Notes under the pieces: generated by a model | Seen by the model: only the letters and a program-made list of their open reading frames with translations | Told to the model about the DNA's origin: nothing | Database searches by the model: none | DNA from: Massilia frigida | GTDB taxonomy: Bacteria; Pseudomonadota; Gammaproteobacteria; Burkholderiales; Burkholderiaceae_D | Length of the DNA: 64,000 nt | Direction of reading: 5' to 3' | Assembly (NCBI RefSeq): GCF_011682175.1 | Contig: NZ_WHJG01000026.1 | Coordinates: 1-64,000 of the forward strand | Shown: piece by piece, positions 1-64,000 of the stretch | Layout: each line of letters begins with the position of its first letter | Position numbering within the stretch: position 1 is the first letter of the stretch | Position numbers and translations under genes: made by a program

Positions 1-490
1 CGCCGCCCCGGCCGGCCGCGGCGGCGGCCAGGGACCAGCGTATGCGCCCTGCATGCCGTCAAGGGGGCGCTACGCCGGCACGCGCGCAGCGCGCGCCGCC
101 CTTGACCGCACTCCGGGACGGTAGAACCTCACAGCATAGCCGATGTCAAGTTTCACCGGAAACGTCATAGGGCCCAAATTTTTTCAAGAAGTCTCTGAAG
201 AGGTTCCAGAAATTCGAGTTCGGTCTCGATATCGCCCACTGGAACAAACCATTTTTCTATATGACACAAAAGATCGTTTCCGACGGCATCGTGTACGTGG
301 ACGAGAAGATCAAGAACGTCGTGTGGAGCAGGACCGGTGTCATCAAGCCGGTTGACGTGTGGACAAGCTTATCGGCGTTGCGAGGGCGCCACCACCGGAT
401 AACCGCGATTCCCTCCCCGGCCCGTGCTTGTTCGGCAGGGCCCAACGCTGTTGTATTGTCCCTTTAACTTCCCTACAGGATGCAATTTGC
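1..490. other. Leading region with no assured gene
   Basis: No confident gene was found here. Bases 1-120 are very GC-rich. From 143 onward the composition drops in GC and looks like a decayed coding region (see the entry at 143). The last 30 bases carry an AGGA-type ribosome binding site at about 476-479, ahead of the methyltransferase start at 491. No terminator or tRNA is visible. Confidence 0.5.
143..467 (+). pseudogene. Possible frameshifted small ORF, function unknown
   Basis: Two overlapping frames look as if they were once one protein. An ATG at 143 opens a frame reading MSSFTGNVIGPKFF. At the run of six T (179-184) the neighbouring frame continues with FFKKSLKRFQKFEFGLDIAH, then an internal ATG at 261 and TQKIVSDGIVYVDEKIKNVV. 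The second frame looks more protein-like (alternating charge, aromatic residues) but has a stop at 168-170 and no start before 261. A one-base indel in the T run would join them. I do not recognise the family. It may equally be non-coding. Confidence 0.2.
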
Positions 491-1360
491 ATGGATAGCA
501 AAAATACTGCCCTAAAGCAGGGCGCGACGACCGAAGATATTCAATTCCACTACGACCTGAGCCGATCTTTCTATCAGCACTGGCTCGATCGCACCATGAC
601 CTATTCGAGCGCCATGTATGAAGGCGACGACGACTTGGAGACCGCGCAGAAACGCAAACTGGACCATCACATCGCACAGGCCGAAATCGGGCCTGGGAGC
701 CGGGTTCTCGATATTGGCTGCGGGTGGGGATCGCTGATGTTCCGCTGCGCCGAGCAAATCCCGAGCAGCCACTGCGTGGGCCTGACCCTCAGCGCCGACC
801 AAAAAGAATCGATCGATGGCGCGCGATCCGACCGTATCGAGGTCCTGTTAAAGGGATGGCAAGCCTTGGAAGAAGTGCATTCGTTCGACGCTGCGGTGTC
901 GGTGGGCGCGATGGAACACTTCGTCGGTCCTGGCTGGAGCGCGGACGACAAGATCGCGGTCTATCGCGACTTTTTCAAGAAAGTGAGCTGCGTCTTGAAG
1001 CCAGGCGGATGCTTGTCGCTGCAAACCATCGTGTTCGACCGGATGGAAGAATCCGAATTCCCGCCATTCATCACGGAGAAGATCTTCCCTGGTTCCATGC
1101 TGCCGCGGCAAAGCGAAATCCTGGCAGCTTCCGACCGCGTGCTTAGCCTGGTCAACGTTCGCAATGACGCGCTCGATTATGCCCGCACCTGTCGGGAATG
1201 GGTCCAGCGGATCGAGGCCGCCAAACCCGAGCTGATCGCGATGGTCGGGGCGGATAAGACTAATGAATATGTCCAATACCTGCGCATGTCGGCAGCGGCA
1301 TTCGAGCGGCAACAGTTCGGCTTGTTGCGCTTGAAATTCCGCTCGTACGCCAGCGCATGA
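491..1360 (+). CDS. CFA-synthase-like SAM-dependent methyltransferase
   Basis: A 289-residue class I methyltransferase of the cyclopropane-fatty-acid-synthase type. Family members transfer a methyl(ene) group from S-adenosylmethionine to unsaturated lipids or related small molecules. Residues 20-41 hold the family signature (HYDLS, then WLDRTMTYSSAMY). VLDIGCGWGS at 72-81 is the SAM-binding motif I, and GLTLS at 97-101 follows as in CFA synthases. The long N-terminal domain of canonical Cfa is absent, so this is a short, probably soluble form. The start at 491 is chosen because an AGGA site lies about 11 bases upstream; an in-frame ATG at 359 would add 44 unlike residues. It is followed by a thioesterase and a Rieske oxygenase on the same strand. 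The true substrate cannot be told from sequence. Confidence 0.8.
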   Translation: MDSKNTALKQGATTEDIQFHYDLSRSFYQHWLDRTMTYSSAMYEGDDDLETAQKRKLDHHIAQAEIGPGSRVLDIGCGWGSLMFRCAEQIPSSHCVGLTLSADQKESIDGARSDRIEVLLKGWQALEEVHSFDAAVSVGAMEHFVGPGWSADDKIAVYRDFFKKVSCVLKPGGCLSLQTIVFDRMEESEFPPFITEKIFPGSMLPRQSEILAASDRVLSLVNVRNDALDYARTCREWVQRIEAAKPELIAMVGADKTNEYVQYLRMSAAAFERQQFGLLRLKFRSYASA

Positions 1361-1404
1361 CCCCCGATTTCCACGGTTCTTACCGTTTTCTTTAAGAGGT
1401 TGAC

Positions 1405-1812
1405 ATGCCCGACATTCACGAAATTGCACGCGAAATCTTTGAAGCCCAGCCGTTCAGCCAATTCCTGGCGGCCAAGCTCGTCAGCACCGGGCCGACTGAA
1501 GCGGAAATCCGCATCGACATCACTGACAATCTGAAACAGCAGCACGGTTTCGTGCATGGCGGGGTGGTCAGCTACCTCGCCGACAACTCCATTACCTTCG
1601 CTGGTGGCGTAGCGCTCGGCGGCAATGCCCTGACATCCGAGTACAAGATCAACTACGTCAGACCCGCCACGGGAACGCATCTGATCGCTCGCGCCCAGGC
1701 AAAGAGCGTCGGAAAGCGCCAGGCCGTTTGCTCGGCGGAGATCTATGCGGTGCAAGACGGGGTGGAGAAAATCTGCGCTATCGCACAAGGCACCGTGGTG
1801 CGCAGTGACTAG
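1405..1812 (+). CDS. PaaI-family hotdog thioesterase
   Basis: A 135-residue single hotdog-fold protein of the PaaI/YdiI thioesterase group, which hydrolyses acyl-CoA or aryl-CoA thioesters in the cytoplasm. The core motif QQHGFVHGGVVSYLADN (residues 45-61) has the family HGG turn at 51-53 and a conserved Asp at 60 on the hotdog helix. A good ribosome binding site (AAGAGG) lies just upstream of the ATG. The gene begins 44 bases after the methyltransferase stop, so the two are probably co-transcribed. The acyl substrate is unknown; a lipid or aromatic acid handled by its neighbours is an inference. Confidence 0.8.
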   Translation: MPDIHEIAREIFEAQPFSQFLAAKLVSTGPTEAEIRIDITDNLKQQHGFVHGGVVSYLADNSITFAGGVALGGNALTSEYKINYVRPATGTHLIARAQAKSVGKRQAVCSAEIYAVQDGVEKICAIAQGTVVRSD

Positions 1813-1891
1813 CTGGCACTTGCTCGTGGACGCGGGAACTTGATCCGATCCATGCGTTCGCACAGCTAGCCAGGGTTTTATTTGAGCGTAC

Positions 1892-1925
1892 GTTGTGCCG
1901 GCGCGGCAGCCCTCGCCGGCACAAC
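1892..1925 (+). promoter_or_regulatory. 12-bp inverted repeat before the Rieske gene
   Basis: A perfect 12-bp inverted repeat: GTTGTGCCGGCG at 1892-1903 and CGCCGGCACAAC at 1914-1925, separated by 10 bases. It ends 5 bases before the GGAG ribosome binding site of the oxygenase gene (1931-1934). There is no T run, so it is a poor terminator. It could be an operator or an mRNA stem that limits ribosome access. Confidence 0.45.
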
Positions 1926-1940
1926 AATATGGAGATTCCA

Positions 1941-3089
1941 ATGAAGCACGAAACACAAGTGGCTCTCATGCACAAGCTGTTCGCCCTGCGAGAACGCGGC
2001 CGCCAACAGGACATGCTGGGCCGTGTCGTTCAGCTACCCGTCAACGTCTATTCGGAGCCATCCATCCTTGATGACGAACTGCAGTCCGTATTCAAGGACT
2101 TCCCCATGGTGCTTGGCCATGCATCCCATGTCCAGGAGCCGGGTTCCTATCTCTTGAGCGATTGGGACAAGTTCCCCGTTGTCGTGGTGCGGGATAACGC
2201 CGGGACGCTGCGCGCCTTTCTCAACATGTGCCGGCACCGTGGCGCCAAGCTTGTCAACGGCGAGGAAGAGCGGCTGAAGGCCTTCGTTTGCCCGTTCCAC
2301 GGCTGGTCCTACAGTCTGGATGGCAAATTGAAAGGCGTGACCCGATCATACAATTTCCCGGATCTCGATCCTGCAAACTGCAATCTGCGCGAGCTTCCCG
2401 TTGCGGAAGCGTTCGGGCTCATTTGGGTTCATCCGACCGCGACGGCGTCGCTCGACATCCGAAGCTATCTCGGTGATATCGCCGACGATCTCGAGCACTT
2501 CAACATCGGAGAATTGGTTTCCTATAAGAAGACAAAGGTGGTGAAGCAAGCGAATTGGAAGCTGCTGCTCAAAACCTATCTTGAGGGCTACCATGTACCT
2601 TATCTGCACCGCACCACCTTGCAAGCGGCGCTTAAAAATGGTGTCATCGCCCATTATGAGCACGGACCGAATATCAGGCTGGTTGCGGCCAGGACGAATA
2701 TCGAAGAGGCAATGCATGTTCCCGAAAGCGATTGGAACATTCTCAATTTCGCATCGGTGTACTACACGCTGTTCCCCAATACCTTCTTTATCATGCACCC
2801 GGATTACGTATCCATTAATATGTTCTTCCCGATAGCGCCGAATCAAACAATCTGGACCCACGAAATGCTGTACCGGCCGGCAGACTTCCAGGGGAAGGAT
2901 GCCGAGAAATCACTGGCCAAGCGCTTCGAGTTCACCAACGACGTCGTGTTCGACGGCGAGGATTTTGCGGTGGCCGAAGGCGTCCAGTCAGGCATCGAGT
3001 TCGCCCCAAATGAAGTCCATACGCTGGGACTGGAGGAGGGCTTGCTGGGCATGTTTCAAGCCAGCGTGGATGCTGCCATTGCCAAATAA
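1941..3089 (+). CDS. Rieske non-heme iron oxygenase, alpha subunit
   Basis: A 382-residue catalytic subunit of a ring-hydroxylating or related Rieske oxygenase. The Rieske [2Fe-2S] ligands are visible as C97-x-H99 and C117-x2-H120 (CRHRG ... CPFHGWSYSLDG). The mononuclear iron site is in the C-terminal domain: LEGYHVPYLH gives H218 and H223, and GEDFAVAEG near residue 340 supplies the expected acidic ligand. The length is typical for the family. The start at 1941 has GGAG six bases upstream; the open frame extends back to 1893 but across the inverted repeat. No ferredoxin or reductase gene is adjacent, so electrons must come from a partner encoded elsewhere. Ring hydroxylation, N-demethylation or quaternary-amine cleavage are all possible. 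Confidence 0.9.
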   Translation: MKHETQVALMHKLFALRERGRQQDMLGRVVQLPVNVYSEPSILDDELQSVFKDFPMVLGHASHVQEPGSYLLSDWDKFPVVVVRDNAGTLRAFLNMCRHRGAKLVNGEEERLKAFVCPFHGWSYSLDGKLKGVTRSYNFPDLDPANCNLRELPVAEAFGLIWVHPTATASLDIRSYLGDIADDLEHFNIGELVSYKKTKVVKQANWKLLLKTYLEGYHVPYLHRTTLQAALKNGVIAHYEHGPNIRLVAARTNIEEAMHVPESDWNILNFASVYYTLFPNTFFIMHPDYVSINMFFPIAPNQTIWTHEMLYRPADFQGKDAEKSLAKRFEFTNDVVFDGEDFAVAEGVQSGIEFAPNEVHTLGLEEGLLGMFQASVDAAIAK

Positions 3090-3120
3090 ATTGACGTAGC
3101 CCGAGGCCGGCATCCGCAAG

Positions 3121-3163
3121 GCCGGCTGGTCGAAAGAACCTGGCGGGCAGCCGGCACAACAAT
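3121..3163. repeat. Hairpin and repeated 14-mer after the Rieske gene
   Basis: GCCGGCTG at 3121-3128 pairs with CAGCCGGC at 3148-3155, a possible transcription stop for the oxygenase gene. The overlapping 14-mer GCCGGCACAACAAT (3150-3163) is an exact copy of bases 1915-1928, so the same sequence lies at the 5' ends of both the oxygenase gene and the following S41 fragment. Confidence 0.4.
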
Positions 3164-3167
3164 CACA

Positions 3168-3641
3168 ATGAGAAGCCAGATTTCCAAGCATGCCACGTAC
3201 CCAGATCGCCGCCCCCTGTTCGCTCGCCTTCCTCGCCTTGCCAAAGCCATGCCCTCGCTGGCCATGAGCGGCACGCTCGCTGCCGGTGAGGCACTTTCCC
3301 AGGCAATTGACACGCCTGCCGCCGCACGCAGCGCCGCCCAGTGGCAGCGTACCGCCATCGACGATATTGAAGCCGCATATCGCCTCACATTGGAAAATCA
3401 CCCTTGCACTTACGACACCGCAAACCCCGGCTTGCGCAACAATCTCGCCGTGGCCAGGGAACAGGGATTGGCCCTTGCAGCCAAGGTCACCAATGGTGCA
3501 CCTTCCGTCCCTGGCTTTGCTACGGGCCGGTGGAAAAATCAACCTGCAACGAATTCGATATTCTCTGCGACAGGCGATGATGGCGGTGCCGGGCGCATTG
3601 CGCCACGCGTGTGCGGCGTTGCCCTGCATGCGCCGGGTTGA
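3168..3641 (+). pseudogene. N-terminal fragment of an S41-type peptidase
   Basis: The open frame encodes 157 residues. Residues about 57-107 (from AAQWQRTAIDDIEAAYRLTL through NHPCTYDTANPGLRNN to LALAAKV) match the N-terminal part I associate with secreted S41 (C-terminal-processing-like) peptidases. After about residue 107 the likeness stops and the remaining 50 residues look random. The whole S41 catalytic domain is missing, and no ribosome binding site precedes the ATG. I read it as the stub of a deleted gene. The family call is from memory of the motif and is tentative. Confidence 0.4.
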
Positions 3642-3661
3642 CGCACGCATGGCGCAATGCG
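3594..3661. repeat. Long imperfect inverted repeat, likely terminator
   Basis: Arms GCATTGCGCCACGCGT (3595-3610) and ACGCATGGCGCAATGC (3645-3660) pair at 15 of 16 positions, with one more pair outside, around a 34-base loop. It lies at the junction between the S41 fragment and the 3' end of the minus-strand radical SAM gene, so it may stop transcription from either side or be the footprint of a deletion. Confidence 0.45.
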
Positions 3662-3721
3662 GCCGTTGGCCTTTTACACCCAGCACGCCAGTTGGCGTTG
3701 TTGTGCTGCTGATAGCGCAGC

Positions 3722-4891
3722 TTAGGAAAACAAATCCAGCTGGCCGGTGGCGTTGCCGCATTGTTTGGGCTTGGCCGGGGGAACGACGATCGGCTTCTTG
3801 AAGCGTGACGTGTCCAGCTCGCCAAACCGCCCGCTGGTCAGGTTCATGCCCAGCCGCTGCACCGCCTTGACGAAACGCTGTCGAATAAGGTCGGCCCACA
3901 CGCCCTCGCCCGACATGCGTTTGCTGAAGTCGCTATCGTACTCCTTGCCGCCGCGCATCTCGCGCACGCGGTTCATCACCCGCTGCGCCCGCTCGGGAAA
4001 GTGTGCCTGCAGCCATTCCTGGAACAGGGGATTGACCTCCCACGGCAGGCGCAGCACGACGTAGTGCGCGCTCACTGCACCGGCATCGCGCGCGGCTTCC
4101 AGCACCCGTTCGAGCTCGGGCTCGGTGATGAAGGGAATCACCGGCGCGACGCTGACCCGCACCGGGATGCCCGCGTCCGTCAGCCGCCTGATCGTGCGCA
4201 GGCGCCGCGCCGGTGCCGCCGCGCGCGGTTCCAGCGTGCGCGAGATTTCCGGGTCGAGCGTGGTGATGGTAAGCGCCGCAATCGCCTGGTTCTTGGCCGC
4301 CATGGCCGCGATGAGGTCGACGTCGCGCTCGATCAGCGACGACTTGCTGATCAGCGCCACCGGATGCTCGCAATCGTGCAGCACCTCCAGCACGCGCCGG
4401 GTGATGCCCAGGCCACGCTCGCACGGCTGGTAGGCGTCGGTATTCACACCCAGCGCAATCGGCTCGGGCACGTAGGATGGCCTGGCCAGCTCGCGCCGCA
4501 GCAAATCGGGCGCGTTGACCTTGGCGAACAGGCGGCTCTCGAAGTCCAGCCCCGGCGACAGCCCCAGGTAACTGTGCGACGGCCGCGCAAAACAATAAAT
4601 GCAGCCGTGCTCGCACCCGCGATAGGGATTGAGCGACACATTGAAGGGAATGTCGGGCGAGGTATTGCGGCTCAGGATGGTTTTGGCGAACTCGTCCGTG
4701 ACCTGGGTGCGGAAGGGCGCCGGCGCCTCGTCTTCGTCGTCTTCATGCACCCAGCCGTCGTCGAACCGCTCACGCGTGTTGACTTCGTAGCGGCCTTGCA
4801 GATTGGTCACCGCTCCCCGCCCCTTCTGCGCAGCCAGCGGACGCGGCGGGAGCATGACGCTTTCTTCAACATCCTTGTCGCGATCGGTCAC
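3722..4891 (-). CDS. PA0069-family radical SAM protein, SOS-linked
   Basis: A 389-residue radical SAM protein of the PA0069 / COG1533 group (annotated as related to spore photoproduct lyase; function not established). The [4Fe-4S] motif C93-x3-C97-x2-C100 (RGCEHGCIYCF) binds the cluster that cleaves S-adenosylmethionine. The protein ends GQLDLFS; QLDLF is a match to the pentapeptide by which polymerases and repair factors bind the DnaN sliding clamp. A perfect LexA-type operator lies just upstream (4908-4923). Both point to a job in DNA damage or replication stress, which is inference. The start used here is GTG at 4891; an ATG at 4855 with GAAGAAAG upstream is an alternative and would leave the cluster motif intact. 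Confidence 0.85.
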   Translation of the reverse strand: MTDRDKDVEESVMLPPRPLAAQKGRGAVTNLQGRYEVNTRERFDDGWVHEDDEDEAPAPFRTQVTDEFAKTILSRNTSPDIPFNVSLNPYRGCEHGCIYCFARPSHSYLGLSPGLDFESRLFAKVNAPDLLRRELARPSYVPEPIALGVNTDAYQPCERGLGITRRVLEVLHDCEHPVALISKSSLIERDVDLIAAMAAKNQAIAALTITTLDPEISRTLEPRAAAPARRLRTIRRLTDAGIPVRVSVAPVIPFITEPELERVLEAARDAGAVSAHYVVLRLPWEVNPLFQEWLQAHFPERAQRVMNRVREMRGGKEYDSDFSKRMSGEGVWADLIRQRFVKAVQRLGMNLTSGRFGELDTSRFKKPIVVPPAKPKQCGNATGQLDLFS

Positions 4892-4907
4892 CTGAGCACC
4901 TATTTAA

Positions 4908-4923
4908 CTGTATAAACATACAG
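4908..4923 (-). promoter_or_regulatory. LexA-binding site (SOS box)
   Basis: CTGTATAAACATACAG fits the proteobacterial LexA consensus CTGT-N8-ACAG at all eight fixed positions, with an AT-only core apart from one C. It lies 17 bases before the GTG start (53 before the alternative ATG) of the radical SAM gene, where repressor would block transcription. Established knowledge: LexA cleavage after DNA damage releases such promoters. Confidence 0.85.
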
Positions 4924-4960
4924 TATTCTACGTTGGTGCCGCCGCCAGTTCAAGCAGCGT

Positions 4961-5605
4961 TCAAAGCCGGCCTTGATGCAGCACAAACGCATCGATCAAA
5001 TCATCGAAAGCGCGGCTCAGCGGGAGGAACTTGTCATGATCGCCTTCGATCTCGCCCAAGGCATGGCAAGTTGCCTCCAGGGTCGATAGCTGGTCCGGCG
5101 CATGCGCCTTGCGAATGCGGTAGCGCGACGGCGGCATGCCGTTCAGCGGCAGGCGCGGCAGCGCATGCAGCAAAGGGTTGAGATAAAGCATCTTGCGGCT
5201 CTTGCGCCAGGTGCCGTCCAGCACCACCAGCAACAGTTTCCCGGGCGCGTGCAACAGTTCCGGCGGCAGTGGCGGCGGTGCCGGCATGCCCAGCGACCTG
5301 TCGTCCGGCGTGTCCGGATACAGCAGCACGGCGCGCCGGCCATCGAGCGCCAGCAGCTCGCCGAGCTGCGCCGGATCGAATGCTTCGCCCGCAACCAGCG
5401 TGCTGCCCGCCACGCTCAGGTGCAGCAGGCGCGCGCTGCCCTTGGCATTACTCACCTCCATGGGATGCTGCAGGATCAGCAGCCGCACCGCGCTTGCCAC
5501 CGGACTGATCCATCGGCAAATGCAGGCCACGGCCGGCCGCGCACAGTGCGCACAGATGCTGCGCCGTACCGGACTGGCCTGCCCGGGCTGGCCCGGCCCG
5601 GTCAT
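4961..5605 (-). CDS. tapT: DTW-domain tRNA-uridine aminocarboxypropyltransferase
   Basis: A 214-residue DTW-domain protein. The family (TapT/YfiP in E. coli) makes 3-(3-amino-3-carboxypropyl)uridine at tRNA position 47 from S-adenosylmethionine. The DTW signature is seen as VVLDGTWRKSRKML (D130, T132, W133). Four N-terminal cysteines (C18, C21, C28, C30) form a probable metal site. LILQHPMEVSNAKGSARLL (43-61) is also typical of the family. GGGAG lies 4 bases upstream of the ATG. It follows the radical SAM gene's promoter region on the same strand, so the two could share transcripts only by read-through across the LexA site. Confidence 0.8.
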   Translation of the reverse strand: MTGPGQPGQASPVRRSICAHCARPAVACICRWISPVASAVRLLILQHPMEVSNAKGSARLLHLSVAGSTLVAGEAFDPAQLGELLALDGRRAVLLYPDTPDDRSLGMPAPPPLPPELLHAPGKLLLVVLDGTWRKSRKMLYLNPLLHALPRLPLNGMPPSRYRIRKAHAPDQLSTLEATCHALGEIEGDHDKFLPLSRAFDDLIDAFVLHQGRL

Positions 5606-5960
5606 CGGACTCCCACCCGGCGCGACAGCGCGTCAAAAACCAGCCGGACAATGGCAAAACCGGGCGGCAAGCCGCTTGCGGGGGTGGAATTGTTCATGAT
5701 GGCGAAAGGCGCAAGGCTCAAGGATGACGGCCTGCGCATGTTAACACCGGCAAGCCGGTAGCGCGAGGACACTTTTTCCAATTGGAAATATTCCCAGCAT
5801 CCTGGTTCCGGCAACGCGACCATCGAAGCAACAAAGCGTGCAATCGGCAACTATTTTTCTCACAACAGGCGTCGAATTGATATTCCGGTATTGCCCAGCG
5901 TCATCACCCTGCATAGAATAAAATAATTCCTTTAGGCAATCCAATCCATCGGAGCCCACC
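5606..5960. promoter_or_regulatory. Divergent intergenic region with palindromes
   Basis: A 355-base spacer between tapT (minus) and a secreted hydrolase (plus). It holds a 14-bp perfect palindrome TTTCCAATTGGAAA (5775-5788), a plausible dimeric-regulator site, and a short hairpin ACCGGC-AA-GCCGGT (5746-5759). The last 40 bases are AT-rich (TAGAATAAAATAAT near 5914-5927) and probably contain the -10 region for the plus-strand gene. GGAG at 5951-5954 is the ribosome binding site of that gene. No gene is supported here. Confidence 0.4.
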
Positions 5961-7163
5961 ATCGCCACCCTGATTCCCCGCGCCCTGCGCCTGTTCCTGA
6001 CCGCCCTCGTGACCGGCTTCACCTTGCTGCCGTCGGTGGCGAGCGAGCAGGAATTGGCGCTCGACTACCGGCTCAACGAGCAGGTCATCGCCGTTCCCGC
6101 CGGACCGTCGCGCCAGTCGGAATTGCAGACGACCGTATTCCGTCCCAACGGCGCCGGCCCGTTTCCCTTGCTGATCATCAACCACGGCAAGGAATCGGGC
6201 GAGCCGCGCAAGCAGGTGCGCGAGCGCTTCATCTACATGGCGACCGCCTTCGTCAAGCGCGGCTATGCGGTACTGGTGCCGATGCGGCGCGGCTTCGCCG
6301 GCTCCACCGGCAACTACGCCGACCATGGCTGCAACATGACCGCCAACGGCTATGCCCAGGTCAGCGATGTGCGCGACACCATCGACTTCGCGCGCCGCCA
6401 GAACTGGGTCGACCCCGGGCGCATCGTGGTCGCCGGCCAGTCCTACGGCGGGCTGGCCACCATCGCCCTGGGCACGCGCGAGGTGCCCGGCGTGCGCGGC
6501 CTGATCAATTTTGCCGGCGGCCTGCGCGACGACGCCGACCGCTGCGACTGGCGCGCGCAACTGGTGCACGCCTTCGCCACCTACGGCGCCAGCAACAAGA
6601 TTCCCAGCCTGTGGATGTATGGCGTGAACGATTCGCTGTTCGGACCGGACCTGGTGGCGCGCATGCACGCGGCCTTCGAGCGGGCTGGCGGCAAGGCGCG
6701 CCTGGTCGAATTCGGCGCCTTCAAGCGCGACGCGCACGGCATGGCCGCCAGCCGCGACGGCGCCGGCATCTGGTGGCGCGAGACCGAACGTTTCCTCCAG
6801 CAAATCGGCATGCCGACCAGCGAAGTGGTCGCGGTGGCCGATGCGCCGAGCGTGCCGAAAACCGATTTTGCCCGCGTCGACGATATCGCCGCCGTGCCCT
6901 ACCTGAGCGAAAACGGACGCGCCGCCTATCGCGAGTATCTGCACAAGATGACCCCGCGCGCCTTTGCCGTCTCGCCCAGCGGCGCCTGGTGCTGGGCCGA
7001 GGAAGGGGAAGACCCGCACGCGCGCGCGCTGGCCGCCTGCGCGCGCACCAGCGGCCAGCCGTGCCAGTTGTACTCGGTCGACGACTACGTGGTGTGGCAA
7101 GGAAAGCTGGCCTCCAGCGGCGCCAATGCCGACAGCGGCGGGGCCGGCGCGGCCAGCCTCTGA
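5961..7163 (+). CDS. Secreted alpha/beta hydrolase, probable ATC start
   Basis: A 400-residue alpha/beta hydrolase of the dienelactone-hydrolase-like group. The nucleophile elbow is GQSYGG; NDSLFG supplies the likely acid and DAHGM the histidine. After the hydrolase domain a C-terminal segment of about 85 residues carries three cysteines (W-C-W, ACARTSGQPCQ). The N-terminus from 5961 reads as a signal peptide (RALRLFLTALVTGFTLLP, then SVAS). The frame has no ATG after its upstream stop at 5919. GGAG at 5951-5954 is ideally spaced for ATC at 5961, a very rare initiation codon. GTG at 6009 has no ribosome binding site and would cut the signal peptide. A recent ATG-to-ATC change or a sequencing error is possible. 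The substrate is unknown. Confidence 0.75.
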   Translation: MATLIPRALRLFLTALVTGFTLLPSVASEQELALDYRLNEQVIAVPAGPSRQSELQTTVFRPNGAGPFPLLIINHGKESGEPRKQVRERFIYMATAFVKRGYAVLVPMRRGFAGSTGNYADHGCNMTANGYAQVSDVRDTIDFARRQNWVDPGRIVVAGQSYGGLATIALGTREVPGVRGLINFAGGLRDDADRCDWRAQLVHAFATYGASNKIPSLWMYGVNDSLFGPDLVARMHAAFERAGGKARLVEFGAFKRDAHGMAASRDGAGIWWRETERFLQQIGMPTSEVVAVADAPSVPKTDFARVDDIAAVPYLSENGRAAYREYLHKMTPRAFAVSPSGAWCWAEEGEDPHARALAACARTSGQPCQLYSVDDYVVWQGKLASSGANADSGGAGAASL

Positions 7164-7262
7164 CGCGGCCGTGGCGCAACATAGCCCGCACGCGACAAGC
7201 GCGTGCGCGCGCCAAATGCATATACAATGTGTGCGACGTTTTTTCTCTTTGGAGAGACTTTC

Positions 7263-8597
7263 ATGCCGCCACGTATCGTCCGCGCAGTCCTCGCCCCCGC
7301 CCTCTTCCTGTCCTGCGCCTTTCAAGCGGCCTCAGCCGCAAACAACTATCCGATCGTCCTGGTGCACGGCTTCCTCGGCTTCGGCCCGGAGCAGTACACC
7401 AACACCGGATTCAAATACTGGGGCGGGTTCGACGACATCGTCGGCCACATGCGCTCGCACCAGGGCCAGCATCAGGTATGGGCCGCATCGGTCGGGGCGA
7501 TCAGCTCGAACTGGGACCGCGCGGCCGAACTGTATTACCAGATCAAGGGCGGCTGCGTCGACTACGGCAGCAGCCACACGGCCAGCTTCGCCACCTATGG
7601 CGCGCTGCGCCAGCCCGCAGGCAAGTGCTGGGCCGCCGATCCGGCCAACAATCCGCAAGGCTATCCGGCCGCGATGTACCCGGCCTGGGATGCGCGCCAC
7701 CCGATCCACCTGATCGGCCACAGCCAGGGCGGCCAGACCATCCGCGCCCTGATCGAACTGCTCGAACACGGCTCGCCCCACGGCGACGAAGGCGGCGGCG
7801 AGCTGTACAAGGGTGGCAAGACCGGCTGGGTCGTCAGCGCCACCACCCTTTCCTCGCCCAACGATGGCACCAGCCTGCGCGACGCCATGGGCGACGCCGG
7901 ATCGGCGCTCACGCAACTGGCGGGCGGCATCGCGGCCATGGCCAGCATCGGCAACGTGGCGCAGCCGGTGCACGACTTCGGACTCGAACAGTTCGGCCTG
8001 CGCAGCAGCGCGGTCGAGCCGTCGGCGGCCTATCAGCAGCGCGTGCTGGCCGCGCCGTTTTCGAACCCCGGCAACTTCGACTCGGCCCAGGCCGAAATGA
8101 CGCCCGACGGCGCGCGCACCTTCAATGCATGGGCCAAGACCTCGCCCTCGGTATACTATTTTTCGATGAGCAACCAGGCGACCGAAGCCGGCAGCGCCTG
8201 CTGCAACAACACCGACCGCCTGCTGTACCCGCTCCAGAACCCCTCCTTCCAGTATCCGCGCGCCGACATGGCGTCGCTGACCCGGCCGTATGCGGGCGAG
8301 TGGGTGATCCCGTCGGCCGGCCGGCGCGGCATGGGCTCGTATTCGCTGGCCATCTCCGGCCGGGTGCCGGTCGACCGCACCTGGTTCGCCAACGATGGCG
8401 TGGTCAACACGGTCAGCATGCGCGCGCCATCCGGGCATCCGGTGCGCGACTACAATGGCACGCCGCTGCGCGGCAGCTGGAACTTCCTGCAAAATTACAA
8501 GGGCTACGACCACTTCGACATGATCGGCTGGCCCAAGTCGGGGCCGCGCGTGTATCCGATCTACGATGCGGTCGCCGCCATTTTGTACGGATTATGA
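7263..8597 (+). CDS. Secreted triacylglycerol lipase-like esterase
   Basis: A 444-residue exported lipase. The signal peptide ends near FQAASA-ANNYP (about residue 26). The oxyanion region is IVLVHGFLGFGPEQY (31-45) and the nucleophile elbow is GHSQGG (S154). The order and spacing resemble family I.5 lipases (Bacillus and Staphylococcus type). C-terminal NDGVVNTVSM supplies the likely acid, and the KGYDHFDMIG histidine the base. Two adjacent cysteines (SACCNN) lie mid-protein. The start at 7263 has GGAGAG seven bases upstream. It follows another secreted hydrolase by 99 bases, so the pair may work together on extracellular esters. The 3' end overlaps the convergent lyase gene by 6 bases. Confidence 0.85.
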   Translation: MPPRIVRAVLAPALFLSCAFQAASAANNYPIVLVHGFLGFGPEQYTNTGFKYWGGFDDIVGHMRSHQGQHQVWAASVGAISSNWDRAAELYYQIKGGCVDYGSSHTASFATYGALRQPAGKCWAADPANNPQGYPAAMYPAWDARHPIHLIGHSQGGQTIRALIELLEHGSPHGDEGGGELYKGGKTGWVVSATTLSSPNDGTSLRDAMGDAGSALTQLAGGIAAMASIGNVAQPVHDFGLEQFGLRSSAVEPSAAYQQRVLAAPFSNPGNFDSAQAEMTPDGARTFNAWAKTSPSVYYFSMSNQATEAGSACCNNTDRLLYPLQNPSFQYPRADMASLTRPYAGEWVIPSAGRRGMGSYSLAISGRVPVDRTWFANDGVVNTVSMRAPSGHPVRDYNGTPLRGSWNFLQNYKGYDHFDMIGWPKSGPRVYPIYDAVAAILYGL

Positions 8598-9518
8598 GGG
8601 GCTGAGCGTGCGCGACCAGGCTTGCAGCTGGGCCACGGTCGCGGTCACGCCGCCGCACACGATCACCAGCACGTTCTTGAACGCGCTCAATTCGGGGCGG
8701 CCGGCGTAGGCCACCGCCAGCGAGGCGCCGCAGGCCGGTTCCACCACCACCCGGTGGTCGTCCATGAAGCGGATACAGGCCGCCACCGCCGCCTGGTCGG
8801 TGACCACCATGCTGCTCATCGGGTGCACCCGGGTCCAGTCGAACGCCGCCTGCGACACCTGGCGCGAGCCGAGCGTGGTGGCGATGCTGGCGATGCGTGG
8901 AAGCTCGATGCGTGCATCGGCCTCGATCGACTGCGCCAGCGAATCGGTGCCATCGGTTTCGACGGCGAAGACCGGCACCTTGTCCCAGCCATTGCGGCGC
9001 AGCCCTTCGAGCACGCCGCACATCAGCCCGCCCCCGCCGACCGACAGCACCACCGCGTCGGGAAGCACGCCGGCATGCGCCACTTCATCGATCATGGTCG
9101 CGTGCCCGGTCCACAGCAGGGGATCGTCGTAGGCGTGGATGAAGGCATCGTGCTGGCCCAACATCGACAGCGCCAGCGCATTGGCTTCGTGAAACGACGC
9201 GCCGTGGACGATCACCTCGGCCTGCTCGCGCCGCATCAGCTCGCGGGCGCGCTCGCTGGTCGTTTCCGGCGCCACCACCACCACCGGCAAGCCCAGCTGG
9301 CGTCCCGCATACGCGGCGGCCAGCCCCGCGTTGCCGCCGGATGAAGAGATGAAACGTTTCGCCCCGCGCCGCGCGTACTCTTCGCAGGCGTAGCCGATGC
9401 CGCGCAGCTTGAACGAGCCGGTCGGCTGCAAGGCTTCCATCTTGAGCCAGACCGTCTGGCCCGGCTTGTTGCCCATGGCCGAAGAAGCGAGCAGTGGAGT
9501 GTCGATATGTAATGTCAT
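8592..9518 (-). CDS. PLP-dependent serine/threonine dehydratase-like lyase
   Basis: A 308-residue fold-type II pyridoxal-phosphate enzyme. Residues 33-40 (TGSFKLRG) contain the PLP lysine K37. SSSGGNAGLA (58-67) is the phosphate or substrate loop, and SVGGGGLMCG is the glycine loop. The overall order and VEPACGASLA match L-serine ammonia-lyases of the eukaryote-like type, which turn serine (or threonine) into pyruvate (or 2-oxobutanoate) and ammonia. No ACT regulatory domain is present, so allosteric control by isoleucine is not expected. It ends tail-to-tail within the lipase gene. Exact substrate preference is not visible. Confidence 0.8.
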   Translation of the reverse strand: MTLHIDTPLLASSAMGNKPGQTVWLKMEALQPTGSFKLRGIGYACEEYARRGAKRFISSSGGNAGLAAAYAGRQLGLPVVVVAPETTSERARELMRREQAEVIVHGASFHEANALALSMLGQHDAFIHAYDDPLLWTGHATMIDEVAHAGVLPDAVVLSVGGGGLMCGVLEGLRRNGWDKVPVFAVETDGTDSLAQSIEADARIELPRIASIATTLGSRQVSQAAFDWTRVHPMSSMVVTDQAAVAACIRFMDDHRVVVEPACGASLAVAYAGRPELSAFKNVLVIVCGGVTATVAQLQAWSRTLSPS

Positions 9519-9554
9519 CGTAAGATCATGATCCCGTAAAGTTGAACACCGAAG

Positions 9555-10745
9555 TCAAAGTTCCTCTAGCCGCGCGCGCAACGCCGCCGCCTGTTCGCCG
9601 CACGCGGCGCGCGCGGCGTCATCCATCCTGGACAGGTTGCGGTACACCATGCCGAGGCGCTGGTTGCCCGATTGCCGCTCCGCATTGCGTTCGAAAAAAT
9701 CCCGGTACAGCGCATTGAACGGACAAGCCGTCTCCCCCAGGCGCGCCTTTTTATCGTAGTGGCAGCCCTTGCAGTAGTCGCTCATGCGGTCGATGTAGGC
9801 CGCGCCCGATACATACGGCTTGGTCGCCAGCAAGCCGCCGTCGGCGAACTGGCTCATGCCGATCGTGTTCGGCATTTCCACCCATTCGAAGGCGTCGACA
9901 TACACGCCACGATACCACTGGTGCACCTGGTACGGTTCGAGTCCCGCCAGCAGCGAAAAGTTCCCGATGATCATCAGGCGCTGGATATGGTGGGCGTGCG
10001 CATCGTCGAGCGACTGGCCGATGGCGTGCCGCAGGCAGCGCATTTTCGTCTTGCCGTCCCAGAACCAGGATGGCAGCGGCGCGCCGTGGCCGAACACATT
10101 GTGCGCGCCGTAGCCGGGCATATTGGCCCAGTAGACGCCGCGCACGTATTCGCGCCAACCCAGGATCTGGCGGATGAAGCCTTCCACCGCGTGCAGCGGC
10201 GCGTGGCCGGCGCGCCAGGCGTCTTCGGCCCCGGCGATCACTTCGCGCGGGTGCAGCATCTTGGTATTGAGGGCGAACGAGAGCATCGAATGGAACAGGC
10301 GCGCAGCCGTCATGTGCATCGCATCCTGGTAGTGGCCGAAGTGCGGCAAGCCGTGCTGGATAAAGGCGTCGAGGTGGGCGAGCGCTTCGGCGCGGTCCAG
10401 CGGCCAGACGATGCGCGCGGCATCGGGGCGGCCGAAGCTGCCCACCCCGGCGCCGTAATGGGCCAGCAGCGCGTCGATGTTGGCGGGAATCGCTTGCAGG
10501 TTGGCCGCATCGTCGATGCGCAGGTAGTGCACGCGGTGGCCGCCGGTTTCGAGCTGGCGCGCCAGCGCGCGCATGGCGGCGAAGATGGCGATGATTCTCT
10601 GCGCGTGGTGGTGGACGTCGTCGGTCTCCTGGCGCACTTCCAGCAGCACGTAAACGACCTCGGCGCGCACTTCGGAAAACCAGCTGTGCAGCGCATTGAG
10701 CTGGTCGCCAAGGATCAGGCGCAGCGTCGTCGTCGATAGCGGCAT
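9555..10745 (-). CDS. FeS-type photolyase/cryptochrome with internal deletion
   Basis: A 396-residue member of the iron-sulfur bacterial cryptochrome/photolyase family (PhrB-like), which uses blue light and FAD to repair (6-4) photoproducts. The N-terminus has LRLILGDQLN. All four cluster cysteines are present, C237, C325, C328 and C341, with spacings 88, 3 and 13, the same as in Agrobacterium PhrB (C350, C438, C441, C454, from memory). FAD-domain motifs AVEGFIRQILGWREYVRG and SQFADGG are intact. PhrB has about 507 residues; here about 117 are missing between residue ~100 and ~104, removing the second half of the antenna domain and the linker. The deletion is in frame. The start at 10745 is the ATG just before LRLILGD. 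The gene is divergent from a bacteriophytochrome. Confidence 0.8.
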   Translation of the reverse strand: MPLSTTTLRLILGDQLNALHSWFSEVRAEVVYVLLEVRQETDDVHHHAQRIIAIFAAMRALARQLETGGHRVHYLRIDDAANLQAIPANIDALLAHYGAGVGSFGRPDAARIVWPLDRAEALAHLDAFIQHGLPHFGHYQDAMHMTAARLFHSMLSFALNTKMLHPREVIAGAEDAWRAGHAPLHAVEGFIRQILGWREYVRGVYWANMPGYGAHNVFGHGAPLPSWFWDGKTKMRCLRHAIGQSLDDAHAHHIQRLMIIGNFSLLAGLEPYQVHQWYRGVYVDAFEWVEMPNTIGMSQFADGGLLATKPYVSGAAYIDRMSDYCKGCHYDKKARLGETACPFNALYRDFFERNAERQSGNQRLGMVYRNLSRMDDAARAACGEQAAALRARLEEL

Positions 10746-10897
10746 AGGGGGCGGACAAGTCCAATCGGAGGCCGCCAGTTTATCACGCGCCGCCGGCACA
10801 GGGACGGCACAGCTAACGTGCGTGGCACGACATAATGTATACAGTAAAATTGTATTTTTGAAATGTGGCGCCACGTCCCGTGCCCAGGAACCCTTCC

Positions 10898-13141
10898 ATG
10901 AGCCAGGCCAATCCCGAACCTTCCCCGCTGGACTTGTCGAGCTGCGACAAGGAACCGATCCGCACCCCCGGCAGCATCCAGCCGCACGGCTTCCTGCTGG
11001 CGCTCTCGCCTGCGCTGGAGGTACTGCAAGCGAGCGACAACCTGGAAGCGATGATCGGGACCGGTGCCGCGCGCGCCATCGGCCAGCCGCTCGAACAGGT
11101 GATCGGCGAGCAGGCCAGCCTGCAGCTGCGGCCCGAAATCGACGCTGCCGAGATCGGCCAGCGCCCGCTCTACCTGTGCACCCTGGGAATCGGGCCGGCG
11201 CGCCATTTCGACGTGCTGGCGCACTGCTACGACGGCTTGCTGATCCTCGAATTCGAGGCGGTGCAACGCGCCTCGGCGGCCGACTTCCGCCACCTGCACC
11301 GCCAGGTCGGCGACTTCCTGCTCAAGGTGAGCGACAGCGCCACGGCGCAAGCCATGTGCGAACTGGCGGCCCAGGAAATCCGCCGCATCACCGGCTTCGG
11401 CCGGGTCATGGTGTACCGCTTCGACGAGGAAGGCCACGGCCACGTGCTGGCCGAATGCCGCGACGAGGCGTATCCATCCTACCTGGGGCAGCGCTTTCCG
11501 GCCTCCGACATTCCGCGCCAGGCGCGCGAGCTGTACATGCTCAACCGCATCCGCCTGATCCAGGATGCCAACTACACGCCGGCGCGCCTGGTCCCGCCGC
11601 TCAATCCCGTCAGCGGGGCCGCCAACGACCTCTCGTTCGCGGCCTTGCGCAGCGTCTCGCCGATCCATCTGCAATACATGCGCAACATGGGCACCCTGGC
11701 GTCGATGTCGGTCTCGCTGATGGTCAAGGGCCGGCTGTGGGGACTGGTCTCCTGCCACCACGCGACGCCCTGCGCGCTCGCTTTCGACAAGCGCACCGCC
11801 TGCGAGCAGCTGGGCCAGATCCTGGCCATGTGCGTCGAGTCGCGCGAAGACGCCAACGAACTGCAGTTCCGCCTCGATGTGCGCCGCGTCATGGTGTCGA
11901 TGCTGGCCGGGCTGACCCAGAGTTCCGACTTCATCGATAACCTCTCCAGCGTGTTTCCGGCCCTGCTGCAATTCGCGCGCGCCGGCGGCGCCGCCATCGT
12001 GTTCGACGACCGCCTGCTGACCTACGGCGACACCCCCGGCGAAGAAGCGATCCGCGCTCTGGTGGGCTGGCTCGACCTGCACTGCCACGGCGACGTGTTC
12101 CACACCGACCACCTGGCGGCGCTCTACCCGCCGGCGGCGGCATTCAGCGGCAACGCGGCGGGCCTATTGGCCATGCCGGTCTCGCGCATCCACAAGCATT
12201 ACCTGCTATGGTTCCGGCCCGAGGTGGTGCGCACGGTCGACTGGGCCGGCAATCCGCACGCCAAGGCCGGCGCCGCGCCCATGGCGCAGCTTTCGCCGCG
12301 CACCAGTTTTGCCACCTGGAGCGAAACCATCACCGGCACCAGCGCGCCATGGCATGGCGGCGAGATCGAACTGGCCGTCGAATTTCGCACAGCGCTGCTG
12401 GGCATCGCGCTCGAACGCGCCGAACAGATGGCCGAACTGGCCGAAGAACTGGGCCGCGCCAACAAGGAACTCGAAGCGTTTTCGTATTCGGTATCGCACG
12501 ACCTGCGCGCGCCGCTGCGCCACATCGTCGGCTTTTCCGACCTGCTGCTCGAACCGTCGGCCAGCGACAACCTGGAAAAGCGCCAGCGCTTCCTGCGCAA
12601 CATCAAGGATTCGGCGCGCCTGGCCGGCAAGCTGGTCGACGACCTGCTCAGTTTTTCGCAGATGGGCCGCGCCGCCCTGCGTCCGACCCTGGTCCAGATG
12701 GGCGAGCTGGTACGCACCTGCATCGACAAGCTCTCGCTCGACGTCGGCCAGCGCCAGGTCGAGTGGGACATCGGCCCGCTGCCGGCAATGCGCGCCGACC
12801 CCACCTTCGTGCAGCTGGCGCTGTACAACCTGCTGTCGAACGCGCTCAAGTTCACCAGCCGGAAAGAACGCGCCGTCATCACCATCCGCGCCAGCGACGA
12901 CGGCCCCGAATGGGTGCTCTCGATCGCCGACAATGGCGCCGGTTTCAACATGGATTACGTGCACAAGCTGTTCGGCGTGTTCCAGCGTCTGCACCGTATG
13001 GAAGACTTCCAGGGCACCGGCATCGGCCTGGCCAATGTGCGCCGCATCATCGAGCGCCACGGCGGGCGGGTGTGGGCCACCGGGGAGCCGGGCGAAGGCG
13101 CCACGTTTTACTTCAGCATCCCCAAAGAACTCCATATTTAA
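10898..13141 (+). CDS. bphP: Bacteriophytochrome histidine kinase
   Basis: A 747-residue red/far-red light sensor kinase. Cys16 (SSCDKEPIRTPGSIQPHG) is the biliverdin-attachment cysteine of bacteriophytochromes. PAS (about 20-115), GAF (140-300, with the PASDIPRQARELY lasso motif) and PHY (320-500) domains follow in order. The kinase H box SYSVSHDLRAPLRH puts the phospho-histidine at H534; N (YNLLSNALKF), G1 (DNGAGF) and G2 (GTGIGLA) boxes are present. The start at 10898 has CAGGAA upstream. A response regulator starts 12 bases after the stop. No heme oxygenase, the source of biliverdin, is nearby. The photolyase gene diverges from the same 152-base spacer. Confidence 0.9.
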   Translation: MSQANPEPSPLDLSSCDKEPIRTPGSIQPHGFLLALSPALEVLQASDNLEAMIGTGAARAIGQPLEQVIGEQASLQLRPEIDAAEIGQRPLYLCTLGIGPARHFDVLAHCYDGLLILEFEAVQRASAADFRHLHRQVGDFLLKVSDSATAQAMCELAAQEIRRITGFGRVMVYRFDEEGHGHVLAECRDEAYPSYLGQRFPASDIPRQARELYMLNRIRLIQDANYTPARLVPPLNPVSGAANDLSFAALRSVSPIHLQYMRNMGTLASMSVSLMVKGRLWGLVSCHHATPCALAFDKRTACEQLGQILAMCVESREDANELQFRLDVRRVMVSMLAGLTQSSDFIDNLSSVFPALLQFARAGGAAIVFDDRLLTYGDTPGEEAIRALVGWLDLHCHGDVFHTDHLAALYPPAAAFSGNAAGLLAMPVSRIHKHYLLWFRPEVVRTVDWAGNPHAKAGAAPMAQLSPRTSFATWSETITGTSAPWHGGEIELAVEFRTALLGIALERAEQMAELAEELGRANKELEAFSYSVSHDLRAPLRHIVGFSDLLLEPSASDNLEKRQRFLRNIKDSARLAGKLVDDLLSFSQMGRAALRPTLVQMGELVRTCIDKLSLDVGQRQVEWDIGPLPAMRADPTFVQLALYNLLSNALKFTSRKERAVITIRASDDGPEWVLSIADNGAGFNMDYVHKLFGVFQRLHRMEDFQGTGIGLANVRRIIERHGGRVWATGEPGEGATFYFSIPKELHI

Positions 13142-13153
13142 GGTACGCAAGAC

Positions 13154-13609
13154 ATGTTAAAGCCCATCCTTCTGGTCGAAGATAATCCGCACGACCTGGA
13201 ACTGACGCTGATCGCGCTCGAAAAGAGCCAGCTGGCCAATGAAGTCATCATCGCCCGCGACGGCGCCGAGGCGCTCGATTACCTGCTGTGCCGCGGCGAG
13301 CACGCGGCGCGCCAGGTCGGCAATCCGACCGTGGTACTGCTCGACCTGAAGCTGCCGAAAATCGATGGCCTGGAAGTGCTCAAGGAAATCCGCAGCACGC
13401 CGCACCTGAAAAGCATTCCGGTTGTGATGCTCACGTCATCAAAGGAAGAACAGGACCTGCTGCGCAGCTATGAGCTGGGGGTCAATGCGTATGTGGTCAA
13501 GCCGGTCGACTTCGAGGAATTCGTGCGGGCGATTGCCGATTTGGGGATTTTCTGGGCGGTGCTCAACGAGCCGCCACCGGGTTCGCACCGCTACGTCAAA
13601 CCGCAATAA
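13154..13609 (+). CDS. Single-domain response regulator, Rcp1 type
   Basis: A 151-residue stand-alone receiver domain. The phospho-acceptor is D64 (LLDLKLPK), with the acidic pair E9-D10 and the lysine K116 (VVKPVDF). The form and the longer beta4-alpha4 region (RGEHAARQVGNPTVVLL) resemble Rcp1-like regulators that pair with phytochrome kinases. It lies 12 bases after the bacteriophytochrome gene and is almost certainly its partner. There is no output domain, so it must pass the signal by protein contact or act as a phosphate sink. Confidence 0.85.
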   Translation: MLKPILLVEDNPHDLELTLIALEKSQLANEVIIARDGAEALDYLLCRGEHAARQVGNPTVVLLDLKLPKIDGLEVLKEIRSTPHLKSIPVVMLTSSKEEQDLLRSYELGVNAYVVKPVDFEEFVRAIADLGIFWAVLNEPPPGSHRYVKPQ

Positions 13610-13692
13610 GAAGCGTGGCCCGCGCGCGGCGGGCGACGGTGCGGCGGGCGGCAGGGCGACGGTGCGACGCGTTGAAGGCCGATCGGGGAGCC

Positions 13693-13779
13693 GTCGCCCG
13701 CGCGCAGGCGGGGGTCCAAGTTCTTTGTTCAGCCGCCGGCTACGCAGCGAACTTGGGCACCCGCCTGCGCGGGTGCGAC
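13693..13779. repeat. REP-like palindromic intergenic element
   Basis: Two 31-base arms, 13693-13723 and 13749-13779, pair at 27 of 31 positions around a 25-base loop. The arms contain GCGCAGGCGGG and CCCGCCTGCGC and end in GAACTTGG / CCAAGTTC. The element fills the space between two convergent genes. The GCGCAGGCGGG core recurs at 60321-60331, which suggests a dispersed extragenic repeat family. It may also end transcription. Confidence 0.6.
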
Positions 13780-13835
13780 GTTTGACGGGTTGACGGCGAG
13801 CGATTTCGCGGCGAGGTCAGAAGAACCAGCCGCGT

Positions 13836-15467
13836 TCAGTGCGAGGTGGCGCCAGCCGGCTTGCGGCGCCTGAGCAAATGGCGGATGCGCGCGCTGAGTA
13901 CATCGGCGTTGTACGGTTTTTGCAGCAGGTTGACCTTGGCATCGAGCTTGCCCTCATGCGCCAGCACACCCTCGGCGTAGCCGGACGTGAACAGCAGCTG
14001 CGCCGCCGGCAGCCTGGTGCGCACCACTTCGCTCAATTCCAGGCTGCTCAGTTTCCCCGGCATGATCACATCCGAAAACACCAGGTCGATCCGGGCGCCC
14101 GAGTCGATCAGTTCCACCGCGTGGGCCGCGTCTTCGGCCTCGAACACCTGGTAGCCGAGCGCGGACAGCAGTTCCACGGTGCTGGTGCGCACATCCTCTT
14201 CATCTTCCACCACCAGGATCGTTTCCAGGCCGCCGAACAGGGGCGCCTGCACGTGGTCCTCGGCATGTTCCGGTTCGCTGGCGCTGCGCTGCAGGAAAAT
14301 CTTGACGCTGGTGCCGGCGCCCGGTTCGCTCTTGAGCTCGATTTCGCCGCCCGACTGCTTCACGAAACCATACGCCATCGACAGCCCCAGCCCCGTGCCC
14401 TGCCCGGTCGGCTTGGTGGTGAAGAAGGGTTCGAAGGCGCGCTGCAACACCGCTTGCGGCATGCCGCAGCCGGTATCGGCCACTTCGACCATCACGTAGT
14501 CGCCGCTGGCCAGTTCCGACAGCATGGGCGAGCCGACCGGCACATTGGCCGCGCGGATGGTGAGGGTGCCGCCGTCGCTCATGGCGTCGCGCGCGTTGAT
14601 GGCCAGGTTCAGGATCACGTTGTTCAACTGGCTCGGATCGACCGTGGTGCTCCACAGCTGCGCTTCGATCTCGGTGACGATGATGGCGCGCGGGCCGAGC
14701 ACGCGGCGCATCATTTCATCCATGTCGCGCAAGACCACGCCGGGATTGAGCACCACCGCTTGCAGCGGCTGGCGCCGGGCGAAGGCCAGCAGGTGGGCCG
14801 ACAGCTTGGCGCCGCGTTCGACCCCGGCCAGCGCGATATCGATGCGGGTGCGCGCGCTGTCGCTCACGCCGCCTAGCAGCTTGAGCAACTGCAGGTTGCC
14901 GCCGATGATCTGCAACACATTATTGAAGTCGTGCGCCACGCCGCCGGTCAGCTGGCCGATCGCTTCCATTTTCTGGGCCTGGTGCAGTGCCGACTGGCTC
15001 GCGGCCAGCTCTTCCTGGCTGCGCCGCAGCGACACGAACGCTTCGTCGCGCTGCTTGCGCGCGATGTAGGCGCCGCTGTGATAGCGCACGCGCGCCGCCA
15101 GTTCACGCCCGTCTGGCCACTTGACCAGGTAATCGTTGGCGCCCGAGGCAAAGGCCCTGGCCTTGATCTCCGGGTCTTCTTCGGAGGACAGCAAAATGAC
15201 CGGCACATGCTCGGTGTCGCGGTGCTGGCGCAGCAGGCGGATCACGTCGAAACCGTCGGCGCCAGGCATGCGCAGATCGACCAGCACCACGCTGGCATCG
15301 GTTTCGATGGCCAGCTCGACGACACGTTCGGACTGCGATGCATAGCGCAGGACGACGTCGGAACAACCCTCCAGGCAATGCGCGATGAAGTCCTCGGCGA
15401 AGGGTTCATCATCGATCAGCAGTACCGAACAGGGAGTGGATTCGTCGTCGAGCATATGTATTGCCAT
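13836..15467 (-). CDS. Hybrid sensor kinase, REC-HK-REC
   Basis: A 543-residue two-component hybrid with no membrane segment. An N-terminal receiver (about 14-130; phospho-acceptor D64 in VLVDLRMPG) is followed by a short coiled coil, a histidine kinase (H179 in GGVAHDFNNVL, N box NVILNLAINARDAM, G boxes DTGCGM and GTGLGL) and a C-terminal receiver (about 420-535, Asp in FSDVIMPG). The AHDFNN H box is typical of cytoplasmic hybrid kinases that receive phosphate through their first receiver. It faces the phytochrome response regulator tail-to-tail, so cross-talk with the light pathway is possible but unproven. There is no clear ribosome binding site; an ATG at 15455 is an alternative start. 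Confidence 0.85.
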   Translation of the reverse strand: MAIHMLDDESTPCSVLLIDDEPFAEDFIAHCLEGCSDVVLRYASQSERVVELAIETDASVVLVDLRMPGADGFDVIRLLRQHRDTEHVPVILLSSEEDPEIKARAFASGANDYLVKWPDGRELAARVRYHSGAYIARKQRDEAFVSLRRSQEELAASQSALHQAQKMEAIGQLTGGVAHDFNNVLQIIGGNLQLLKLLGGVSDSARTRIDIALAGVERGAKLSAHLLAFARRQPLQAVVLNPGVVLRDMDEMMRRVLGPRAIIVTEIEAQLWSTTVDPSQLNNVILNLAINARDAMSDGGTLTIRAANVPVGSPMLSELASGDYVMVEVADTGCGMPQAVLQRAFEPFFTTKPTGQGTGLGLSMAYGFVKQSGGEIELKSEPGAGTSVKIFLQRSASEPEHAEDHVQAPLFGGLETILVVEDEEDVRTSTVELLSALGYQVFEAEDAAHAVELIDSGARIDLVFSDVIMPGKLSSLELSEVVRTRLPAAQLLFTSGYAEGVLAHEGKLDAKVNLLQKPYNADVLSARIRHLLRRRKPAGATSH

Positions 15468-15543
15468 AACATAAATTTCATTATATTTTACATGAGGACA
15501 TGCTGTTTCGAATGCAACAGAAGGTCAACCGTGCGCGCCACGC

Positions 15544-16392
15544 TCATGCCAGGCGGATTGCCAGCGGCTGGTGGTCGGGGCCGAACTCGTCAGGCGCCAC
15601 GCGCACCTCGGCCAGGCGCGGCGCCAGGTCGGCGCTGACGAAAACGAAGTCGCAGGTGAACGGATCGGCCGGACGGCCGGGATGGTCGTGCAGGCACACG
15701 GTGGGCGCGTGCGCCTGGCCCGGATGACGCAGGCGCCAGGCATCGGCATAAACGGGCGTGCCATCGTCGAACGGTGCTTGCAGGCAATGGTATTCCCAGG
15801 AGCCGGGCAGGAAATTGCAATCGCCCGCAAGAAGGGCGGCGCCGCCGCGCGGCATGGCGCCAAACGGTCCGGCGGCGGCGCCGGCACGGGGATGGGCGGC
15901 GTGCGCGGCCGCTTCGCGCTGCACGTCGCGCAGGCGCTGCACCTGGGCGCTGCGCTGCGCGCGCGAAAAATATTCCAGATGGGTGGTGGTGACGCGCAGC
16001 GGGCCGAGCGGCGTAGCGAGCGTCGCTTCGAGGGCGATGCGCTGCATGCTCATCACGCCCGGATCGGGCGGCCACGGCAAGGCGTGGCGGATCACTTGCA
16101 GCACCGGGTAGCGCGACAGGATCATATTGCCGAACAGGCAGCGCGCGACGCCCTCCCCCGCGCTGTCGCAGGCCAGCCCGACCACCGGCACATAGCCGGG
16201 AAAATGGTGGGCCAGCAGCGCAAACTGGTTGGCACCGTCGCAGCCGGGCATGTCGGTATAGCCGGACGACACTTCCTGCAAGCAAATAACATCGGCATCT
16301 GCCACGGCGCGCAGGCTTGCCGCGGTATGCGCCATGTCGCAGTCGCCGCGCGGGGTACGGCCGCGCTGGATATTCCATGTGATCAGGTTCAT
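15544..16392 (-). CDS. Endonuclease/exonuclease/phosphatase family protein
   Basis: A 282-residue EEP-fold metal hydrolase. Conserved pieces are LITWNIQRG at the N-terminus, ICLQEVSSGY (metal-binding Glu), VTTTHLEYFS (catalytic His), LLAGDCNFLP (Asp/Asn pair) and FGPDHQPLAI (final Asp-His). The family includes nucleases, inositol-phosphate phosphatases and sphingomyelinases; nothing here fixes the substrate. No signal peptide or membrane segment is seen. The start at 16392 has GGAGG nine bases upstream. Confidence 0.8.
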   Translation of the reverse strand: MNLITWNIQRGRTPRGDCDMAHTAASLRAVADADVICLQEVSSGYTDMPGCDGANQFALLAHHFPGYVPVVGLACDSAGEGVARCLFGNMILSRYPVLQVIRHALPWPPDPGVMSMQRIALEATLATPLGPLRVTTTHLEYFSRAQRSAQVQRLRDVQREAAAHAAHPRAGAAAGPFGAMPRGGAALLAGDCNFLPGSWEYHCLQAPFDDGTPVYADAWRLRHPGQAHAPTVCLHDHPGRPADPFTCDFVFVSADLAPRLAEVRVAPDEFGPDHQPLAIRLA

Positions 16393-16462
16393 GCCGGTTC
16401 GCCTCCGCACTGTCGACAAGTGCTCAGGCTAGCCCGCTCGCGCCGTGCGGGGATGATGCAAG

Positions 16463-17404
16463 TCAGGCGGGCGCCAGTTGGCGTTCCGGCCACGCCATGC
16501 GGGCCGCCAGGCAGCAAATGAAGCGCGCATCGTCGACATGGAACAGGCCGGGGTCGAGCCGGTCCTGGGTACCGACGAAGAAGATCCAGCCTTTAATACC
16601 GCTGTCGCGCCGGGCCAGTTCCAGCGCTTCGGTGCGTGCGGCATGGATTTCGTGCTGCAAGGTGCGGCGGCGCACGTCGGACCAGCCGGACCAGTCGACC
16701 CGCAGCCTGCACAGGCTCAGGTAACCCCGTGCGGCGCTGTCCCATTGGCCGGCGCCCAGGGTCAGCTCGCAGTGCGTCTCGCTGATGACAGGCAGGTCCT
16801 TCCAGCGCAGCGGCGCATAAAACAGGTGGCGCGGATTCTTGAAGAAGGCCGGCTTCTTGTTGGGAATGAGCCAGAACAGCTGGGCGTAGGTGCTGCCCCA
16901 GACGCCGGGGATCTCGAGCGGCAGGAAGGCGCGGTCGTTGGGAAAGTTGATGTAGGTGCGGCACAGCGGGCGGATGGTCTTGACGGTGTGGCCGTGGTAC
17001 TGGCCCTTCGCGGCGGCGCGGGCGGCGGCATGCACGGCGGCCAGCGTGGCCGACCCGAATGCCGCGGCGGCGGCCGGGGCGGCGGGACCAGGCGCTTGCC
17101 CGTCGCTCAGGCTCAGCCTGCTGGGAAAGGGCATCGGAAAGCCATCGCTGCCACCGACCCGCTCGCGTTGGCCACGGCTGACGAGCTTGTGGTCGCCATC
17201 GACATCGCAGCCCGGCGCGTGGTGTTCGCCTTTGCCGAGCGCGAAGTACGGGCGGCGCTTGTTGAGCGCCGCATCGTACGATGCCGGCCATACCTTGGTA
17301 GCGCAGCCGCGGCAGACATAGGCGTCTTTATCGACGACGTCCATGTTCCATAATTCTTCCGCCTCGACCAGCTCACCGCTATGGAGATTGCGCACCACAT
17401 CCAT
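16463..17404 (-). CDS. Uncharacterised protein with N-terminal Cys motif
   Basis: A 313-residue protein I cannot assign. Residues 1-70 hold a small cysteine-histidine cluster (YVCRGCATKVWPAS ... HHAPGCDVDG) that could bind zinc, reminiscent of the N-terminal finger of CoiA-like competence proteins. An Ala-rich linker (about 108-135) follows, then a compact domain with many aromatics (LFWLIPNKKPAFFKNPRHLF, CRLRVDWSGWSDVRRR). GGGAG upstream of the ATG at 17404 supports the start. It is single, with no clear operon partner. A nucleic-acid-related role is only a guess. Confidence 0.55.
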   Translation of the reverse strand: MDVVRNLHSGELVEAEELWNMDVVDKDAYVCRGCATKVWPASYDAALNKRRPYFALGKGEHHAPGCDVDGDHKLVSRGQRERVGGSDGFPMPFPSRLSLSDGQAPGPAAPAAAAAFGSATLAAVHAAARAAAKGQYHGHTVKTIRPLCRTYINFPNDRAFLPLEIPGVWGSTYAQLFWLIPNKKPAFFKNPRHLFYAPLRWKDLPVISETHCELTLGAGQWDSAARGYLSLCRLRVDWSGWSDVRRRTLQHEIHAARTEALELARRDSGIKGWIFFVGTQDRLDPGLFHVDDARFICCLAARMAWPERQLAPA

Positions 17405-17513
17405 GTTCCCGCTCCCGCATCCGCTTGAAGGCCGATTATGCGCTGCGTACTTGCGCAAGGTTTGAGGCTGGCTAATACGGGGGGCGGGCCGTGCAAAAAC
17501 GCGACACCATTGA

Positions 17514-17544
17514 AAAAGGGCCTGCAATTGCTTGCAGGCCCTTT
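17514..17544 (-). terminator. Terminator of tRNA-Asn copy 1
   Basis: GGGCCTGCAA and TTGCAGGCCC form a strong stem with flanking A and T runs, directly downstream of the first minus-strand tRNA-Asn gene. Confidence 0.75.
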
Positions 17545-17551
17545 CAAATTC

Positions 17552-17627
17552 TGGCTCCCCGACCTGGACTCGAACCAGGGACCTGCGGATTAACAGTCCG
17601 TCGCTCTACCAACTGAGCTATCAGGGA
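17552..17627 (-). tRNA. tRNA-Asn (GTT), copy 1
   Basis: A 76-base cloverleaf read on the minus strand from TCCCTGATAGCTCAGTTGG to the encoded CCA end. The anticodon loop CTGTTAA gives anticodon GTT. The T-arm has GGTTCGAGTCC. The acceptor stem TCCCTGA pairs with TCGGGGA. Identical to the copies at 18457 and 19558. A -10 box TATAAT lies 11 bases upstream (17639-17644), but the -35 region falls in the stop codon of the upstream outer-membrane gene and is weak. Confidence 0.97.
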
Positions 17628-17661
17628 AAAGAGGCCGTATTATATAGGCCCCGGGCGAATT

Positions 17662-18267
17662 TTAGAAGTAGAAATTACCAAAAATGCCGACGTGGTCGCC
17701 TTTGGTCTTGTTGGTATAGGTTTGACCCCAGTACGTATAGCTGTCCTTGTATTCCTCTTTCACGAAACGCAGCTTGAGACCAATGTTCGGGCTGAAGAAG
17801 TATTCGCCTTCGACGATGGCGCCGACGGTGCTGTCGAAATCCCTGTCGATGCCGGAGCCGAAGCCGCTACCGCTCAGCTTAGGGCTGGACACATAACGCA
17901 CGCCGCCGCCGATACGCATGTTGCTGGTCGGGTGGAAGTAGCCCAGCAGTTCGATCGGGAACCGCTTGAAGGTCACGTCGCCGTTTTTGGCGCTGGCCTG
18001 GTCAACGTGGAAACCCACGGTGCCCTGCATCGAAAACTGTTGGCTGAAGCGATAGTCGACGCCGCCCAGGAAGGCGATCAGGCCGCCGGCGCGCACGTCG
18101 ACCGAACCGCCGTGCTTGTATTCAGCGGTAGCGAGCTTGTCGCCACCACCGGTCAAGCCCATGCCGACAACGAAACGCAGTTGTTTGCCTGGTGCTGGAC
18201 CGTTTTGTGCCTGGGCCGAGCTCAGGGAAGCGATCGCCAGAGCGATCACGAATGCAATTTTTTTCAT
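17662..18267 (-). CDS. Outer-membrane beta-barrel protein
   Basis: A 201-residue exported protein with a clear signal peptide (MKKIAFVIALAIASLSSAQA, cut after AQA). The mature part alternates polar and hydrophobic residues in beta strands and ends in GIFGNFYF, the C-terminal aromatic expected for insertion by the BAM complex. The size suits an eight-stranded barrel (OmpW/OmpA-like). It sits between two tRNA-Asn genes on the same strand and its stop codon overlaps the promoter region of the first copy. Function unknown; a small barrel or adhesin-like surface role is possible. Confidence 0.75.
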   Translation of the reverse strand: MKKIAFVIALAIASLSSAQAQNGPAPGKQLRFVVGMGLTGGGDKLATAEYKHGGSVDVRAGGLIAFLGGVDYRFSQQFSMQGTVGFHVDQASAKNGDVTFKRFPIELLGYFHPTSNMRIGGGVRYVSSPKLSGSGFGSGIDRDFDSTVGAIVEGEYFFSPNIGLKLRFVKEEYKDSYTYWGQTYTNKTKGDHVGIFGNFYF

Positions 18268-18417
18268 GGTGTTTTTAGATGTAAGTATCGGATAACGCGC
18301 GGGAGTGCTGCGTATTTACCAGGCAGTATGATACTTGTCGGGATTGCAAATAGGCAAGGAAGATGTCTGGAAAGCGTTGTTTGCAGGTAACAAACAGTAT
18401 AAATCCAGACAACTTAC

Positions 18418-18449
18418 AAAAAAGGCCACGTTATTCAACGTGGCCTTTT
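18418..18449 (-). terminator. Terminator of tRNA-Asn copy 2
   Basis: AGGCCACGTT and AACGTGGCCT form a stem flanked by A6 on the left and T4 on the right, directly downstream of tRNA-Asn copy 2. Confidence 0.75.
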
Positions 18450-18456
18450 GCAATTC

Positions 18457-18532
18457 TGGCTCCCCGACCTGGACTCGAACCAGGGACCTGCGGATTAACA
18501 GTCCGTCGCTCTACCAACTGAGCTATCAGGGA
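18457..18532 (-). tRNA. tRNA-Asn (GTT), copy 2
   Basis: A 76-base copy identical to the gene at 17552, anticodon GTT, CCA encoded. Its 5' flank also matches copy 1 for about 20 bases (GGGAAAAGAGGCCG, then ATTATAT), so copies 1 and 2 probably arose by local duplication. Confidence 0.97.
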
Positions 18533-18543
18533 AAAGAGGCCGC

Positions 18544-18572
18544 ATTATATCGGGCCATTTTCCACTTGTCCA
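18544..18572 (-). promoter_or_regulatory. Sigma-70 promoter of tRNA-Asn copy 2
   Basis: Read on the minus strand: -35 TGGACA (18567-18572), 17-base spacer, -10 TATAAT (18544-18549), 11 bases before the tRNA. Confidence 0.65.
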
Positions 18573-18618
18573 GTTGCATACGCGCAAACCTTGCCAGCGA
18601 TGGATGCGAGCAAGGTCA

Positions 18619-19500
18619 GGACTGCGCTTGCTCAACGGCCAGCTCGGCTACTCGATGCTGGCCGCCAGCGACGGCACCCGCGCCGAACTGGCGTTCAGCC
18701 GCACCACCTACGAGCTGGGCGACGTTTACCAGGCGCTGGACGCCACCGGCACCGCCAGCGGCGCCGAGCTCAGCCTGAACAAGCCGCTCAAGCGCACCCG
18801 CAAGGACAGCATCGATGCCGGCCTGAGCCTGGCCTACAAGGATTTGAAGGACGAGATCGGCTCGGTCGGCACCGCGGTCGGCAAGCGCCTGGCCAGCCTG
18901 ACGGCCAGCGTGGCGCGCCGCAGCGAAGGGATGCTGCTCGGCGTAAACGGGCAAAGCCAATGCAGCGCCAGCCTGACCATCGGCAAGCTGGACTTCAAGG
19001 ATGCGCTGGCCGAGGCGCTCGACGCCGCCGGCGACGCGACCCAGGGCAGTTACGCCAAGCTGAATCTGGCGGCGCTGCGCACCAGCGCGCTGCCGGCCCA
19101 TTTCACGCTCAGTACCGGCATCAAGGCCCAGGCCGCGCTGGGCAATCAGAAACTGGACGGGGTTGAACGCATGAGCGTGGCGCTCGGCAGCGCGGTGGCG
19201 GCCTATCCGACGGGCGAACTGAGCGGCGACCATGCGGTGCTGCTGCGCGCCGAGCTGGCGCGCGCCCTGCCGGCGCAAGTGAGCGCCAGCGTGTTCGCCG
19301 ATTACGGCTGGCCAAGTCGGTCAACGCGGCGGCCGGGATCGACGCCACGCGCAGCCTGGGCGACGTCGGCCTGGGCCTGAGCACGCTGCGCGGCGGCCTG
19401 CTGCTCAAGCAGCAATTGGCGCACCGCATCGGCGGCGGCACCGCCCTGAGCGAACCGGTGTCGCGCACGCGGCTGCTGTTCCAGGCGGGCTGGGTGATGC
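18619..19500 (+). pseudogene. Degraded TpsB (ShlB/FhaC-type) transporter
   Basis: The C-terminal half of a two-partner-secretion outer-membrane transporter. The barrel region reads LNGQLGYSMLAASDGTRAEL ... LFSRTTYELGD-like strands through ASVFADYG near 19305. There a one-base shift moves the sense to the next frame, which continues LAKSVNAAAGIDATRSLGDV, GLGLSTLRGG and SEPVSRTRLLFQAGWVM. TpsB proteins normally end GWVF; here the last residue and stop are lost. The signal peptide and POTRA domains are absent at the 5' end, which abuts tRNA-Asn copy 2. So it is truncated at both ends and frameshifted. No TpsA cargo gene is nearby. Confidence 0.7.
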
Positions 19501-19519
19501 GACCAACGCGGCACCAACG

Positions 19520-19549
19520 AAAAAAGCCACGCAAACGCGTGGCTTTTTT
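19520..19549 (-). terminator. Terminator of tRNA-Asn copy 3
   Basis: AAAAAAGCCACGC, a short loop, then GCGTGGCTTTTTT: a stem ending in T6 on the minus strand, directly downstream of tRNA-Asn copy 3. It also cuts the tail of the TpsB pseudogene. Confidence 0.8.
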
Positions 19550-19557
19550 CTCAATTC

Positions 19558-19633
19558 TGGCTCCCCGACCTGGACTCGAACCAGGGACCTGCGGATTAAC
19601 AGTCCGTCGCTCTACCAACTGAGCTATCAGGGA
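19558..19633 (-). tRNA. tRNA-Asn (GTT), copy 3
   Basis: A 76-base copy identical in sequence to the other two, anticodon GTT, CCA encoded. Its 5' flank differs from copies 1 and 2 (GGGAATAAAAGAAAC), so its promoter region is independent. Confidence 0.97.
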
Positions 19634-19644
19634 ATAAAAGAAAC

Positions 19645-19673
19645 ATTATATGCTGTAATGATCAGACCATCAA
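19645..19673 (-). promoter_or_regulatory. Sigma-70 promoter of tRNA-Asn copy 3
   Basis: Read on the minus strand: -35 TTGATG (19668-19673), 17-base spacer, -10 TATAAT (19645-19650), then 11 bases to the tRNA 5' end. Confidence 0.75.
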
Positions 19674-19748
19674 GTTGTTGGCAGTAATCGCTGCAGCACC
19701 ATGCTCTTCTTCGAATCAATCTTTCGTTCAATTCGAAGAAGCAAGATC

Positions 19749-20963
19749 TTAAAGGACTTTGGCGATGGCGTCAATCACACGGTCGATATTTTTCGAATTC
19801 AGGGCCGCCACGCAAATGCGGCCGGTGTCGACGGCATAGATCGAGTGTTCAAGGCGCAGGCGCTCGACCTGCTGCTTGCTCAGGCCCGAGTACGAAAACA
19901 TGCCGACCTGCTCGCGCACGAATTCGAAATCGTGCGCCGGCGCTTTTTCCTTGAGCTTCTGCACGAAGGTGTTGCGCATTTCCTTGATGCGCACGCGCAT
20001 GCCGGCCAGTTCGTCTTCCCACAGCTGGCGCAGTTCCGGCGTGGTCAGCGCGGTGGCGACCACCTTGCCACCGTGGACCGGCGGGTTCGAATAGTTGGTG
20101 CGTACCACGCGCTTGAGCTGCGACAGCAGGCGCGCCGCTTCTTCGGCGCTGGCGCCGACCACACTCAGGGCGCCCACGCGCTCGCCGTACAGCGAGAACG
20201 ACTTCGAGAACGAATTCGAGATCAAGAGCGGTCCGCCGGCGGCGGCAAACTTGCCGACCACGGCGCCGTCTTCGGCGATGCCCGAGCCGAAGCCCTGGTA
20301 AGCCATGTCGAGGAAAGGAACCAGGCCGCCGGCGCCGATGGCGGCGATCACCTCATCCCACTGGGCGGGCGTGATGTCGGCGCCGGTCGGGTTGTGGCAG
20401 CAGGCGTGCAGCAGCACGATGGCACCCTTCGGCATGGCTTTCAGGTCGGCCAGCATGCCGTCGACATCGACGCCGCGCGTGGCCGCATCGTAGTAGCGGT
20501 AGGTGTTGACGGTGAAACCGGCGCTCTCGAACAGGGCGCGGTGATTTTCCCAGCTTGGATCGCTGATATACACACTTGATCCTGGCGCGAAGCGCTGCAG
20601 GAAGTCGGCGCCGATTTTCAGCGCGCCGGTGCCGCCGATGGCTTGCACGGTGACCGCGCGCTTCTCTTGAATAATCGCGCTGCCGGCACCAAATACCAGC
20701 TCTTGCACGGCGGCGTCGTAGGCGGCAAGGCCTTCGATCGGCAGGTAGGTGCGCGGCGCCAGTTGCTCCATCAGCAGCTCCTCGGCTTTGCGTACGCACG
20801 CGAGCAGCGGCACTTTGCCATTGTCGTCATAATAGACACCCACGCCCAAATTGATTTTGGCGGGATTGGTGTCCGCATTGAACGCCTCGGTGATGCCCAG
20901 GATCGGGTCGCGCGGGGCCATGTCGATGGCGCTGAAGATGGTGGCGGAAGCTGTTGAAGTCAT
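19749..20963 (-). CDS. tyrB: Aromatic amino acid aminotransferase
   Basis: A 404-residue fold-type I aminotransferase of the TyrB/AspC group, moving amino groups between aromatic amino acids or aspartate and 2-oxoglutarate. Visible marks are INLGVGVYYDDNG near the N-terminus, the CCHNPTGAD loop, LDMAYQGFG, and the PLP lysine in SNSFSKSFSLYGERVG. The C-terminal MFSYSGLS and R in TGRICVAALN fit the subfamily. The ATG at 20963 gives the usual family length; longer frames run into the promoter region. It is divergent from uvrB across 107 bases. Confidence 0.9.
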   Translation of the reverse strand: MTSTASATIFSAIDMAPRDPILGITEAFNADTNPAKINLGVGVYYDDNGKVPLLACVRKAEELLMEQLAPRTYLPIEGLAAYDAAVQELVFGAGSAIIQEKRAVTVQAIGGTGALKIGADFLQRFAPGSSVYISDPSWENHRALFESAGFTVNTYRYYDAATRGVDVDGMLADLKAMPKGAIVLLHACCHNPTGADITPAQWDEVIAAIGAGGLVPFLDMAYQGFGSGIAEDGAVVGKFAAAGGPLLISNSFSKSFSLYGERVGALSVVGASAEEAARLLSQLKRVVRTNYSNPPVHGGKVVATALTTPELRQLWEDELAGMRVRIKEMRNTFVQKLKEKAPAHDFEFVREQVGMFSYSGLSKQQVERLRLEHSIYAVDTGRICVAALNSKNIDRVIDAIAKVL

Positions 20964-21070
20964 CGTGGTAAACTTGAGTGTCGGCTGGGTTGTATAGACA
21001 GCGACCCATATACTGATTGGGTGTTTCCTGGGCCGCAAGCGGGACACCATTCTAACAAAGGTCTGATCGT

Positions 21071-23158
21071 ATGGCTGAATTATCCGTTGCACACGACCCG
21101 TCGCCGACTGTCGTCACCTTCCCCGATTCCCCGTTCAAGCTGCACCAGCCGTTTCCCCCGGCCGGCGACCAGCCGACCGCGATCGAAGGGCTGATCGAAG
21201 GCATCAACGACGGGCTCTCGTTCCAGACCCTGCTCGGCGTGACCGGCTCGGGTAAAACCTACACCATGGCCAATGTGATCGCGCGCGCCGGCCGGCCGGC
21301 GATCGTGTTCGCGCCGAACAAAACCCTGGCCGCGCAGCTGTATGCGGAGTTCCGCGAATTCTTCCCGCAAAACGCGGTCGAATATTTTGTGAGTTACTAC
21401 GATTACTACCAGCCGGAAGCCTACGTGCCGCAGCGCGACCTGTTCATCGAAAAAGACTCGTCGATCAACGAGCATATCGAGCAGATGCGCCTGTCGTGCA
21501 CCAAGTCGCTGATGGAGCGGCGCGACGTGGTCATCGTGGCGACCGTGTCGGCCATCTACGGTATCGGCAACCCGAGCGAATACCACCAGATGATCCTGAC
21601 CCTGCGCGCCAAGGACAAGCTGGCGCAGCGCGACGTCATCGCGCGCCTGATCCAGATGCAGTACACGCGCAACGAAATCGACTTCGGGCGCGGCACCTTC
21701 CGCGTGCGCGGCGACACCATCGACATCTTCCCCGCCGAGCATGCCGAACTGGCGATCCGGGTCGAGATGTTCGACGACGAAATCGAATCGCTGCAACTGT
21801 TCGACCCGCTCACCGGGCGCATTCGCCAAAAGATCCCGCGCTTTACCGTCTACCCGGGTTCGCATTACGTCACGCCGCGCTCCACGGTGCTGCGCGCGAT
21901 CGAAACGATCAAGCTCGAACTGCGCGAGCGGCTGGCGTACTTCCGCAAGGAGAACAAGCTGATCGAAGAGCAGCGCCTCGAACAGCGCACCCGCTTCGAC
22001 CTGGAAATGATGGCCGAAATCGGCTTCACCAAGGGCATCGAGAACTATTCGCGCCACCTGTCGGGCGCGATGCCGGGCGATCCGCCGCCGACCCTGGTCG
22101 ACTACCTGCCGAAAGACGCGCTGATGTTCCTCGACGAGTCGCACGTGCTGGTCGGGCAGCTCAACGCCATGTTCAACGGCGACCGTTCGCGCAAGACCAA
22201 CCTGGTCGACTATGGTTTCCGCCTGCCGTCGGCGCTCGACAACCGCCCGCTCAAGTTCGAGGAATTCGAGGGCAAGCTGCGCCAGACGATTTTTGTGTCG
22301 GCCACGCCGGCCGAATACGAGAAAACGCATTCCGACAACGTGGTCGAACAGGTGGTGCGTCCGACCGGGCTGGTGGACCCGCTGGTGATCGTCAAGCCGG
22401 CGCTGTCGCAGGTCGACGACCTGATGTCCGAAATACAGGACCGCGTGAAGAAGGATGAACGGGTCTTGGTGACCACGCTCACCAAGCGCATGTCGGAGCA
22501 GCTGACCGAGTACCTGAGCGACCATGGCATCAAGGTGCGCTACCTGCACAGCGATATCGAGACCGTGGAACGGGTCGAGATCTTGCGCGACCTGCGCCTG
22601 GGCACCTTCGATGTGCTGGTCGGGATCAACCTGCTGCGCGAGGGCCTCGATTTGCCGGAAGTGTCGCTGGTGGCGATCCTGGACGCCGACAAGGAAGGCT
22701 TCCTGCGCTCCGAGCGCAGCCTGATTCAAACCATCGGGCGCGCGGCGCGTAACCTGAACGGCGTGGCGATCCTGTACGCCGACCGCATCACCGATTCGAT
22801 GGCAAAGGCGATCGGCGAGACCGAGCGCCGGCGCGCCAAGCAGATCGCCTACAACATCGAGCATGGCATCACCGCGGTCGGCATCAAGAAGCAGATCAAG
22901 GAGCTGATCGACGGCGTCTACAGCCCGCAGCAGGCGCGCGAGACCCTGGACGCGGCCAAGGAAACCGCCAAGGTCGAATCGATGAGCGAAAAGCAGATCG
23001 GCAAGGAGATCAAGCGTCTCGAAAAGCTGATGGTCGACCACGCGAAAAATCTCGAATTCGAGAAGGCCGCGCAGGTGCGCGACCAGCTGCATGTCCTCAA
23101 GCAGCAAGCGTTTGGCGCGCCAGGCACCGACAATGTGGTGTCGATCCTGGACAAGTAA
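21071..23158 (+). CDS. uvrB: UvrABC excinuclease subunit B
   Basis: The 695-residue DNA-damage-verifying helicase subunit of nucleotide excision repair. The P-loop [13 protein letters not shown], the beta-hairpin region [16 protein letters not shown], the DEAD-like FLDESHV and motif VI RAARN are all present. The C-terminal UVR domain ([20 protein letters not shown]) binds UvrC. Length is normal. No perfect LexA box is visible in the 107-base spacer to tyrB, though a near match exists. With the photolyase and LexA-boxed gene nearby, the window is rich in UV-repair genes. Confidence 0.98.
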
Positions 23159-23168
23159 ATCGCGGACC

Positions 23169-23211
23169 GGGGCGGCGATGCGACGGCGCCAAGCGCCCCT
23201 CGCGCCGCCCC
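23169..23211. terminator. Hairpin between uvrB and marC
   Basis: GGGGCGGCG (23169-23177) pairs with CGCCGCCCC (23203-23211), with an inner GGCGC/GCGCC stem. It lies between two convergent genes and has no T run, so it is a weak or bidirectional terminator. Confidence 0.35.
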
Positions 23212-23254
23212 GCTAGCGTCGCCGGCCACGTTCACGCCAGCGACGCCCCCTGCC

Positions 23255-23854
23255 TCACAGCGACTTGATGAACTCGCGGATACCCGCCAGGAACATCTCG
23301 ACGGCCATCGCGCTCAGGATCAAGCCCATCAAGCGTTCAAAAGCGGTCATCACTTGCGGGCCGAGCTTTTCCTGCAAGCGCTCGGCGCTGAGAAAAACCG
23401 CCAGCCACACCAGCGCCACCGCCACCAGCGCGCCCACGTGAACCACCACTTCGACCGTCGTATCCGACGAAAACAGCAGCACCGTGGCCAGTGCCGACGG
23501 CCCCGCAATCGCGGGAATGGCCAGCGGCACGATGAACGGCTCGCCGCCCTTTTCCGCATCGCCGAACATGCCGCCCGGCTGGGGAAAGACCATGCGCATG
23601 GCGATCAGGAACAGGATCACGCTGCCGCCGATGCGCAGCGAGATTTCGGACAGCTGCATGGCGGCCAGCAGGTGGCGCCCGAAGAACATGAACAGCAGCA
23701 GCACCATGAAGGCGATCAGGCACTCGCGCACCACGACTTTCCAGCGCCGCTCGGCCGGCACATTGGCCATGGCGCTGACAAACAGCGGTACGTTGCCGAA
23801 CGGGTCGGTGACCAGGATCAGCAGGATGAAGGTTTGAATAAAAGTTTGGGTCAT
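23255..23854 (-). CDS. marC: MarC/UPF0056 family membrane protein
   Basis: A 199-residue inner-membrane protein with six hydrophobic segments. ILVTDPFGNVPLFVS near the N-terminus and VPLAIPAIAGPSALATVLL near the middle are hallmarks of the MarC family. Members were once tied to multiple antibiotic resistance, which was later withdrawn; some act as small neutral amino acid transporters. The function here is not fixed. The start at 23854 gives the family's usual N-terminus (MTQTFIQTFILL). Confidence 0.85.
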   Translation of the reverse strand: MTQTFIQTFILLILVTDPFGNVPLFVSAMANVPAERRWKVVVRECLIAFMVLLLFMFFGRHLLAAMQLSEISLRIGGSVILFLIAMRMVFPQPGGMFGDAEKGGEPFIVPLAIPAIAGPSALATVLLFSSDTTVEVVVHVGALVAVALVWLAVFLSAERLQEKLGPQVMTAFERLMGLILSAMAVEMFLAGIREFIKSL

Positions 23855-24040
23855 CCGACATGATAACTTGCCGCACAGCACCTGTACCATTGTGCTGAAT
23901 TCGTGGCAAAAATCAGACAATTAAACCACCATGTCGAGCGCCATGATATTGAACATGCTCCCCATGAAACGCATGAAATGTGCGCGCTAACATTGCCTCC
24001 AGCCATCACCTACCCGCCACCACCTCCGCATTGTTTCGTG

Positions 24041-24069
24041 TTGACAATTACAACATAGCAGCATAATGT
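24041..24069 (+). promoter_or_regulatory. Probable sigma-70 promoter
   Basis: TTGACA at 24041-24046 and an AT-rich -10 region (CATAATGT) within 24062-24069, spacing 15-17. It lies about 35 bases before the start of the lipoprotein gene. Confidence 0.45.
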
Positions 24070-24102
24070 TGCCTTCAATAAAACATTTAAAGGAGATTCA
24101 TC

Positions 24103-26445
24103 TTGTCAATTATTCACTACCGCGCTTGTACCTCACTGGGCCTGGCCAGCCTTGGTGCAGTGCTGCTCGCCGCTTGCGGCGGCGGTGGCAACGCACCGGA
24201 CCAAGTTTCCGCGTCGGCCCCGGCCGCTCCGCTCTCCGCGCCGCCTGCCGCGCTCGCCGATGGCGTTGGCACGCAGGCGGAAAGCAGCGCCCTGCTCTCG
24301 CTCAAGCCGAGCAATCCGCTGACCCCGGCCCCGCCCCTGGGGCTGCCGGCGCCGATCGGCACCACCCTGACGACTTTGCAGCTGATTAACAAATCCATCT
24401 ACCAGCAATACAACGTCCCGCTGACGTTCGGGCAAGTCTTCGCGCCTGGCGCATTCCCTGCGGCAAGCGGCCTGGTGGGTGTATATGCCGGTGCCCAGTT
24501 GCCCTTGCAGGTCAACATCAAGGCCAGGCACGCGGATGGATCGGTGCGCCACGCGGTCATCACCGCGATCCTGCCGCAGATGGCTGCGGGCCAGAACGGC
24601 ACGCTGGCCCTGAACGCGGCCGCCGCGCCAGCGCCGGCCACCGCCACCGGGCCGGGCTCCTTGCTGGCCAGCGGCTTCGACTCGACCGTCAAGCTGACCC
24701 TGGCCGGCCAGCTGTACACGGCTTCGGCAGCGCAACTGTTGCAGAGCACCGCGTACCAGACCTGGCTGTCCGGCCCGATGGTCAACGAGTGGCAGGTCTC
24801 GGCGCCCTTCAAGTCCGCTGCCGGCGTCAACCATCCGCACCTGAGCGCACGCTTCGCGATCCGCTCTTACACTGGCGGCAACGGTGTGCGGGGCAAGGTA
24901 CGGGTCGACGTCACCGTCGAAAACAACTGGGCGTATGAACCAGCGCCGAAAACCTTCACCTACAACGCCGAAGTACTGATCAACGGCAAAAGCATCTACA
25001 ACATCGCGGCCCTGCAACACTATCACCATGCGCGCTGGCGCAAGGTGTTCTGGCCCGAGCTCGAACCGTCGGTCCACATCAAGCACGACACGGCCTACCT
25101 GATCGCATCGAAGGCGGTGCCGAACTACGACCAGAGCCTGACCATTTCGCCGACCGCGCTCAGCACCATGAAAACCACCTGGGATGCGGCCAAGCCGGGC
25201 CCGATGGGCATGGCCATGGTCGACAAATACATGCCTGCGACCGGCGGCCGCCCGGATATCGGCCTGAACCATGCGTGGGGTGCGATGTACCTGCTCAGCA
25301 TGGATGAGCGCGCCAAGGAAGTCACCGTGGGCTTGAGCGACCTGAGCGGCAGCTGGCCGATGCACTACCGCGACCGCGTCACCGGCCAGCCGGTGTCCAT
25401 CGTCGACTACCCGTTCATACGCGACATTCGCATCAGTAGCGACAGCTTCAACCGGGCGCTCAACCGCTGGGAAGACATGCCGCAGTGCACTCCCGCCATC
25501 GAGTGCAAGACGCCATACACCCCGGAGACCTCGCACCACCCATCGTTCTCCTACCTGCCTTACCTGGTCACCGGCGACACCTATCACCTGGACGAGCTCA
25601 ACTTCTGGGCCAACTGGAACCTGATCAACCAGAACCCGGGCTACCGCCAGCATGCCACCGGCCTGGTCAAGAGCCACCAGGTGCGTGGACAAGCGTGGGC
25701 CTTGCGCTCGCTGACGCAGGCGGCCTACATCGCGCCGGACGATCACCCGCTGAAGGCGTACTTCAACAAGATTATCGACAATAACCTGAACTGGTACACC
25801 GCCACCTTCGTGACCGCCAACAGCAACCAGCTGGGCTTCATCGATAACAGCGGCTTTGCGGCGGTAGCCTACACCGGCCCGGGCGGCCCGAAGACCGGCA
25901 TGTCGCCATGGCAAGATGATTTCTTCACCTCCAGCATCGGCCAGGCGTACGAACTCGGCTACACCAAGTCCAAGACCCTGCTCGACTGGAAAGCACGCTT
26001 CCCGGTCGGCCGCCTGACGGCGCCAGGCTATTGCTGGGTGGATGGTGCGGTGTACGCCCTGTCGGTGCGCGCCACCGAGACGTCGCCCTACTTCACGACC
26101 TTCGCCCAAGCCTGGCAGGCGACTTTCCGCGCGGCGGACAACACCGACCTGGTCAATAGCACCGGCCAACGGTATGTGGACCAGCCGTGCGGCAGCCAGT
26201 TGCAGGCCAACTGGCGCACCCAGGTGGAAATCGACAAGCGCTCGGGTCGTACGCCATGGCTGGCAGGTGAGATGACGGGCTATGCAAGCTCGCAAGAAGG
26301 CTTCCCGGCCAATATGCAGCCGGCGGTAGCGATGGCGGCCAGCACCGGCATCCCGAATGCGCGCGCGGCGTGGGACGTGTTCGCGAAGCGGACGATCAAG
26401 CCGGACTACACCCAGCGGCCGCAGTTCGCGATCGTGCCGCGCTGA
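24103..26445 (+). CDS. Large lipoprotein, possible polysaccharide-active enzyme
   Basis: A 780-residue exported lipoprotein. The TTG start at 24103 is supported by AGGAG seven bases upstream and by the lipobox SLGAVLLAACGGGG just after. Residues about 100-170 (LTFGQVFAPGAF, LPLQVNIKARHADGSVRHAV) resemble the N-terminal domain of PcRGLX/YetA-type exo-rhamnogalacturonan lyases. The long middle is rich in Trp, Tyr and His (HYHHARWRKVFWPELEPSVH, HHPSFSYLPYLVTGD) as in helical-toroid carbohydrate enzymes. Seven or more cysteines may form disulfides. The family call is tentative; the secreted, membrane-anchored nature is firm. No sugar transporter or SusCD-like gene is nearby. Confidence 0.65.
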   Translation: MSIIHYRACTSLGLASLGAVLLAACGGGGNAPDQVSASAPAAPLSAPPAALADGVGTQAESSALLSLKPSNPLTPAPPLGLPAPIGTTLTTLQLINKSIYQQYNVPLTFGQVFAPGAFPAASGLVGVYAGAQLPLQVNIKARHADGSVRHAVITAILPQMAAGQNGTLALNAAAAPAPATATGPGSLLASGFDSTVKLTLAGQLYTASAAQLLQSTAYQTWLSGPMVNEWQVSAPFKSAAGVNHPHLSARFAIRSYTGGNGVRGKVRVDVTVENNWAYEPAPKTFTYNAEVLINGKSIYNIAALQHYHHARWRKVFWPELEPSVHIKHDTAYLIASKAVPNYDQSLTISPTALSTMKTTWDAAKPGPMGMAMVDKYMPATGGRPDIGLNHAWGAMYLLSMDERAKEVTVGLSDLSGSWPMHYRDRVTGQPVSIVDYPFIRDIRISSDSFNRALNRWEDMPQCTPAIECKTPYTPETSHHPSFSYLPYLVTGDTYHLDELNFWANWNLINQNPGYRQHATGLVKSHQVRGQAWALRSLTQAAYIAPDDHPLKAYFNKIIDNNLNWYTATFVTANSNQLGFIDNSGFAAVAYTGPGGPKTGMSPWQDDFFTSSIGQAYELGYTKSKTLLDWKARFPVGRLTAPGYCWVDGAVYALSVRATETSPYFTTFAQAWQATFRAADNTDLVNSTGQRYVDQPCGSQLQANWRTQVEIDKRSGRTPWLAGEMTGYASSQEGFPANMQPAVAMAASTGIPNARAAWDVFAKRTIKPDYTQRPQFAIVPR

Positions 26446-26450
26446 TGTTT

Positions 26451-26469
26451 GGGGCCGGCAACCGGCCCC
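26451..26469 (+). terminator. Hairpin after the lipoprotein gene
   Basis: GGGGCCGG-CAA-CCGGCCCC, starting 5 bases after the stop codon. A strong stem but no following T run. Confidence 0.4.
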
Positions 26470-26556
26470 GGACTGATACACAATGCGCCAGACGCCGGGC
26501 ACGCCCCGGTGCCTGGCGGTCCATCTCCTCTCCACGGCGCACCCGCGGGTGCCGCC

Positions 26557-27741
26557 TCAATGCGCGCGCAGCACCGTGAGCGCCACCTCGAACTGCTTGC
26601 CGTCCAGCGTCAGCAGCACCTCATAGGTCCGCCCGACATCGAATGCCGGCGCGCCATCGGCGCGCAGTCCGTCCACGGACAAGGCCGCCGCGCCAGTAAC
26701 GGCCTTGGGCGCCGCGACGGGCCAGATGCGCCATCCACGACTGTCTTGCTCGGCAGCCGCGCTCGGAAGGATGCTGACGTGCACGTGCGCCGTGTGAGGA
26801 TTGGCGCCGGTGTACTGGCGCGCACGGAAGCCATATTCGCGCGACCAGATGGTCTTGTTGAAAATGACGTAATTGGTGGAGGGATGCAGCAGCGCCGCGC
26901 GCACCACCTCCATCGGCGCGATACCGTCCTTGTCGACATCGACGGCATTGACCGAGCTGCGCTCGTTGGGATTGTGGTCGCTGGGGCGCTCGCAGTGACT
27001 CTGGTCGCCGATCGTGCCGTCGGAGCGCTTGTCCCGATCCGGCCAGCGCAGGTTGATCTCGGCACGCAAGCGCAGCAGGGAAGGCGCGACATGCCAGGGC
27101 CGGCTGCTGCAACTACCCGCTACCCGCACCTCCCTGGCACCGCGATCGTCGGCGGCGTCGGTGTTGATCTTCATCACGTCGAGGGCGCGCTCCTCGTCAG
27201 CGGACAGCGCCGTTCCGACCAGGCGGCCCGGGTTGTCGTCTTCGCTTTCGATGGTGTAGTCGTTGCGTCTGGCGTCCTCGCTACCGAGTTCGGCGATCTC
27301 GGCGTCGAGGGCGCCCTCGTCAGGCGGGGTGCAAGCCATGCCGCCCGCAACCGGGAAAAATCCGCTGCCGACCAGCCAGCGGCCGTACTGCGCAATGCCC
27401 GGCCTGAGCGTGCCCACCGGGATTACCAAGGCCTCCATGGGCGCATTGAGCAAGCCCGCCAGCGCTACCTCGTGCCGCAGGGTATCGGTACCGAGCAGAT
27501 CGATCGCGGCGGCGTCGGCGCCGATCACCACGGTCAGCGCAGCCGGCAAGCGCCGAAAGCCGAACAGCGCCGGACTGAACGGAACCGAAAATGCGAGGGG
27601 CACCGTACGGCTGACGGGCTTCAAGATAACCGACCCCAGCACCTGGTCGTAGAACACGACCGCAACGCGCAAGTGGAAATGCGGATCGAACTGTTCGTCC
27701 GGGATCCGGCCAAGGTCCAGCGTTCCGGTCATGGTGGTCAT
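26557..27741 (-). CDS. Two-part protein with M15-like peptidase domain
   Basis: A 394-residue protein without signal peptide. The C-terminal half resembles zinc peptidases of the M15 (D-Ala-D-Ala carboxypeptidase / endolysin) fold: CERPSDHNP followed by NAVDVDKDG supplies H and D, and HTAHVHVS the final His pair. The N-terminal 200 residues are not recognised; they include Pro-, Val- and Leu-rich beta-like segments and an acidic stretch (ELGSEDARRNDYTIESEDD). AGGAG six bases upstream supports the ATG at 27741. It is monocistronic. A phage-type or cell-wall role is inferred from the fold only. Confidence 0.55.
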   Translation of the reverse strand: MTTMTGTLDLGRIPDEQFDPHFHLRVAVVFYDQVLGSVILKPVSRTVPLAFSVPFSPALFGFRRLPAALTVVIGADAAAIDLLGTDTLRHEVALAGLLNAPMEALVIPVGTLRPGIAQYGRWLVGSGFFPVAGGMACTPPDEGALDAEIAELGSEDARRNDYTIESEDDNPGRLVGTALSADEERALDVMKINTDAADDRGAREVRVAGSCSSRPWHVAPSLLRLRAEINLRWPDRDKRSDGTIGDQSHCERPSDHNPNERSSVNAVDVDKDGIAPMEVVRAALLHPSTNYVIFNKTIWSREYGFRARQYTGANPHTAHVHVSILPSAAAEQDSRGWRIWPVAAPKAVTGAAALSVDGLRADGAPAFDVGRTYEVLLTLDGKQFEVALTVLRAH

Positions 27742-27924
27742 CGTGGGCTCCTGTGGGTGAAGGGGGGGCATCGACTTCCACTGTAGGGTTGTTCAGCCGG
27801 CCCGCCTACCAGGAAGTCGCTAGCGCTTGTGTCCCATCATGCGCGCGCGCGAATGCGCGATCAATCCGGACACTTAAAAGTACCAGACGCAAGATTTCCG
27901 GCACAAAGTGTGGCCGCAACGAAA

Positions 27925-27958
27925 AACGGCGGGAGGATCATATGATCCTCCCGCCGTT
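27925..27958 (-). terminator. Strong terminator of the purA unit
   Basis: A perfect 34-base palindrome (17-base arms AACGGCGGGAGGATCAT and its complement), followed on the minus strand by a T run. It lies 20 bases after the phosphoribosyltransferase stop and ends the hisZ-purA-PRT unit. Confidence 0.9.
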
Positions 27959-27978
27959 GGCAAGCGTCAGCGACAGTC

Positions 27979-28524
27979 TTATGCCGGCTTGTCGAACTTC
28001 TTCATCCATGCCGACAACTGGTGCGGACGCAGGCCGTCGTAATCTTCGAACGGCTGATGGATCCACGGGTTGTGCGGCAAGTCTTCCAGGAAGTAATCCG
28101 GACGGATCGAGGACGTGCCCTTGACCCAGATCACCGCCGATTTGACTTCGGTCACGCCGGTGAAAGTCTCGCTCAGGTGACGCGTGACCTTATCGAGCGT
28201 GACGCCCGAATCGGCCAGGTCGTCGACCAGCAAGATCTTGCCGGCCAGCGGGCCCTTGGTCATCGTCATGTACTTGGCGATATCCAGGTCGCCGCGCACC
28301 GTGCCCGCTTCTTCGCGGTAAGAGCTGGTCGACAGGATCGCCAGCGGCACATCGAAAATGCGCGAGAACACGTCGCCCGGACGCACGCCGCCGCGCGCCA
28401 GGCACAATACCTGGTCGAATTTCCAGCCCGATTCGTAGACCTTCAGCGCCAGGCGCTCGATCAGGCGGTGGTACTCGTCCCAGGACACCCAGAGGTCGTT
28501 CTCGGTCGATGGAGGGGTGGTCAT
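27979..28524 (-). CDS. Purine phosphoribosyltransferase
   Basis: A 181-residue type I phosphoribosyltransferase that joins a purine base (xanthine, guanine or hypoxanthine) to PRPP. The PRPP loop is ILLVDDLADSGVTL; CLARGGVRPGD is the pyrophosphate loop. The long N-terminal WVSWDEYHRLIERLALKVYE matches the Xgpt-like group. It is last in the hisZ-purA-PRT unit, 21 bases after purA, which fits purine salvage next to AMP synthesis. Base preference cannot be read from sequence. Confidence 0.85.
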   Translation of the reverse strand: MTTPPSTENDLWVSWDEYHRLIERLALKVYESGWKFDQVLCLARGGVRPGDVFSRIFDVPLAILSTSSYREEAGTVRGDLDIAKYMTMTKGPLAGKILLVDDLADSGVTLDKVTRHLSETFTGVTEVKSAVIWVKGTSSIRPDYFLEDLPHNPWIHQPFEDYDGLRPHQLSAWMKKFDKPA

Positions 28525-28545
28525 GATGATTCCTTACTTTTCTGG

Positions 28546-31025
<2,480 letters not shown>

Positions 31026-31183
31026 GGGCAACGGGAGATAGTTAAAAATCGGACAATATGGCGCGCACGGTCGTGCTAAATGTAGCGCCGAATCAGCGAT
31101 TTTACAGGAAAATGGTTTAAGGGAGCCAACAAATGTGCGGGAGGGAGTTGTGGGCTGGTTACGCTTGGCCTCCGCTCAAAAGC

Positions 31184-31219
31184 AAATGGGCGGGCCTGCA
31201 ACGCAGACCCGCCCATTTT
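31184..31219 (-). terminator. Terminator after hflC
   Basis: AAATGGGCGGGCCTGC and GCAGACCCGCCCATTT form a long stem (one mismatch) with A and T runs on both sides. It closes the hfq-hflX-hflK-hflC unit and separates it from hisZ. Confidence 0.85.
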
Positions 31220-31237
31220 TGATCCGACCGCCGGTGC

Positions 31238-32134
31238 TTACTTCTTGGCGGCGGCAGGTGCCGAAGCCCCGCCCGGACTACGGAAATACTTGAAGAACTC
31301 CGAATTCGAATCGAGCACCATCACGTCGCCATGGCTCTTGAAGGTTGCGCGGTAGGCTTCCAGCGAGCGATAGAACTTGTAGAACTCCGGGTTCTTGCCA
31401 AACGCTTCGGCGTAAATCTGCGATGCCTTGGCGTCGCCGTCACCCTTGATCTTCTCGGCGTCGCGGAACGCTTCGGCCAGCATCACGGTGCGCTGGCGGT
31501 CGGCATCGGCACGGATCTTTTCCGATTCGGCCGAACCGGTCGAACGCAGTTCGTTGGCCACGCGCAGGCGCTCAGCCTTCATGCGGTCGTATACGGACGC
31601 ATTGATCTGCTCCACATAGTCCACGCGCTTCAGGCGCACGTCGACGATCTGCACGCCGATCTGCTTGGCCTCGGCTTCGACCTTGCGATGGATCGCTTCC
31701 ATCACGCTGCCACGCTGGCCGGAAATCACATCGCGCACCGTGCGCTTGGTAATTTCATCGTTCAGTGCCGCCTTGACGATCTGGTCCATGCGGCCGCGCG
31801 CACTTTTCTCGCTGCCGCTGAAACTGATGTAGTACAGGCGCGGATCGATGATGCGCCATTTGACGAAGGTATCGACCAGGATGTTCTTCTTCTCCGACGT
31901 GATGAAACGGTCGGCATTGGGCGTGTCGAGCGTGAGCACGCGCTTGTCGAGGTAGATCACGTTTTGCAGCGGCGGCGGCAGCTTGAAGTGCAAACCAGGC
32001 TCGCTGATCACTTCCTTGATTTCGCCGAACGCGAACACCACGGCAAAGGTGCGCTGGTCGACCACGAACACGGTCGAGGACAGCAGCATCAGCGCGAGGA
32101 AGCCGGCGACCAGAATGGATACTAAACGGTTCAT
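31238..32134 (-). CDS. hflC: HflC protease modulator (SPFH domain)
   Basis: A 298-residue band-7/SPFH membrane protein that pairs with HflK in a periplasmic-facing ring around the FtsH protease. An N-terminal membrane segment (LVSILVAGFLALMLLSSTVF) is followed by the SPFH domain and a helical region with AESEK/RAE-type repeats (SGSAESEKIRADADRQRT). The C-terminus is Ala/Pro-rich. The ATG overlaps the hflK stop codon by one base (TAATG), so the pair is translationally coupled. Confidence 0.95.
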   Translation of the reverse strand: MNRLVSILVAGFLALMLLSSTVFVVDQRTFAVVFAFGEIKEVISEPGLHFKLPPPLQNVIYLDKRVLTLDTPNADRFITSEKKNILVDTFVKWRIIDPRLYYISFSGSEKSARGRMDQIVKAALNDEITKRTVRDVISGQRGSVMEAIHRKVEAEAKQIGVQIVDVRLKRVDYVEQINASVYDRMKAERLRVANELRSTGSAESEKIRADADRQRTVMLAEAFRDAEKIKGDGDAKASQIYAEAFGKNPEFYKFYRSLEAYRATFKSHGDVMVLDSNSEFFKYFRSPGGASAPAAAKK

Positions 32135-33381
32135 TAGCGGATCTCCCGATCACGTGAGGATTCGCGGCTGCGGTTGTCGCGCTGGCGCACCTGTTCGAGC
32201 GGCTGCATCACCTCGGCCGGCAGCGGCGCGGCTTGCACCGGCCCGGACTTGGCGCCGATGGCGGCGTCGTTGGCGGCAGTCTGCGCAATCAGTTTGTCGA
32301 GCGGCAGATACAGCAGGTTGCTGCCGGACTTGGCGTCCACCATGACCTTGCTGGCACTGGTGAAAATCTGCTGCATGGTGTCGAGGTACATGCGGTCGCG
32401 CGTGACGCCCGGCGCCTTCTGGTACTCGGCCATCACTTGCGTGAAGCGGGCCGCGTTACCGGTGGCGTTTTCGGTGACCATCGAGCGATAAGCCTCGGCT
32501 TCCTGCATCAGGCGGAAGGCGTTACCGCGCGCGCGCGGCACCACGTCGTTGGCATACGCCTGGCCTTCGTTCTTGGCCCGTTCGCGGTCCTGGCCGGCCT
32601 TGACGGCATCGTCAAAAGCGCCCTGCACCTGCTCCGGCGGCTGCACCACCTGCATGGTGACGTTGTTGATCTGCGCGCCCAAGGCATAGCGGTCGACGAT
32701 CTTCTGCATCAGCAGCTGCGTATCGATGGCCACCTTTTCGCGGCCCTCGTACAGCACGAAGTCCATCTTGCTCTTGCCGACGATTTCGCGCATCGACGTT
32801 TCGGCGACCATGCGCACGGTGTCGTCGGTGTCGTAGTTGTTGAACAGCCAGGCCTTCGGATCCTTGAGCGTGTACTGCACCGCGAACTGGATCTCGATGA
32901 TGTTTTCGTCATCGGTGAGCATCAGCGCTTCTTGCGGATTCTTGGCGCGCGCGGTGCCGCTGGTACCGATTTCGACGGTCCGCAGGTTCGAGACGTTGAC
33001 TTTTTCGTGGGTCTGGAACGGATACGGCATGCGCCAGTTCAAGCCCGGGCCGGTGGTGCGCGCGTATTTGCCGAAGGTCGAAACGATCCCGACCTGGCCT
33101 TCCAGCACGCTGAACACGCCGCTGGCAAGCCAGATAAAGGCGACCACCGCCGCCGCCGCGCCGACCGTGGCGCTGGCGCCCTTCATGTCGGGACGGTAGG
33201 GGCCACCGCCCGTGTCGCCGCCGCCCGGTCCCTTGGGACCGAACAGGCGGTTCAGGCGCTGATTGAAGTCGCGCCACATCTGGTCGAGATCGGGCGGGCC
33301 GTCGCCGGGACGTTTGCTGTCCTGTAGCAGGACAGTGGGCGGCGGCCGGATGCCGACGCGTTTGAGTAATGAAGCAAGCAT
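32134..33381 (-). CDS. hflK: HflK protease modulator (SPFH domain)
   Basis: A 415-residue partner of HflC. The N-terminus has the Gly/Pro-rich cytosolic stretch typical of HflK (GPKGPGGGDTGGGPYRPD), one membrane segment (about 75-95), then the SPFH domain and helical stalk. The ATG at 33381 is one base after the hflX stop; a TTG at 33399 inside hflX would add six residues. Neither has a clear ribosome binding site, so translation probably depends on coupling to hflX. Confidence 0.95.
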   Translation of the reverse strand: MLASLLKRVGIRPPPTVLLQDSKRPGDGPPDLDQMWRDFNQRLNRLFGPKGPGGGDTGGGPYRPDMKGASATVGAAAAVVAFIWLASGVFSVLEGQVGIVSTFGKYARTTGPGLNWRMPYPFQTHEKVNVSNLRTVEIGTSGTARAKNPQEALMLTDDENIIEIQFAVQYTLKDPKAWLFNNYDTDDTVRMVAETSMREIVGKSKMDFVLYEGREKVAIDTQLLMQKIVDRYALGAQINNVTMQVVQPPEQVQGAFDDAVKAGQDRERAKNEGQAYANDVVPRARGNAFRLMQEAEAYRSMVTENATGNAARFTQVMAEYQKAPGVTRDRMYLDTMQQIFTSASKVMVDAKSGSNLLYLPLDKLIAQTAANDAAIGAKSGPVQAAPLPAEVMQPLEQVRQRDNRSRESSRDREIR

Positions 33382-33382
33382 G

Positions 33383-34630
33383 CTATCGAGGTCCGACAAT
33401 GGTGGAGGTTAGAATTTCGGCCGGTTGCGCGTCCTGTGCATCGTCCGCATCGTCTGCGTCATCAGCTTCGTCAAGGTCGGACGCATGGTCTGCGTCGTCG
33501 CCATCGGGCGCGTCATCCGGTTCGGCATCGTCCTGCTCTTCAAAAAGGTGGCTGCGCGCTGGCGCGGCCCTGGCCGCTTCGACCACGGCTTCGCGCAGCA
33601 TGTCGAGGCCGGCGCCGGTGTGGGCGCTGATGAACACGCGCGAAATATTGCCCGCTTCATCGCGCTCGACCGCTGGCTCGAGGCCGGCGGCATCGATCTT
33701 GTTCCACACCAGGATTTGCGGAATATGATCGGCGCCGATTTCCTTGAGCACCAGGTTGACCTGTTCGATCTGTTCCATGCGCACCGGGCTGGCACCGTCG
33801 ACGACGTGCAGCAGCAAGTCGGCGTGGATGGTTTCTTCCAGGGTGGCGCGGAATGCCGCCACCAGCTGGTGCGGCAGTTCGCGCACGAAACCGACCGTGT
33901 CGGACATGACCACGTTGCCCACTTCTTCGCCCAGGTAGACGCGGCGCGAGGTCGTGTCGAGCGTGGCGAACAACTGGTTGGCGACGTACACGCCGGCCTT
34001 GGTGAGCGCGTTGAACAGGGTCGACTTGCCGGCATTGGTGTAGCCGACCAGCGAGACCGAAAAGGTATGGCTGCGCCCGCGCGAACGGCGCTGGGTTTCA
34101 TGCTGCTTGCGCAGCTTGGCCAGGCGCGCGCGCAAGGCCTTGACGCGCTCGCCGATCAGGCGGCGGTCGGTCTCGAGCTGGGTTTCACCCGGACCGCGCA
34201 GGCCGATACCGCCCTTTTGCCGTTCAAGGTGAGTCCAGCCGCGGATCAGGCGCGTGGCCAGATGCTGCAGCTGCGCCAGTTCGACCTGCAACTTGCCCTC
34301 GTGACTCTTGGCGCGCTGCGCGAAGATGTCGAGGATCAGGCTGGTGCGATCGAGGACGCGGATATTCAGGCGTTTTTCCAGATTGCGCTGCTGGGCCGGA
34401 GACAAGGCGTGATTGAAAATCACGATCTCGATGTTCTGGTCCACGCAGGCCAGGCCGATTTCGTCGGCCTTGCCGCTGCCGACAAAGTAGGCAGCGTCCG
34501 GACTGGAACGCTTGGCGGTGATGGTGGTGATCGGGTCGGCGCCTGCCGAACGGGCGAGCAAGGACAGCTCTTCCACGCTCGCGTTGAAGTCGCCAGCGCC
34601 GAAATCGATGCCGACTAGTGCTGCGCGCAT
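33383..34630 (-). CDS. hflX: GTPase HflX with long acidic tail
   Basis: A 415-residue ribosome-associated GTPase that splits stalled 70S ribosomes. G1 is GYTNAGKS, G3 DTVGF, G4 NKID; the HflX N-domain and the GGIGLRGPGETQLETDRR linker are present. After the G domain comes a tail (residues 364-405) made almost wholly of Asp, Glu and Ala (for example DGDDADHASDLDEADDADDA), then a short ILTSTIVGPR end. The underlying DNA (33424-33540) is a degenerate triplet-like repeat. GGGAGG precedes the ATG. Confidence 0.96.
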   Translation of the reverse strand: MRAALVGIDFGAGDFNASVEELSLLARSAGADPITTITAKRSSPDAAYFVGSGKADEIGLACVDQNIEIVIFNHALSPAQQRNLEKRLNIRVLDRTSLILDIFAQRAKSHEGKLQVELAQLQHLATRLIRGWTHLERQKGGIGLRGPGETQLETDRRLIGERVKALRARLAKLRKQHETQRRSRGRSHTFSVSLVGYTNAGKSTLFNALTKAGVYVANQLFATLDTTSRRVYLGEEVGNVVMSDTVGFVRELPHQLVAAFRATLEETIHADLLLHVVDGASPVRMEQIEQVNLVLKEIGADHIPQILVWNKIDAAGLEPAVERDEAGNISRVFISAHTGAGLDMLREAVVEAARAAPARSHLFEEQDDAEPDDAPDGDDADHASDLDEADDADDADDAQDAQPAEILTSTIVGPR

Positions 34631-34678
34631 AGGCCTCCCTGCAGGGCCAGGCGACCCGGGGTGGCGACGCCCATGGCC

Positions 34679-34915
34679 TTACTCAGCTTCGGAATCAAGA
34701 TTGAGATTAACCGCGCGTGCCGGAACAACGGTGGAGATTGCATGCTTGTAGACCATCTGGGTCACCGTGTTACGCAGCAAGACCACGTACTGGTCGAAGG
34801 ACTCGATGTGGCCCTGAAGTTTGATCCCGTTGACCAGGTAGATCGATACGGGAACGTGCTCTTTGCGCAAGGCATTGAGGAATGGGTCTTGTAACAGTTG
34901 CCCTTTGTTGCTCAT
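34679..34915 (-). CDS. hfq: RNA chaperone Hfq
   Basis: A 78-residue Sm-like hexameric RNA chaperone that joins small RNAs to mRNAs. The start reads [20 protein letters not shown]; Sm1 has [15 protein letters not shown] and Sm2 has [10 protein letters not shown]. The C-terminal tail is short and acidic (DSEAE). GGAG five bases before the ATG at 34915 supports this start over the longer frame. It precedes hflX by 48 bases, the usual order. Confidence 0.98.
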
Positions 34916-35056
34916 AACAGCTCCGTGATGTTGTTGTAGTAAAGAATTGGAGGCGACTCGCTGGTTTTTCAAGTGCCGGGACCATCATTCTGTGAGGCGA
35001 ATGATGTCCCTGAGTTACTGTAACCTGTTTTGCAATTGTCTGTCGGACGTCCGCGC

Positions 35057-36400
35057 CTACTTGGACGTGCGCGCAAACGGGTTTTTACCCACGCGCAGCT
35101 CGATCCGCAGCGGCGTACCTACCAGATTGAAGGTGTCGCGGAAATGCTTCTCGAGATAGCGCTTGTACGGCTCGCCAATGGCGTCGAGCGAGTTGCCGTG
35201 AATGACGATGATCGGTGGATTTTGCCCGCCCTGGTGCGCATAGCGCATTTTAGGACGGATCGAACCCTTGCGGCGTGGTTCCTGCTTCTCGACCGCTTCG
35301 ATCAGCGCGCGCGTCAGGCGCGGCGTGGACAGGTCGGCGGTGGCGGCGGCGTAGGCTGCGTCGACCGACTTCATCATCGGCGCGATGCCTTGCGACTTCA
35401 GGGCCGAAATAAAGTGGGTCTTGGCGAACGAGAGGAAATCGAGCTTGCGGTCGATATCGATCTTGATTTCGTCGCGCTCGTCCGAGCGCAAGCCATCCCA
35501 CTTGTTGACGGCCACCACCAGCGCGCGGCCCGATTCCAGGATGAAGCCGGCGATGTGCGCGTCTTGCTCCGAAATATCTTGCTGGGCGTCGAGCAGCAGG
35601 ATCACGACGTGGGCTTCCGAAATCGACTGCAGGGTCTTGACGACCGAAAACTTCTCGATCGCTTCGAATACCTTGCCGCGGCGGCGGATACCGGCTGTGT
35701 CGATCAGGGTGTAGTTCTTGCCTTCGCGCTCGAACGGCACTTCGATCGAGTCGCGCGTGGTGCCCGGCATGTCGAAGGCGATCACGCGCTCTTCGCCGAT
35801 CAGGGTGTTGACCAGGGTCGACTTGCCCACGTTCGGACGGCCGACGATGGCGATCTTGATGCCGCGCGCGGCCGGTTCCAGTTCTTCCTGGTCGTCCGGA
35901 CGCTGGGCGAAGGCTTCGTTCAAGGCTTCCTCGACCAGGTCGGTCACGCCGTCGCCGTGGGCGGCCGAAATGACGTACGGGTCGCCCATGCCGAGTTCAT
36001 AGAAATCGGCCACGACGGAGCTGTACTTCATGCCCTCGCCTTTGTTGACGACCAACATCACCTTGCGGCCCGACTTGCGCAGGAAGTCGGTGATGGTCTT
36101 GTCGTGCGGCGTGAGACCCTGGCGGCCATCGACGATGAACACGACCACGTCCGCTTCGGCGACGGCCTGCTTGGTCTGCAGGGCCATCTGGAACATGATG
36201 CCTTCCTTGGCGACCGGCTCGAAGCCGCCCGTGTCGATGACCAGGAAGGGGCGTTCACCGACCCGGCCTTCGCCGTAGTGACGATCGCGCGTCAGGCCAG
36301 GCAAGTCGGCCACGAGCGCGTCGCGCGAGCGGGTGAGGCGATTGAAGAGTGTCGATTTCCCGACGTTGGGGCGACCAACTAATGCGATTACCGGCTTCAT
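35057..36400 (-). CDS. der: GTPase Der (EngA)
   Basis: A 447-residue double GTPase needed for 50S ribosome assembly. Both G domains are visible, each with GRPNVGKST (near residues 8 and 187), DTGGF / DTAGI and NKxD motifs (VNKGE, VNKWD). The C-terminal KH-like domain ends in a basic stretch ([16 protein letters not shown]). Length is typical. It begins 7 bases after the bamB stop. Confidence 0.98.
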
Positions 36401-36407
36401 GGTGTTT

Positions 36408-37562
36408 TTATTCGACCGCGATAGCGGTCACTGTCCCAGATTGTGTTTGAAAGATCAGGTTCGAACCGGCCACCATCGGGGGCGCCGTGATGGCGCTCCC
36501 GTCGGTGGCGGCGCGCGCCAGAAAGGAACCATCTTCCCGTGACAGGAAGTGGATGAAACCCTGGTAGTCGCCGACCGCCACCGTGCGCGAATACGACACG
36601 GGGGTGGACAGGCGGCGATAACTTAATTTGTCGTTTTTCCAGGCGCTCACGCCGCCTTCGCGGTTAAAGGCCGAGACGGCGCCCTTGTCGTCGGCGGCGA
36701 ACACGAAGCGCTGGTCGACCGCCACGCCAACGTCGGACGACAGCTCCTTGGTCCAGCGCGCGGCGCCGGTGGCGATGTCGAAGCAGCCCACGCGGCCCTG
36801 GTAGGACGCGGCGCACACTTCCTGGTCGATCACGACCGGGGTACCGCCGATATCGGTGACGCGTTCGAGTTCGGTCGCGCCGCGCGATTCGCCGACCGCC
36901 ACTTCCCAGCGCGCCGCGCCGGTGGCCAGGTTCAGCGACAAGAGTTTACCGCCCGGCTGGGCGACGACCACATCTTTACCGATCACCACCATGCCCGGCG
37001 CATTGCGCAAGGTCAGTGGCGGCGAGACGCGCTGCACGGTCCATTTTTTCTCGCCGGTCTTGGCGTCGAGGCCGACGATGCGGTTGTCGACCGAGCGCAC
37101 CACCACCACGCCGTCGCCAACGACCGGACTGGACAGCACTTCGCTGGAGGCCTGGGCCTTCCACAGCAGCTTGCCTTCGAGGTCGTAGGCCAGCACGCCA
37201 CCCTTGGCGCCGCCAAAGACCAGCATGCTGCCGTCGGTGCCAACGCCGGCGGTCAGGCCGGTGTCGGCCTTGATGCGCCACAACTGCTTGCCGCTGGCCG
37301 CATCGACCCGCGCGATGGCGCCATCGGCGCCGGCCACGACCAGCGACTGGTTGACCAGCGCCGGCGTGAAGACGTAATCCTGGGCCTTGCCGATATCGAG
37401 CTTCCAGGCGGTGCGCACGGCCATCGAGCCCTTGAGCTCGACCAGCGGCGCGGGCTCGTTGCCCTTGGATTTGGAGGCGAAAGGATTAAGCGAACTCAGG
37501 GTGGAGCAGCCGGCTATCAGGGCCAGCACACTCACACCGATAAGTTTCTGGGTAATACGCAT
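36408..37562 (-). CDS. bamB: Outer membrane assembly lipoprotein BamB
   Basis: A 384-residue lipoprotein of the BAM complex that helps insert beta-barrels. The signal ends in the lipobox LALIAGC. The mature protein is an eight-bladed PQQ-type beta-propeller with repeated GxxLWR/K and DxxTG-type edges ([40 protein letters not shown]). The ATG at 37562 is favoured by AAGG upstream; ATG at 37568 is two codons earlier. It lies between yfgM and der as in many proteobacteria. Confidence 0.95.
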
Positions 37563-37612
37563 AGTCATTGACCTTGTTCTGGGTAACTTGTTGATGCGGA
37601 CCTGGCGACCGC

Positions 37613-38266
37613 TCAGGCGGCCGCTTTGGTCTCGGGCACGCTGCCACCGATGGCTTCGAGCTTGAGCATGACCACGGCGCGGCCCGGATGCTGCTCGTCC
37701 ATCGTGGCCAGCGCGGCCAGGTAGGCGGTGCGCGCTTCGACGATCTTGTTTTGCGCGACCAGGATGTCGCCCTTGCGGTCGGCCACGGCGCCAGTGAACT
37801 GCGGCAGGAAGCTGGTGGCCAGCAGTTTCAGGCCTTCATCGTAGGCTTTCTCGTCGAGCAGCACGCCGGACAGGCGCAGCTTGGCGATCGACTTGTACTC
37901 GTCGTTGCCGTTGTCGATCACCCATTGCAGGTGGACCTTGGCCGCTTTCAGGTCGCTGGCGTCGAACGCGCTCTTGGCGGCCATCAGCGCCGTCATGGAT
38001 GCGTAGGCGCTCTTGGCGTACTTGGTGCGCACGTCGCCGGCAATGCGCTGCACCTTGGTGTTGTCCTTGGCGGCGACCGCGGTTTGCATCTGCGTGTACA
38101 GGCCCGACGCTTCCGCCGCGTTGACGCGCTCCTGGCGCTTCCACCAGGTATAGCCGGAGTAGGAACCGGCGGCGACGATCAGCAACACCATCAGCATGGT
38201 GCCGTACTTGCTCCAGAAGGCCTGCATTGCGGCCAGTTGTTCTTGTTCTTCGAGATCGTATGCCAT
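37613..38266 (-). CDS. yfgM: YfgM-like translocon-associated TPR protein
   Basis: A 217-residue protein with an N-terminal acidic stretch (LEEQEQLAAMQAFWSKYG), one membrane segment (about 23-42) and a periplasmic TPR-like domain with Ala-rich helices. This is the architecture of YfgM, a partner of SecYEG and PpiD. Position between hisS and bamB fits. Confidence 0.9.
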   Translation of the reverse strand: MAYDLEEQEQLAAMQAFWSKYGTMLMVLLIVAAGSYSGYTWWKRQERVNAAEASGLYTQMQTAVAAKDNTKVQRIAGDVRTKYAKSAYASMTALMAAKSAFDASDLKAAKVHLQWVIDNGNDEYKSIAKLRLSGVLLDEKAYDEGLKLLATSFLPQFTGAVADRKGDILVAQNKIVEARTAYLAALATMDEQHPGRAVVMLKLEAIGGSVPETKAAA

Positions 38267-38323
38267 GTCATTCTCAACGTAGTTAACTACTGATTAATCG
38301 GAAATCGGGGTGCCGCCTTGCGC

Positions 38324-39679
38324 CTAGTGATGGTAGTGCACGTGCTCGTGATCGTGGTCATGCTCGTGGGCGCCCACGATCTGGTTGACCAGGTAGTCGA
38401 CCACGTCGTCGAACGGCACGCTGGCCTGCTGCTCGCCTTCGGCGCCGCGCATCGACTTGACCGCCGCCGTGCGCTTGGCGATTTCATCGTCGCCCAGGAT
38501 CACGGCAAAGGCCGCGCCACTGCCATCGGCTTTTTTCATCTGGCTCTTGAAGCTGCCGGGACCGCTCGCAGCGGCGCAATGTAACACAACATCCAGGCCG
38601 GCATCACGGATGCGCTCGGCCAGCACGAAGGCTTGCATGCGCGCTTGCTCGCCCTGGTGCACCATATAGACATCGCATTCGGACGGATCGTTCGGTTCTC
38701 CCGCCTCTTTCATCAGCTCCACCAGGCGCTCGATGCCCATGGCGAAACCGACCGCCGGGGTCGGCTTGCCGCCGAAGCTTTCGATCAGCGGATCGTAGCG
38801 TCCGCCTGCACAAACTGTGCCTTGCGAGCCGAGCTTGTCGGTGACCCATTCGAACACGCTGCGGTTGTAGTAGTCGAGCCCGCGCACCAGGCGCGGGTTG
38901 ACGGTGTACTGGATATTGTTGTGGTCCAAGATGCGTTTCAAGCCTTCGAAGTGCAGCACCGACTCGCCTTCCAGGTAGTCGAGCAGCTTGGGCGCATTGT
39001 TCACCAGCTCTTGCATGGCAGGGTTCTTGGTGTCGAGGATGCGCAGCGGATTGGCGTGCAGGCGGCGCTTGGCTTCGTCGTCGAGCAGGTCGGCGTTGGC
39101 TTCGAAATAGGTGATCAGGTCGGCGCGGTGGCGCTGGCGCTCGGCGGCGTCGCCGATCGAATTGATTTCGAGGCGGATGTCTTCCAGGCCCAGGTCGTCC
39201 CACAGGCGGCGGCACAGCATGATCAGCTCGGCGTCGATATCTGGACCGGCAAAGCCGACCGCTTCCGCGCCCACCTGGAAGAACTGGCGATAGCGGCCGC
39301 GCTGCGGACGTTCGTGGCGGAACATCGGTCCCGAGTACCAGACGCGGCGCGGGCCGTCGTACACCAGGTTGTGTTCGATGACCGCGCGCACCACGCCGGC
39401 CGTGCCTTCGGGGCGCAGGGTCAGTTCATCGTCGTTCATGGAATCCTTGAACGAGTACATTTCTTTTTCGACGATATCGGTCACCGCGCCGATGGCGCGC
39501 TTGAACAGCGCCGTATCTTCGACGATCGGGGTGACGATCTTTTGGTAGCCGTAGCTTTTCAGGACCGAGTGCACCGTGTTCTCAAACAATTCCCACAGCG
39601 GCGCGTCGGCCGGCAGGATATCGTTCATGCCTTTGACGGCGGTGATCTTCGTTGCTTTTTCTTTTTTATTTTCAGACAT
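38324..39679 (-). CDS. hisS: Histidyl-tRNA synthetase with His-rich tail
   Basis: A 451-residue class II synthetase charging tRNA-His. Motif 1 ([18 protein letters not shown]), motif 2 ([20 protein letters not shown]), the histidine-A signature (RGLDYYN) and motif 3 ([14 protein letters not shown]) are intact, and the anticodon-binding domain is at the C-terminus. After it comes an unusual extension in which 8 of the last 14 residues are histidine ([14 protein letters not shown], residues 438-451, DNA 38327-38368). Acidic residues alternate with the histidines, a pattern of metal-binding tails. Confidence 0.97.
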
Positions 39680-39767
39680 ATTCTAAAACTCTTCTGTATG
39701 TTAAGGAGTCCCGGCTTGCAAGCTGGAACCGCTGCGGCGGCAAGCGGCATGCCGCTTGAAACCCCGC

Positions 39768-41036
39768 CTACGCCATGATTCGCTTGCCATAAGTGGTTTG
39801 TACGTAGTTCAGGACAATCGCCTGGAATTCTTCAACGATCTTGTCGCCGCGCAGGGTGACGGTTTTCTTGCCATCGACGAACACCGGCGCGGCTGGCGAT
39901 TCGCCGGTCCCCGGCAGGCTGATGCCGATGTTGGCGTGCTTCGATTCGCCAGGACCGTTGACGATGCAACCCATCACGGCCACATTCATGCCTTCCACGC
40001 CCGGATACGACTTTTTCCATTCAGGCATCTGCTCGCGCAGATAGGTCTGGATGTTGTCGGCCAGCTCCTGGAAGGTGGTCGAGGTGGTGCGTCCGCAACC
40101 CGGGCAGGCGATGACCATCGGCGCGAACTTGCGCAGCCCCATGGTTTGCAGGATTTCCTGCGCCACGATCACTTCGCGCGTGCGGTCGCCGCCCGGTTCG
40201 GGCGTGAGCGAAATGCGGATGGTGTCGCCGATGCCTTCCTGCAGCAGCACCGACAGCGCGGCGGTCGAGGCAACGATGCCCTTGCTGCCCATGCCCGCTT
40301 CGGTCAGGCCCAGGTGCAGCGGATAGTCGCAGCGGCGCGCCAGTTCGCGGTACACCGCGATCAGGTCCTGCACGCCCGAGACCTTGCACGAGAGGATGAT
40401 CTGGTCGCGTCCCAAACCAATTTCCTCGGCGCGCAGGGCGTTGTCGATGGCCGAGGTGATCAGCGCCTCGTACATCACCGCCTGCGCGCTCCACGGCTCG
40501 GCGCGCTGGGCGTTTTCATCCATGATGCGCGCCAGCAGCGACTGGTCCAGGCTGCCCCAGTTCACGCCGATGCGCACCGGCTTGTTGTACATGATGGCCG
40601 CTTCGATCATCTGGGCGAACTGGCTGTCGCGCTTGGCGCCCTGCCCCACATTGCCCGGATTGATGCGGTACTTCGACAGCGCGCGCGCGCACTCGGGGAA
40701 GTCGCGCAGCAAGGTATGGCCGTTGTAATGGAAGTCGCCCACCAGCGGCACGTCGATTTCCATCTTGTCGAGCTGTTCGCGGATCAGCGGCACGGCGGCC
40801 GCGGCCTCCGGCTTGTCGACCGTGATGCGTACCATTTCGGAGCCGGCGCGGGCCAGTTCCTTGACCTGGATCGCGGTGCCGATCACGTCGGCCGTATCGG
40901 TGTTGGTCATCGACTGCACCACCACGGGCGCGTCGCCGCCGACCCAGATTTTGCGTTCGCCATGCGACACCAGCACGCGCCGGCTGCTGCGCCGCGCGAG
41001 AGGCCCGGAGGGGATCGCCAGATTCGAAGAAGACAT
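39768..41036 (-). CDS. ispG: (E)-4-hydroxy-3-methylbut-2-enyl diphosphate synthase IspG
   Basis: A 422-residue iron-sulfur enzyme of the MEP isoprenoid route, making HMBPP. The TIM barrel start has [12 protein letters not shown] and [11 protein letters not shown]; the cluster cysteines are in CPGCGRTT and GCIVNGPGE. An insert relative to the E. coli enzyme (about residues 160-300) is usual in betaproteobacteria. The ATG at 41036 is preceded by AGG; a TTG two codons upstream is less likely. Confidence 0.97.
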
Positions 41037-41049
41037 GAACAAAGACCTA

Positions 41050-42090
41050 TTACTTGAGGTTGACTCTGGAAACGCGGCCGTTATTCGACGGCAAGGCCAC
41101 CGTATCGCCGCGCAGGGTGGCGCTCACGCCATCGGGCTTGCCGACGATCAGGGTGACCGGTTCGCCCACTTCGACCGTTTCGACGGTGCCGGCCTTGAGC
41201 AGGCGCGACAGCAAAGGCGCACCCTTGGCACGCCGCACTTCGACCCAGGAATCGGCGCGCACGTTCAGCACCAGGGTATTCGATCCGGGCGGCGCGGCCG
41301 GCGTGGCAAGCGCTGGGGCGGGAGCGGCGGCGGCCGCTGTCGCGGCCGTGCCTGCCGGCGCGGTGGCAACCGACGCGGTCGGCGGGGGCAGTACCGACAC
41401 CAGCGGCGGCGCCGGTGCGATGACCGGTTTGCGCTCGTCCGGCTTGACCAGGGTCGTTTCCAGTGGCGCCACAAGCGGCTTGTCGGCGACGACCGGCGCC
41501 GGCAGTACCGTGACGTTCGCTTGCGAACCGGACGCGGTAGCCGACGCGGTAGCCGACGCGGCAACGGGCGCGCCGGCCGGGGCGGTAGCCGACGCGCTGC
41601 CAGAGAGCAGCGCCGACGGCACCAGCCCGAAATGCCAGGCGCCGGCAGCAGCGGCGGCCACCACCAGCACGGCCGCGCCGATCAGGCCCAGCGGCAGGCG
41701 CGAACGCTTGCCGTTGGTCGGAAAACGGACTTCGGAAAAGGTGGCGGGCTTGTCGCGCCGCACGGTCCGGCCGTTGCCGGACTCGGCCAGTTCGGGGGAC
41801 TCCAGCGAAATCATGGCCACCAGCGGCGCCGCGTCGAGCTTGACGACCTTGGCGTAGGCGCGCACGAAACCGCGCACCACGGCCGGTCCCGGCAAATTGG
41901 CGTAGTCGCCCGCTTCCAGCGCGGTGACCTGGCGCACAGCCATTTTCAGCTGGTCGGCGACCTGTTCCACCGTCCAGCCCATCGCTTCACGCTGGGCGGC
42001 CAGGGTCTTGCCCGGCAAACCGTGGTTACCCGCGGCGTTCGCCCCCGCGTTCGTGCCCGCTGCCGGTTGTTCTGCCCACTCTGAACTCAT
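41050..42090 (-). CDS. rodZ: RodZ-like cytoskeletal membrane protein
   Basis: A 346-residue cell-shape protein. An N-terminal helix-turn-helix domain ([20 protein letters not shown]) of the type that binds MreB in RodZ, one membrane segment (about residues 133-153), a long Ala/Pro/Ser/Thr linker and a C-terminal beta domain (DUF4115; [11 protein letters not shown]). The ATG at 42090 has AGGA six bases upstream; ATG at 42111 overlaps the end of pilF and is the alternative. The linker is partly coded by a 12-bp tandem repeat. Confidence 0.88.
41531..41562. repeat. 12-bp tandem repeat inside rodZ
   Basis: GACGCGGTAGCC occurs twice in a row with a partial third copy (41531-41562), and a related piece follows at 41584. 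It encodes Ala-Thr-Ala-Ser units in the periplasmic linker of RodZ, so copy-number change would alter linker length without a frameshift. Confidence 0.7.
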
Positions 42091-42103
42091 CGTCGATCCT
42101 GTC

Positions 42104-42964
42104 TCACTCATCAAATGCACCGCGCTGGAAAGCTGCGAATTCGGGCGAGCCCGGATGGCGCCGGCGCAGCTGGGTCACCAGACTCGTTTCCGAATCCTTG
42201 TTGCCCAGCTTGCGTTCGACGCGGACCGCCAGCCACAGCACATCGGCGGGCAAGACTTCCGGTTTCGCAACCGTTTTCACGCGGTTGATATAGTTACCGG
42301 CGCGCACATAGTCGCGCCGCTCGTAGTAGACCCGCGCCAGGCCGGCATTGACCGGCATCAGGTCGGGCTCGAAACGCATGGCGTCGAGCAGATAGCGCTC
42401 AGCCACCTCGAAATTTTTCTGTTTGATGGCGCATCCGCCGGCATTGACCATGGCCTTGACCGGCGACTGGTAGCGCGGGTTTTTCAGGGCGATGTCGAAC
42501 TGGGCCATCGCCGCCGGGTAGCGCTCGGTCTGGCACAGGAAAGAGCCGTAATTGTTGTTCAGGTCGGGATTGAGCGGCGCCAGGCGCATTGCGCGCTGGT
42601 AATTTTCTTCCGCCAGCACCATCTCGCCCATGCTGGTGTAGATCAGGGCGCGCACGCTGTAGGCGTCGGCGATCTCGGGATCGATGGCGATGGCTTGCTT
42701 GATCTCGTCCAGGGCAACCGTGTAATTGCCTTCCTGGTAGTAACCGATGGCCAGCTGCATGCGGATCGATGCGCGCTTGTCATTGCTGGTCTGGTCGGAG
42801 CTGGTTTTCAGTTCCGTCTTGCTGCCCTGCAGGCCGATGGCGCTGGCGGTGTCGTTGCGGGTGCTGCTGGTGCTCACGCAGGCCGACAGCGCCAGGCCGG
42901 CGGCGCACAGCGCCAGCAGAGGGCGCCAAGGACGGGACGATGGCCGCGACAGGCGCGCGCTCAA
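42104..42964 (-). CDS. pilF: Type IV pilus biogenesis lipoprotein PilF
   Basis: A 286-residue TPR lipoprotein, the pilotin that brings the PilQ secretin to the outer membrane. The lipobox is LALSAC. TPR units follow ([54 protein letters not shown]). The start is TTG at 42964, whose bases overlap the rlmN stop (TTGA), with GGAG 8 bases upstream; this coupling is strong evidence for the unusual start. It sits between rlmN and rodZ as in many proteobacteria. Confidence 0.92.
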
Positions 42965-44130
42965 GAAGGAATCTCCACGATGCGCCCGAAATCGGCGCCG
43001 AACTTCTTCTGGTATTCAGCCATTTTTTCCATGCGCTCCTGTACGCGGGTACGGTCTTGCACTTCGCCGGCCAACTGGCCGCAGGCGGCGTCGATATCGT
43101 CGCCGCGCGTTTTCCGAATCGTGGTCACGATGCCGGCATCCATCAGCACCTGGGCGAAGGCCTTGATGCGCGGATTTTTCGAGCGCAACAAGCCGGACTC
43201 AGGGAAAGGATTGAACGGAATCAGGTTAAATTTGCACGACACGCCGAGCACCGGGTCCAGCACCAGCGCCACCAGCTCGCGCGCGTGCTCGTCGCTGTCG
43301 TTGACGCCGTCGAGCATGCAGTATTCGAAGGTGATGAAGTCGCGCGGGGCGAATTCGAGGTAGCGGCGGCAAGCCGCCATCAGCTCGCGCAGCGGGTATT
43401 TTTTGTTCAGCGGAATCAAGCCATCGCGCAGCGCATCGTTCGACGCATGCAGGGAGACCGCCAGCGCCACCGGCACTTCCTGCGACAGCTTGTCCATCAT
43501 CGGCACCACGCCCGAGGTCGACAGGGTCACGCGGCGGCGCGACAGGCCGTAGGCGTTATCGTCGAGCATGAGCTTGAGCGCGGTCACGGTCGGCTCGAAA
43601 TTGAGCAGGGGCTCGCCCATGCCCATCATGACCACGTTGGTGATCTGGCGCTCGCCCTTGGGACCGGGTTCGATACCCTTGGTGCGGCGCAGCTCGAATT
43701 CGGCCATCCACAGCTGGCCGATAATTTCGGCCACGGTCAGGTTGCGGTTGAAGCCCTGCTTGCCGGTGGAACAGAAACGGCAATTGACGGCGCAGCCGGC
43801 CTGGGTGGAAATGCACAGGGTGCCGCGATTTTCTTCCGGGATGAACACGGTTTCGACCGCGTTGCCATTGCCTACGTCGACCAGCCACTTGCGCGTGCCA
43901 TCAAGCGAGGTGTGGTCGCTGATGGTGGCCGGCGCGCGGATTTCGGCGCGCGTGGCCAGCTTGTCGCGCAGCGACTTGGCCAGGTCGGTCATGGTGTCGA
44001 ACTCGCTGGCGCCGAACTGGTGTATCCAGCGCTGCAGCTGTTTGGCACGGAACGGCTTCTCACCCAAGTCGGCGCAGTAAGCGACGAGTTGCGCGGGATC
44101 GAAGTCCAGCAGGTTGGTGAGAGTCGTCAT
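42961..44130 (-). CDS. rlmN: Dual-specificity rRNA/tRNA methyltransferase RlmN
   Basis: A 389-residue radical SAM enzyme that methylates C2 of A2503 in 23S rRNA and A37 in some tRNAs. The cluster motif is CAVNCRFC (C-x3-C-x2-C). GMGEPLLNF and the C-terminal cysteine (near ACGQLAG) used in the two-step mechanism are present. It is first in the rlmN-pilF-rodZ-ispG-hisS unit and overlaps pilF by four bases. Confidence 0.97.
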
Positions 44131-44175
44131 AAGAATTCTTTATTCAGTCAGGACTGGGTTCAGTCGGGAAAACAT

Positions 44176-44205
44176 GCCACCTGCCCGGGGTGCCGGGCAG
44201 GTGGC
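44176..44205 (-). terminator. Terminator of ndk
   Basis: GCCACCTGCCCGG and CCGGGCAGGTGGC form a perfect 13-bp stem with a 4-base loop, followed on the minus strand by ATGTTTT. It separates ndk from rlmN. Confidence 0.7.
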
Positions 44206-44236
44206 GTCATACATTGTCAAGCAGTCAAGAGACTGA

Positions 44237-44662
44237 TTAACGGGAGTACACGTTCAGCGCTGGGAAGTAGTAAGCGATTTCCACAGCAGCGGTTTCAGCG
44301 GCGTCGGAGCCGTGAACCGCGTTGGCATCGATCGAATCGGCGAAATCGGCGCGGATCGTGCCTTTTTCTGCTTTCTTCGGATCGGTTGCGCCCATCAGGT
44401 CACGATGGGTCGCGATGGCGTTTTCGCCTTCGAGCGCTTGCACCATGACAGGACCCGAGATCATGAATTCGACCAGGTCCTTGAAGAATGGACGTGCGGC
44501 GTGCACGGCGTAGAAGCCTTCTGCTTCAGCGCGCGACAGATGCATCATGCGGGCAGCAACCACTTTCAGGCCAGCGCCTTCAAAGCGGCTGTAGATTTGA
44601 CCGATGACGTTTTTTGCAACTGCGTCTGGTTTGATGATCGACAGGGTGCGTTCGATTGCCAT
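44237..44662 (-). CDS. ndk: Nucleoside-diphosphate kinase
   Basis: A 141-residue enzyme that balances nucleoside triphosphate pools. The active-site histidine is in the motif [22 protein letters not shown] and KGTIRADFA are also standard. The ATG at 44662 has GGAG 9 bases upstream. It stands alone between two terminators or spacers. Confidence 0.98.
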
Positions 44663-44889
44663 TTGTAAAAACTCCAATAAAAAGAAAGGTTTAATGTCAG
44701 GTGATGAGACCCAATCAACCTTCGATTTTACCATACAACACCCCTTTTTGAGGGATATTGCACGGCCGCCCGCAGAAGTGTTAGAGTGGCGCCAGCAAAT
44801 ACACGCGGGCGCAAGCGCGATTTTGCGCGCTTTTCTCCCGCCGTGCTATTCTTTTAGTGAGCATTACTTTTTTATCAACCGGAGGCACT

Positions 44890-45567
44890 ATGTCCATCAG
44901 CTTGCAAGACTACACCCTGGCGGGAAGCCAGGAAGTACGTCATCGCGTACTGCGCAATACTTACTGGCTACTGGCCCTGTCGATGATCCCGACGGTACTC
45001 GGCGCCGCCCTGGGCGTGATGTTCCATCTGCCGGTACCACGCGGCATCATGGGATTCGTCCTGTTCCTGGCCATGTCCTACGGCTTCATCTGGGCCATCG
45101 AAAAAACCAAGGAAACGGCCATGGGCGTCGTCGTCCTGCTGGGCTTTACCTTCTTCATGGGTATCTGGCTCACGCCGCTGCTCACACGCACCCTGGGCTT
45201 TTCCAACGGCGGCACCCTGATCATGCTGGCCTTCGGCGGCACCGCCAGCATCTTTGCGGTACTGGCCAGCATCGCCACCGTGAGCAAGCGCGATTTCTCG
45301 GTGATGGGCAAGTGGCTGTTCGCCGGCGTCATGGTACTGATCGTGGCAACGCTGGCCAACTACTTCTTCCAGATGCCTGCCCTGTGGCTGGCGATCTCGG
45401 TGATCGCGATCGCGATTTTCTCCGCCTACATCCTGTATGACGTGCAGCGCATCGTCAACGGCGGCGAAACCAACTACATCAGCGCCACCCTGAGCCTGTA
45501 CCTGGACGTGTACATCATCTTCCAGCACATGCTGTCGCTGCTGGGCATGGGCGGCGAACGCGACTAA
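44890..45567 (+). CDS. yccA: Bax inhibitor-1/YccA family membrane protein
   Basis: A 225-residue inner-membrane protein with seven hydrophobic segments. The N-terminal RHRVLRNTYWLLALSMIPT and the C-terminal YDVQRIVNGGETNYISAT are characteristic of the BI-1/YccA family; E. coli YccA modulates FtsH. The hflK-hflC genes, also FtsH modulators, lie 11 kb away. GGAGG five bases before the ATG fixes the start. Confidence 0.93.
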   Translation: MSISLQDYTLAGSQEVRHRVLRNTYWLLALSMIPTVLGAALGVMFHLPVPRGIMGFVLFLAMSYGFIWAIEKTKETAMGVVVLLGFTFFMGIWLTPLLTRTLGFSNGGTLIMLAFGGTASIFAVLASIATVSKRDFSVMGKWLFAGVMVLIVATLANYFFQMPALWLAISVIAIAIFSAYILYDVQRIVNGGETNYISATLSLYLDVYIIFQHMLSLLGMGGERD

Positions 45568-45583
45568 GCGTTTCCTCCCCATG

Positions 45584-45613
45584 AAAAAAGCCGACCCGCG
45601 GGTCGGCTTTTTT
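45584..45613. terminator. Bidirectional terminator yccA / rlmD
   Basis: A perfect 30-base palindrome: AAAAAAGCCGACCCG followed by its complement. With A6 and T6 at the ends it serves both convergent genes. Confidence 0.95.
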
Positions 45614-45627
45614 CATGCCTGCGAGAA

Positions 45628-46968
45628 TCAGGCCAGGTCGAACACGGCCATCGATTCCACGTGCGAGGTGTGCGGGAACATGTTCACCACGCCCGCCTTT
45701 TTCAGCTGGTAGCCCGCTTCATGGATCAGGATGCCGGCATCGCGCGCCAGGGTGGACGGGCTGCACGACACATACACTATGCGTTTTGGCAACATCTCCG
45801 GATGGCTCAAGCGCAGGGCGGCCAGGGCTTGCACCAGCGCCATGGCGCCATCGCGCGGCGGATCGATCAGCATGCGGTCGAATTTGCCGAGCTCGACCAG
45901 GTCTTCCGCCGTCACCTCGAACAGGTTGCGCGTCGAAAAGCTGGTTTTCTCCGACAAGCCATTCGCGCGCGCATTCGACAGGGCGCGCTCGGTCAGGGCG
46001 GTGCTGCCTTCGATCCCGACCACTTCCCTGCCCTGCGTCGCCAGCGGCAAGGTGAAGTTGCCCAGGCCACAGAACAGGTCGGCCACGCGGTCGCTCGGCT
46101 GCACGTCCAGCAAATTGAGCGCCTTGCCGACCAGCACGCGGTTGATATGGTGGTTGACCTGGGTAAAGTCGACCGGCTTGAACGGCATCTTCACGCCGAA
46201 CTCGGGCAGGGTGTAATACAGTTCCTTGTCGAGCGGATAGAAGGGCGCGGCCGTTTCCGGGCCCTTGGTTTGCAGCCACCACTGGATCTGCCACTGGTCG
46301 GCGAAGCTTTTGAGCAAGGTTTCATCGGCACCCGTCAGGGGCGCCATGATGCGCAGCACCATGGCCGTGGTTTCTTCGCCGACCGCGATTTCGATCTGCG
46401 GCATCTGGTCGAAGATCGACAGGGCACCCACCAGCGCGCGCAGCGGCAGCAGCATGGCAGCCACGTGCGGCGGCAGGATCTTGCAGTCGCTCATGTCGGC
46501 CACGAAGGCCGAGCGCTTTTCGTGGAAGCCCACCAGCACCGTATCTTTTTTGGCAACATGGCGCACCGACAGGCGCGCGCGGTAGCGGTAGCCCCAGGTC
46601 GGGCCATACATCGGGCGCATCACGTTTTCCGGCTTGACCTTGCCGATATGCCACAGATTATCTTCCAGCACGCGCTGCTTCATCGCCACCTGGGCCGACG
46701 GTTCCAGGTGCTGCATCGAGCAGCCGCCGCAATTGTCGAAATGCGGGCATGTCGGCTCGACCCGCATCGACGAGGGCTTGTGCAGCACCGTCATGCGCGC
46801 CGCTTCCCAGTTTTTCTTCTTCTTGAAGGTATGAAAGCTGACTTTTTCGCCCGGCAAGGCGCCCTCGACGAAAATGACCTTGCCCGGCGAACCGTCCTCG
46901 TTGGCGAGGTGGCCGACGCCGCGGGCGTCCATGTCCAGGGATTTGATGTCGAGAATGGTGTCTTGCAT
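45628..46968 (-). CDS. rlmD: 23S rRNA (uracil-1939-C5)-methyltransferase RlmD
   Basis: A 446-residue class I methyltransferase with a TRAM domain at the N-terminus and an iron-sulfur site (CPHFDNCGGCSMQH plus a later Cys in MSDCKIL). DLFCGLGNFTLPLA is the SAM loop; DPPRDGA and VYVSCSPSTLARD hold the catalytic Cys. The ATG at 46968 is used. It is convergent with yccA and ends at the shared terminator. Confidence 0.95.
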   Translation of the reverse strand: MQDTILDIKSLDMDARGVGHLANEDGSPGKVIFVEGALPGEKVSFHTFKKKKNWEAARMTVLHKPSSMRVEPTCPHFDNCGGCSMQHLEPSAQVAMKQRVLEDNLWHIGKVKPENVMRPMYGPTWGYRYRARLSVRHVAKKDTVLVGFHEKRSAFVADMSDCKILPPHVAAMLLPLRALVGALSIFDQMPQIEIAVGEETTAMVLRIMAPLTGADETLLKSFADQWQIQWWLQTKGPETAAPFYPLDKELYYTLPEFGVKMPFKPVDFTQVNHHINRVLVGKALNLLDVQPSDRVADLFCGLGNFTLPLATQGREVVGIEGSTALTERALSNARANGLSEKTSFSTRNLFEVTAEDLVELGKFDRMLIDPPRDGAMALVQALAALRLSHPEMLPKRIVYVSCSPSTLARDAGILIHEAGYQLKKAGVVNMFPHTSHVESMAVFDLA

Positions 46969-47054
46969 GGCGAAAAACACGCGCAAGGCGTGTGCGGAAA
47001 GAGGATTAAAGGGGAACAGGAGAGGAGGCGCGCAGCCGTGTCAGCCCGCGCGCA

Positions 47055-48092
47055 TCATAGCAAGGAATCGCGTACCACGCCACGGGCGGCCATCGCCCGC
47101 TTCAGTTTGATCAAGGCTTCCTGCTGGATCTGGCGCACCCGCTCGCGCGTGACGCCCATCTCATCGGCCAGGGTTTCCAGGGTGGCCGGATCGTCGTTGT
47201 CCAGGCCGAAACGGCGCATGATGACGATGCGCTGCTTGTCCGGCAAGCGCGTGAGCCAGTCGCGCACCAGCACCGTCATTTCGTGATGTTCGGCGCGGGC
47301 GTCGGGGCTATCCTCGGCGTCGCCAGGCAGCATGTCCATCAGGCTCGACTGCGGATCGTTGTCGAGCGGGGCGTCGAGCGAAGTAGCGTGTTCGGACAGG
47401 GCCAGGATATCCTGCACTTCCTCGACCGGACGCCCGACCAGGTGGGCGATGTCTTCGGCGCTGGCATCCTTGCCGTTGCGGTGCTGGGCTTCGAGGTGGT
47501 ACTTGGCGCGCAGGATCTGGTTCAGCTCGCGCACCATGTGCACCGGCAGGCGCACCGTGCGCGCCTGGTTCATGATGGCGCGCTCGATGCTCTGGCGGAT
47601 CCACCAGGTGGCATAGGTGGAAAAGCGGAAGCCGCGCTCCGGCTCGAACTTGTCGATGGCGCGCATCAGGCCGATATTGCCTTCCTCGATCATGTCGAGC
47701 AGCACCACGCCGCGGTTGATGTAATGCTTGGCGATCGATACCACCAGCCGCAGATTGTGCTCGATCATGGTCTGGCGCGCGGAAAAGTCGCCGGCCTTGG
47801 CCAGGGTGGCGAAATGCACTTCCTGGGGCGCGGTCAGCAGGGGACGGGTGCCGATCTGGTTCAGGTAGTGCTGGGTGGTATCGGTCGACAGTTCGGCCGC
47901 CAGCACTTTTTTCAGTTCATCGACGCTTTCGAGCACGGCCCCGGCCACCGGCACCGGATCGGCATCGACCTCGCCATCGGGGCCGGATGGCGCATCCGGG
48001 TCGATGTCGGGGTCGACGTCGGCGTCGGCCGGGTCGTCCGAAAATTCATCCGGACCCGGATCGTCGCCTTGCTGGTAGCTCGAATGCGTCAT
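47055..48092 (-). CDS. rpoS: Stationary-phase sigma factor RpoS
   Basis: A 345-residue sigma-70-family factor. Region 1.2 ([20 protein letters not shown]), region 2 ([36 protein letters not shown]), region 3 and region 4 ([34 protein letters not shown]) are in order. The N-terminus is strongly acidic ([20 protein letters not shown]), longer than in enterics. The ATG at 48092 lacks a clear ribosome binding site. It is last in surE-pcm-nlpD-rpoS; a promoter inside nlpD is usual in gammaproteobacteria and likely here. Confidence 0.97.
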
Positions 48093-48126
48093 GAAGGGTC
48101 CACGGGACGTTCTCAGTAATACGTTC

Positions 48127-49083
48127 TCAGCGGTTAGGCAGGAAGCGCGAAGGATCGACCGGCTTGCCCTGCTGGCGGATCTCGAAGTGCAGCTTGACCG
48201 TATCGGCGTCCGAATCGCCCATTTCGGCAATGATCTGGCCCTTGTTGACGCTCTGCCCTTCCTTGACCACGATGCTGCGGTTATGGGCATAGGCGGACAG
48301 CAGGCTGTTGCTGTGCTTCACAATCACCAGATTACCATAACCGCGGATGCCACTGCCCGCGTACATGACTTTTCCGGCGCCGGCCGCCATGACTTGCTGG
48401 CCAGCCTTGCCGGCGATATCGATGCCCTTGTTCTTGCCTTCGTCAAAGGTGGCGACGATCTTGCCGTCCGACGGCCACATCCAGCTCAGTTTATCGTCGT
48501 CGGTGGCGCTCACGGTGGTGCCGGGCGCGACCACGGGCGGCGGTGCCACCGCCACGGCCGGCGGATGCGCTTCGCGCTCGGGCTTGTCGGCCGGCTTCGG
48601 CTCCGGCTTGCTGGTGCCGCCCTCGCCTTTTTGCAGTTCGGCCAGCGCGGCATCGCTGTACGGACGCTTGTCGGCGCGCGGCGAGCTCTTCCTGACCACA
48701 TCCGGCGCCGGCGGCGGCGTTGGCTTTTTCGGTTCCGACGGCGGCGGCATGTCGATCTTACTGATCACGACGTTGTCCGGCGGAATCACGCGCAGCACCT
48801 GGTCAACCTTGATATCGTTTGGATTGGCCAGATTGTTCCAGACCACCAGGTCGCGGTAATTCTGGCCGTGGTCGAGCGCGATGCGGATCAGGGTGTCGCC
48901 CTTTTTGACCGTGTACATGCCACGTTCATCCTTGGATTCATCGACCGTGCGCGGCACCCGGTTGTCGGCAGCCGGCAGGCGGTCGACCACCGGCGCGGCG
49001 CGGCGGGGAGCGGTGGTACAGGCGCTGAGCAGGCCGAGAGTGAGGAACAGCAGGGGAAGATGGCTTGTGTATTTCATTCTCAT
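48127..49083 (-). CDS. nlpD: NlpD-like lipoprotein, LysM plus degenerate LytM
   Basis: A 318-residue outer-membrane lipoprotein that activates cell-wall amidases during division. Lipobox LGLLSAC; LysM domain ([20 protein letters not shown]); a Pro/Lys-rich linker; C-terminal M23/LytM domain. In the LytM active site the first metal ligand is replaced (NKGIDIAG where active enzymes have His), while AYAHN and LHFEIR remain, as in E. coli NlpD. So it should regulate rather than cut peptidoglycan. ATG at 49077 is an alternative start. Confidence 0.92.
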
Positions 49084-49146
49084 GTTATGTGTGTCGTGTT
49101 CTTTTAAGCTAAGGCGCGCACCATGGGGCGCAGGCCGGGCGAACGC

Positions 49147-50055
49147 TTAAACGGTGCCCGGGCGCAAGGGCACGAAGTGGCAGCCTTCCAGGGTTTCGCT
49201 CATCCATTCGGCCTTGCCGGTGCGGGTGATCAATTGCAGGTGCTGGACCTGCGCACCCACCGGGGCGACCAGGCGGCCGCCCACGTTGAGCTGCTCCAGC
49301 AGTGCCTGCGGCACTTCCAGACCGGCCGCAGCCAGGATGATACCGTCGAATGGGGCGGCTTGGGGCAAGCCTAGCATACCATCTCCGTAGTGCAAGCGCA
49401 GATTCACGATGCGCAGGTGGCGCAGATTGGTCTTGGCCAGCTCGTGCAATTGACGAATCCGCTCGACCGAATACACCTCTTTGGCGATGCACGAGAGCAC
49501 CGCCGCCTGGTAGCCGCAGCCGGTGCCGATCTCCAGCACCCGGTTCAGGGAGGCGCCGTTGCGCAGCACTTCGAGCATGCGCGCCACGATGTAGGGACGC
49601 GAAATGGTCTGGTTGTGGCCGATCGGCAAGGAGGCATCGATATACGCCTGGGCCGACAGGGCCGGCTCGATGAAGCGGTGGCGCTGCACGGTTTCGAGCG
49701 CGCCCAGCACCACCGTATCCTTGACGCCCTGGCGCGCCACGCGCGCCACCATGGCGCGCCGGATCGCGTCCGACACGCCCATGTCGGGCCGCGGCGCCAC
49801 CAGCGGCAGCGGCTGGGCGCGCAGCAAGGCGTCGCTGTGCGACTTCGAGGGCGAAGCCGCCACCCGCGGCACGTAGGCCTTCGCGCCGTTCGGCTGCGCG
49901 CCGTTGCCGGCGGCATTCCGGGTTGCGGTCTGGGGCGTCGCCACTTGCGGTTTGGCAACCCTGGCGGGCGCAAACGCCGGACTCTTGCGCGCATCGCCCG
50001 TCACCGACGACAGCGGCAAGGGGAAAGTGCTGCGTTTGTCCGGCTTGTCGCTCAT
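49147..50055 (-). CDS. pcm: Protein-L-isoaspartate O-methyltransferase
   Basis: A 302-residue repair methyltransferase for isoaspartyl residues in aged proteins. [33 protein letters not shown] and the C-terminal [11 protein letters not shown] match Pcm. An N-terminal extension of about 90 residues, rich in Ala, Pro and Lys and probably disordered, precedes the domain. The start overlaps the surE stop (ATGA), so the two are coupled. Confidence 0.95.
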
Positions 50056-50789
50056 GCCAGTGCGCCCGACAGCAGCGCCAGCTGGTCGCGATGGGTCAGG
50101 TCGACCTGGAGCGGGGTGATCGAGACCTCGCCCTGGGCGGTGGCATGGAAATCGGTGCCCTCGCCGGCATCGCGCGTGGCGCCCGGCGGCCCGATCCAGA
50201 AAATTTCGCGCCCGCGCGGGTCGCGCCCGCGGATCACCGGCTCGGCCTGGTGACGCCGCCCCAGCCGGGTCGCGCGCACCGTGCCCAGGGCTGCGTAGGG
50301 CAGGTTCGGAATGTTCACGTTGAGCAAGTATGGCGATGGCAGCGCGTCGAAGCGGCGCAGCACGATGTCGCGCGCCAGGCGGGCGGCGGCATCGATGTGC
50401 TCCCAGCCGTGCGCCACCTGGGAAAAGGCGATCGCCGGAATGCCGAACAGATAACCCTCGGTCGCGGCCGCCACCGTGCCGGAATACAGGGTGTCGTCGC
50501 CCATGTTCTGGCCATTGTTGATGCCGGACACCACCAGGTCGGGGCGGTAGTCGAGCATGCCGGTCAGGGCGATGTGGACGCAGTCGGTCGGGGTACCGTT
50601 GACGAAGTAAAAGCCGTTGGCCGCCTGTTGCACTGACAGCGGGCGGTCCAGCGACAGTGAATTGGACGCGCCGGAGCGGTTGCTGTCGGGCGCCACGACG
50701 ACGATCTCGGCCACCTGGGCGAGCGCCTCGGCCAGGGCCTGGATGCCGGGAGCGAGGTAGCCGTCGTCATTGCTGATAAGAATTCTCAT
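50052..50789 (-). CDS. surE: 5'/3'-nucleotidase SurE
   Basis: A 245-residue survival protein and metal-dependent nucleotidase. The N-terminal [12 protein letters not shown] carries the two metal-binding Asp residues; [15 protein letters not shown] and [10 protein letters not shown] are the other family blocks. It starts the surE-pcm-nlpD-rpoS operon. The TIR module lies directly upstream on the same strand with no terminator seen, so read-through into this operon is possible. Confidence 0.97.
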
Positions 50790-50850
50790 GCACCGATTTT
50801 ACCCGATGCAATGAGCGCCACGCTGGCCCGCGCCCAACAAATTATGCGGC

Positions 50851-50926
50851 GTGCTACGCGACACGCTACGCGACGTGCTAGGCGACGCGCTAGGCGACGC
50901 GCTAGGCGACGCGCTAGGCGACGCGC
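50851..50926. repeat. 12-bp tandem repeat array (six copies)
   Basis: Six units of 12 bases (consensus GCGCTAGGCGAC; the first two read with CTACGCGAC) from 50851 to 50922, plus four further bases. The last three units are identical. It starts 12 bases beyond the stop of the ATPase/TPR gene and ends 62 bases before surE starts. Copy number may vary between strains. Confidence 0.9.
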
Positions 50927-50938
50927 GCCAGCCGGGCC

Positions 50939-53299
50939 TTAGCGGGCGCTGACCGGGCGCCCGCCGACGGCATCGGTCAGCGCCTGTTGCAGTGCCGACA
51001 CTTCGTCCTGGGCGAAAGCGAGCAGCGCATCCTTGTCGTTGTTGCGCTGATAGACCTGCTTGATCAGGGCCACCCCGCGCAGGCGCAGCAGCGGCGGCAC
51101 ATGGCGCCGCAACACGCTTTTGCGCAGGCTGTCGGCCAGCACGCGCGCCTCGCGCTCGCTGCGCTGGTCGATCAATTCCTGCAGCTGGGCCAGCTTGTGC
51201 GCGAGGCCGTCGCTGCCGTCGGCGGCGTCGAGGATGCCGCTGCGCCGCGCGCCGCCCGGCTGCCCGCTGTCGGGCAGCTTGCGCGCCTCGCCGCCATAGC
51301 CATGGCGCGCCGGGGCCGGGTCGCTCTCGCGGGCGGGCGCGTCGCCCGTGCCGCGCGCCTGCTCGCGCATGTCGACCAGTTTCTGGCGCAGGCGCCGCGC
51401 CGCGTCCAGGTCGCCCTGCTCGCTCAGGGTCGAGGCCAGCCGGGTCTGGCTGGTGATGGTGTCGGGATGGTCGGCCCCGAGGCAGCGCTCGCGGCTTTTG
51501 GCCAACAGTTCGAGCATCCCGCGCACCCCGCCCAGGTCGCTCTGGGCCGCCATGATCTCGGCCAGCAGTTCGCGCGCCTGCATCGTGGCTGGATGGTCGG
51601 GCCCGGCGTGGCGTTCGCGCGCGCCGGCCACCCCTTCCTGCAGCTTGCGCGCATTGCCCAGGTCGCCCAATTCCAGCAGCAGGGCCGCCAATTGCTGGGC
51701 GCAGCGCAGGCTGTCCTCGTGCTCGCCGCCGAGCAGGCGCTCGCGTCCTTCCAGCACCCGTTCGAAGACCATGCGCGCGCGGCTGAATTCGCCGTGGCGG
51801 GCCAGGGTCTGGGCCTGCCCCGCCAGGCGGTCGAGGGTGAGCATGTGGCCGCAGCCGAGCACGCGCTCGCTGGCCTCGATCAGCTGTTCGTGCAGGGCCA
51901 GCGCACGCGCGAAGTCGCCGCCCTCGGCCAGGGTGGCGGCCAGCGCGGCGCGCGCGGCCAGGGTGTCGGGATGGTCGGTCCCGAGCAGGCGCACGCAATC
52001 GTCGGCCAGCAACTCTTGCAGCAGGCGCGCCTCGGCCAGGCGGCCCTGCTGGCGCAGCAGCGCCGCCAGCAGGGCCCGGCTGGCGCGGGTGTCGGCATGC
52101 TCGTCGCCGAGCAGGCGCTGGCGCAGGCTGGTGCTTTCTTCGAAGCAGGCGATGGCTTCCTCGACCCGCCCCGTGCCCTGGTACAGCACGCCGAGCTGGT
52201 GCAGGTCGAGCGCCAGCGGCAGCGACAGCGCGGTGGCGCTGCCGCGCCCGAGGCGCTCGCGCGCCGCGCCGATGGCGGCGCACAGGCAAACCTCGGCGTG
52301 CGATTGCCAGGGAAAGTAATTGCCGCTCATCCAGTCGAGCAAGGTGGAAAAGGTGCGCGCCAGCGAAAAGCGGTCGCCATCGCGGCCGGCGCCGGGCGCG
52401 AACGCATCGCCGGCGGCCACGGCATGGATCTGCTGCAACTGGATTTCATCGAAATAGCTGTCGAGCGACACCCGGGCCACGCCGTACCACTGGCGCAGCA
52501 ATTGCTCGATCACGCTCTGGTAGCCGGGCAGCGCGCGCTGCGAATCGCCACGGCGCCACTGCTGGCGGCGCTGCACGTCGGCGCTGTCGACCGAAGCTGG
52601 CAGCGGGTAGACCAGCAGCGGGCGCTGTTCGTCCTCGTGGCAACAGCGGTAATCGATGGCGCGCGTGACCGCCCCGGCCAGCCCGTCCAGGCTGCGCTGG
52701 CTGGGCGTGAACACGGCCACCAGCCGGCGCGGCAGCAGGGTGGTGCAGATGCTGACGGCGGCCGAGCGCCCGCTGGGCGCATCGACCAGCACATGCGCGA
52801 AACGCTGCGCCAGATAGTCGCCGAAACAGCGGAACAGGGCCGGACAGGCATCGAACAAGCCATCCCAGTCGAACTGGTCGGCGCGTTCGCCGTAACTGTC
52901 GTCGAAGCGGCCGGCGCGCATCAGGTACAGCGGGCGGCTCTGGTCGACCCGCTCGACGAAGGGTTCCCAGTCGACCGCGTCGAGCACCTGGCGCGCCAGC
53001 GCCGCATCGTCGCGCGCCGCCGGGCCGCGCCCGAGCAGGCGCAGGTGATCGCGGCACGCCTGGAAGTATTCCAGCAGGCCCGGCCGTTCAGCGGGGCGCC
53101 CGGCGTCCTGGTGCAGGCCGGGCGCGGCGGTATCGAAGTCGATCATCAGCACCGGCACGGTTGCGTTGTGCCGCCCGGCCAGCAGCAGCGCCATGCTCGA
53201 CAGGGCCATGCTGCGCGCCGGGCCGCTCTCGAACGAGTAGAAGGTCGTCACCTCGCCCGGGCTGGCCAGGGGCGGTAGAGTAATGCGTTTGATTTCCAT
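50939..53299 (-). CDS. KGGVGR-variant ATPase-like protein with TPR repeats
   Basis: A 786-residue protein in three parts. Residues 1-250 follow the SIMIBI (MinD/ParA-like) ATPase pattern: TFYSFESGPARSMALSSMAL at 19-38 occupies the place of the KGGVGRS phosphate loop but with Lys24 replaced by Glu and Gly by Ser, Pro and Ala; IDFDTAAPGL (53-62) and HVLVDAPSG (about 160) are kept. ATP hydrolysis is therefore doubtful. Residues about 335-640 are kinesin-light-chain-like TPRs, each with LG-x2-HPDT-type turns. The C-terminus (about 640-786) is charged and helical. AAGAGGAG lies inside the end of the TIR gene, 4 bases before the ATG, so the two are coupled. Likely a scaffold or sensor with the TIR protein. 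Confidence 0.7.
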   Translation of the reverse strand: MEIKRITLPPLASPGEVTTFYSFESGPARSMALSSMALLLAGRHNATVPVLMIDFDTAAPGLHQDAGRPAERPGLLEYFQACRDHLRLLGRGPAARDDAALARQVLDAVDWEPFVERVDQSRPLYLMRAGRFDDSYGERADQFDWDGLFDACPALFRCFGDYLAQRFAHVLVDAPSGRSAAVSICTTLLPRRLVAVFTPSQRSLDGLAGAVTRAIDYRCCHEDEQRPLLVYPLPASVDSADVQRRQQWRRGDSQRALPGYQSVIEQLLRQWYGVARVSLDSYFDEIQLQQIHAVAAGDAFAPGAGRDGDRFSLARTFSTLLDWMSGNYFPWQSHAEVCLCAAIGAARERLGRGSATALSLPLALDLHQLGVLYQGTGRVEEAIACFEESTSLRQRLLGDEHADTRASRALLAALLRQQGRLAEARLLQELLADDCVRLLGTDHPDTLAARAALAATLAEGGDFARALALHEQLIEASERVLGCGHMLTLDRLAGQAQTLARHGEFSRARMVFERVLEGRERLLGGEHEDSLRCAQQLAALLLELGDLGNARKLQEGVAGARERHAGPDHPATMQARELLAEIMAAQSDLGGVRGMLELLAKSRERCLGADHPDTITSQTRLASTLSEQGDLDAARRLRQKLVDMREQARGTGDAPARESDPAPARHGYGGEARKLPDSGQPGGARRSGILDAADGSDGLAHKLAQLQELIDQRSEREARVLADSLRKSVLRRHVPPLLRLRGVALIKQVYQRNNDKDALLAFAQDEVSALQQALTDAVGGRPVSAR

Positions 53300-53309
53300 G
53301 TTGCTCCTC

Positions 53310-53921
53310 TTATTTTTTCGGAAAAGTCAGATCCGGCAGATCGCGCCACACGGGTGGGACATCGGGAAGCACGAATTGGTTGCAATCATGGCCGACGGGG
53401 GTGTACTTTTTTAGGTATTCATATTGGATGACAATCCTGTTCACGATTTTCTTGATATCGGGCAGGAACTCGGGATGCGATTTCAAGTCGCCCGTCGCCA
53501 TCGTGAAATGCGAAAAATCCACGTAAAAGCTGGACGCGGCGATCTGGGGCGGCAGGCGGGCCGGATGCATGGTCATGATCACCGGAATGATCAGGTGGCT
53601 GGGCAAGGTGTACCAGCGACTTCGCTCGGCCTCGAGCGCCTGCATGGCGGCGAACTCGCGCCGCGTATAGCCATGCGCCTCGTACTTGGGCGTGTAGATC
53701 AGGATCATGGTCACGCTCTCGCACAGCGCGCGCGCGATGCGGCGGTCGATATCGTCGCCGCCGCCGAGCTGTTCCGTATCAATGAACAGCTCGTCTTCAT
53801 TGTCAAAATACGGTTCCAGATAGCAGCGGATGGCATCCGACAGGGCAATCTTGAACGCGTTCATCAGTCCATCGCGGCGGCCGTGGGCGTAACTAAAGAA
53901 ACAGCCATAACGGATTGCCAT
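53310..53921 (-). CDS. TIR-domain protein
   Basis: A 203-residue protein consisting mostly of a TIR-like domain. FFSYAHGRRDG (8-18) is the box 1 strand and loop; LFIDTEQLGGGDDIDRRIARALCESV (45-70, given here by its ends) is box 2; MILIYTPKYEAHGYTRREF (72-90) places E89 where the catalytic glutamate of NAD-cleaving TIRs normally lies. The C-terminal part ends with LPDVPPVWRDLPDLTFPKK. GGGAGG upstream fixes the start at 53921. It lies first in a two-gene unit with the ATPase/TPR protein. Such TIR proteins act in anti-phage or cell-suicide signalling, or as adaptors; which one cannot be told from sequence. Confidence 0.75.
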   Translation of the reverse strand: MAIRYGCFFSYAHGRRDGLMNAFKIALSDAIRCYLEPYFDNEDELFIDTEQLGGGDDIDRRIARALCESVTMILIYTPKYEAHGYTRREFAAMQALEAERSRWYTLPSHLIIPVIMTMHPARLPPQIAASSFYVDFSHFTMATGDLKSHPEFLPDIKKIVNRIVIQYEYLKKYTPVGHDCNQFVLPDVPPVWRDLPDLTFPKK

Positions 53922-54099
53922 GTCAGCCTCCCTCTCCTGTGGTCCCACTGAAGCGCTCGCGCTGTCGACTTTAACAAGCGCGACAGAGGTGGCCTTGCGC
54001 GTACGCAAACGGCTTGGCGGCCCGCCAGCGCGGAATTCAGGCATAATCAAAAAACCAAACGGTCGTACTATTTTTTAACAATACTCATCGGAGACACCA

Positions 54100-55080
54100 A
54101 TGAAAGCCGTGGTTTGCAAAGCGTGGGGGCTGCCCGACAGCCTGGTAGTGGAACAAGTGGCGGCCCCGGTGGCCGGACCGGGCCAGGTGCTGCTGGACGT
54201 CAAGGCGGCCGGGGTCAACTTCCCGGACGTGCTGATCATCCAGGGCAAGTACCAGTTCAAGCCCGAGCTGCCATTTACCCCGGGAAGCGAACTGTCGGGC
54301 GTGATCAGCGCGCTGGGCGCGGGTGTCACCAACGTCAAGCTGGGCGACCGGGTGATCGCGTTTACCGCCCAGGGCGCGTTCGCACAGCAAATCGTGGTGC
54401 CGGCCCAGGCTGTCATGCCGATGCCGCCCGGAATGGATTTCGACACCGCCGCCGCCATCACCCTCACCTACGGCACCTCGCACCACGCGGTGCTCGACCG
54501 CGCCGCGCTCAAGGCTGGCGAAACCATGCTGGTGCTGGGCGCGGCCGGCGGCGTGGGCTTGGCGGCCATTGAAATCGGCAAGGCGCTGGGCGCGCGCGTG
54601 ATTGCGGCGGCGTCAAGCGATGAAAAACTGGCGGTGTGCCGCGAGCATGGCGCCGACGCCACCATCAATTATAGTACCGAAGATTTGCGCGAAGCGATCA
54701 AGGCCGCCACCGACGGCAAGGGGCCGGACGTGATTTACGATCCGGTCGGCGGCATCTACGCCGAACCGGCCTTCCGGTCGATCGGCTGGCGCGGGCGCTA
54801 CCTGGTGGTCGGTTTTGCCAACGGCGAGATTCCCAAGCTGCCGCTCAACCTGACCCTGCTCAAGGGCGCGTCGCTGATGGGCGTGTTCTGGGGCGAGTTC
54901 GCCAAGCGCGAACCGAAGGCCAACCTGGCGGCCATGCGCGAACTGATGGGATGGCTGGCCGAAGGCAAGATCCGGCCGCGCATTTCAGGCCGCTACACGC
55001 TGGAACAGACGGCCCAGGCCCTGAACGACATGGCCGCGCGCAAGGTCACCGGCAAGGTGGTGATCGTACCGGACGCGTAA
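54100..55080 (+). CDS. NADPH:quinone oxidoreductase family protein
   Basis: A 326-residue zinc-free medium-chain dehydrogenase/reductase. GVNFPDVLIIQGKYQ is the quinone-reductase signature region, and LVLGAAGGVGLAAIEIGKAL the NADPH-binding Rossmann turn. The usual zinc ligands are absent. GGAG upstream fixes the start. It is divergent from the TIR gene over 178 bases. Confidence 0.9.
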   Translation: MKAVVCKAWGLPDSLVVEQVAAPVAGPGQVLLDVKAAGVNFPDVLIIQGKYQFKPELPFTPGSELSGVISALGAGVTNVKLGDRVIAFTAQGAFAQQIVVPAQAVMPMPPGMDFDTAAAITLTYGTSHHAVLDRAALKAGETMLVLGAAGGVGLAAIEIGKALGARVIAAASSDEKLAVCREHGADATINYSTEDLREAIKAATDGKGPDVIYDPVGGIYAEPAFRSIGWRGRYLVVGFANGEIPKLPLNLTLLKGASLMGVFWGEFAKREPKANLAAMRELMGWLAEGKIRPRISGRYTLEQTAQALNDMAARKVTGKVVIVPDA

Positions 55081-55084
55081 GCGG

Positions 55085-55132
55085 CCGGGCAACGCGGAGG
55101 CCGGGCAACGCGGAGGCTGGGCAACGCGGAGG
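55085..55132. repeat. 16-bp tandem repeat (three copies)
   Basis: Three units of CCGGGCAACGCGGAGG (the third has one change) fill the space between the stop of the quinone oxidoreductase gene and the 3' end of the DUF885 gene. Confidence 0.85.
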
Positions 55133-55140
55133 CCGGCCGC

Positions 55141-56964
55141 CTACTTGGCTTGCTGGGCGATCCAGGTGTTGATCCTGGTCTCCAGCAGGGCCAGCGGCAA
55201 GGTGCCGTCGGCCAGCACGGCATCGTGGAACTTGGCCAGGCTGAACTTCTCGCCCAGCGCCGACTGCGCGCGCTGGCGCAGTTCCAGGATTTTCAGCGCC
55301 CCCACCTTGTAGCCGAGCGCCTGGGCCGGCCACGCCATGTAGCGTTCGGTCGCGTTGCGCGCATCTTCCTCGGTGCTGCCGGCCTCGTCGACCAGGAAGC
55401 GGATGGTTTGTTCGCGCGTCCAGCCTTTGGCGTGCAAGCCGGTGTCGACCACCAGCCGGGCCGCGCGCATCATGTCGAGCATCAGATGGCCGGCGTAGGC
55501 GTTCGGGTCTTCATACAAGCCCATTTCCTTGCCCAGCGATTCGGCGTACAGGGCCCAGCCTTCGATATACGCATTGTTGCCGCCGAACTTGCGGAACTTT
55601 GGAATCGGCAGCTCCTGCTGCTTGGACAGCTGGAAATGGTGGCCCGGATGGCCTTCGTGCAGGAACAGGGAGGTCATGCGCGTGCTGGCGTATTTGGCCG
55701 GGTCGGGAATCACGGCCCAGAACATGCCCGGGCGCGAGCCATCCGCCGCCGCGCCTGTGTAATGGTCGGACGCAGTATCACGCGACAGGGCCGGCTCGGC
55801 GCGGATTTCCAGCGGCGCCTTGGGCAGGGTCGCAAACAGGCGCGGCAGCATCGGCAAGATGCGCGCATTGAGCGCCCGGTACGCCTGCAGCACGTCTTCC
55901 TCGGTCTTGAACGGCCGGTACTTGGGCTGCTGCGTCAGCCAGCGCGGCAAGCCGGCCGGCGTGCCGGTGTAGCCCAGCTTGGGCGCCAGCTTGGTGAATT
56001 CGGCATTGATGCGGGTCATCTCGGCCAGCCCGATGCGGTGGATTTCTTCGGGCGAGAGCGCGCTCGTGGTTTGCGCCGCCACCCAGGCGCGGTACCAGTT
56101 GCCGCCATCCGGCAGGCTGCCCCAGCCGGCGGTCTCGCGCGCGGCAGGCAGGTATTCGGTCTCCAGGAAGGCGGCCAGCTTGCGCAGCGAGGGCAGCACC
56201 TGCACCCGCACCGCTTCGCGGTAGGCACCCGTCATGCGCGCTTTTTCGCCCGTGCTGAACGATGCCGGCAGTGCCCGCGCGGGCGCCGAGAAAGCACTGG
56301 TATCGACCGTGGAAGCGGCCAGCGCCTTGATCTGCGGCAGCAGCCCCTGCACCAGTGCCTTGGGCTGCACGATGCCCTGCTTGATGCCGGCGCGCATGTT
56401 GGCAATCGCCGCGTCGGTCCACTGCGGCAGCGCCGTGATGCGCTTGAGGTAAGCCTGGTAATGCGCCACGGTGGCCAGCGGCTGCGAACCGTCGCCGGCG
56501 CCGAAATTGGCCAGCAGCACCGGCAAGCTGTCCATCTGGCTCATCGGCAGCAGATAATCCTTGAACGACTCGAAGCGCAGCAAGTTGCTGACTTCGAAAG
56601 CGAGGACGTCGTAGGTGGTCAGGTCAAGCGGCGTGAGTTTGCTGCGGTCGATCCGGGCCAGCTCGTCGCGCACTTCGTGCAGCATGGCGAACTGGCGCGC
56701 GCGCACGGACGGCACGATGGTCATCGACAGCAAATCGTCGAAACGGTTGTCGCCCGAGAACGTGGCGTTGATCGGCTCGAAGCGCGCCTGCTCTTCGTAA
56801 TAGCGTTCGGCCAACTGGGCCAGCTGCGCGGCCGGCGCCCCAGCCGGTGTCTTGACCGGATCGGCGGCGCCGGGCGCCAGCGGCTCGGCGGCATGCAGCG
56901 GCAGCGCCGCTGCCACGGAGGCGCCCAGCAAGGCGGAAAGTAGTAGCGAGCGCAGCACGGTCAT
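55141..56964 (-). CDS. Exported DUF885 protein, gluzincin-like peptidase
   Basis: A 607-residue protein with a signal peptide (cut near LPLHAAEP). SLFLHEGHPGHHFQLS carries an HExxH-like zinc site in the HEGHPGHH form typical of DUF885, with a downstream EGWALYAESLG helix. The family is annotated as uncharacterised but resembles M32/gluzincin peptidases. Length is typical. It starts 3 bases after the yoaA stop, so the two are one transcript. Confidence 0.85.
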   Translation of the reverse strand: MTVLRSLLLSALLGASVAAALPLHAAEPLAPGAADPVKTPAGAPAAQLAQLAERYYEEQARFEPINATFSGDNRFDDLLSMTIVPSVRARQFAMLHEVRDELARIDRSKLTPLDLTTYDVLAFEVSNLLRFESFKDYLLPMSQMDSLPVLLANFGAGDGSQPLATVAHYQAYLKRITALPQWTDAAIANMRAGIKQGIVQPKALVQGLLPQIKALAASTVDTSAFSAPARALPASFSTGEKARMTGAYREAVRVQVLPSLRKLAAFLETEYLPAARETAGWGSLPDGGNWYRAWVAAQTTSALSPEEIHRIGLAEMTRINAEFTKLAPKLGYTGTPAGLPRWLTQQPKYRPFKTEEDVLQAYRALNARILPMLPRLFATLPKAPLEIRAEPALSRDTASDHYTGAAADGSRPGMFWAVIPDPAKYASTRMTSLFLHEGHPGHHFQLSKQQELPIPKFRKFGGNNAYIEGWALYAESLGKEMGLYEDPNAYAGHLMLDMMRAARLVVDTGLHAKGWTREQTIRFLVDEAGSTEEDARNATERYMAWPAQALGYKVGALKILELRQRAQSALGEKFSLAKFHDAVLADGTLPLALLETRINTWIAQQAK

Positions 56965-56967
56965 GGC

Positions 56968-59004
56968 TTAGTCCTGGGGTTCTTGAGGCGGTTTAAAAAA
57001 GGCGATCACGTCTTCCTGCAAACGGGTACGCTTGAATGACGGCAGGCTCTGCCACACACGCTTGCCGTACGACTTGGAAATCAGGCGCGGGTCGCAGATC
57101 ATCAGCACGCCGCGGTCGGTCTCGTCGCGGATCAGGCGCCCTGCCCCCTGCTTGAGGTTAATGATCGCCTCGGGCAGGGTGTGGTGCATGAAGCCGTTCA
57201 AGCCCTGCTTTTCCATCACATCGATGCGGGCGGCCAGCACCGGGTCGTCGGGCGGCGCGAACGGCAGCTTGTCGATGATCACGAGGGACAGCGCATCGCC
57301 GCGCACGTCCACGCCTTCCCAGAAACTTTGCGAGCCGACCAGCACGCCGTTGCCGGCATTGCGGAAGGAATCGAGCAATTCCGTACGGCCGCGCTCGCCC
57401 TGGACGAAGAGCGGAAAGTCGAGTCCGCGCTTGGCGAACTCGTCGCGCAGGCGCTCGGACACGTGCTTGACGGCGCGGATCGTGGTGCACAGGAAAAAGG
57501 TGCGCCCGCCGGCCGCCTCGATCACCGGCAACGCGCAATCGATGACGGCGTCGGTGTAGCCGAAGGAATTCGGTTCCGGCAAGCCATTCGGCACGTACAG
57601 CAAGCCCTGCTGCTCGTAGTTGAACGGGCTCGGCCAGGTCTTGGCCGGTTCGCCCGTGAGACCCATCTGGTTCGAGAAATGCTTGAAGTCATTCTTCACC
57701 GCCAAGGTGGCCGAGGTAAAGATCCAGCTGCGCGGCGTGCCTTCACGCTGGTTGTTGAAGATCGGCGCGATCGACAGCGGGGTCTTGTGCAGTTGCAAGG
57801 AGGAGGAAAACGCCTCGACCCACAGCACCGCCTGGTCGCCTTCGACCACTTTCCCCTTGCCATCCTGCTTCCAGGCGTCCAGCGCGGCGGCCAATTCGAC
57901 CGCGCGCACGCGCACCTGCTCGATGGTTTCGGCGCGCGCCGCCTGGTCTTCCAGCACATCGATCATCGCGGCCAGCTTTTCCTTGAGCGTGTTCAGGGCC
58001 GGAAAAAAGTCGGAGGATGGCATGATCTGCGCCAGCGACAGGCGCATGATGTCTTGCGGGAAGGTCAGGCGCAGGTCGCGCGCGGCCTTTTCGACCACGG
58101 TCACCACCTTGGCCCAGTCGGGGCCGCCGCGCGCGTGCGCCAGCCCCTCGGCCAGCACGTCGCGGCACAGTTCCAGGATTTGCGAGGTCGACACGGTCTG
58201 GCCGAAAAACAAGGTGGCGGTGTCCGGCAACTGGTGCGCCTCATCGAAGATGATGGTGTTGGCCGATGGCAGCAGCTCGGCCACGCCGGTATCTTTCAGC
58301 GCCACGTCGGCGAAGAACAGGTGGTGGTTGACCACCACCACGTCGGCCTGCTGGGCTTCGCGGCGCGCCTTCATCACGAAGCAATCCTGGTAATACTGGC
58401 ACTCGGCGCCCATGCAGGTGTCGCGCGTGGAGGTGACCAGGTTCCAGATCAGGGCGTTTTCGGGCACCTTGGCCAGTTCGGCCTTGTCACCGGAGGTCGT
58501 CATCTTGATGAAGCGCGAGATTTCGCGCAGGTTGCCGACATCGTCGCGCGAGGTCATGCGCCCGTTCTGCAAGGTGCGTTCCAGGTGGTAGTGGCAGACG
58601 TAGTTCGAGCGGCCCTTGAGCAGCGCCACCGAAACCGGCGCCTTGAGCGCGGCGCGCACGGTCGGGATGTCGCGCAGGAACAACTGATCCTGCAAGTTTT
58701 TGGTGCCGGTCGAGATGATGGTCTTGCCGCCCCACAGCAGCGCCGGGACCAGGTAGGCAAAGGTTTTACCGGTGCCGGTGCCGGCCTCGGCGATCAGGGT
58801 GCTCTGGTCGGCGATGGCCTGGGCGATCGACTTGGCCATCTCGGTTTGCGAGCGGCGCGGGCTGAAACTGCCGACCGAGGGCGCGAGCGGGCCGCCCGCG
58901 CTGAACAGGCGGTCGACTTCGGCATCGTGTTTGCCGGCCGGCAGGGTGTCGGCGCCGTCGCCAGCGTCGTGTAGCGCCCCGGGCGCAAGGAGAGGGTCGG
59001 TCAA
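56968..59004 (-). CDS. yoaA: YoaA/DinG-type ATP-dependent helicase
   Basis: A 678-residue XPD-like superfamily 2 helicase. Walker A AEAGTGTGKT, DEAH in FDEAHQLPD and motif VI QGAGRLIRDETDRG are present. Four cysteines (CHYH region, CMGAECQYYQDC) bind the iron-sulfur cluster. YoaA relatives work with DNA polymerase III in repair of blocked forks. The start is TTG at 59004; no ATG in frame is available and the ribosome binding site is weak. No LexA box is seen upstream. Confidence 0.92.
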   Translation of the reverse strand: MTDPLLAPGALHDAGDGADTLPAGKHDAEVDRLFSAGGPLAPSVGSFSPRRSQTEMAKSIAQAIADQSTLIAEAGTGTGKTFAYLVPALLWGGKTIISTGTKNLQDQLFLRDIPTVRAALKAPVSVALLKGRSNYVCHYHLERTLQNGRMTSRDDVGNLREISRFIKMTTSGDKAELAKVPENALIWNLVTSTRDTCMGAECQYYQDCFVMKARREAQQADVVVVNHHLFFADVALKDTGVAELLPSANTIIFDEAHQLPDTATLFFGQTVSTSQILELCRDVLAEGLAHARGGPDWAKVVTVVEKAARDLRLTFPQDIMRLSLAQIMPSSDFFPALNTLKEKLAAMIDVLEDQAARAETIEQVRVRAVELAAALDAWKQDGKGKVVEGDQAVLWVEAFSSSLQLHKTPLSIAPIFNNQREGTPRSWIFTSATLAVKNDFKHFSNQMGLTGEPAKTWPSPFNYEQQGLLYVPNGLPEPNSFGYTDAVIDCALPVIEAAGGRTFFLCTTIRAVKHVSERLRDEFAKRGLDFPLFVQGERGRTELLDSFRNAGNGVLVGSQSFWEGVDVRGDALSLVIIDKLPFAPPDDPVLAARIDVMEKQGLNGFMHHTLPEAIINLKQGAGRLIRDETDRGVLMICDPRLISKSYGKRVWQSLPSFKRTRLQEDVIAFFKPPQEPQD

Positions 59005-59032
59005 AGTGGCATTTCAGTGAAGCGAAGACGGA

Positions 59033-59233
59033 TCAGGCCGGGACATCAGGCACTAATTGCATTTTCAGCAGGGTAATGTGGTCTTTCAATTGCAATTTAC
59101 GCTTTTTGAGCCGGCGCAATTGCAACTGGTCGTGGTGCCCGTCCAGGGTCAACATATCTATGACCGCATCCAGGTCGCGATGTTCCACATCGAGTTCGAT
59201 CAGGCGGCGCTGGATGGTTTGGACATCGTTCAT
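59033..59233 (-). CDS. YdcH/DUF465-like small protein
   Basis: A 66-residue charged helical protein. QRRLIELDVEHRDLDAVID and LQLRRLKKRKLQLKDHI are the DUF465 pattern (two helices in a hairpin). The biochemical role of the family is unknown. Starts at 59242 or 59257 are also possible. It is 28 bases ahead of yoaA on the same strand. Confidence 0.8.
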   Translation of the reverse strand: MNDVQTIQRRLIELDVEHRDLDAVIDMLTLDGHHDQLQLRRLKKRKLQLKDHITLLKMQLVPDVPA

Positions 59234-59356
59234 GTGTGGCATTCCAGACAAGTTCATTTCAAAAATTTCATCAACTGCTGCCCAAAAACGCATACAATCG
59301 GAAACAATTTTTGTCGCACAGAAAATTGTCTCCGCTTGCAACAAGGAGGCAACTCA

Positions 59357-60262
59357 GTGCATAGTTTAATCTACGGCGCCGTTGCAGCCAACACTATCGC
59401 ATACGACAGCCAAGACAGCCGTATGGTAACGCAGCCAGGACTTTACCCCAAGCTTATGAATGTATACAAGATCGAGGCCGGAACCGCGCAGCACATCGGT
59501 AATCGGCCGGAACAAACCAACCGGACCGCCTTGTTCACCGGAGCGCGCGCGCCCGGTTACATGATGGCGGTGCTGGCCGACGGCGTGTCCGGCGGCGCCA
59601 TCGCGTCCGACCAGGTGCTGCTGACGGCCAAGCAGCAGTTCGACAATTTCAAGCCGGGCGACGATCCCAGCATCGAGCGCTTGCAGGGATTGCTGCGCGA
59701 CATCGTGCTCGAAACCCACACAGTTCTCAAGCTCAATGCGCTGACCAGCAAGACCGAGCCGCATACCACCTTCGTCGGGCTGGTGATCACGCCCAAGGGC
59801 ACGGCGGTGTGGGCGCACGTGGGCGACTCGCGCCTGTACCGCTTCACCCGGGCCGAGTGCGCGGTGCGCACCAGCGACCTGCCCTACATCGAGCATCTGG
59901 TCGGCACCGACAAGCTGCCGCTGGAAGCGGCCAAGAATCACCGCCATTCCAAGCTGCTGGTCAATGTGCTGGGCAACGGCCGCAAGGAGCCGTTCGTGGC
60001 GGTGGGCCACCACGATAACCTGGCGGCGGGCGACACCTTTTTGCTGGCCTCGGACGGGCTGTGGCACTTCTTCACGGACAACGAACTGGGCGCCGTGACG
60101 AACAAGAACACCCCGCGCCAGGCGTCCGAACTGCTGATCAACAAGGCGGTGGAACGGGCCCACGGCAAGGGCGGCAATTGCACCATGGCGATCGTGAAAC
60201 TGGTCAAGCCGCCCAAGGAAGTGCCGAACTACACGGTGGAACGGATGCGCCGGGCGGTCTGA
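59357..60262 (+). CDS. PP2C-family serine/threonine phosphatase
   Basis: A 301-residue metal-dependent protein phosphatase. VLADGVSGG is the first metal motif, HTTFVGLVI ... AHVGDSRLYRF the second, and LLASDGLWHFF and GGNCTMAIVKL the last ones. GTG at 59357 is the start: AAGGAGG lies seven bases upstream. A longer open frame upstream overlaps ydcH and is not used. No matching serine/threonine kinase is in the window. Confidence 0.88.
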   Translation: MHSLIYGAVAANTIAYDSQDSRMVTQPGLYPKLMNVYKIEAGTAQHIGNRPEQTNRTALFTGARAPGYMMAVLADGVSGGAIASDQVLLTAKQQFDNFKPGDDPSIERLQGLLRDIVLETHTVLKLNALTSKTEPHTTFVGLVITPKGTAVWAHVGDSRLYRFTRAECAVRTSDLPYIEHLVGTDKLPLEAAKNHRHSKLLVNVLGNGRKEPFVAVGHHDNLAAGDTFLLASDGLWHFFTDNELGAVTNKNTPRQASELLINKAVERAHGKGGNCTMAIVKLVKPPKEVPNYTVERMRRAV

Positions 60263-60270
60263 GGCTGCTA

Positions 60271-60338
60271 CGTCGTTCCCGCTAGCTCGTCGTTCCTGCC
60301 ATTGGCAGAAACGACTTCCCGCGCAGGCGGGAACGACG
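60271..60338. repeat. REP-like palindromic element after the PP2C gene
   Basis: CGTCGTTCCCGC (60271-60282) pairs with GCGGGAACGACG (60327-60338). Inside is a second stem, GTCGTT-C-CTGCC / GGCAG-A-AACGAC. The GCGCAGGCGGG core is shared with the element at 13693. Lies between two convergent genes and may act as a terminator. Confidence 0.65.
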
Positions 60339-60368
60339 TGTGGTAGTGGGTAAAACGCCGCTGAGGGC

Positions 60369-61070
60369 TTATTTCGAGATCTTGACTTCCTTCGGCTGCG
60401 CCGCCGCCGCGGCATCTTTCGCCGCCTTCTCCGCCTTCTTCGCGCTGGCCGCTTTCTTCTCTTCGACCTTGCGCTGGCGCTTCTCCGAATCGATGCGCTT
60501 CTGCGCGAACGCTTCGGCATTGGCCGCGCGCTCCGGCACGGCCGCCTTCTCTTCCTGCGCAATGCGCGCCAGCTTGGCCGCCTGCGCCGCCTTGCGCGCT
60601 TCCAGCGTCGGCTTGGTCGACGGCCCCTTCACCTTGGGCGGCGCCGCCACCGGCAGCGGCGTCGGATTGGCCGCCAGGCGCGCTTCTTCCGCTTCCGCCG
60701 CGCGCACCGATTCGGCCACCGCCACGTCGCGCGCATCGGCCGATGCCTTGCGCTGGAAATGCTTGGCCTCGTCCTCGACCGCGTTCAGGTAGGACAGCGT
60801 CACGCGCCGGTATTCGCGCGCTTCGTCCAGGCAGTCGTTGACGAAGAAACGCTCATAGCAGGTGACCTCGCTGTTGGCATAGCGCGCTTCGGCGGCGGCG
60901 CGCTGGCTGCGCACCTGCTCCAGTTTGAGTTCGGCCTGCTCCACCGACACCGTGGCCGGCACCACCGGCACCACGGAGGTCGGCAGCAAGCTGTTGGAAC
61001 AGGCCCCCAGGCCGGCCGCCAGCAGCGCCAGCGCGCAAGCGCGGATCAGGGGGTGTGCGAGTTTTTTCAT
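60369..61070 (-). CDS. Lipoprotein with Ala/Lys/Glu-rich coil
   Basis: A 233-residue predicted lipoprotein (lipobox LLAAGLGAC). The mature part has two cysteines close together (VTCYERFFVNDCLDE) and then a long low-complexity Ala-Lys-Glu-Arg stretch likely to form a coiled coil. No family is recognised. AGGA is eight bases before the ATG at 61070. It follows zapE on the same strand by 20 bases. Confidence 0.7.
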   Translation of the reverse strand: MKKLAHPLIRACALALLAAGLGACSNSLLPTSVVPVVPATVSVEQAELKLEQVRSQRAAAEARYANSEVTCYERFFVNDCLDEAREYRRVTLSYLNAVEDEAKHFQRKASADARDVAVAESVRAAEAEEARLAANPTPLPVAAPPKVKGPSTKPTLEARKAAQAAKLARIAQEEKAAVPERAANAEAFAQKRIDSEKRQRKVEEKKAASAKKAEKAAKDAAAAAQPKEVKISK

Positions 61071-61090
61071 GGTCTTTGTCCTGTGGCTGG

Positions 61091-62188
61091 TCACGAGAGG
61101 GAGTCGGCGACGCCGCGGCGCTCCGCATCCATATATTCGCGCGACTGCATTTCAATAATACGCGAGACGGTGCGGTGAAACTCGTTCGACAGCGTCCCTT
61201 GCGTGTACAGCTCTTCCGGCGGCACGGCGGCCGACATCAGCAGTTTAACCTTGTGGTCGTAGAAGACGTCAATCAGCCACGTAAACCGGCGCGCCTCGGA
61301 CGACTGCGCCGCCGACATGGCCGCAATCCCCGACAGCACCACGGTGTGGAAGCGGCTGGCGATCTCCAGGTAATCGTTCTGCGAACGCGGCCCGCCGCAC
61401 AGGGTGGCGAAATCGAACCAGATGATGCCGCCCGCGTGGCGCAGCGCGCGGATTTCGCGCTCCTCGATGCGGATGCGCGGGTCTTCGTCGGCCGTCTCGG
61501 CGATGCGCGCGTATGCCGTGCGCAGCGCCTGGTCGGAAGCGGCATTGAGTGGCGTGTAATAGCTCTCGACCTGTTCCAGCGCGCGCTTGCGGTAATCGAT
61601 GCCGGCATCGACGTTGAGCACGTCGAGCTTGTCCTTGAGCAGGGCGATGGTCGGCAGCATGCGGTCGCGGTGCAGGCCGTCCGGATACAGCAGGTCGGGA
61701 TCGTAGTTCGAGGTCATGATGAACGACACCCCGTTGTTGAACAGGGCAGTGAGCAAATTATACAAAATCATGGCGTCGGCGATATCCGACACGTGGAATT
61801 CATCGAAGCAGATCAGGCGGTATTTCTTGGCGATGCGGCGCGCCACGTCGTCGAGCGGATCGGCCACGCCCTTGAGCTCATCGAGCTCGCGGTGCACGCC
61901 GCGCATGAATTCGTGGAAGTGCAGGCGCGTCTTGCGCACCACCGGCACCACCGAGTAAAAACTGTCCATCAAAAACGACTTGCCGCGCCCTACCCCGCCC
62001 CACAGGTAGACCCCGCGCGGCACGTCCGGGCGGTTGATCAGGCGCTTGAAGGTGGACGAGCGCTGCGCGCGAAAATCCACCCATTCTTCATAGGCGCGCT
62101 GCAGGCGGTCGACCGCGCGCTGCTGTTGCGCGTCCGAGGTAAAGCCGCGTTGGGATAAGGCGTGCTGGTAGAACTCTTGGACATTCAT
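61091..62188 (-). CDS. zapE: Cell-division ATPase ZapE (AFG1-like)
   Basis: A 365-residue P-loop ATPase. Walker A is GGVGRGKSFLMD, Walker B LICFDEFHVSD, and the arginine finger region TSNYDPDLLYPDGLHR follows. These mark the AFG1/ZapE family, linked to FtsZ-ring dynamics in E. coli and to mitochondrial protein turnover in eukaryotes. Length is normal. Confidence 0.93.
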   Translation of the reverse strand: MNVQEFYQHALSQRGFTSDAQQQRAVDRLQRAYEEWVDFRAQRSSTFKRLINRPDVPRGVYLWGGVGRGKSFLMDSFYSVVPVVRKTRLHFHEFMRGVHRELDELKGVADPLDDVARRIAKKYRLICFDEFHVSDIADAMILYNLLTALFNNGVSFIMTSNYDPDLLYPDGLHRDRMLPTIALLKDKLDVLNVDAGIDYRKRALEQVESYYTPLNAASDQALRTAYARIAETADEDPRIRIEEREIRALRHAGGIIWFDFATLCGGPRSQNDYLEIASRFHTVVLSGIAAMSAAQSSEARRFTWLIDVFYDHKVKLLMSAAVPPEELYTQGTLSNEFHRTVSRIIEMQSREYMDAERRGVADSLS

Positions 62189-62252
62189 CAGGGGAGGCAA
62201 TGCAGAAAGCCGGGCGGGCCAGAACCACTGGCACGCCCGGCGGGGTACGGAT

Positions 62253-63686
<1,434 letters not shown>

Positions 63687-63731
63687 TATTGATTCCCTTG
63701 TCTTATTCTACTGGTACGAATATCCACACCG

Positions 63732-63761
63732 GCCGCCGCACGCTGGGGAGCATGCGGCGGC
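63732..63761. repeat. Hairpin between odhB and lpdA
   Basis: GCCGCCGCA and TGCGGCGGC form a 9-bp stem around a 12-base loop. No T run follows, so it is more likely an mRNA-processing or stabilising stem than a terminator. Confidence 0.3.
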
Positions 63762-63777
63762 GAGGCGCGCTGCGTGC

Positions 63778-64000
63778 TTACAGGTCCAGCAGCAGGCGCG
63801 CAGGATCTTCCAGCGTTTCCTTCATCGTGACCAGGCCCAGGACGGCTTCGCGGCCATCGATGATGCGGTGATCGTACGACATCGCCAGGTAGTTCATCGG
63901 ACGCACCACGACGAGCCCGTTTTCGACGACGGCGCGGTCCTTGGTCGCGTGCACGCCCAGGATGGCCGACTGCGGCGGGTTGATGATCGGGGTCGACAGC
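63778..64000 (-). CDS. odhB: Dihydrolipoyllysine succinyltransferase (E2), 3' part
   Basis: Only the last 74 codons are in the window; the gene runs on past 64000. The visible part has [17 protein letters not shown] and the catalytic [13 protein letters not shown] of the E2 acyltransferase domain. With lpdA downstream it is the E2 of the 2-oxoglutarate dehydrogenase complex (sucB/odhB). Confidence 0.93.

Follow-up and report, generated by a model that had tools for sequence, protein, structure and literature searches.

A TIR-domain protein gene and a gene for a ParA/MinD-fold, TPR-bearing partner were found as a stable pair at one chromosomal site upstream of surE-pcm-nlpD-rpoS, in the window (the whole stretch of 64,000 nucleotides analysed; Table 1) and in relatives of Massilia, Duganella and Janthinobacterium that live in soil and water. 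Its occurrence at this one fixed spot points to a stress or self-destruct switch that is part of the cell's own make-up, not to an anti-virus gene that moves between genomes. We put at about even chances the reading that the pair joins a TIR NADase fixed in the chromosome to a ParA-fold scaffold that holds it and bears a TPR sensor, forming a growth-arrest or death switch triggered by stress or infection; its function may be a density- or stress-gated loss of NAD, perhaps triggered by phage.

Table 1. Features of the TIR/partner locus in the window.
Feature	Position	Strand	Remark
TIR protein, 203 aa, putative NAD-cleaving effector	53310..53921	-	
E89 codon, candidate catalytic glutamate	53655..53657	-	invariant in 94/94 TIR rows; weak profile alignment
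Partner protein, 786 aa: degenerate ParA/MinD-fold domain and TPR array	50939..53299	-	
ParA/MinD-fold domain, residues 12-335 of partner	52295..53266	-	
Degenerate P-loop ESGPARS, residues 24-30 of partner	53210..53230	-	
DFDTAAPGL motif, residues 54-62 of partner, retained	53114..53140	-	
Kinesin-light-chain-type TPR array, residues 366 to about 659	51323..52204	-	PF13374/PF13424
10-nt gap between TIR and partner genes, ribosome-binding site GAGGAG	53300..53309	-	
Promoter-like element of pair: TTGCGTACGCGCAA, 21 nt, TAAAGT	53968..54008	-	
surE, downstream neighbour; then pcm, nlpD, rpoS	50052..50789	-	
Quinone oxidoreductase (PIG3 family), divergent neighbour of pair	54100..55080	+	

The TIR gene comes first and the partner second, and the spacing with GAGGAG is also present in the nearest relatives; the original prediction had the translation signals of the two genes overlapping, which they do not. 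The predicted TIR fold of the small protein was borne out, with a score of 34.7 bits against TIR_2 (PF13676; curated cut-off 28) and a fold match that it has in common with SPARTA TIR-APAZ and AbTir (11-19% identity in structural alignments), non-immune TIRs matching equally well. The glutamate proposed as catalytic, E89, was unchanged throughout the TIR alignment, a count that leaves out two short TIRs (G231 and G203), and the adjoining T86, R87 and R88 were conserved in at least 98% of the 94 rows; E89 stands as a candidate, matched to the Glu of bacterial TIRs by a weak profile alignment (E 0.72). From the fold and this invariant residue, the TIR protein is predicted to be an NAD-cleaving enzyme. 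The median dN/dS of the TIR gene was lower than that of surE in each of four genera (TIR/surE 0.032/0.045, 0.092/0.127, 0.122/0.134 and 0.111/0.146, leaving out L040, L075, L082, L127, L129, L130, L131 and pairs outside the dS bounds), and the constraint on TIR is about equal to that on surE.

The expected composition of the partner, a degenerate ParA-type domain joined to TPRs, was confirmed by a ParA/MinD-type fold match of the N-domain and by PF13374/PF13424. Its loop in the window reads as first seen, and the retention of DFDTAAPGL extends to the relatives, the first Asp being kept in 94/94 partner rows and the second in 93/94. The loop KGG[TVA]GR[ST] is intact in 47 of the 94 partners, and the signature lysine is lost in the other 47; the loss is lineage-specific, the Massilia/Telluria group being without the loop. 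With KGGxGR[ST] kept in so many partners, the broken loop does not define the system; it is a late change. Seven rows without a pattern-readable loop (six of them ingroup) were omitted from the count of changes; one of the six, G235, lies within the loop-keeping part of the tree and has QDGCGRS, and there were therefore at least two losses. The idea of tighter N-domain constraint where the loop is kept was dropped, as the N-domain/surE dN/dS ratios of 1.7 (Janthinobacterium-type) and 2.5 (Duganella-type, mostly loop-keeping) versus 2.4 (Massilia-type) and 3.4 (Telluria-type) gave no clear split. The partners differ from the ParA-family ATPases McdA, Soj and MinD in having Arg at the P-loop lysine position in every row, in their frequent loss of the signature lysine and in usually being fused to TPRs.

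By repeat profile the TPR array of the window has about 7 units of 42 aa, and across relatives the count is 0-8 per partner, the partners of L040 and L075 being truncated at contig ends with a lower length and TPR count as a result. Six Duganella-type partners of 346-350 aa stop after the ParA fold and have no TPRs. Evolutionary rate was slowest for TIR and fastest for TPR in both genera of one comparison, and the order TIR < residues 1-209 < TPR was found in 4/5 window-near pairs. There was no sign of positive selection on the TPR part (dN/dS < 0.5), and the variable TPR-unit positions of 20 tabulated Janthinobacterium-type rows gave no interpretable pattern.

Among the genomes searched, the pair was confined to five genera of one family. 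TIR was present in 57/62, 74/74 (one a remnant) and 36/40 genomes of three sets, and 39 of 40 Duganella-type genomes hold the pair's TIR, with further TIR_2 matches in 18/40; the named-genome scan took the best 80 of 144 loci. The anticipated stable pairing was upheld, both genes being adjacent in 93/95 loci (the other two are one clear partner deletion and one contig-end cut) and occurring and vanishing together in nearly all genomes; the genomes do not show the opposite case, in which homologues would always stand apart and have the loop intact. In G243 the partner is deleted and the TIR retained with E89, and one locus is an in-frame TIR-TPR fusion remnant without E89. The pair lies at the one site upstream of surE in 91/95 loci (L132-L136 left out), the remaining four being on short contigs or at contig ends before surE, and in 4 of 11 outgroup genera only about 104-110 bp, without the pair, separate surE from the quinone-reductase gene that directly faces it. 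The TIR tree needs 5 genus changes against a minimum of 4, and on this tree the descent of TIR is vertical. An order-wide search of 300 genomes found close TIR relatives in 4, every one belonging to two of the five genera already named, and none beyond them. The plasmid and phage records searched held no match to the pair, PADLOC defence models gave no strong match (best E 9e-4, PDC-S66, and 0.0027, PDC-M28B), and in the 10 neighbouring ORFs scanned a defence family was never the best match, one ORF having no family. A defence island or mobile element at this fixed housekeeping site was rejected, and a roaming anti-phage pair does not fit a near-universal gene pair; the core gene may still have a role in defence.

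Comparison with known systems gave partial likenesses. A TIR-like protein likewise stands beside a TPR protein in FxsC/FxsT of the FxSxx-COOH clusters (available text of PMC7159879), and the suggested resemblance to this kind without its peptide held. The scores fell under the cut-offs for FxsC (NF040588, 38.2 bits of 130) and FxsT (NF040586, 131.6 bits of 300, matching the TPR part only, residues 367-652), and FxsC_Nterm matched in 1/299 genomes of the phylum, also under cut-off. The pair differs further in having no AP-ATPase match and in its near-core betaproteobacterial locus. No radical SAM/FxSxx cluster was found: the only FxSxx ending among frames <160 aa in positions 42,001-63,999 was a chance frame of 37 aa, and the 10 neighbouring ORFs scanned included no FxsB maturase. 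The partner N-domain is homologous to the KGGVGR-motif variant AAA family (NF047398, E 9e-16), which has a ParA/MinD fold and sometimes bears TPRs, but scores 58.7 bits of 90 and has ESGPARS in place of the KGGVGR motif; no TIR was found beside other KGGVGR proteins in 37 chosen of 70 neighbour ORFs (30 short-flank loci). Unlike SPARTA, AbTir and Thoeris, the pair has no adjoining Argonaute/APAZ or Thoeris partner, and the TIR protein scores only 19.8 bits of 220 as type III Thoeris ThcB4.

The promoter-like element listed for the window is conserved: TTG-N8-CAA followed after 21 or 22 nt by a -10-like TA[GCA]AGT was present at 88/96 loci, with the pattern arising in 8 of 19,200 shuffles; a consensus sigma-70 scan listed no promoter at this position. 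The strict dyad pattern occurs once in the genome of the window, with no further sites to make up a regulon and point to a regulator. In the available Table 3 of PMC5080296, the TIR-domain protein Jab_2c19720 has a log-fold of -2.29 in an autoinducer-synthase mutant comparison and is listed as core except in J. sp. Marseille; this quorum-sensing-dependent core gene is probably the pair's TIR. The available text of PMC3566124 gives no rpoS or TIR locus tag to tie Jab_2c19720 to the pair, that of PMC8195603 and PMC8476154 holds nothing on it, and in the accessible portions of the open-access literature searched the pair is undescribed apart from this table row.

Most likely, the pair entered the chromosome once, between the divergent quinone-reductase gene and surE-pcm-nlpD-rpoS, in an ancestor of the Massilia/Telluria, Duganella/Rugamonas and Janthinobacterium group, a single entry being indicated by the fixed site and the retention of the pair since then as a near-core gene. 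Clustered TIR would cleave NAD+, either to exhaust the cell's supply or to produce a signal of ADP-ribose type, as the fold and E89 suggest; the ParA/MinD-fold domain of the partner may dock and arrange the TIR molecules, and its TPR array may bind the trigger. The ancestral ParA fold probably used its KGGxGR loop for nucleotide or phosphate binding, and with the erosion of the loop in Massilia/Telluria switching there would therefore be independent of classical ATP cycling. The dedicated promoter would set expression through the TTG-N8-CAA operator, which is at an activator-like position, and expression probably responds to high cell density or to the onset of stationary phase. The pair's role would most likely be a growth-arrest or death switch upon stress or infection.

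A less probable but substantial possibility is an anti-phage abortive-infection pair, whose TPR part would sense a phage protein and whose TIR would drain NAD+ like other bacterial TIR systems, fixation in these genera being incidental. The fold common to SPARTA TIR-APAZ and AbTir favours this, as do the fast-evolving TPR part of variable unit number, the inactive MinD/ParA domains reported for predicted conflict systems in the available text of PMC7159879, and a few KGGVGR-type proteins elsewhere, one of which (L245) is fused to Mrr and NACHT while others lie near NACHT (2), HEPN (1), AbiV (1) or MqsA-like (1) ORFs among the 37 scanned; yet non-immune TIRs fit equally well, the TPR part shows no sign of positive selection, no scanned neighbour has a defence family as its best match, and the locus is a fixed, near-universal housekeeping site, unmatched on plasmids or phages, with TIR constraint about that of surE. 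Non-enzymatic signalling, in which TIR would be a scaffold for protein-protein contacts and the ParA/TPR protein would organise a stationary-phase complex, e.g. regulating surE-rpoS functions, is unlikely given the conservation of E89 and of its three neighbouring residues. It is also opposed by a conserved promoter-like sequence that surE has for itself in the 12 intergenic regions displayed and by a hairpin with a T run readable by eye in one of them (L092), yet the window has no terminator-like site there.

The tight coupling of the genes, TIR first, would also suit a toxin-antitoxin pair with the partner as silencer of TIR, but this reading, weakened by the TIR that persists with E89 after partner deletion in G243, by the six partners without any TPR and by the fusion remnant without E89, is quite improbable. 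Scarcely credible is a ParA-type ATPase with a housekeeping role, beside which the TIR gene would lie by chance: 47 partners do keep KGGxGR[ST], but Arg replaces the P-loop lysine in all, the gene is kept where the loop is gone, and the two genes appear and disappear together. The preferred switch may also be put in a more specific form, doubtful as a whole, in which a domesticated core TIR effector, under about housekeeping constraint, would be a quorum-sensing- or stationary-phase-gated cell-fate switch, inserted once beside surE-rpoS with its own activator-type promoter, its scaffold no longer switching with nucleotide in one branch and stripped of the TPR sensor in another.

Work on bacterial TIR enzymes usually deals with defence genes that are mobile and patchy in distribution. 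In this case the TIR gene has a fixed place and is strongly conserved throughout whole genera, next to an operon for stationary-phase survival and with a conserved promoter-like element of its own. Together the genera amount to a natural experiment: the same TIR is paired with a KGGxGR scaffold in Janthinobacterium and with a broken-loop one in Massilia/Telluria, has a TPR-less partner in six Duganella-type species and stands without a partner in one Janthinobacterium-type species. The effect of ParA-fold pseudo-ATPases on TIR enzymes is therefore directly testable.

The TIR protein of the window matched 96 of 294 family genomes and 5 of 44 genera when used as a query; the N-domain of the partner matched 98 of 294, with three extra genera, all at E values of 1e-13 to 1e-6. 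Separate tallies by genus were 57 of 62, 74 of 74 (among them G901, a genome holding a remnant) and 36 of 40 genomes. An order-wide profile search was positive in 4 of 300 genomes, every one in two of the same five genera, and the plasmid and phage records searched gave no match to the pair. The TIR tree was in line with the genera. Same-strand surE followed the pair in 91 of 95 loci (the other four being contig ends or short contigs), and then pcm, nlpD and rpoS as far as the contig extended. In 4 of 11 pair-less outgroup genera, quinone reductase, the divergent upstream neighbour, faces surE across about 104-110 bp, a junction that is likely the empty site. The pair was absent by loss in five Telluria-type genomes, with a TPR remnant left in one, and in genome G243 the partner alone was deleted and the TIR remains. 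At L267, the locus of G901, an in-frame deletion leaves the beginning of the TIR fused with the TPR array, and E89, the candidate catalytic glutamate, and the ParA domain are gone.

The anatomy of the pair is secure. The original prediction had the two genes overlapping in their translation signals; they lie 10 nt apart, with the ribosome-binding site of the partner inside this gap. The junction in relatives was a 4-nt ATGA overlap in 19 of 93 pairs, a 1-nt overlap in one and otherwise a gap, mostly short.

Coordinates of the gene pair and of neighbouring observations in the window
Feature	Position	Strand	Length
TIR gene	53310-53921	minus	203 aa
Partner gene	50939-53299	minus	786 aa
Tandem 12-bp units	50853-50924
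Promoter-like sequence before surE	50790-50812
PP2C-type phosphatase	59336-60262

Within 250 bp upstream of the TIR start, TTG-N8-CAA was present in 95 of 96 loci compared with 2-5% in shuffles. It was followed after 21 nt (74 loci) or 22 nt (14) by TA[GCA]AGT in 88 of 96 loci, compared with 8 of 19,200 in shuffles; these 88 matches are not independent, many loci being closely related, yet they cover five genera. Six of the eight loci without the full element are TPR-less Duganella-type, in which the dyad is retained with other sequence after it. The commonest letters are TTGYGCNNGCGCAA. Symmetry is imperfect: 42 of 96 loci match at 12 or more of the 14 positions, and the window at 10. The strict form occurs once in the M. 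frigida genome, upstream of TIR, and scanning this stretch of the window for the sigma-70 consensus listed no promoter at all. Class II activators bind centred near -40 of promoters; if TA[GCA]AGT were the -10 box, the dyad centre would lie at about -40, in that position. Directly before surE stands TTGC[TA]TC[AG]GGTAAAAT, common to the 12 partner-surE intergenic regions inspected and probably the surE promoter, so the pair looks like an operon of its own, separate from surE. The partner-surE gap also holds six tandem units of type GCGTCGCCTAGC, read by eye; similar 12-bp units occur in G192 (locus L038) and in none of the other intergenic regions inspected.

True ParA proteins carry the P-loop KGGVGKT, with a lysine. 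Arginine occupied the P-loop lysine position in all 94 partners compared, and the loop read KGG[TVA]GR[ST] in 47 (every one of the 25 Janthinobacterium-type rows, and 22 of the 26 of Duganella type). It was degraded in the remaining 47, comprising 16 Massilia-type (window included), 22 Telluria-type, five psychrophilic Massilia-type and four Duganella-type partners, with the signature lysine changed to Glu or Asp or, in the Duganella-type rows, to Arg (3) or Gln (1). The DxD motif following the loop was retained (first position 94/94, second 93/94). On an N-domain tree rooted with four distant KGGVGR proteins, each reading KGGVGR[ST], the main loss was placed on the Massilia/Telluria branch and a second in G235, a genome among loop-keepers; a long-branched Duganella-type trio may represent a third. 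The broken loop originally noted was thus a real observation, and it is the end state of an erosion and not the founding feature.

By dN/dS, the TPR part was the fastest-changing region of the partner. Medians for TIR, residues 1-209, residues 210-355 and TPR were 0.018, 0.079, 0.040 and 0.133 (Janthinobacterium-type) and 0.077, 0.202, 0.235 and 0.361 (Duganella-type). Across five window-near pairs TPR values were 0.36-0.45, and the order TIR < residues 1-209 < TPR was kept in four, the exception being G192 (TIR 0.27). All regional values for TIR and partner were below 1; in four genera the TIR median was lower than the surE median, although TIR exceeded surE in 3 of 5 window-near pairs. Counted with a profile built from the window partner's own repeats, TPR units numbered 0 to 8 per partner. 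Six Duganella-type partners of only 346-350 aa end after the ParA fold, and three Telluria-type partners (417, 421 and 527 aa) had 0 units by this profile, which diverged units may escape.

Comparable conflict systems have been predicted by Kaur and colleagues (PMC7159879). These feature TIR effectors and MinD/ParA-like domains predicted inactive, and in stand-alone peptide systems the AP-ATPase bears an inactive MinD/ParA-like domain; the pair in the window is akin to a reduced form of such systems. It scored below the cut-offs of the FxsC, FxsT and KGGVGR families, and the FxSxx peptide, a feature of FxsC/FxsT clusters, was not found near it. Other KGGVGR proteins exceeded the cut-off in 35 of 299 genomes of the phylum. 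Ten scanned for architecture were of several kinds, one with Mrr and NACHT and four with TPRs above a Pfam cut-off, and 37 neighbour ORFs scanned gave NACHT (2), HEPN (1), AbiV (1) and MqsA (1, below cut-off), and no TIR. The Mrr- and NACHT-bearing protein is at locus L245, where one reading frame encodes the KGGVGR-type domain, Mrr nuclease and NACHT, a possible conflict-system architecture. At loci L135 and L136/L233 (contigs of 196,870 and 23,116 bases, two genera), a KGGVGR protein of about 620 aa lies directly 3' of a small MqsA-like protein (26.4 bits, cut-off 30, at L233; similar by eye at L135). The PP2C-type phosphatase near the window pair scored 83.8 bits with NF033484 (cut-off 230).

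An RNA-seq study of Janthinobacterium sp. HH01 and its autoinducer-synthase mutant (PMC5080296) gave 31 differentially expressed genes. Its Table 3 has among them a 'TIR domain containing protein', Jab_2c19720, with a log-fold of -2.29, given as core genome save J. sp. Marseille and with the JAI-1 motif marked present. As the present TIR was found in 39 of 40 Duganella-type genomes and additional TIR_2 matches in 18 of 40, Jab_2c19720 is probably the TIR gene of this pair. Against this, the exact motif TTGAN6/7TCAA was found upstream of TIR in none of the 52 Duganella- and Janthinobacterium-type loci tested, nor in the window, and in 3 of 16 Massilia loci, by eye within the divergent gene's promoter region. 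Quorum-sensing control of the pair is a lead, not a result.

Overall, we infer with evenly balanced confidence that the pair functions as a TIR NADase controlled by a ParA-fold/TPR sensor; the rival explanations are a role purely in phage defence, a non-enzymatic scaffold and a toxin-antitoxin pair. The pair stands out for its setting, being a TIR operon that is fixed, inherited vertically and strongly conserved, and that adjoins the stationary-phase survival operon in several genera.
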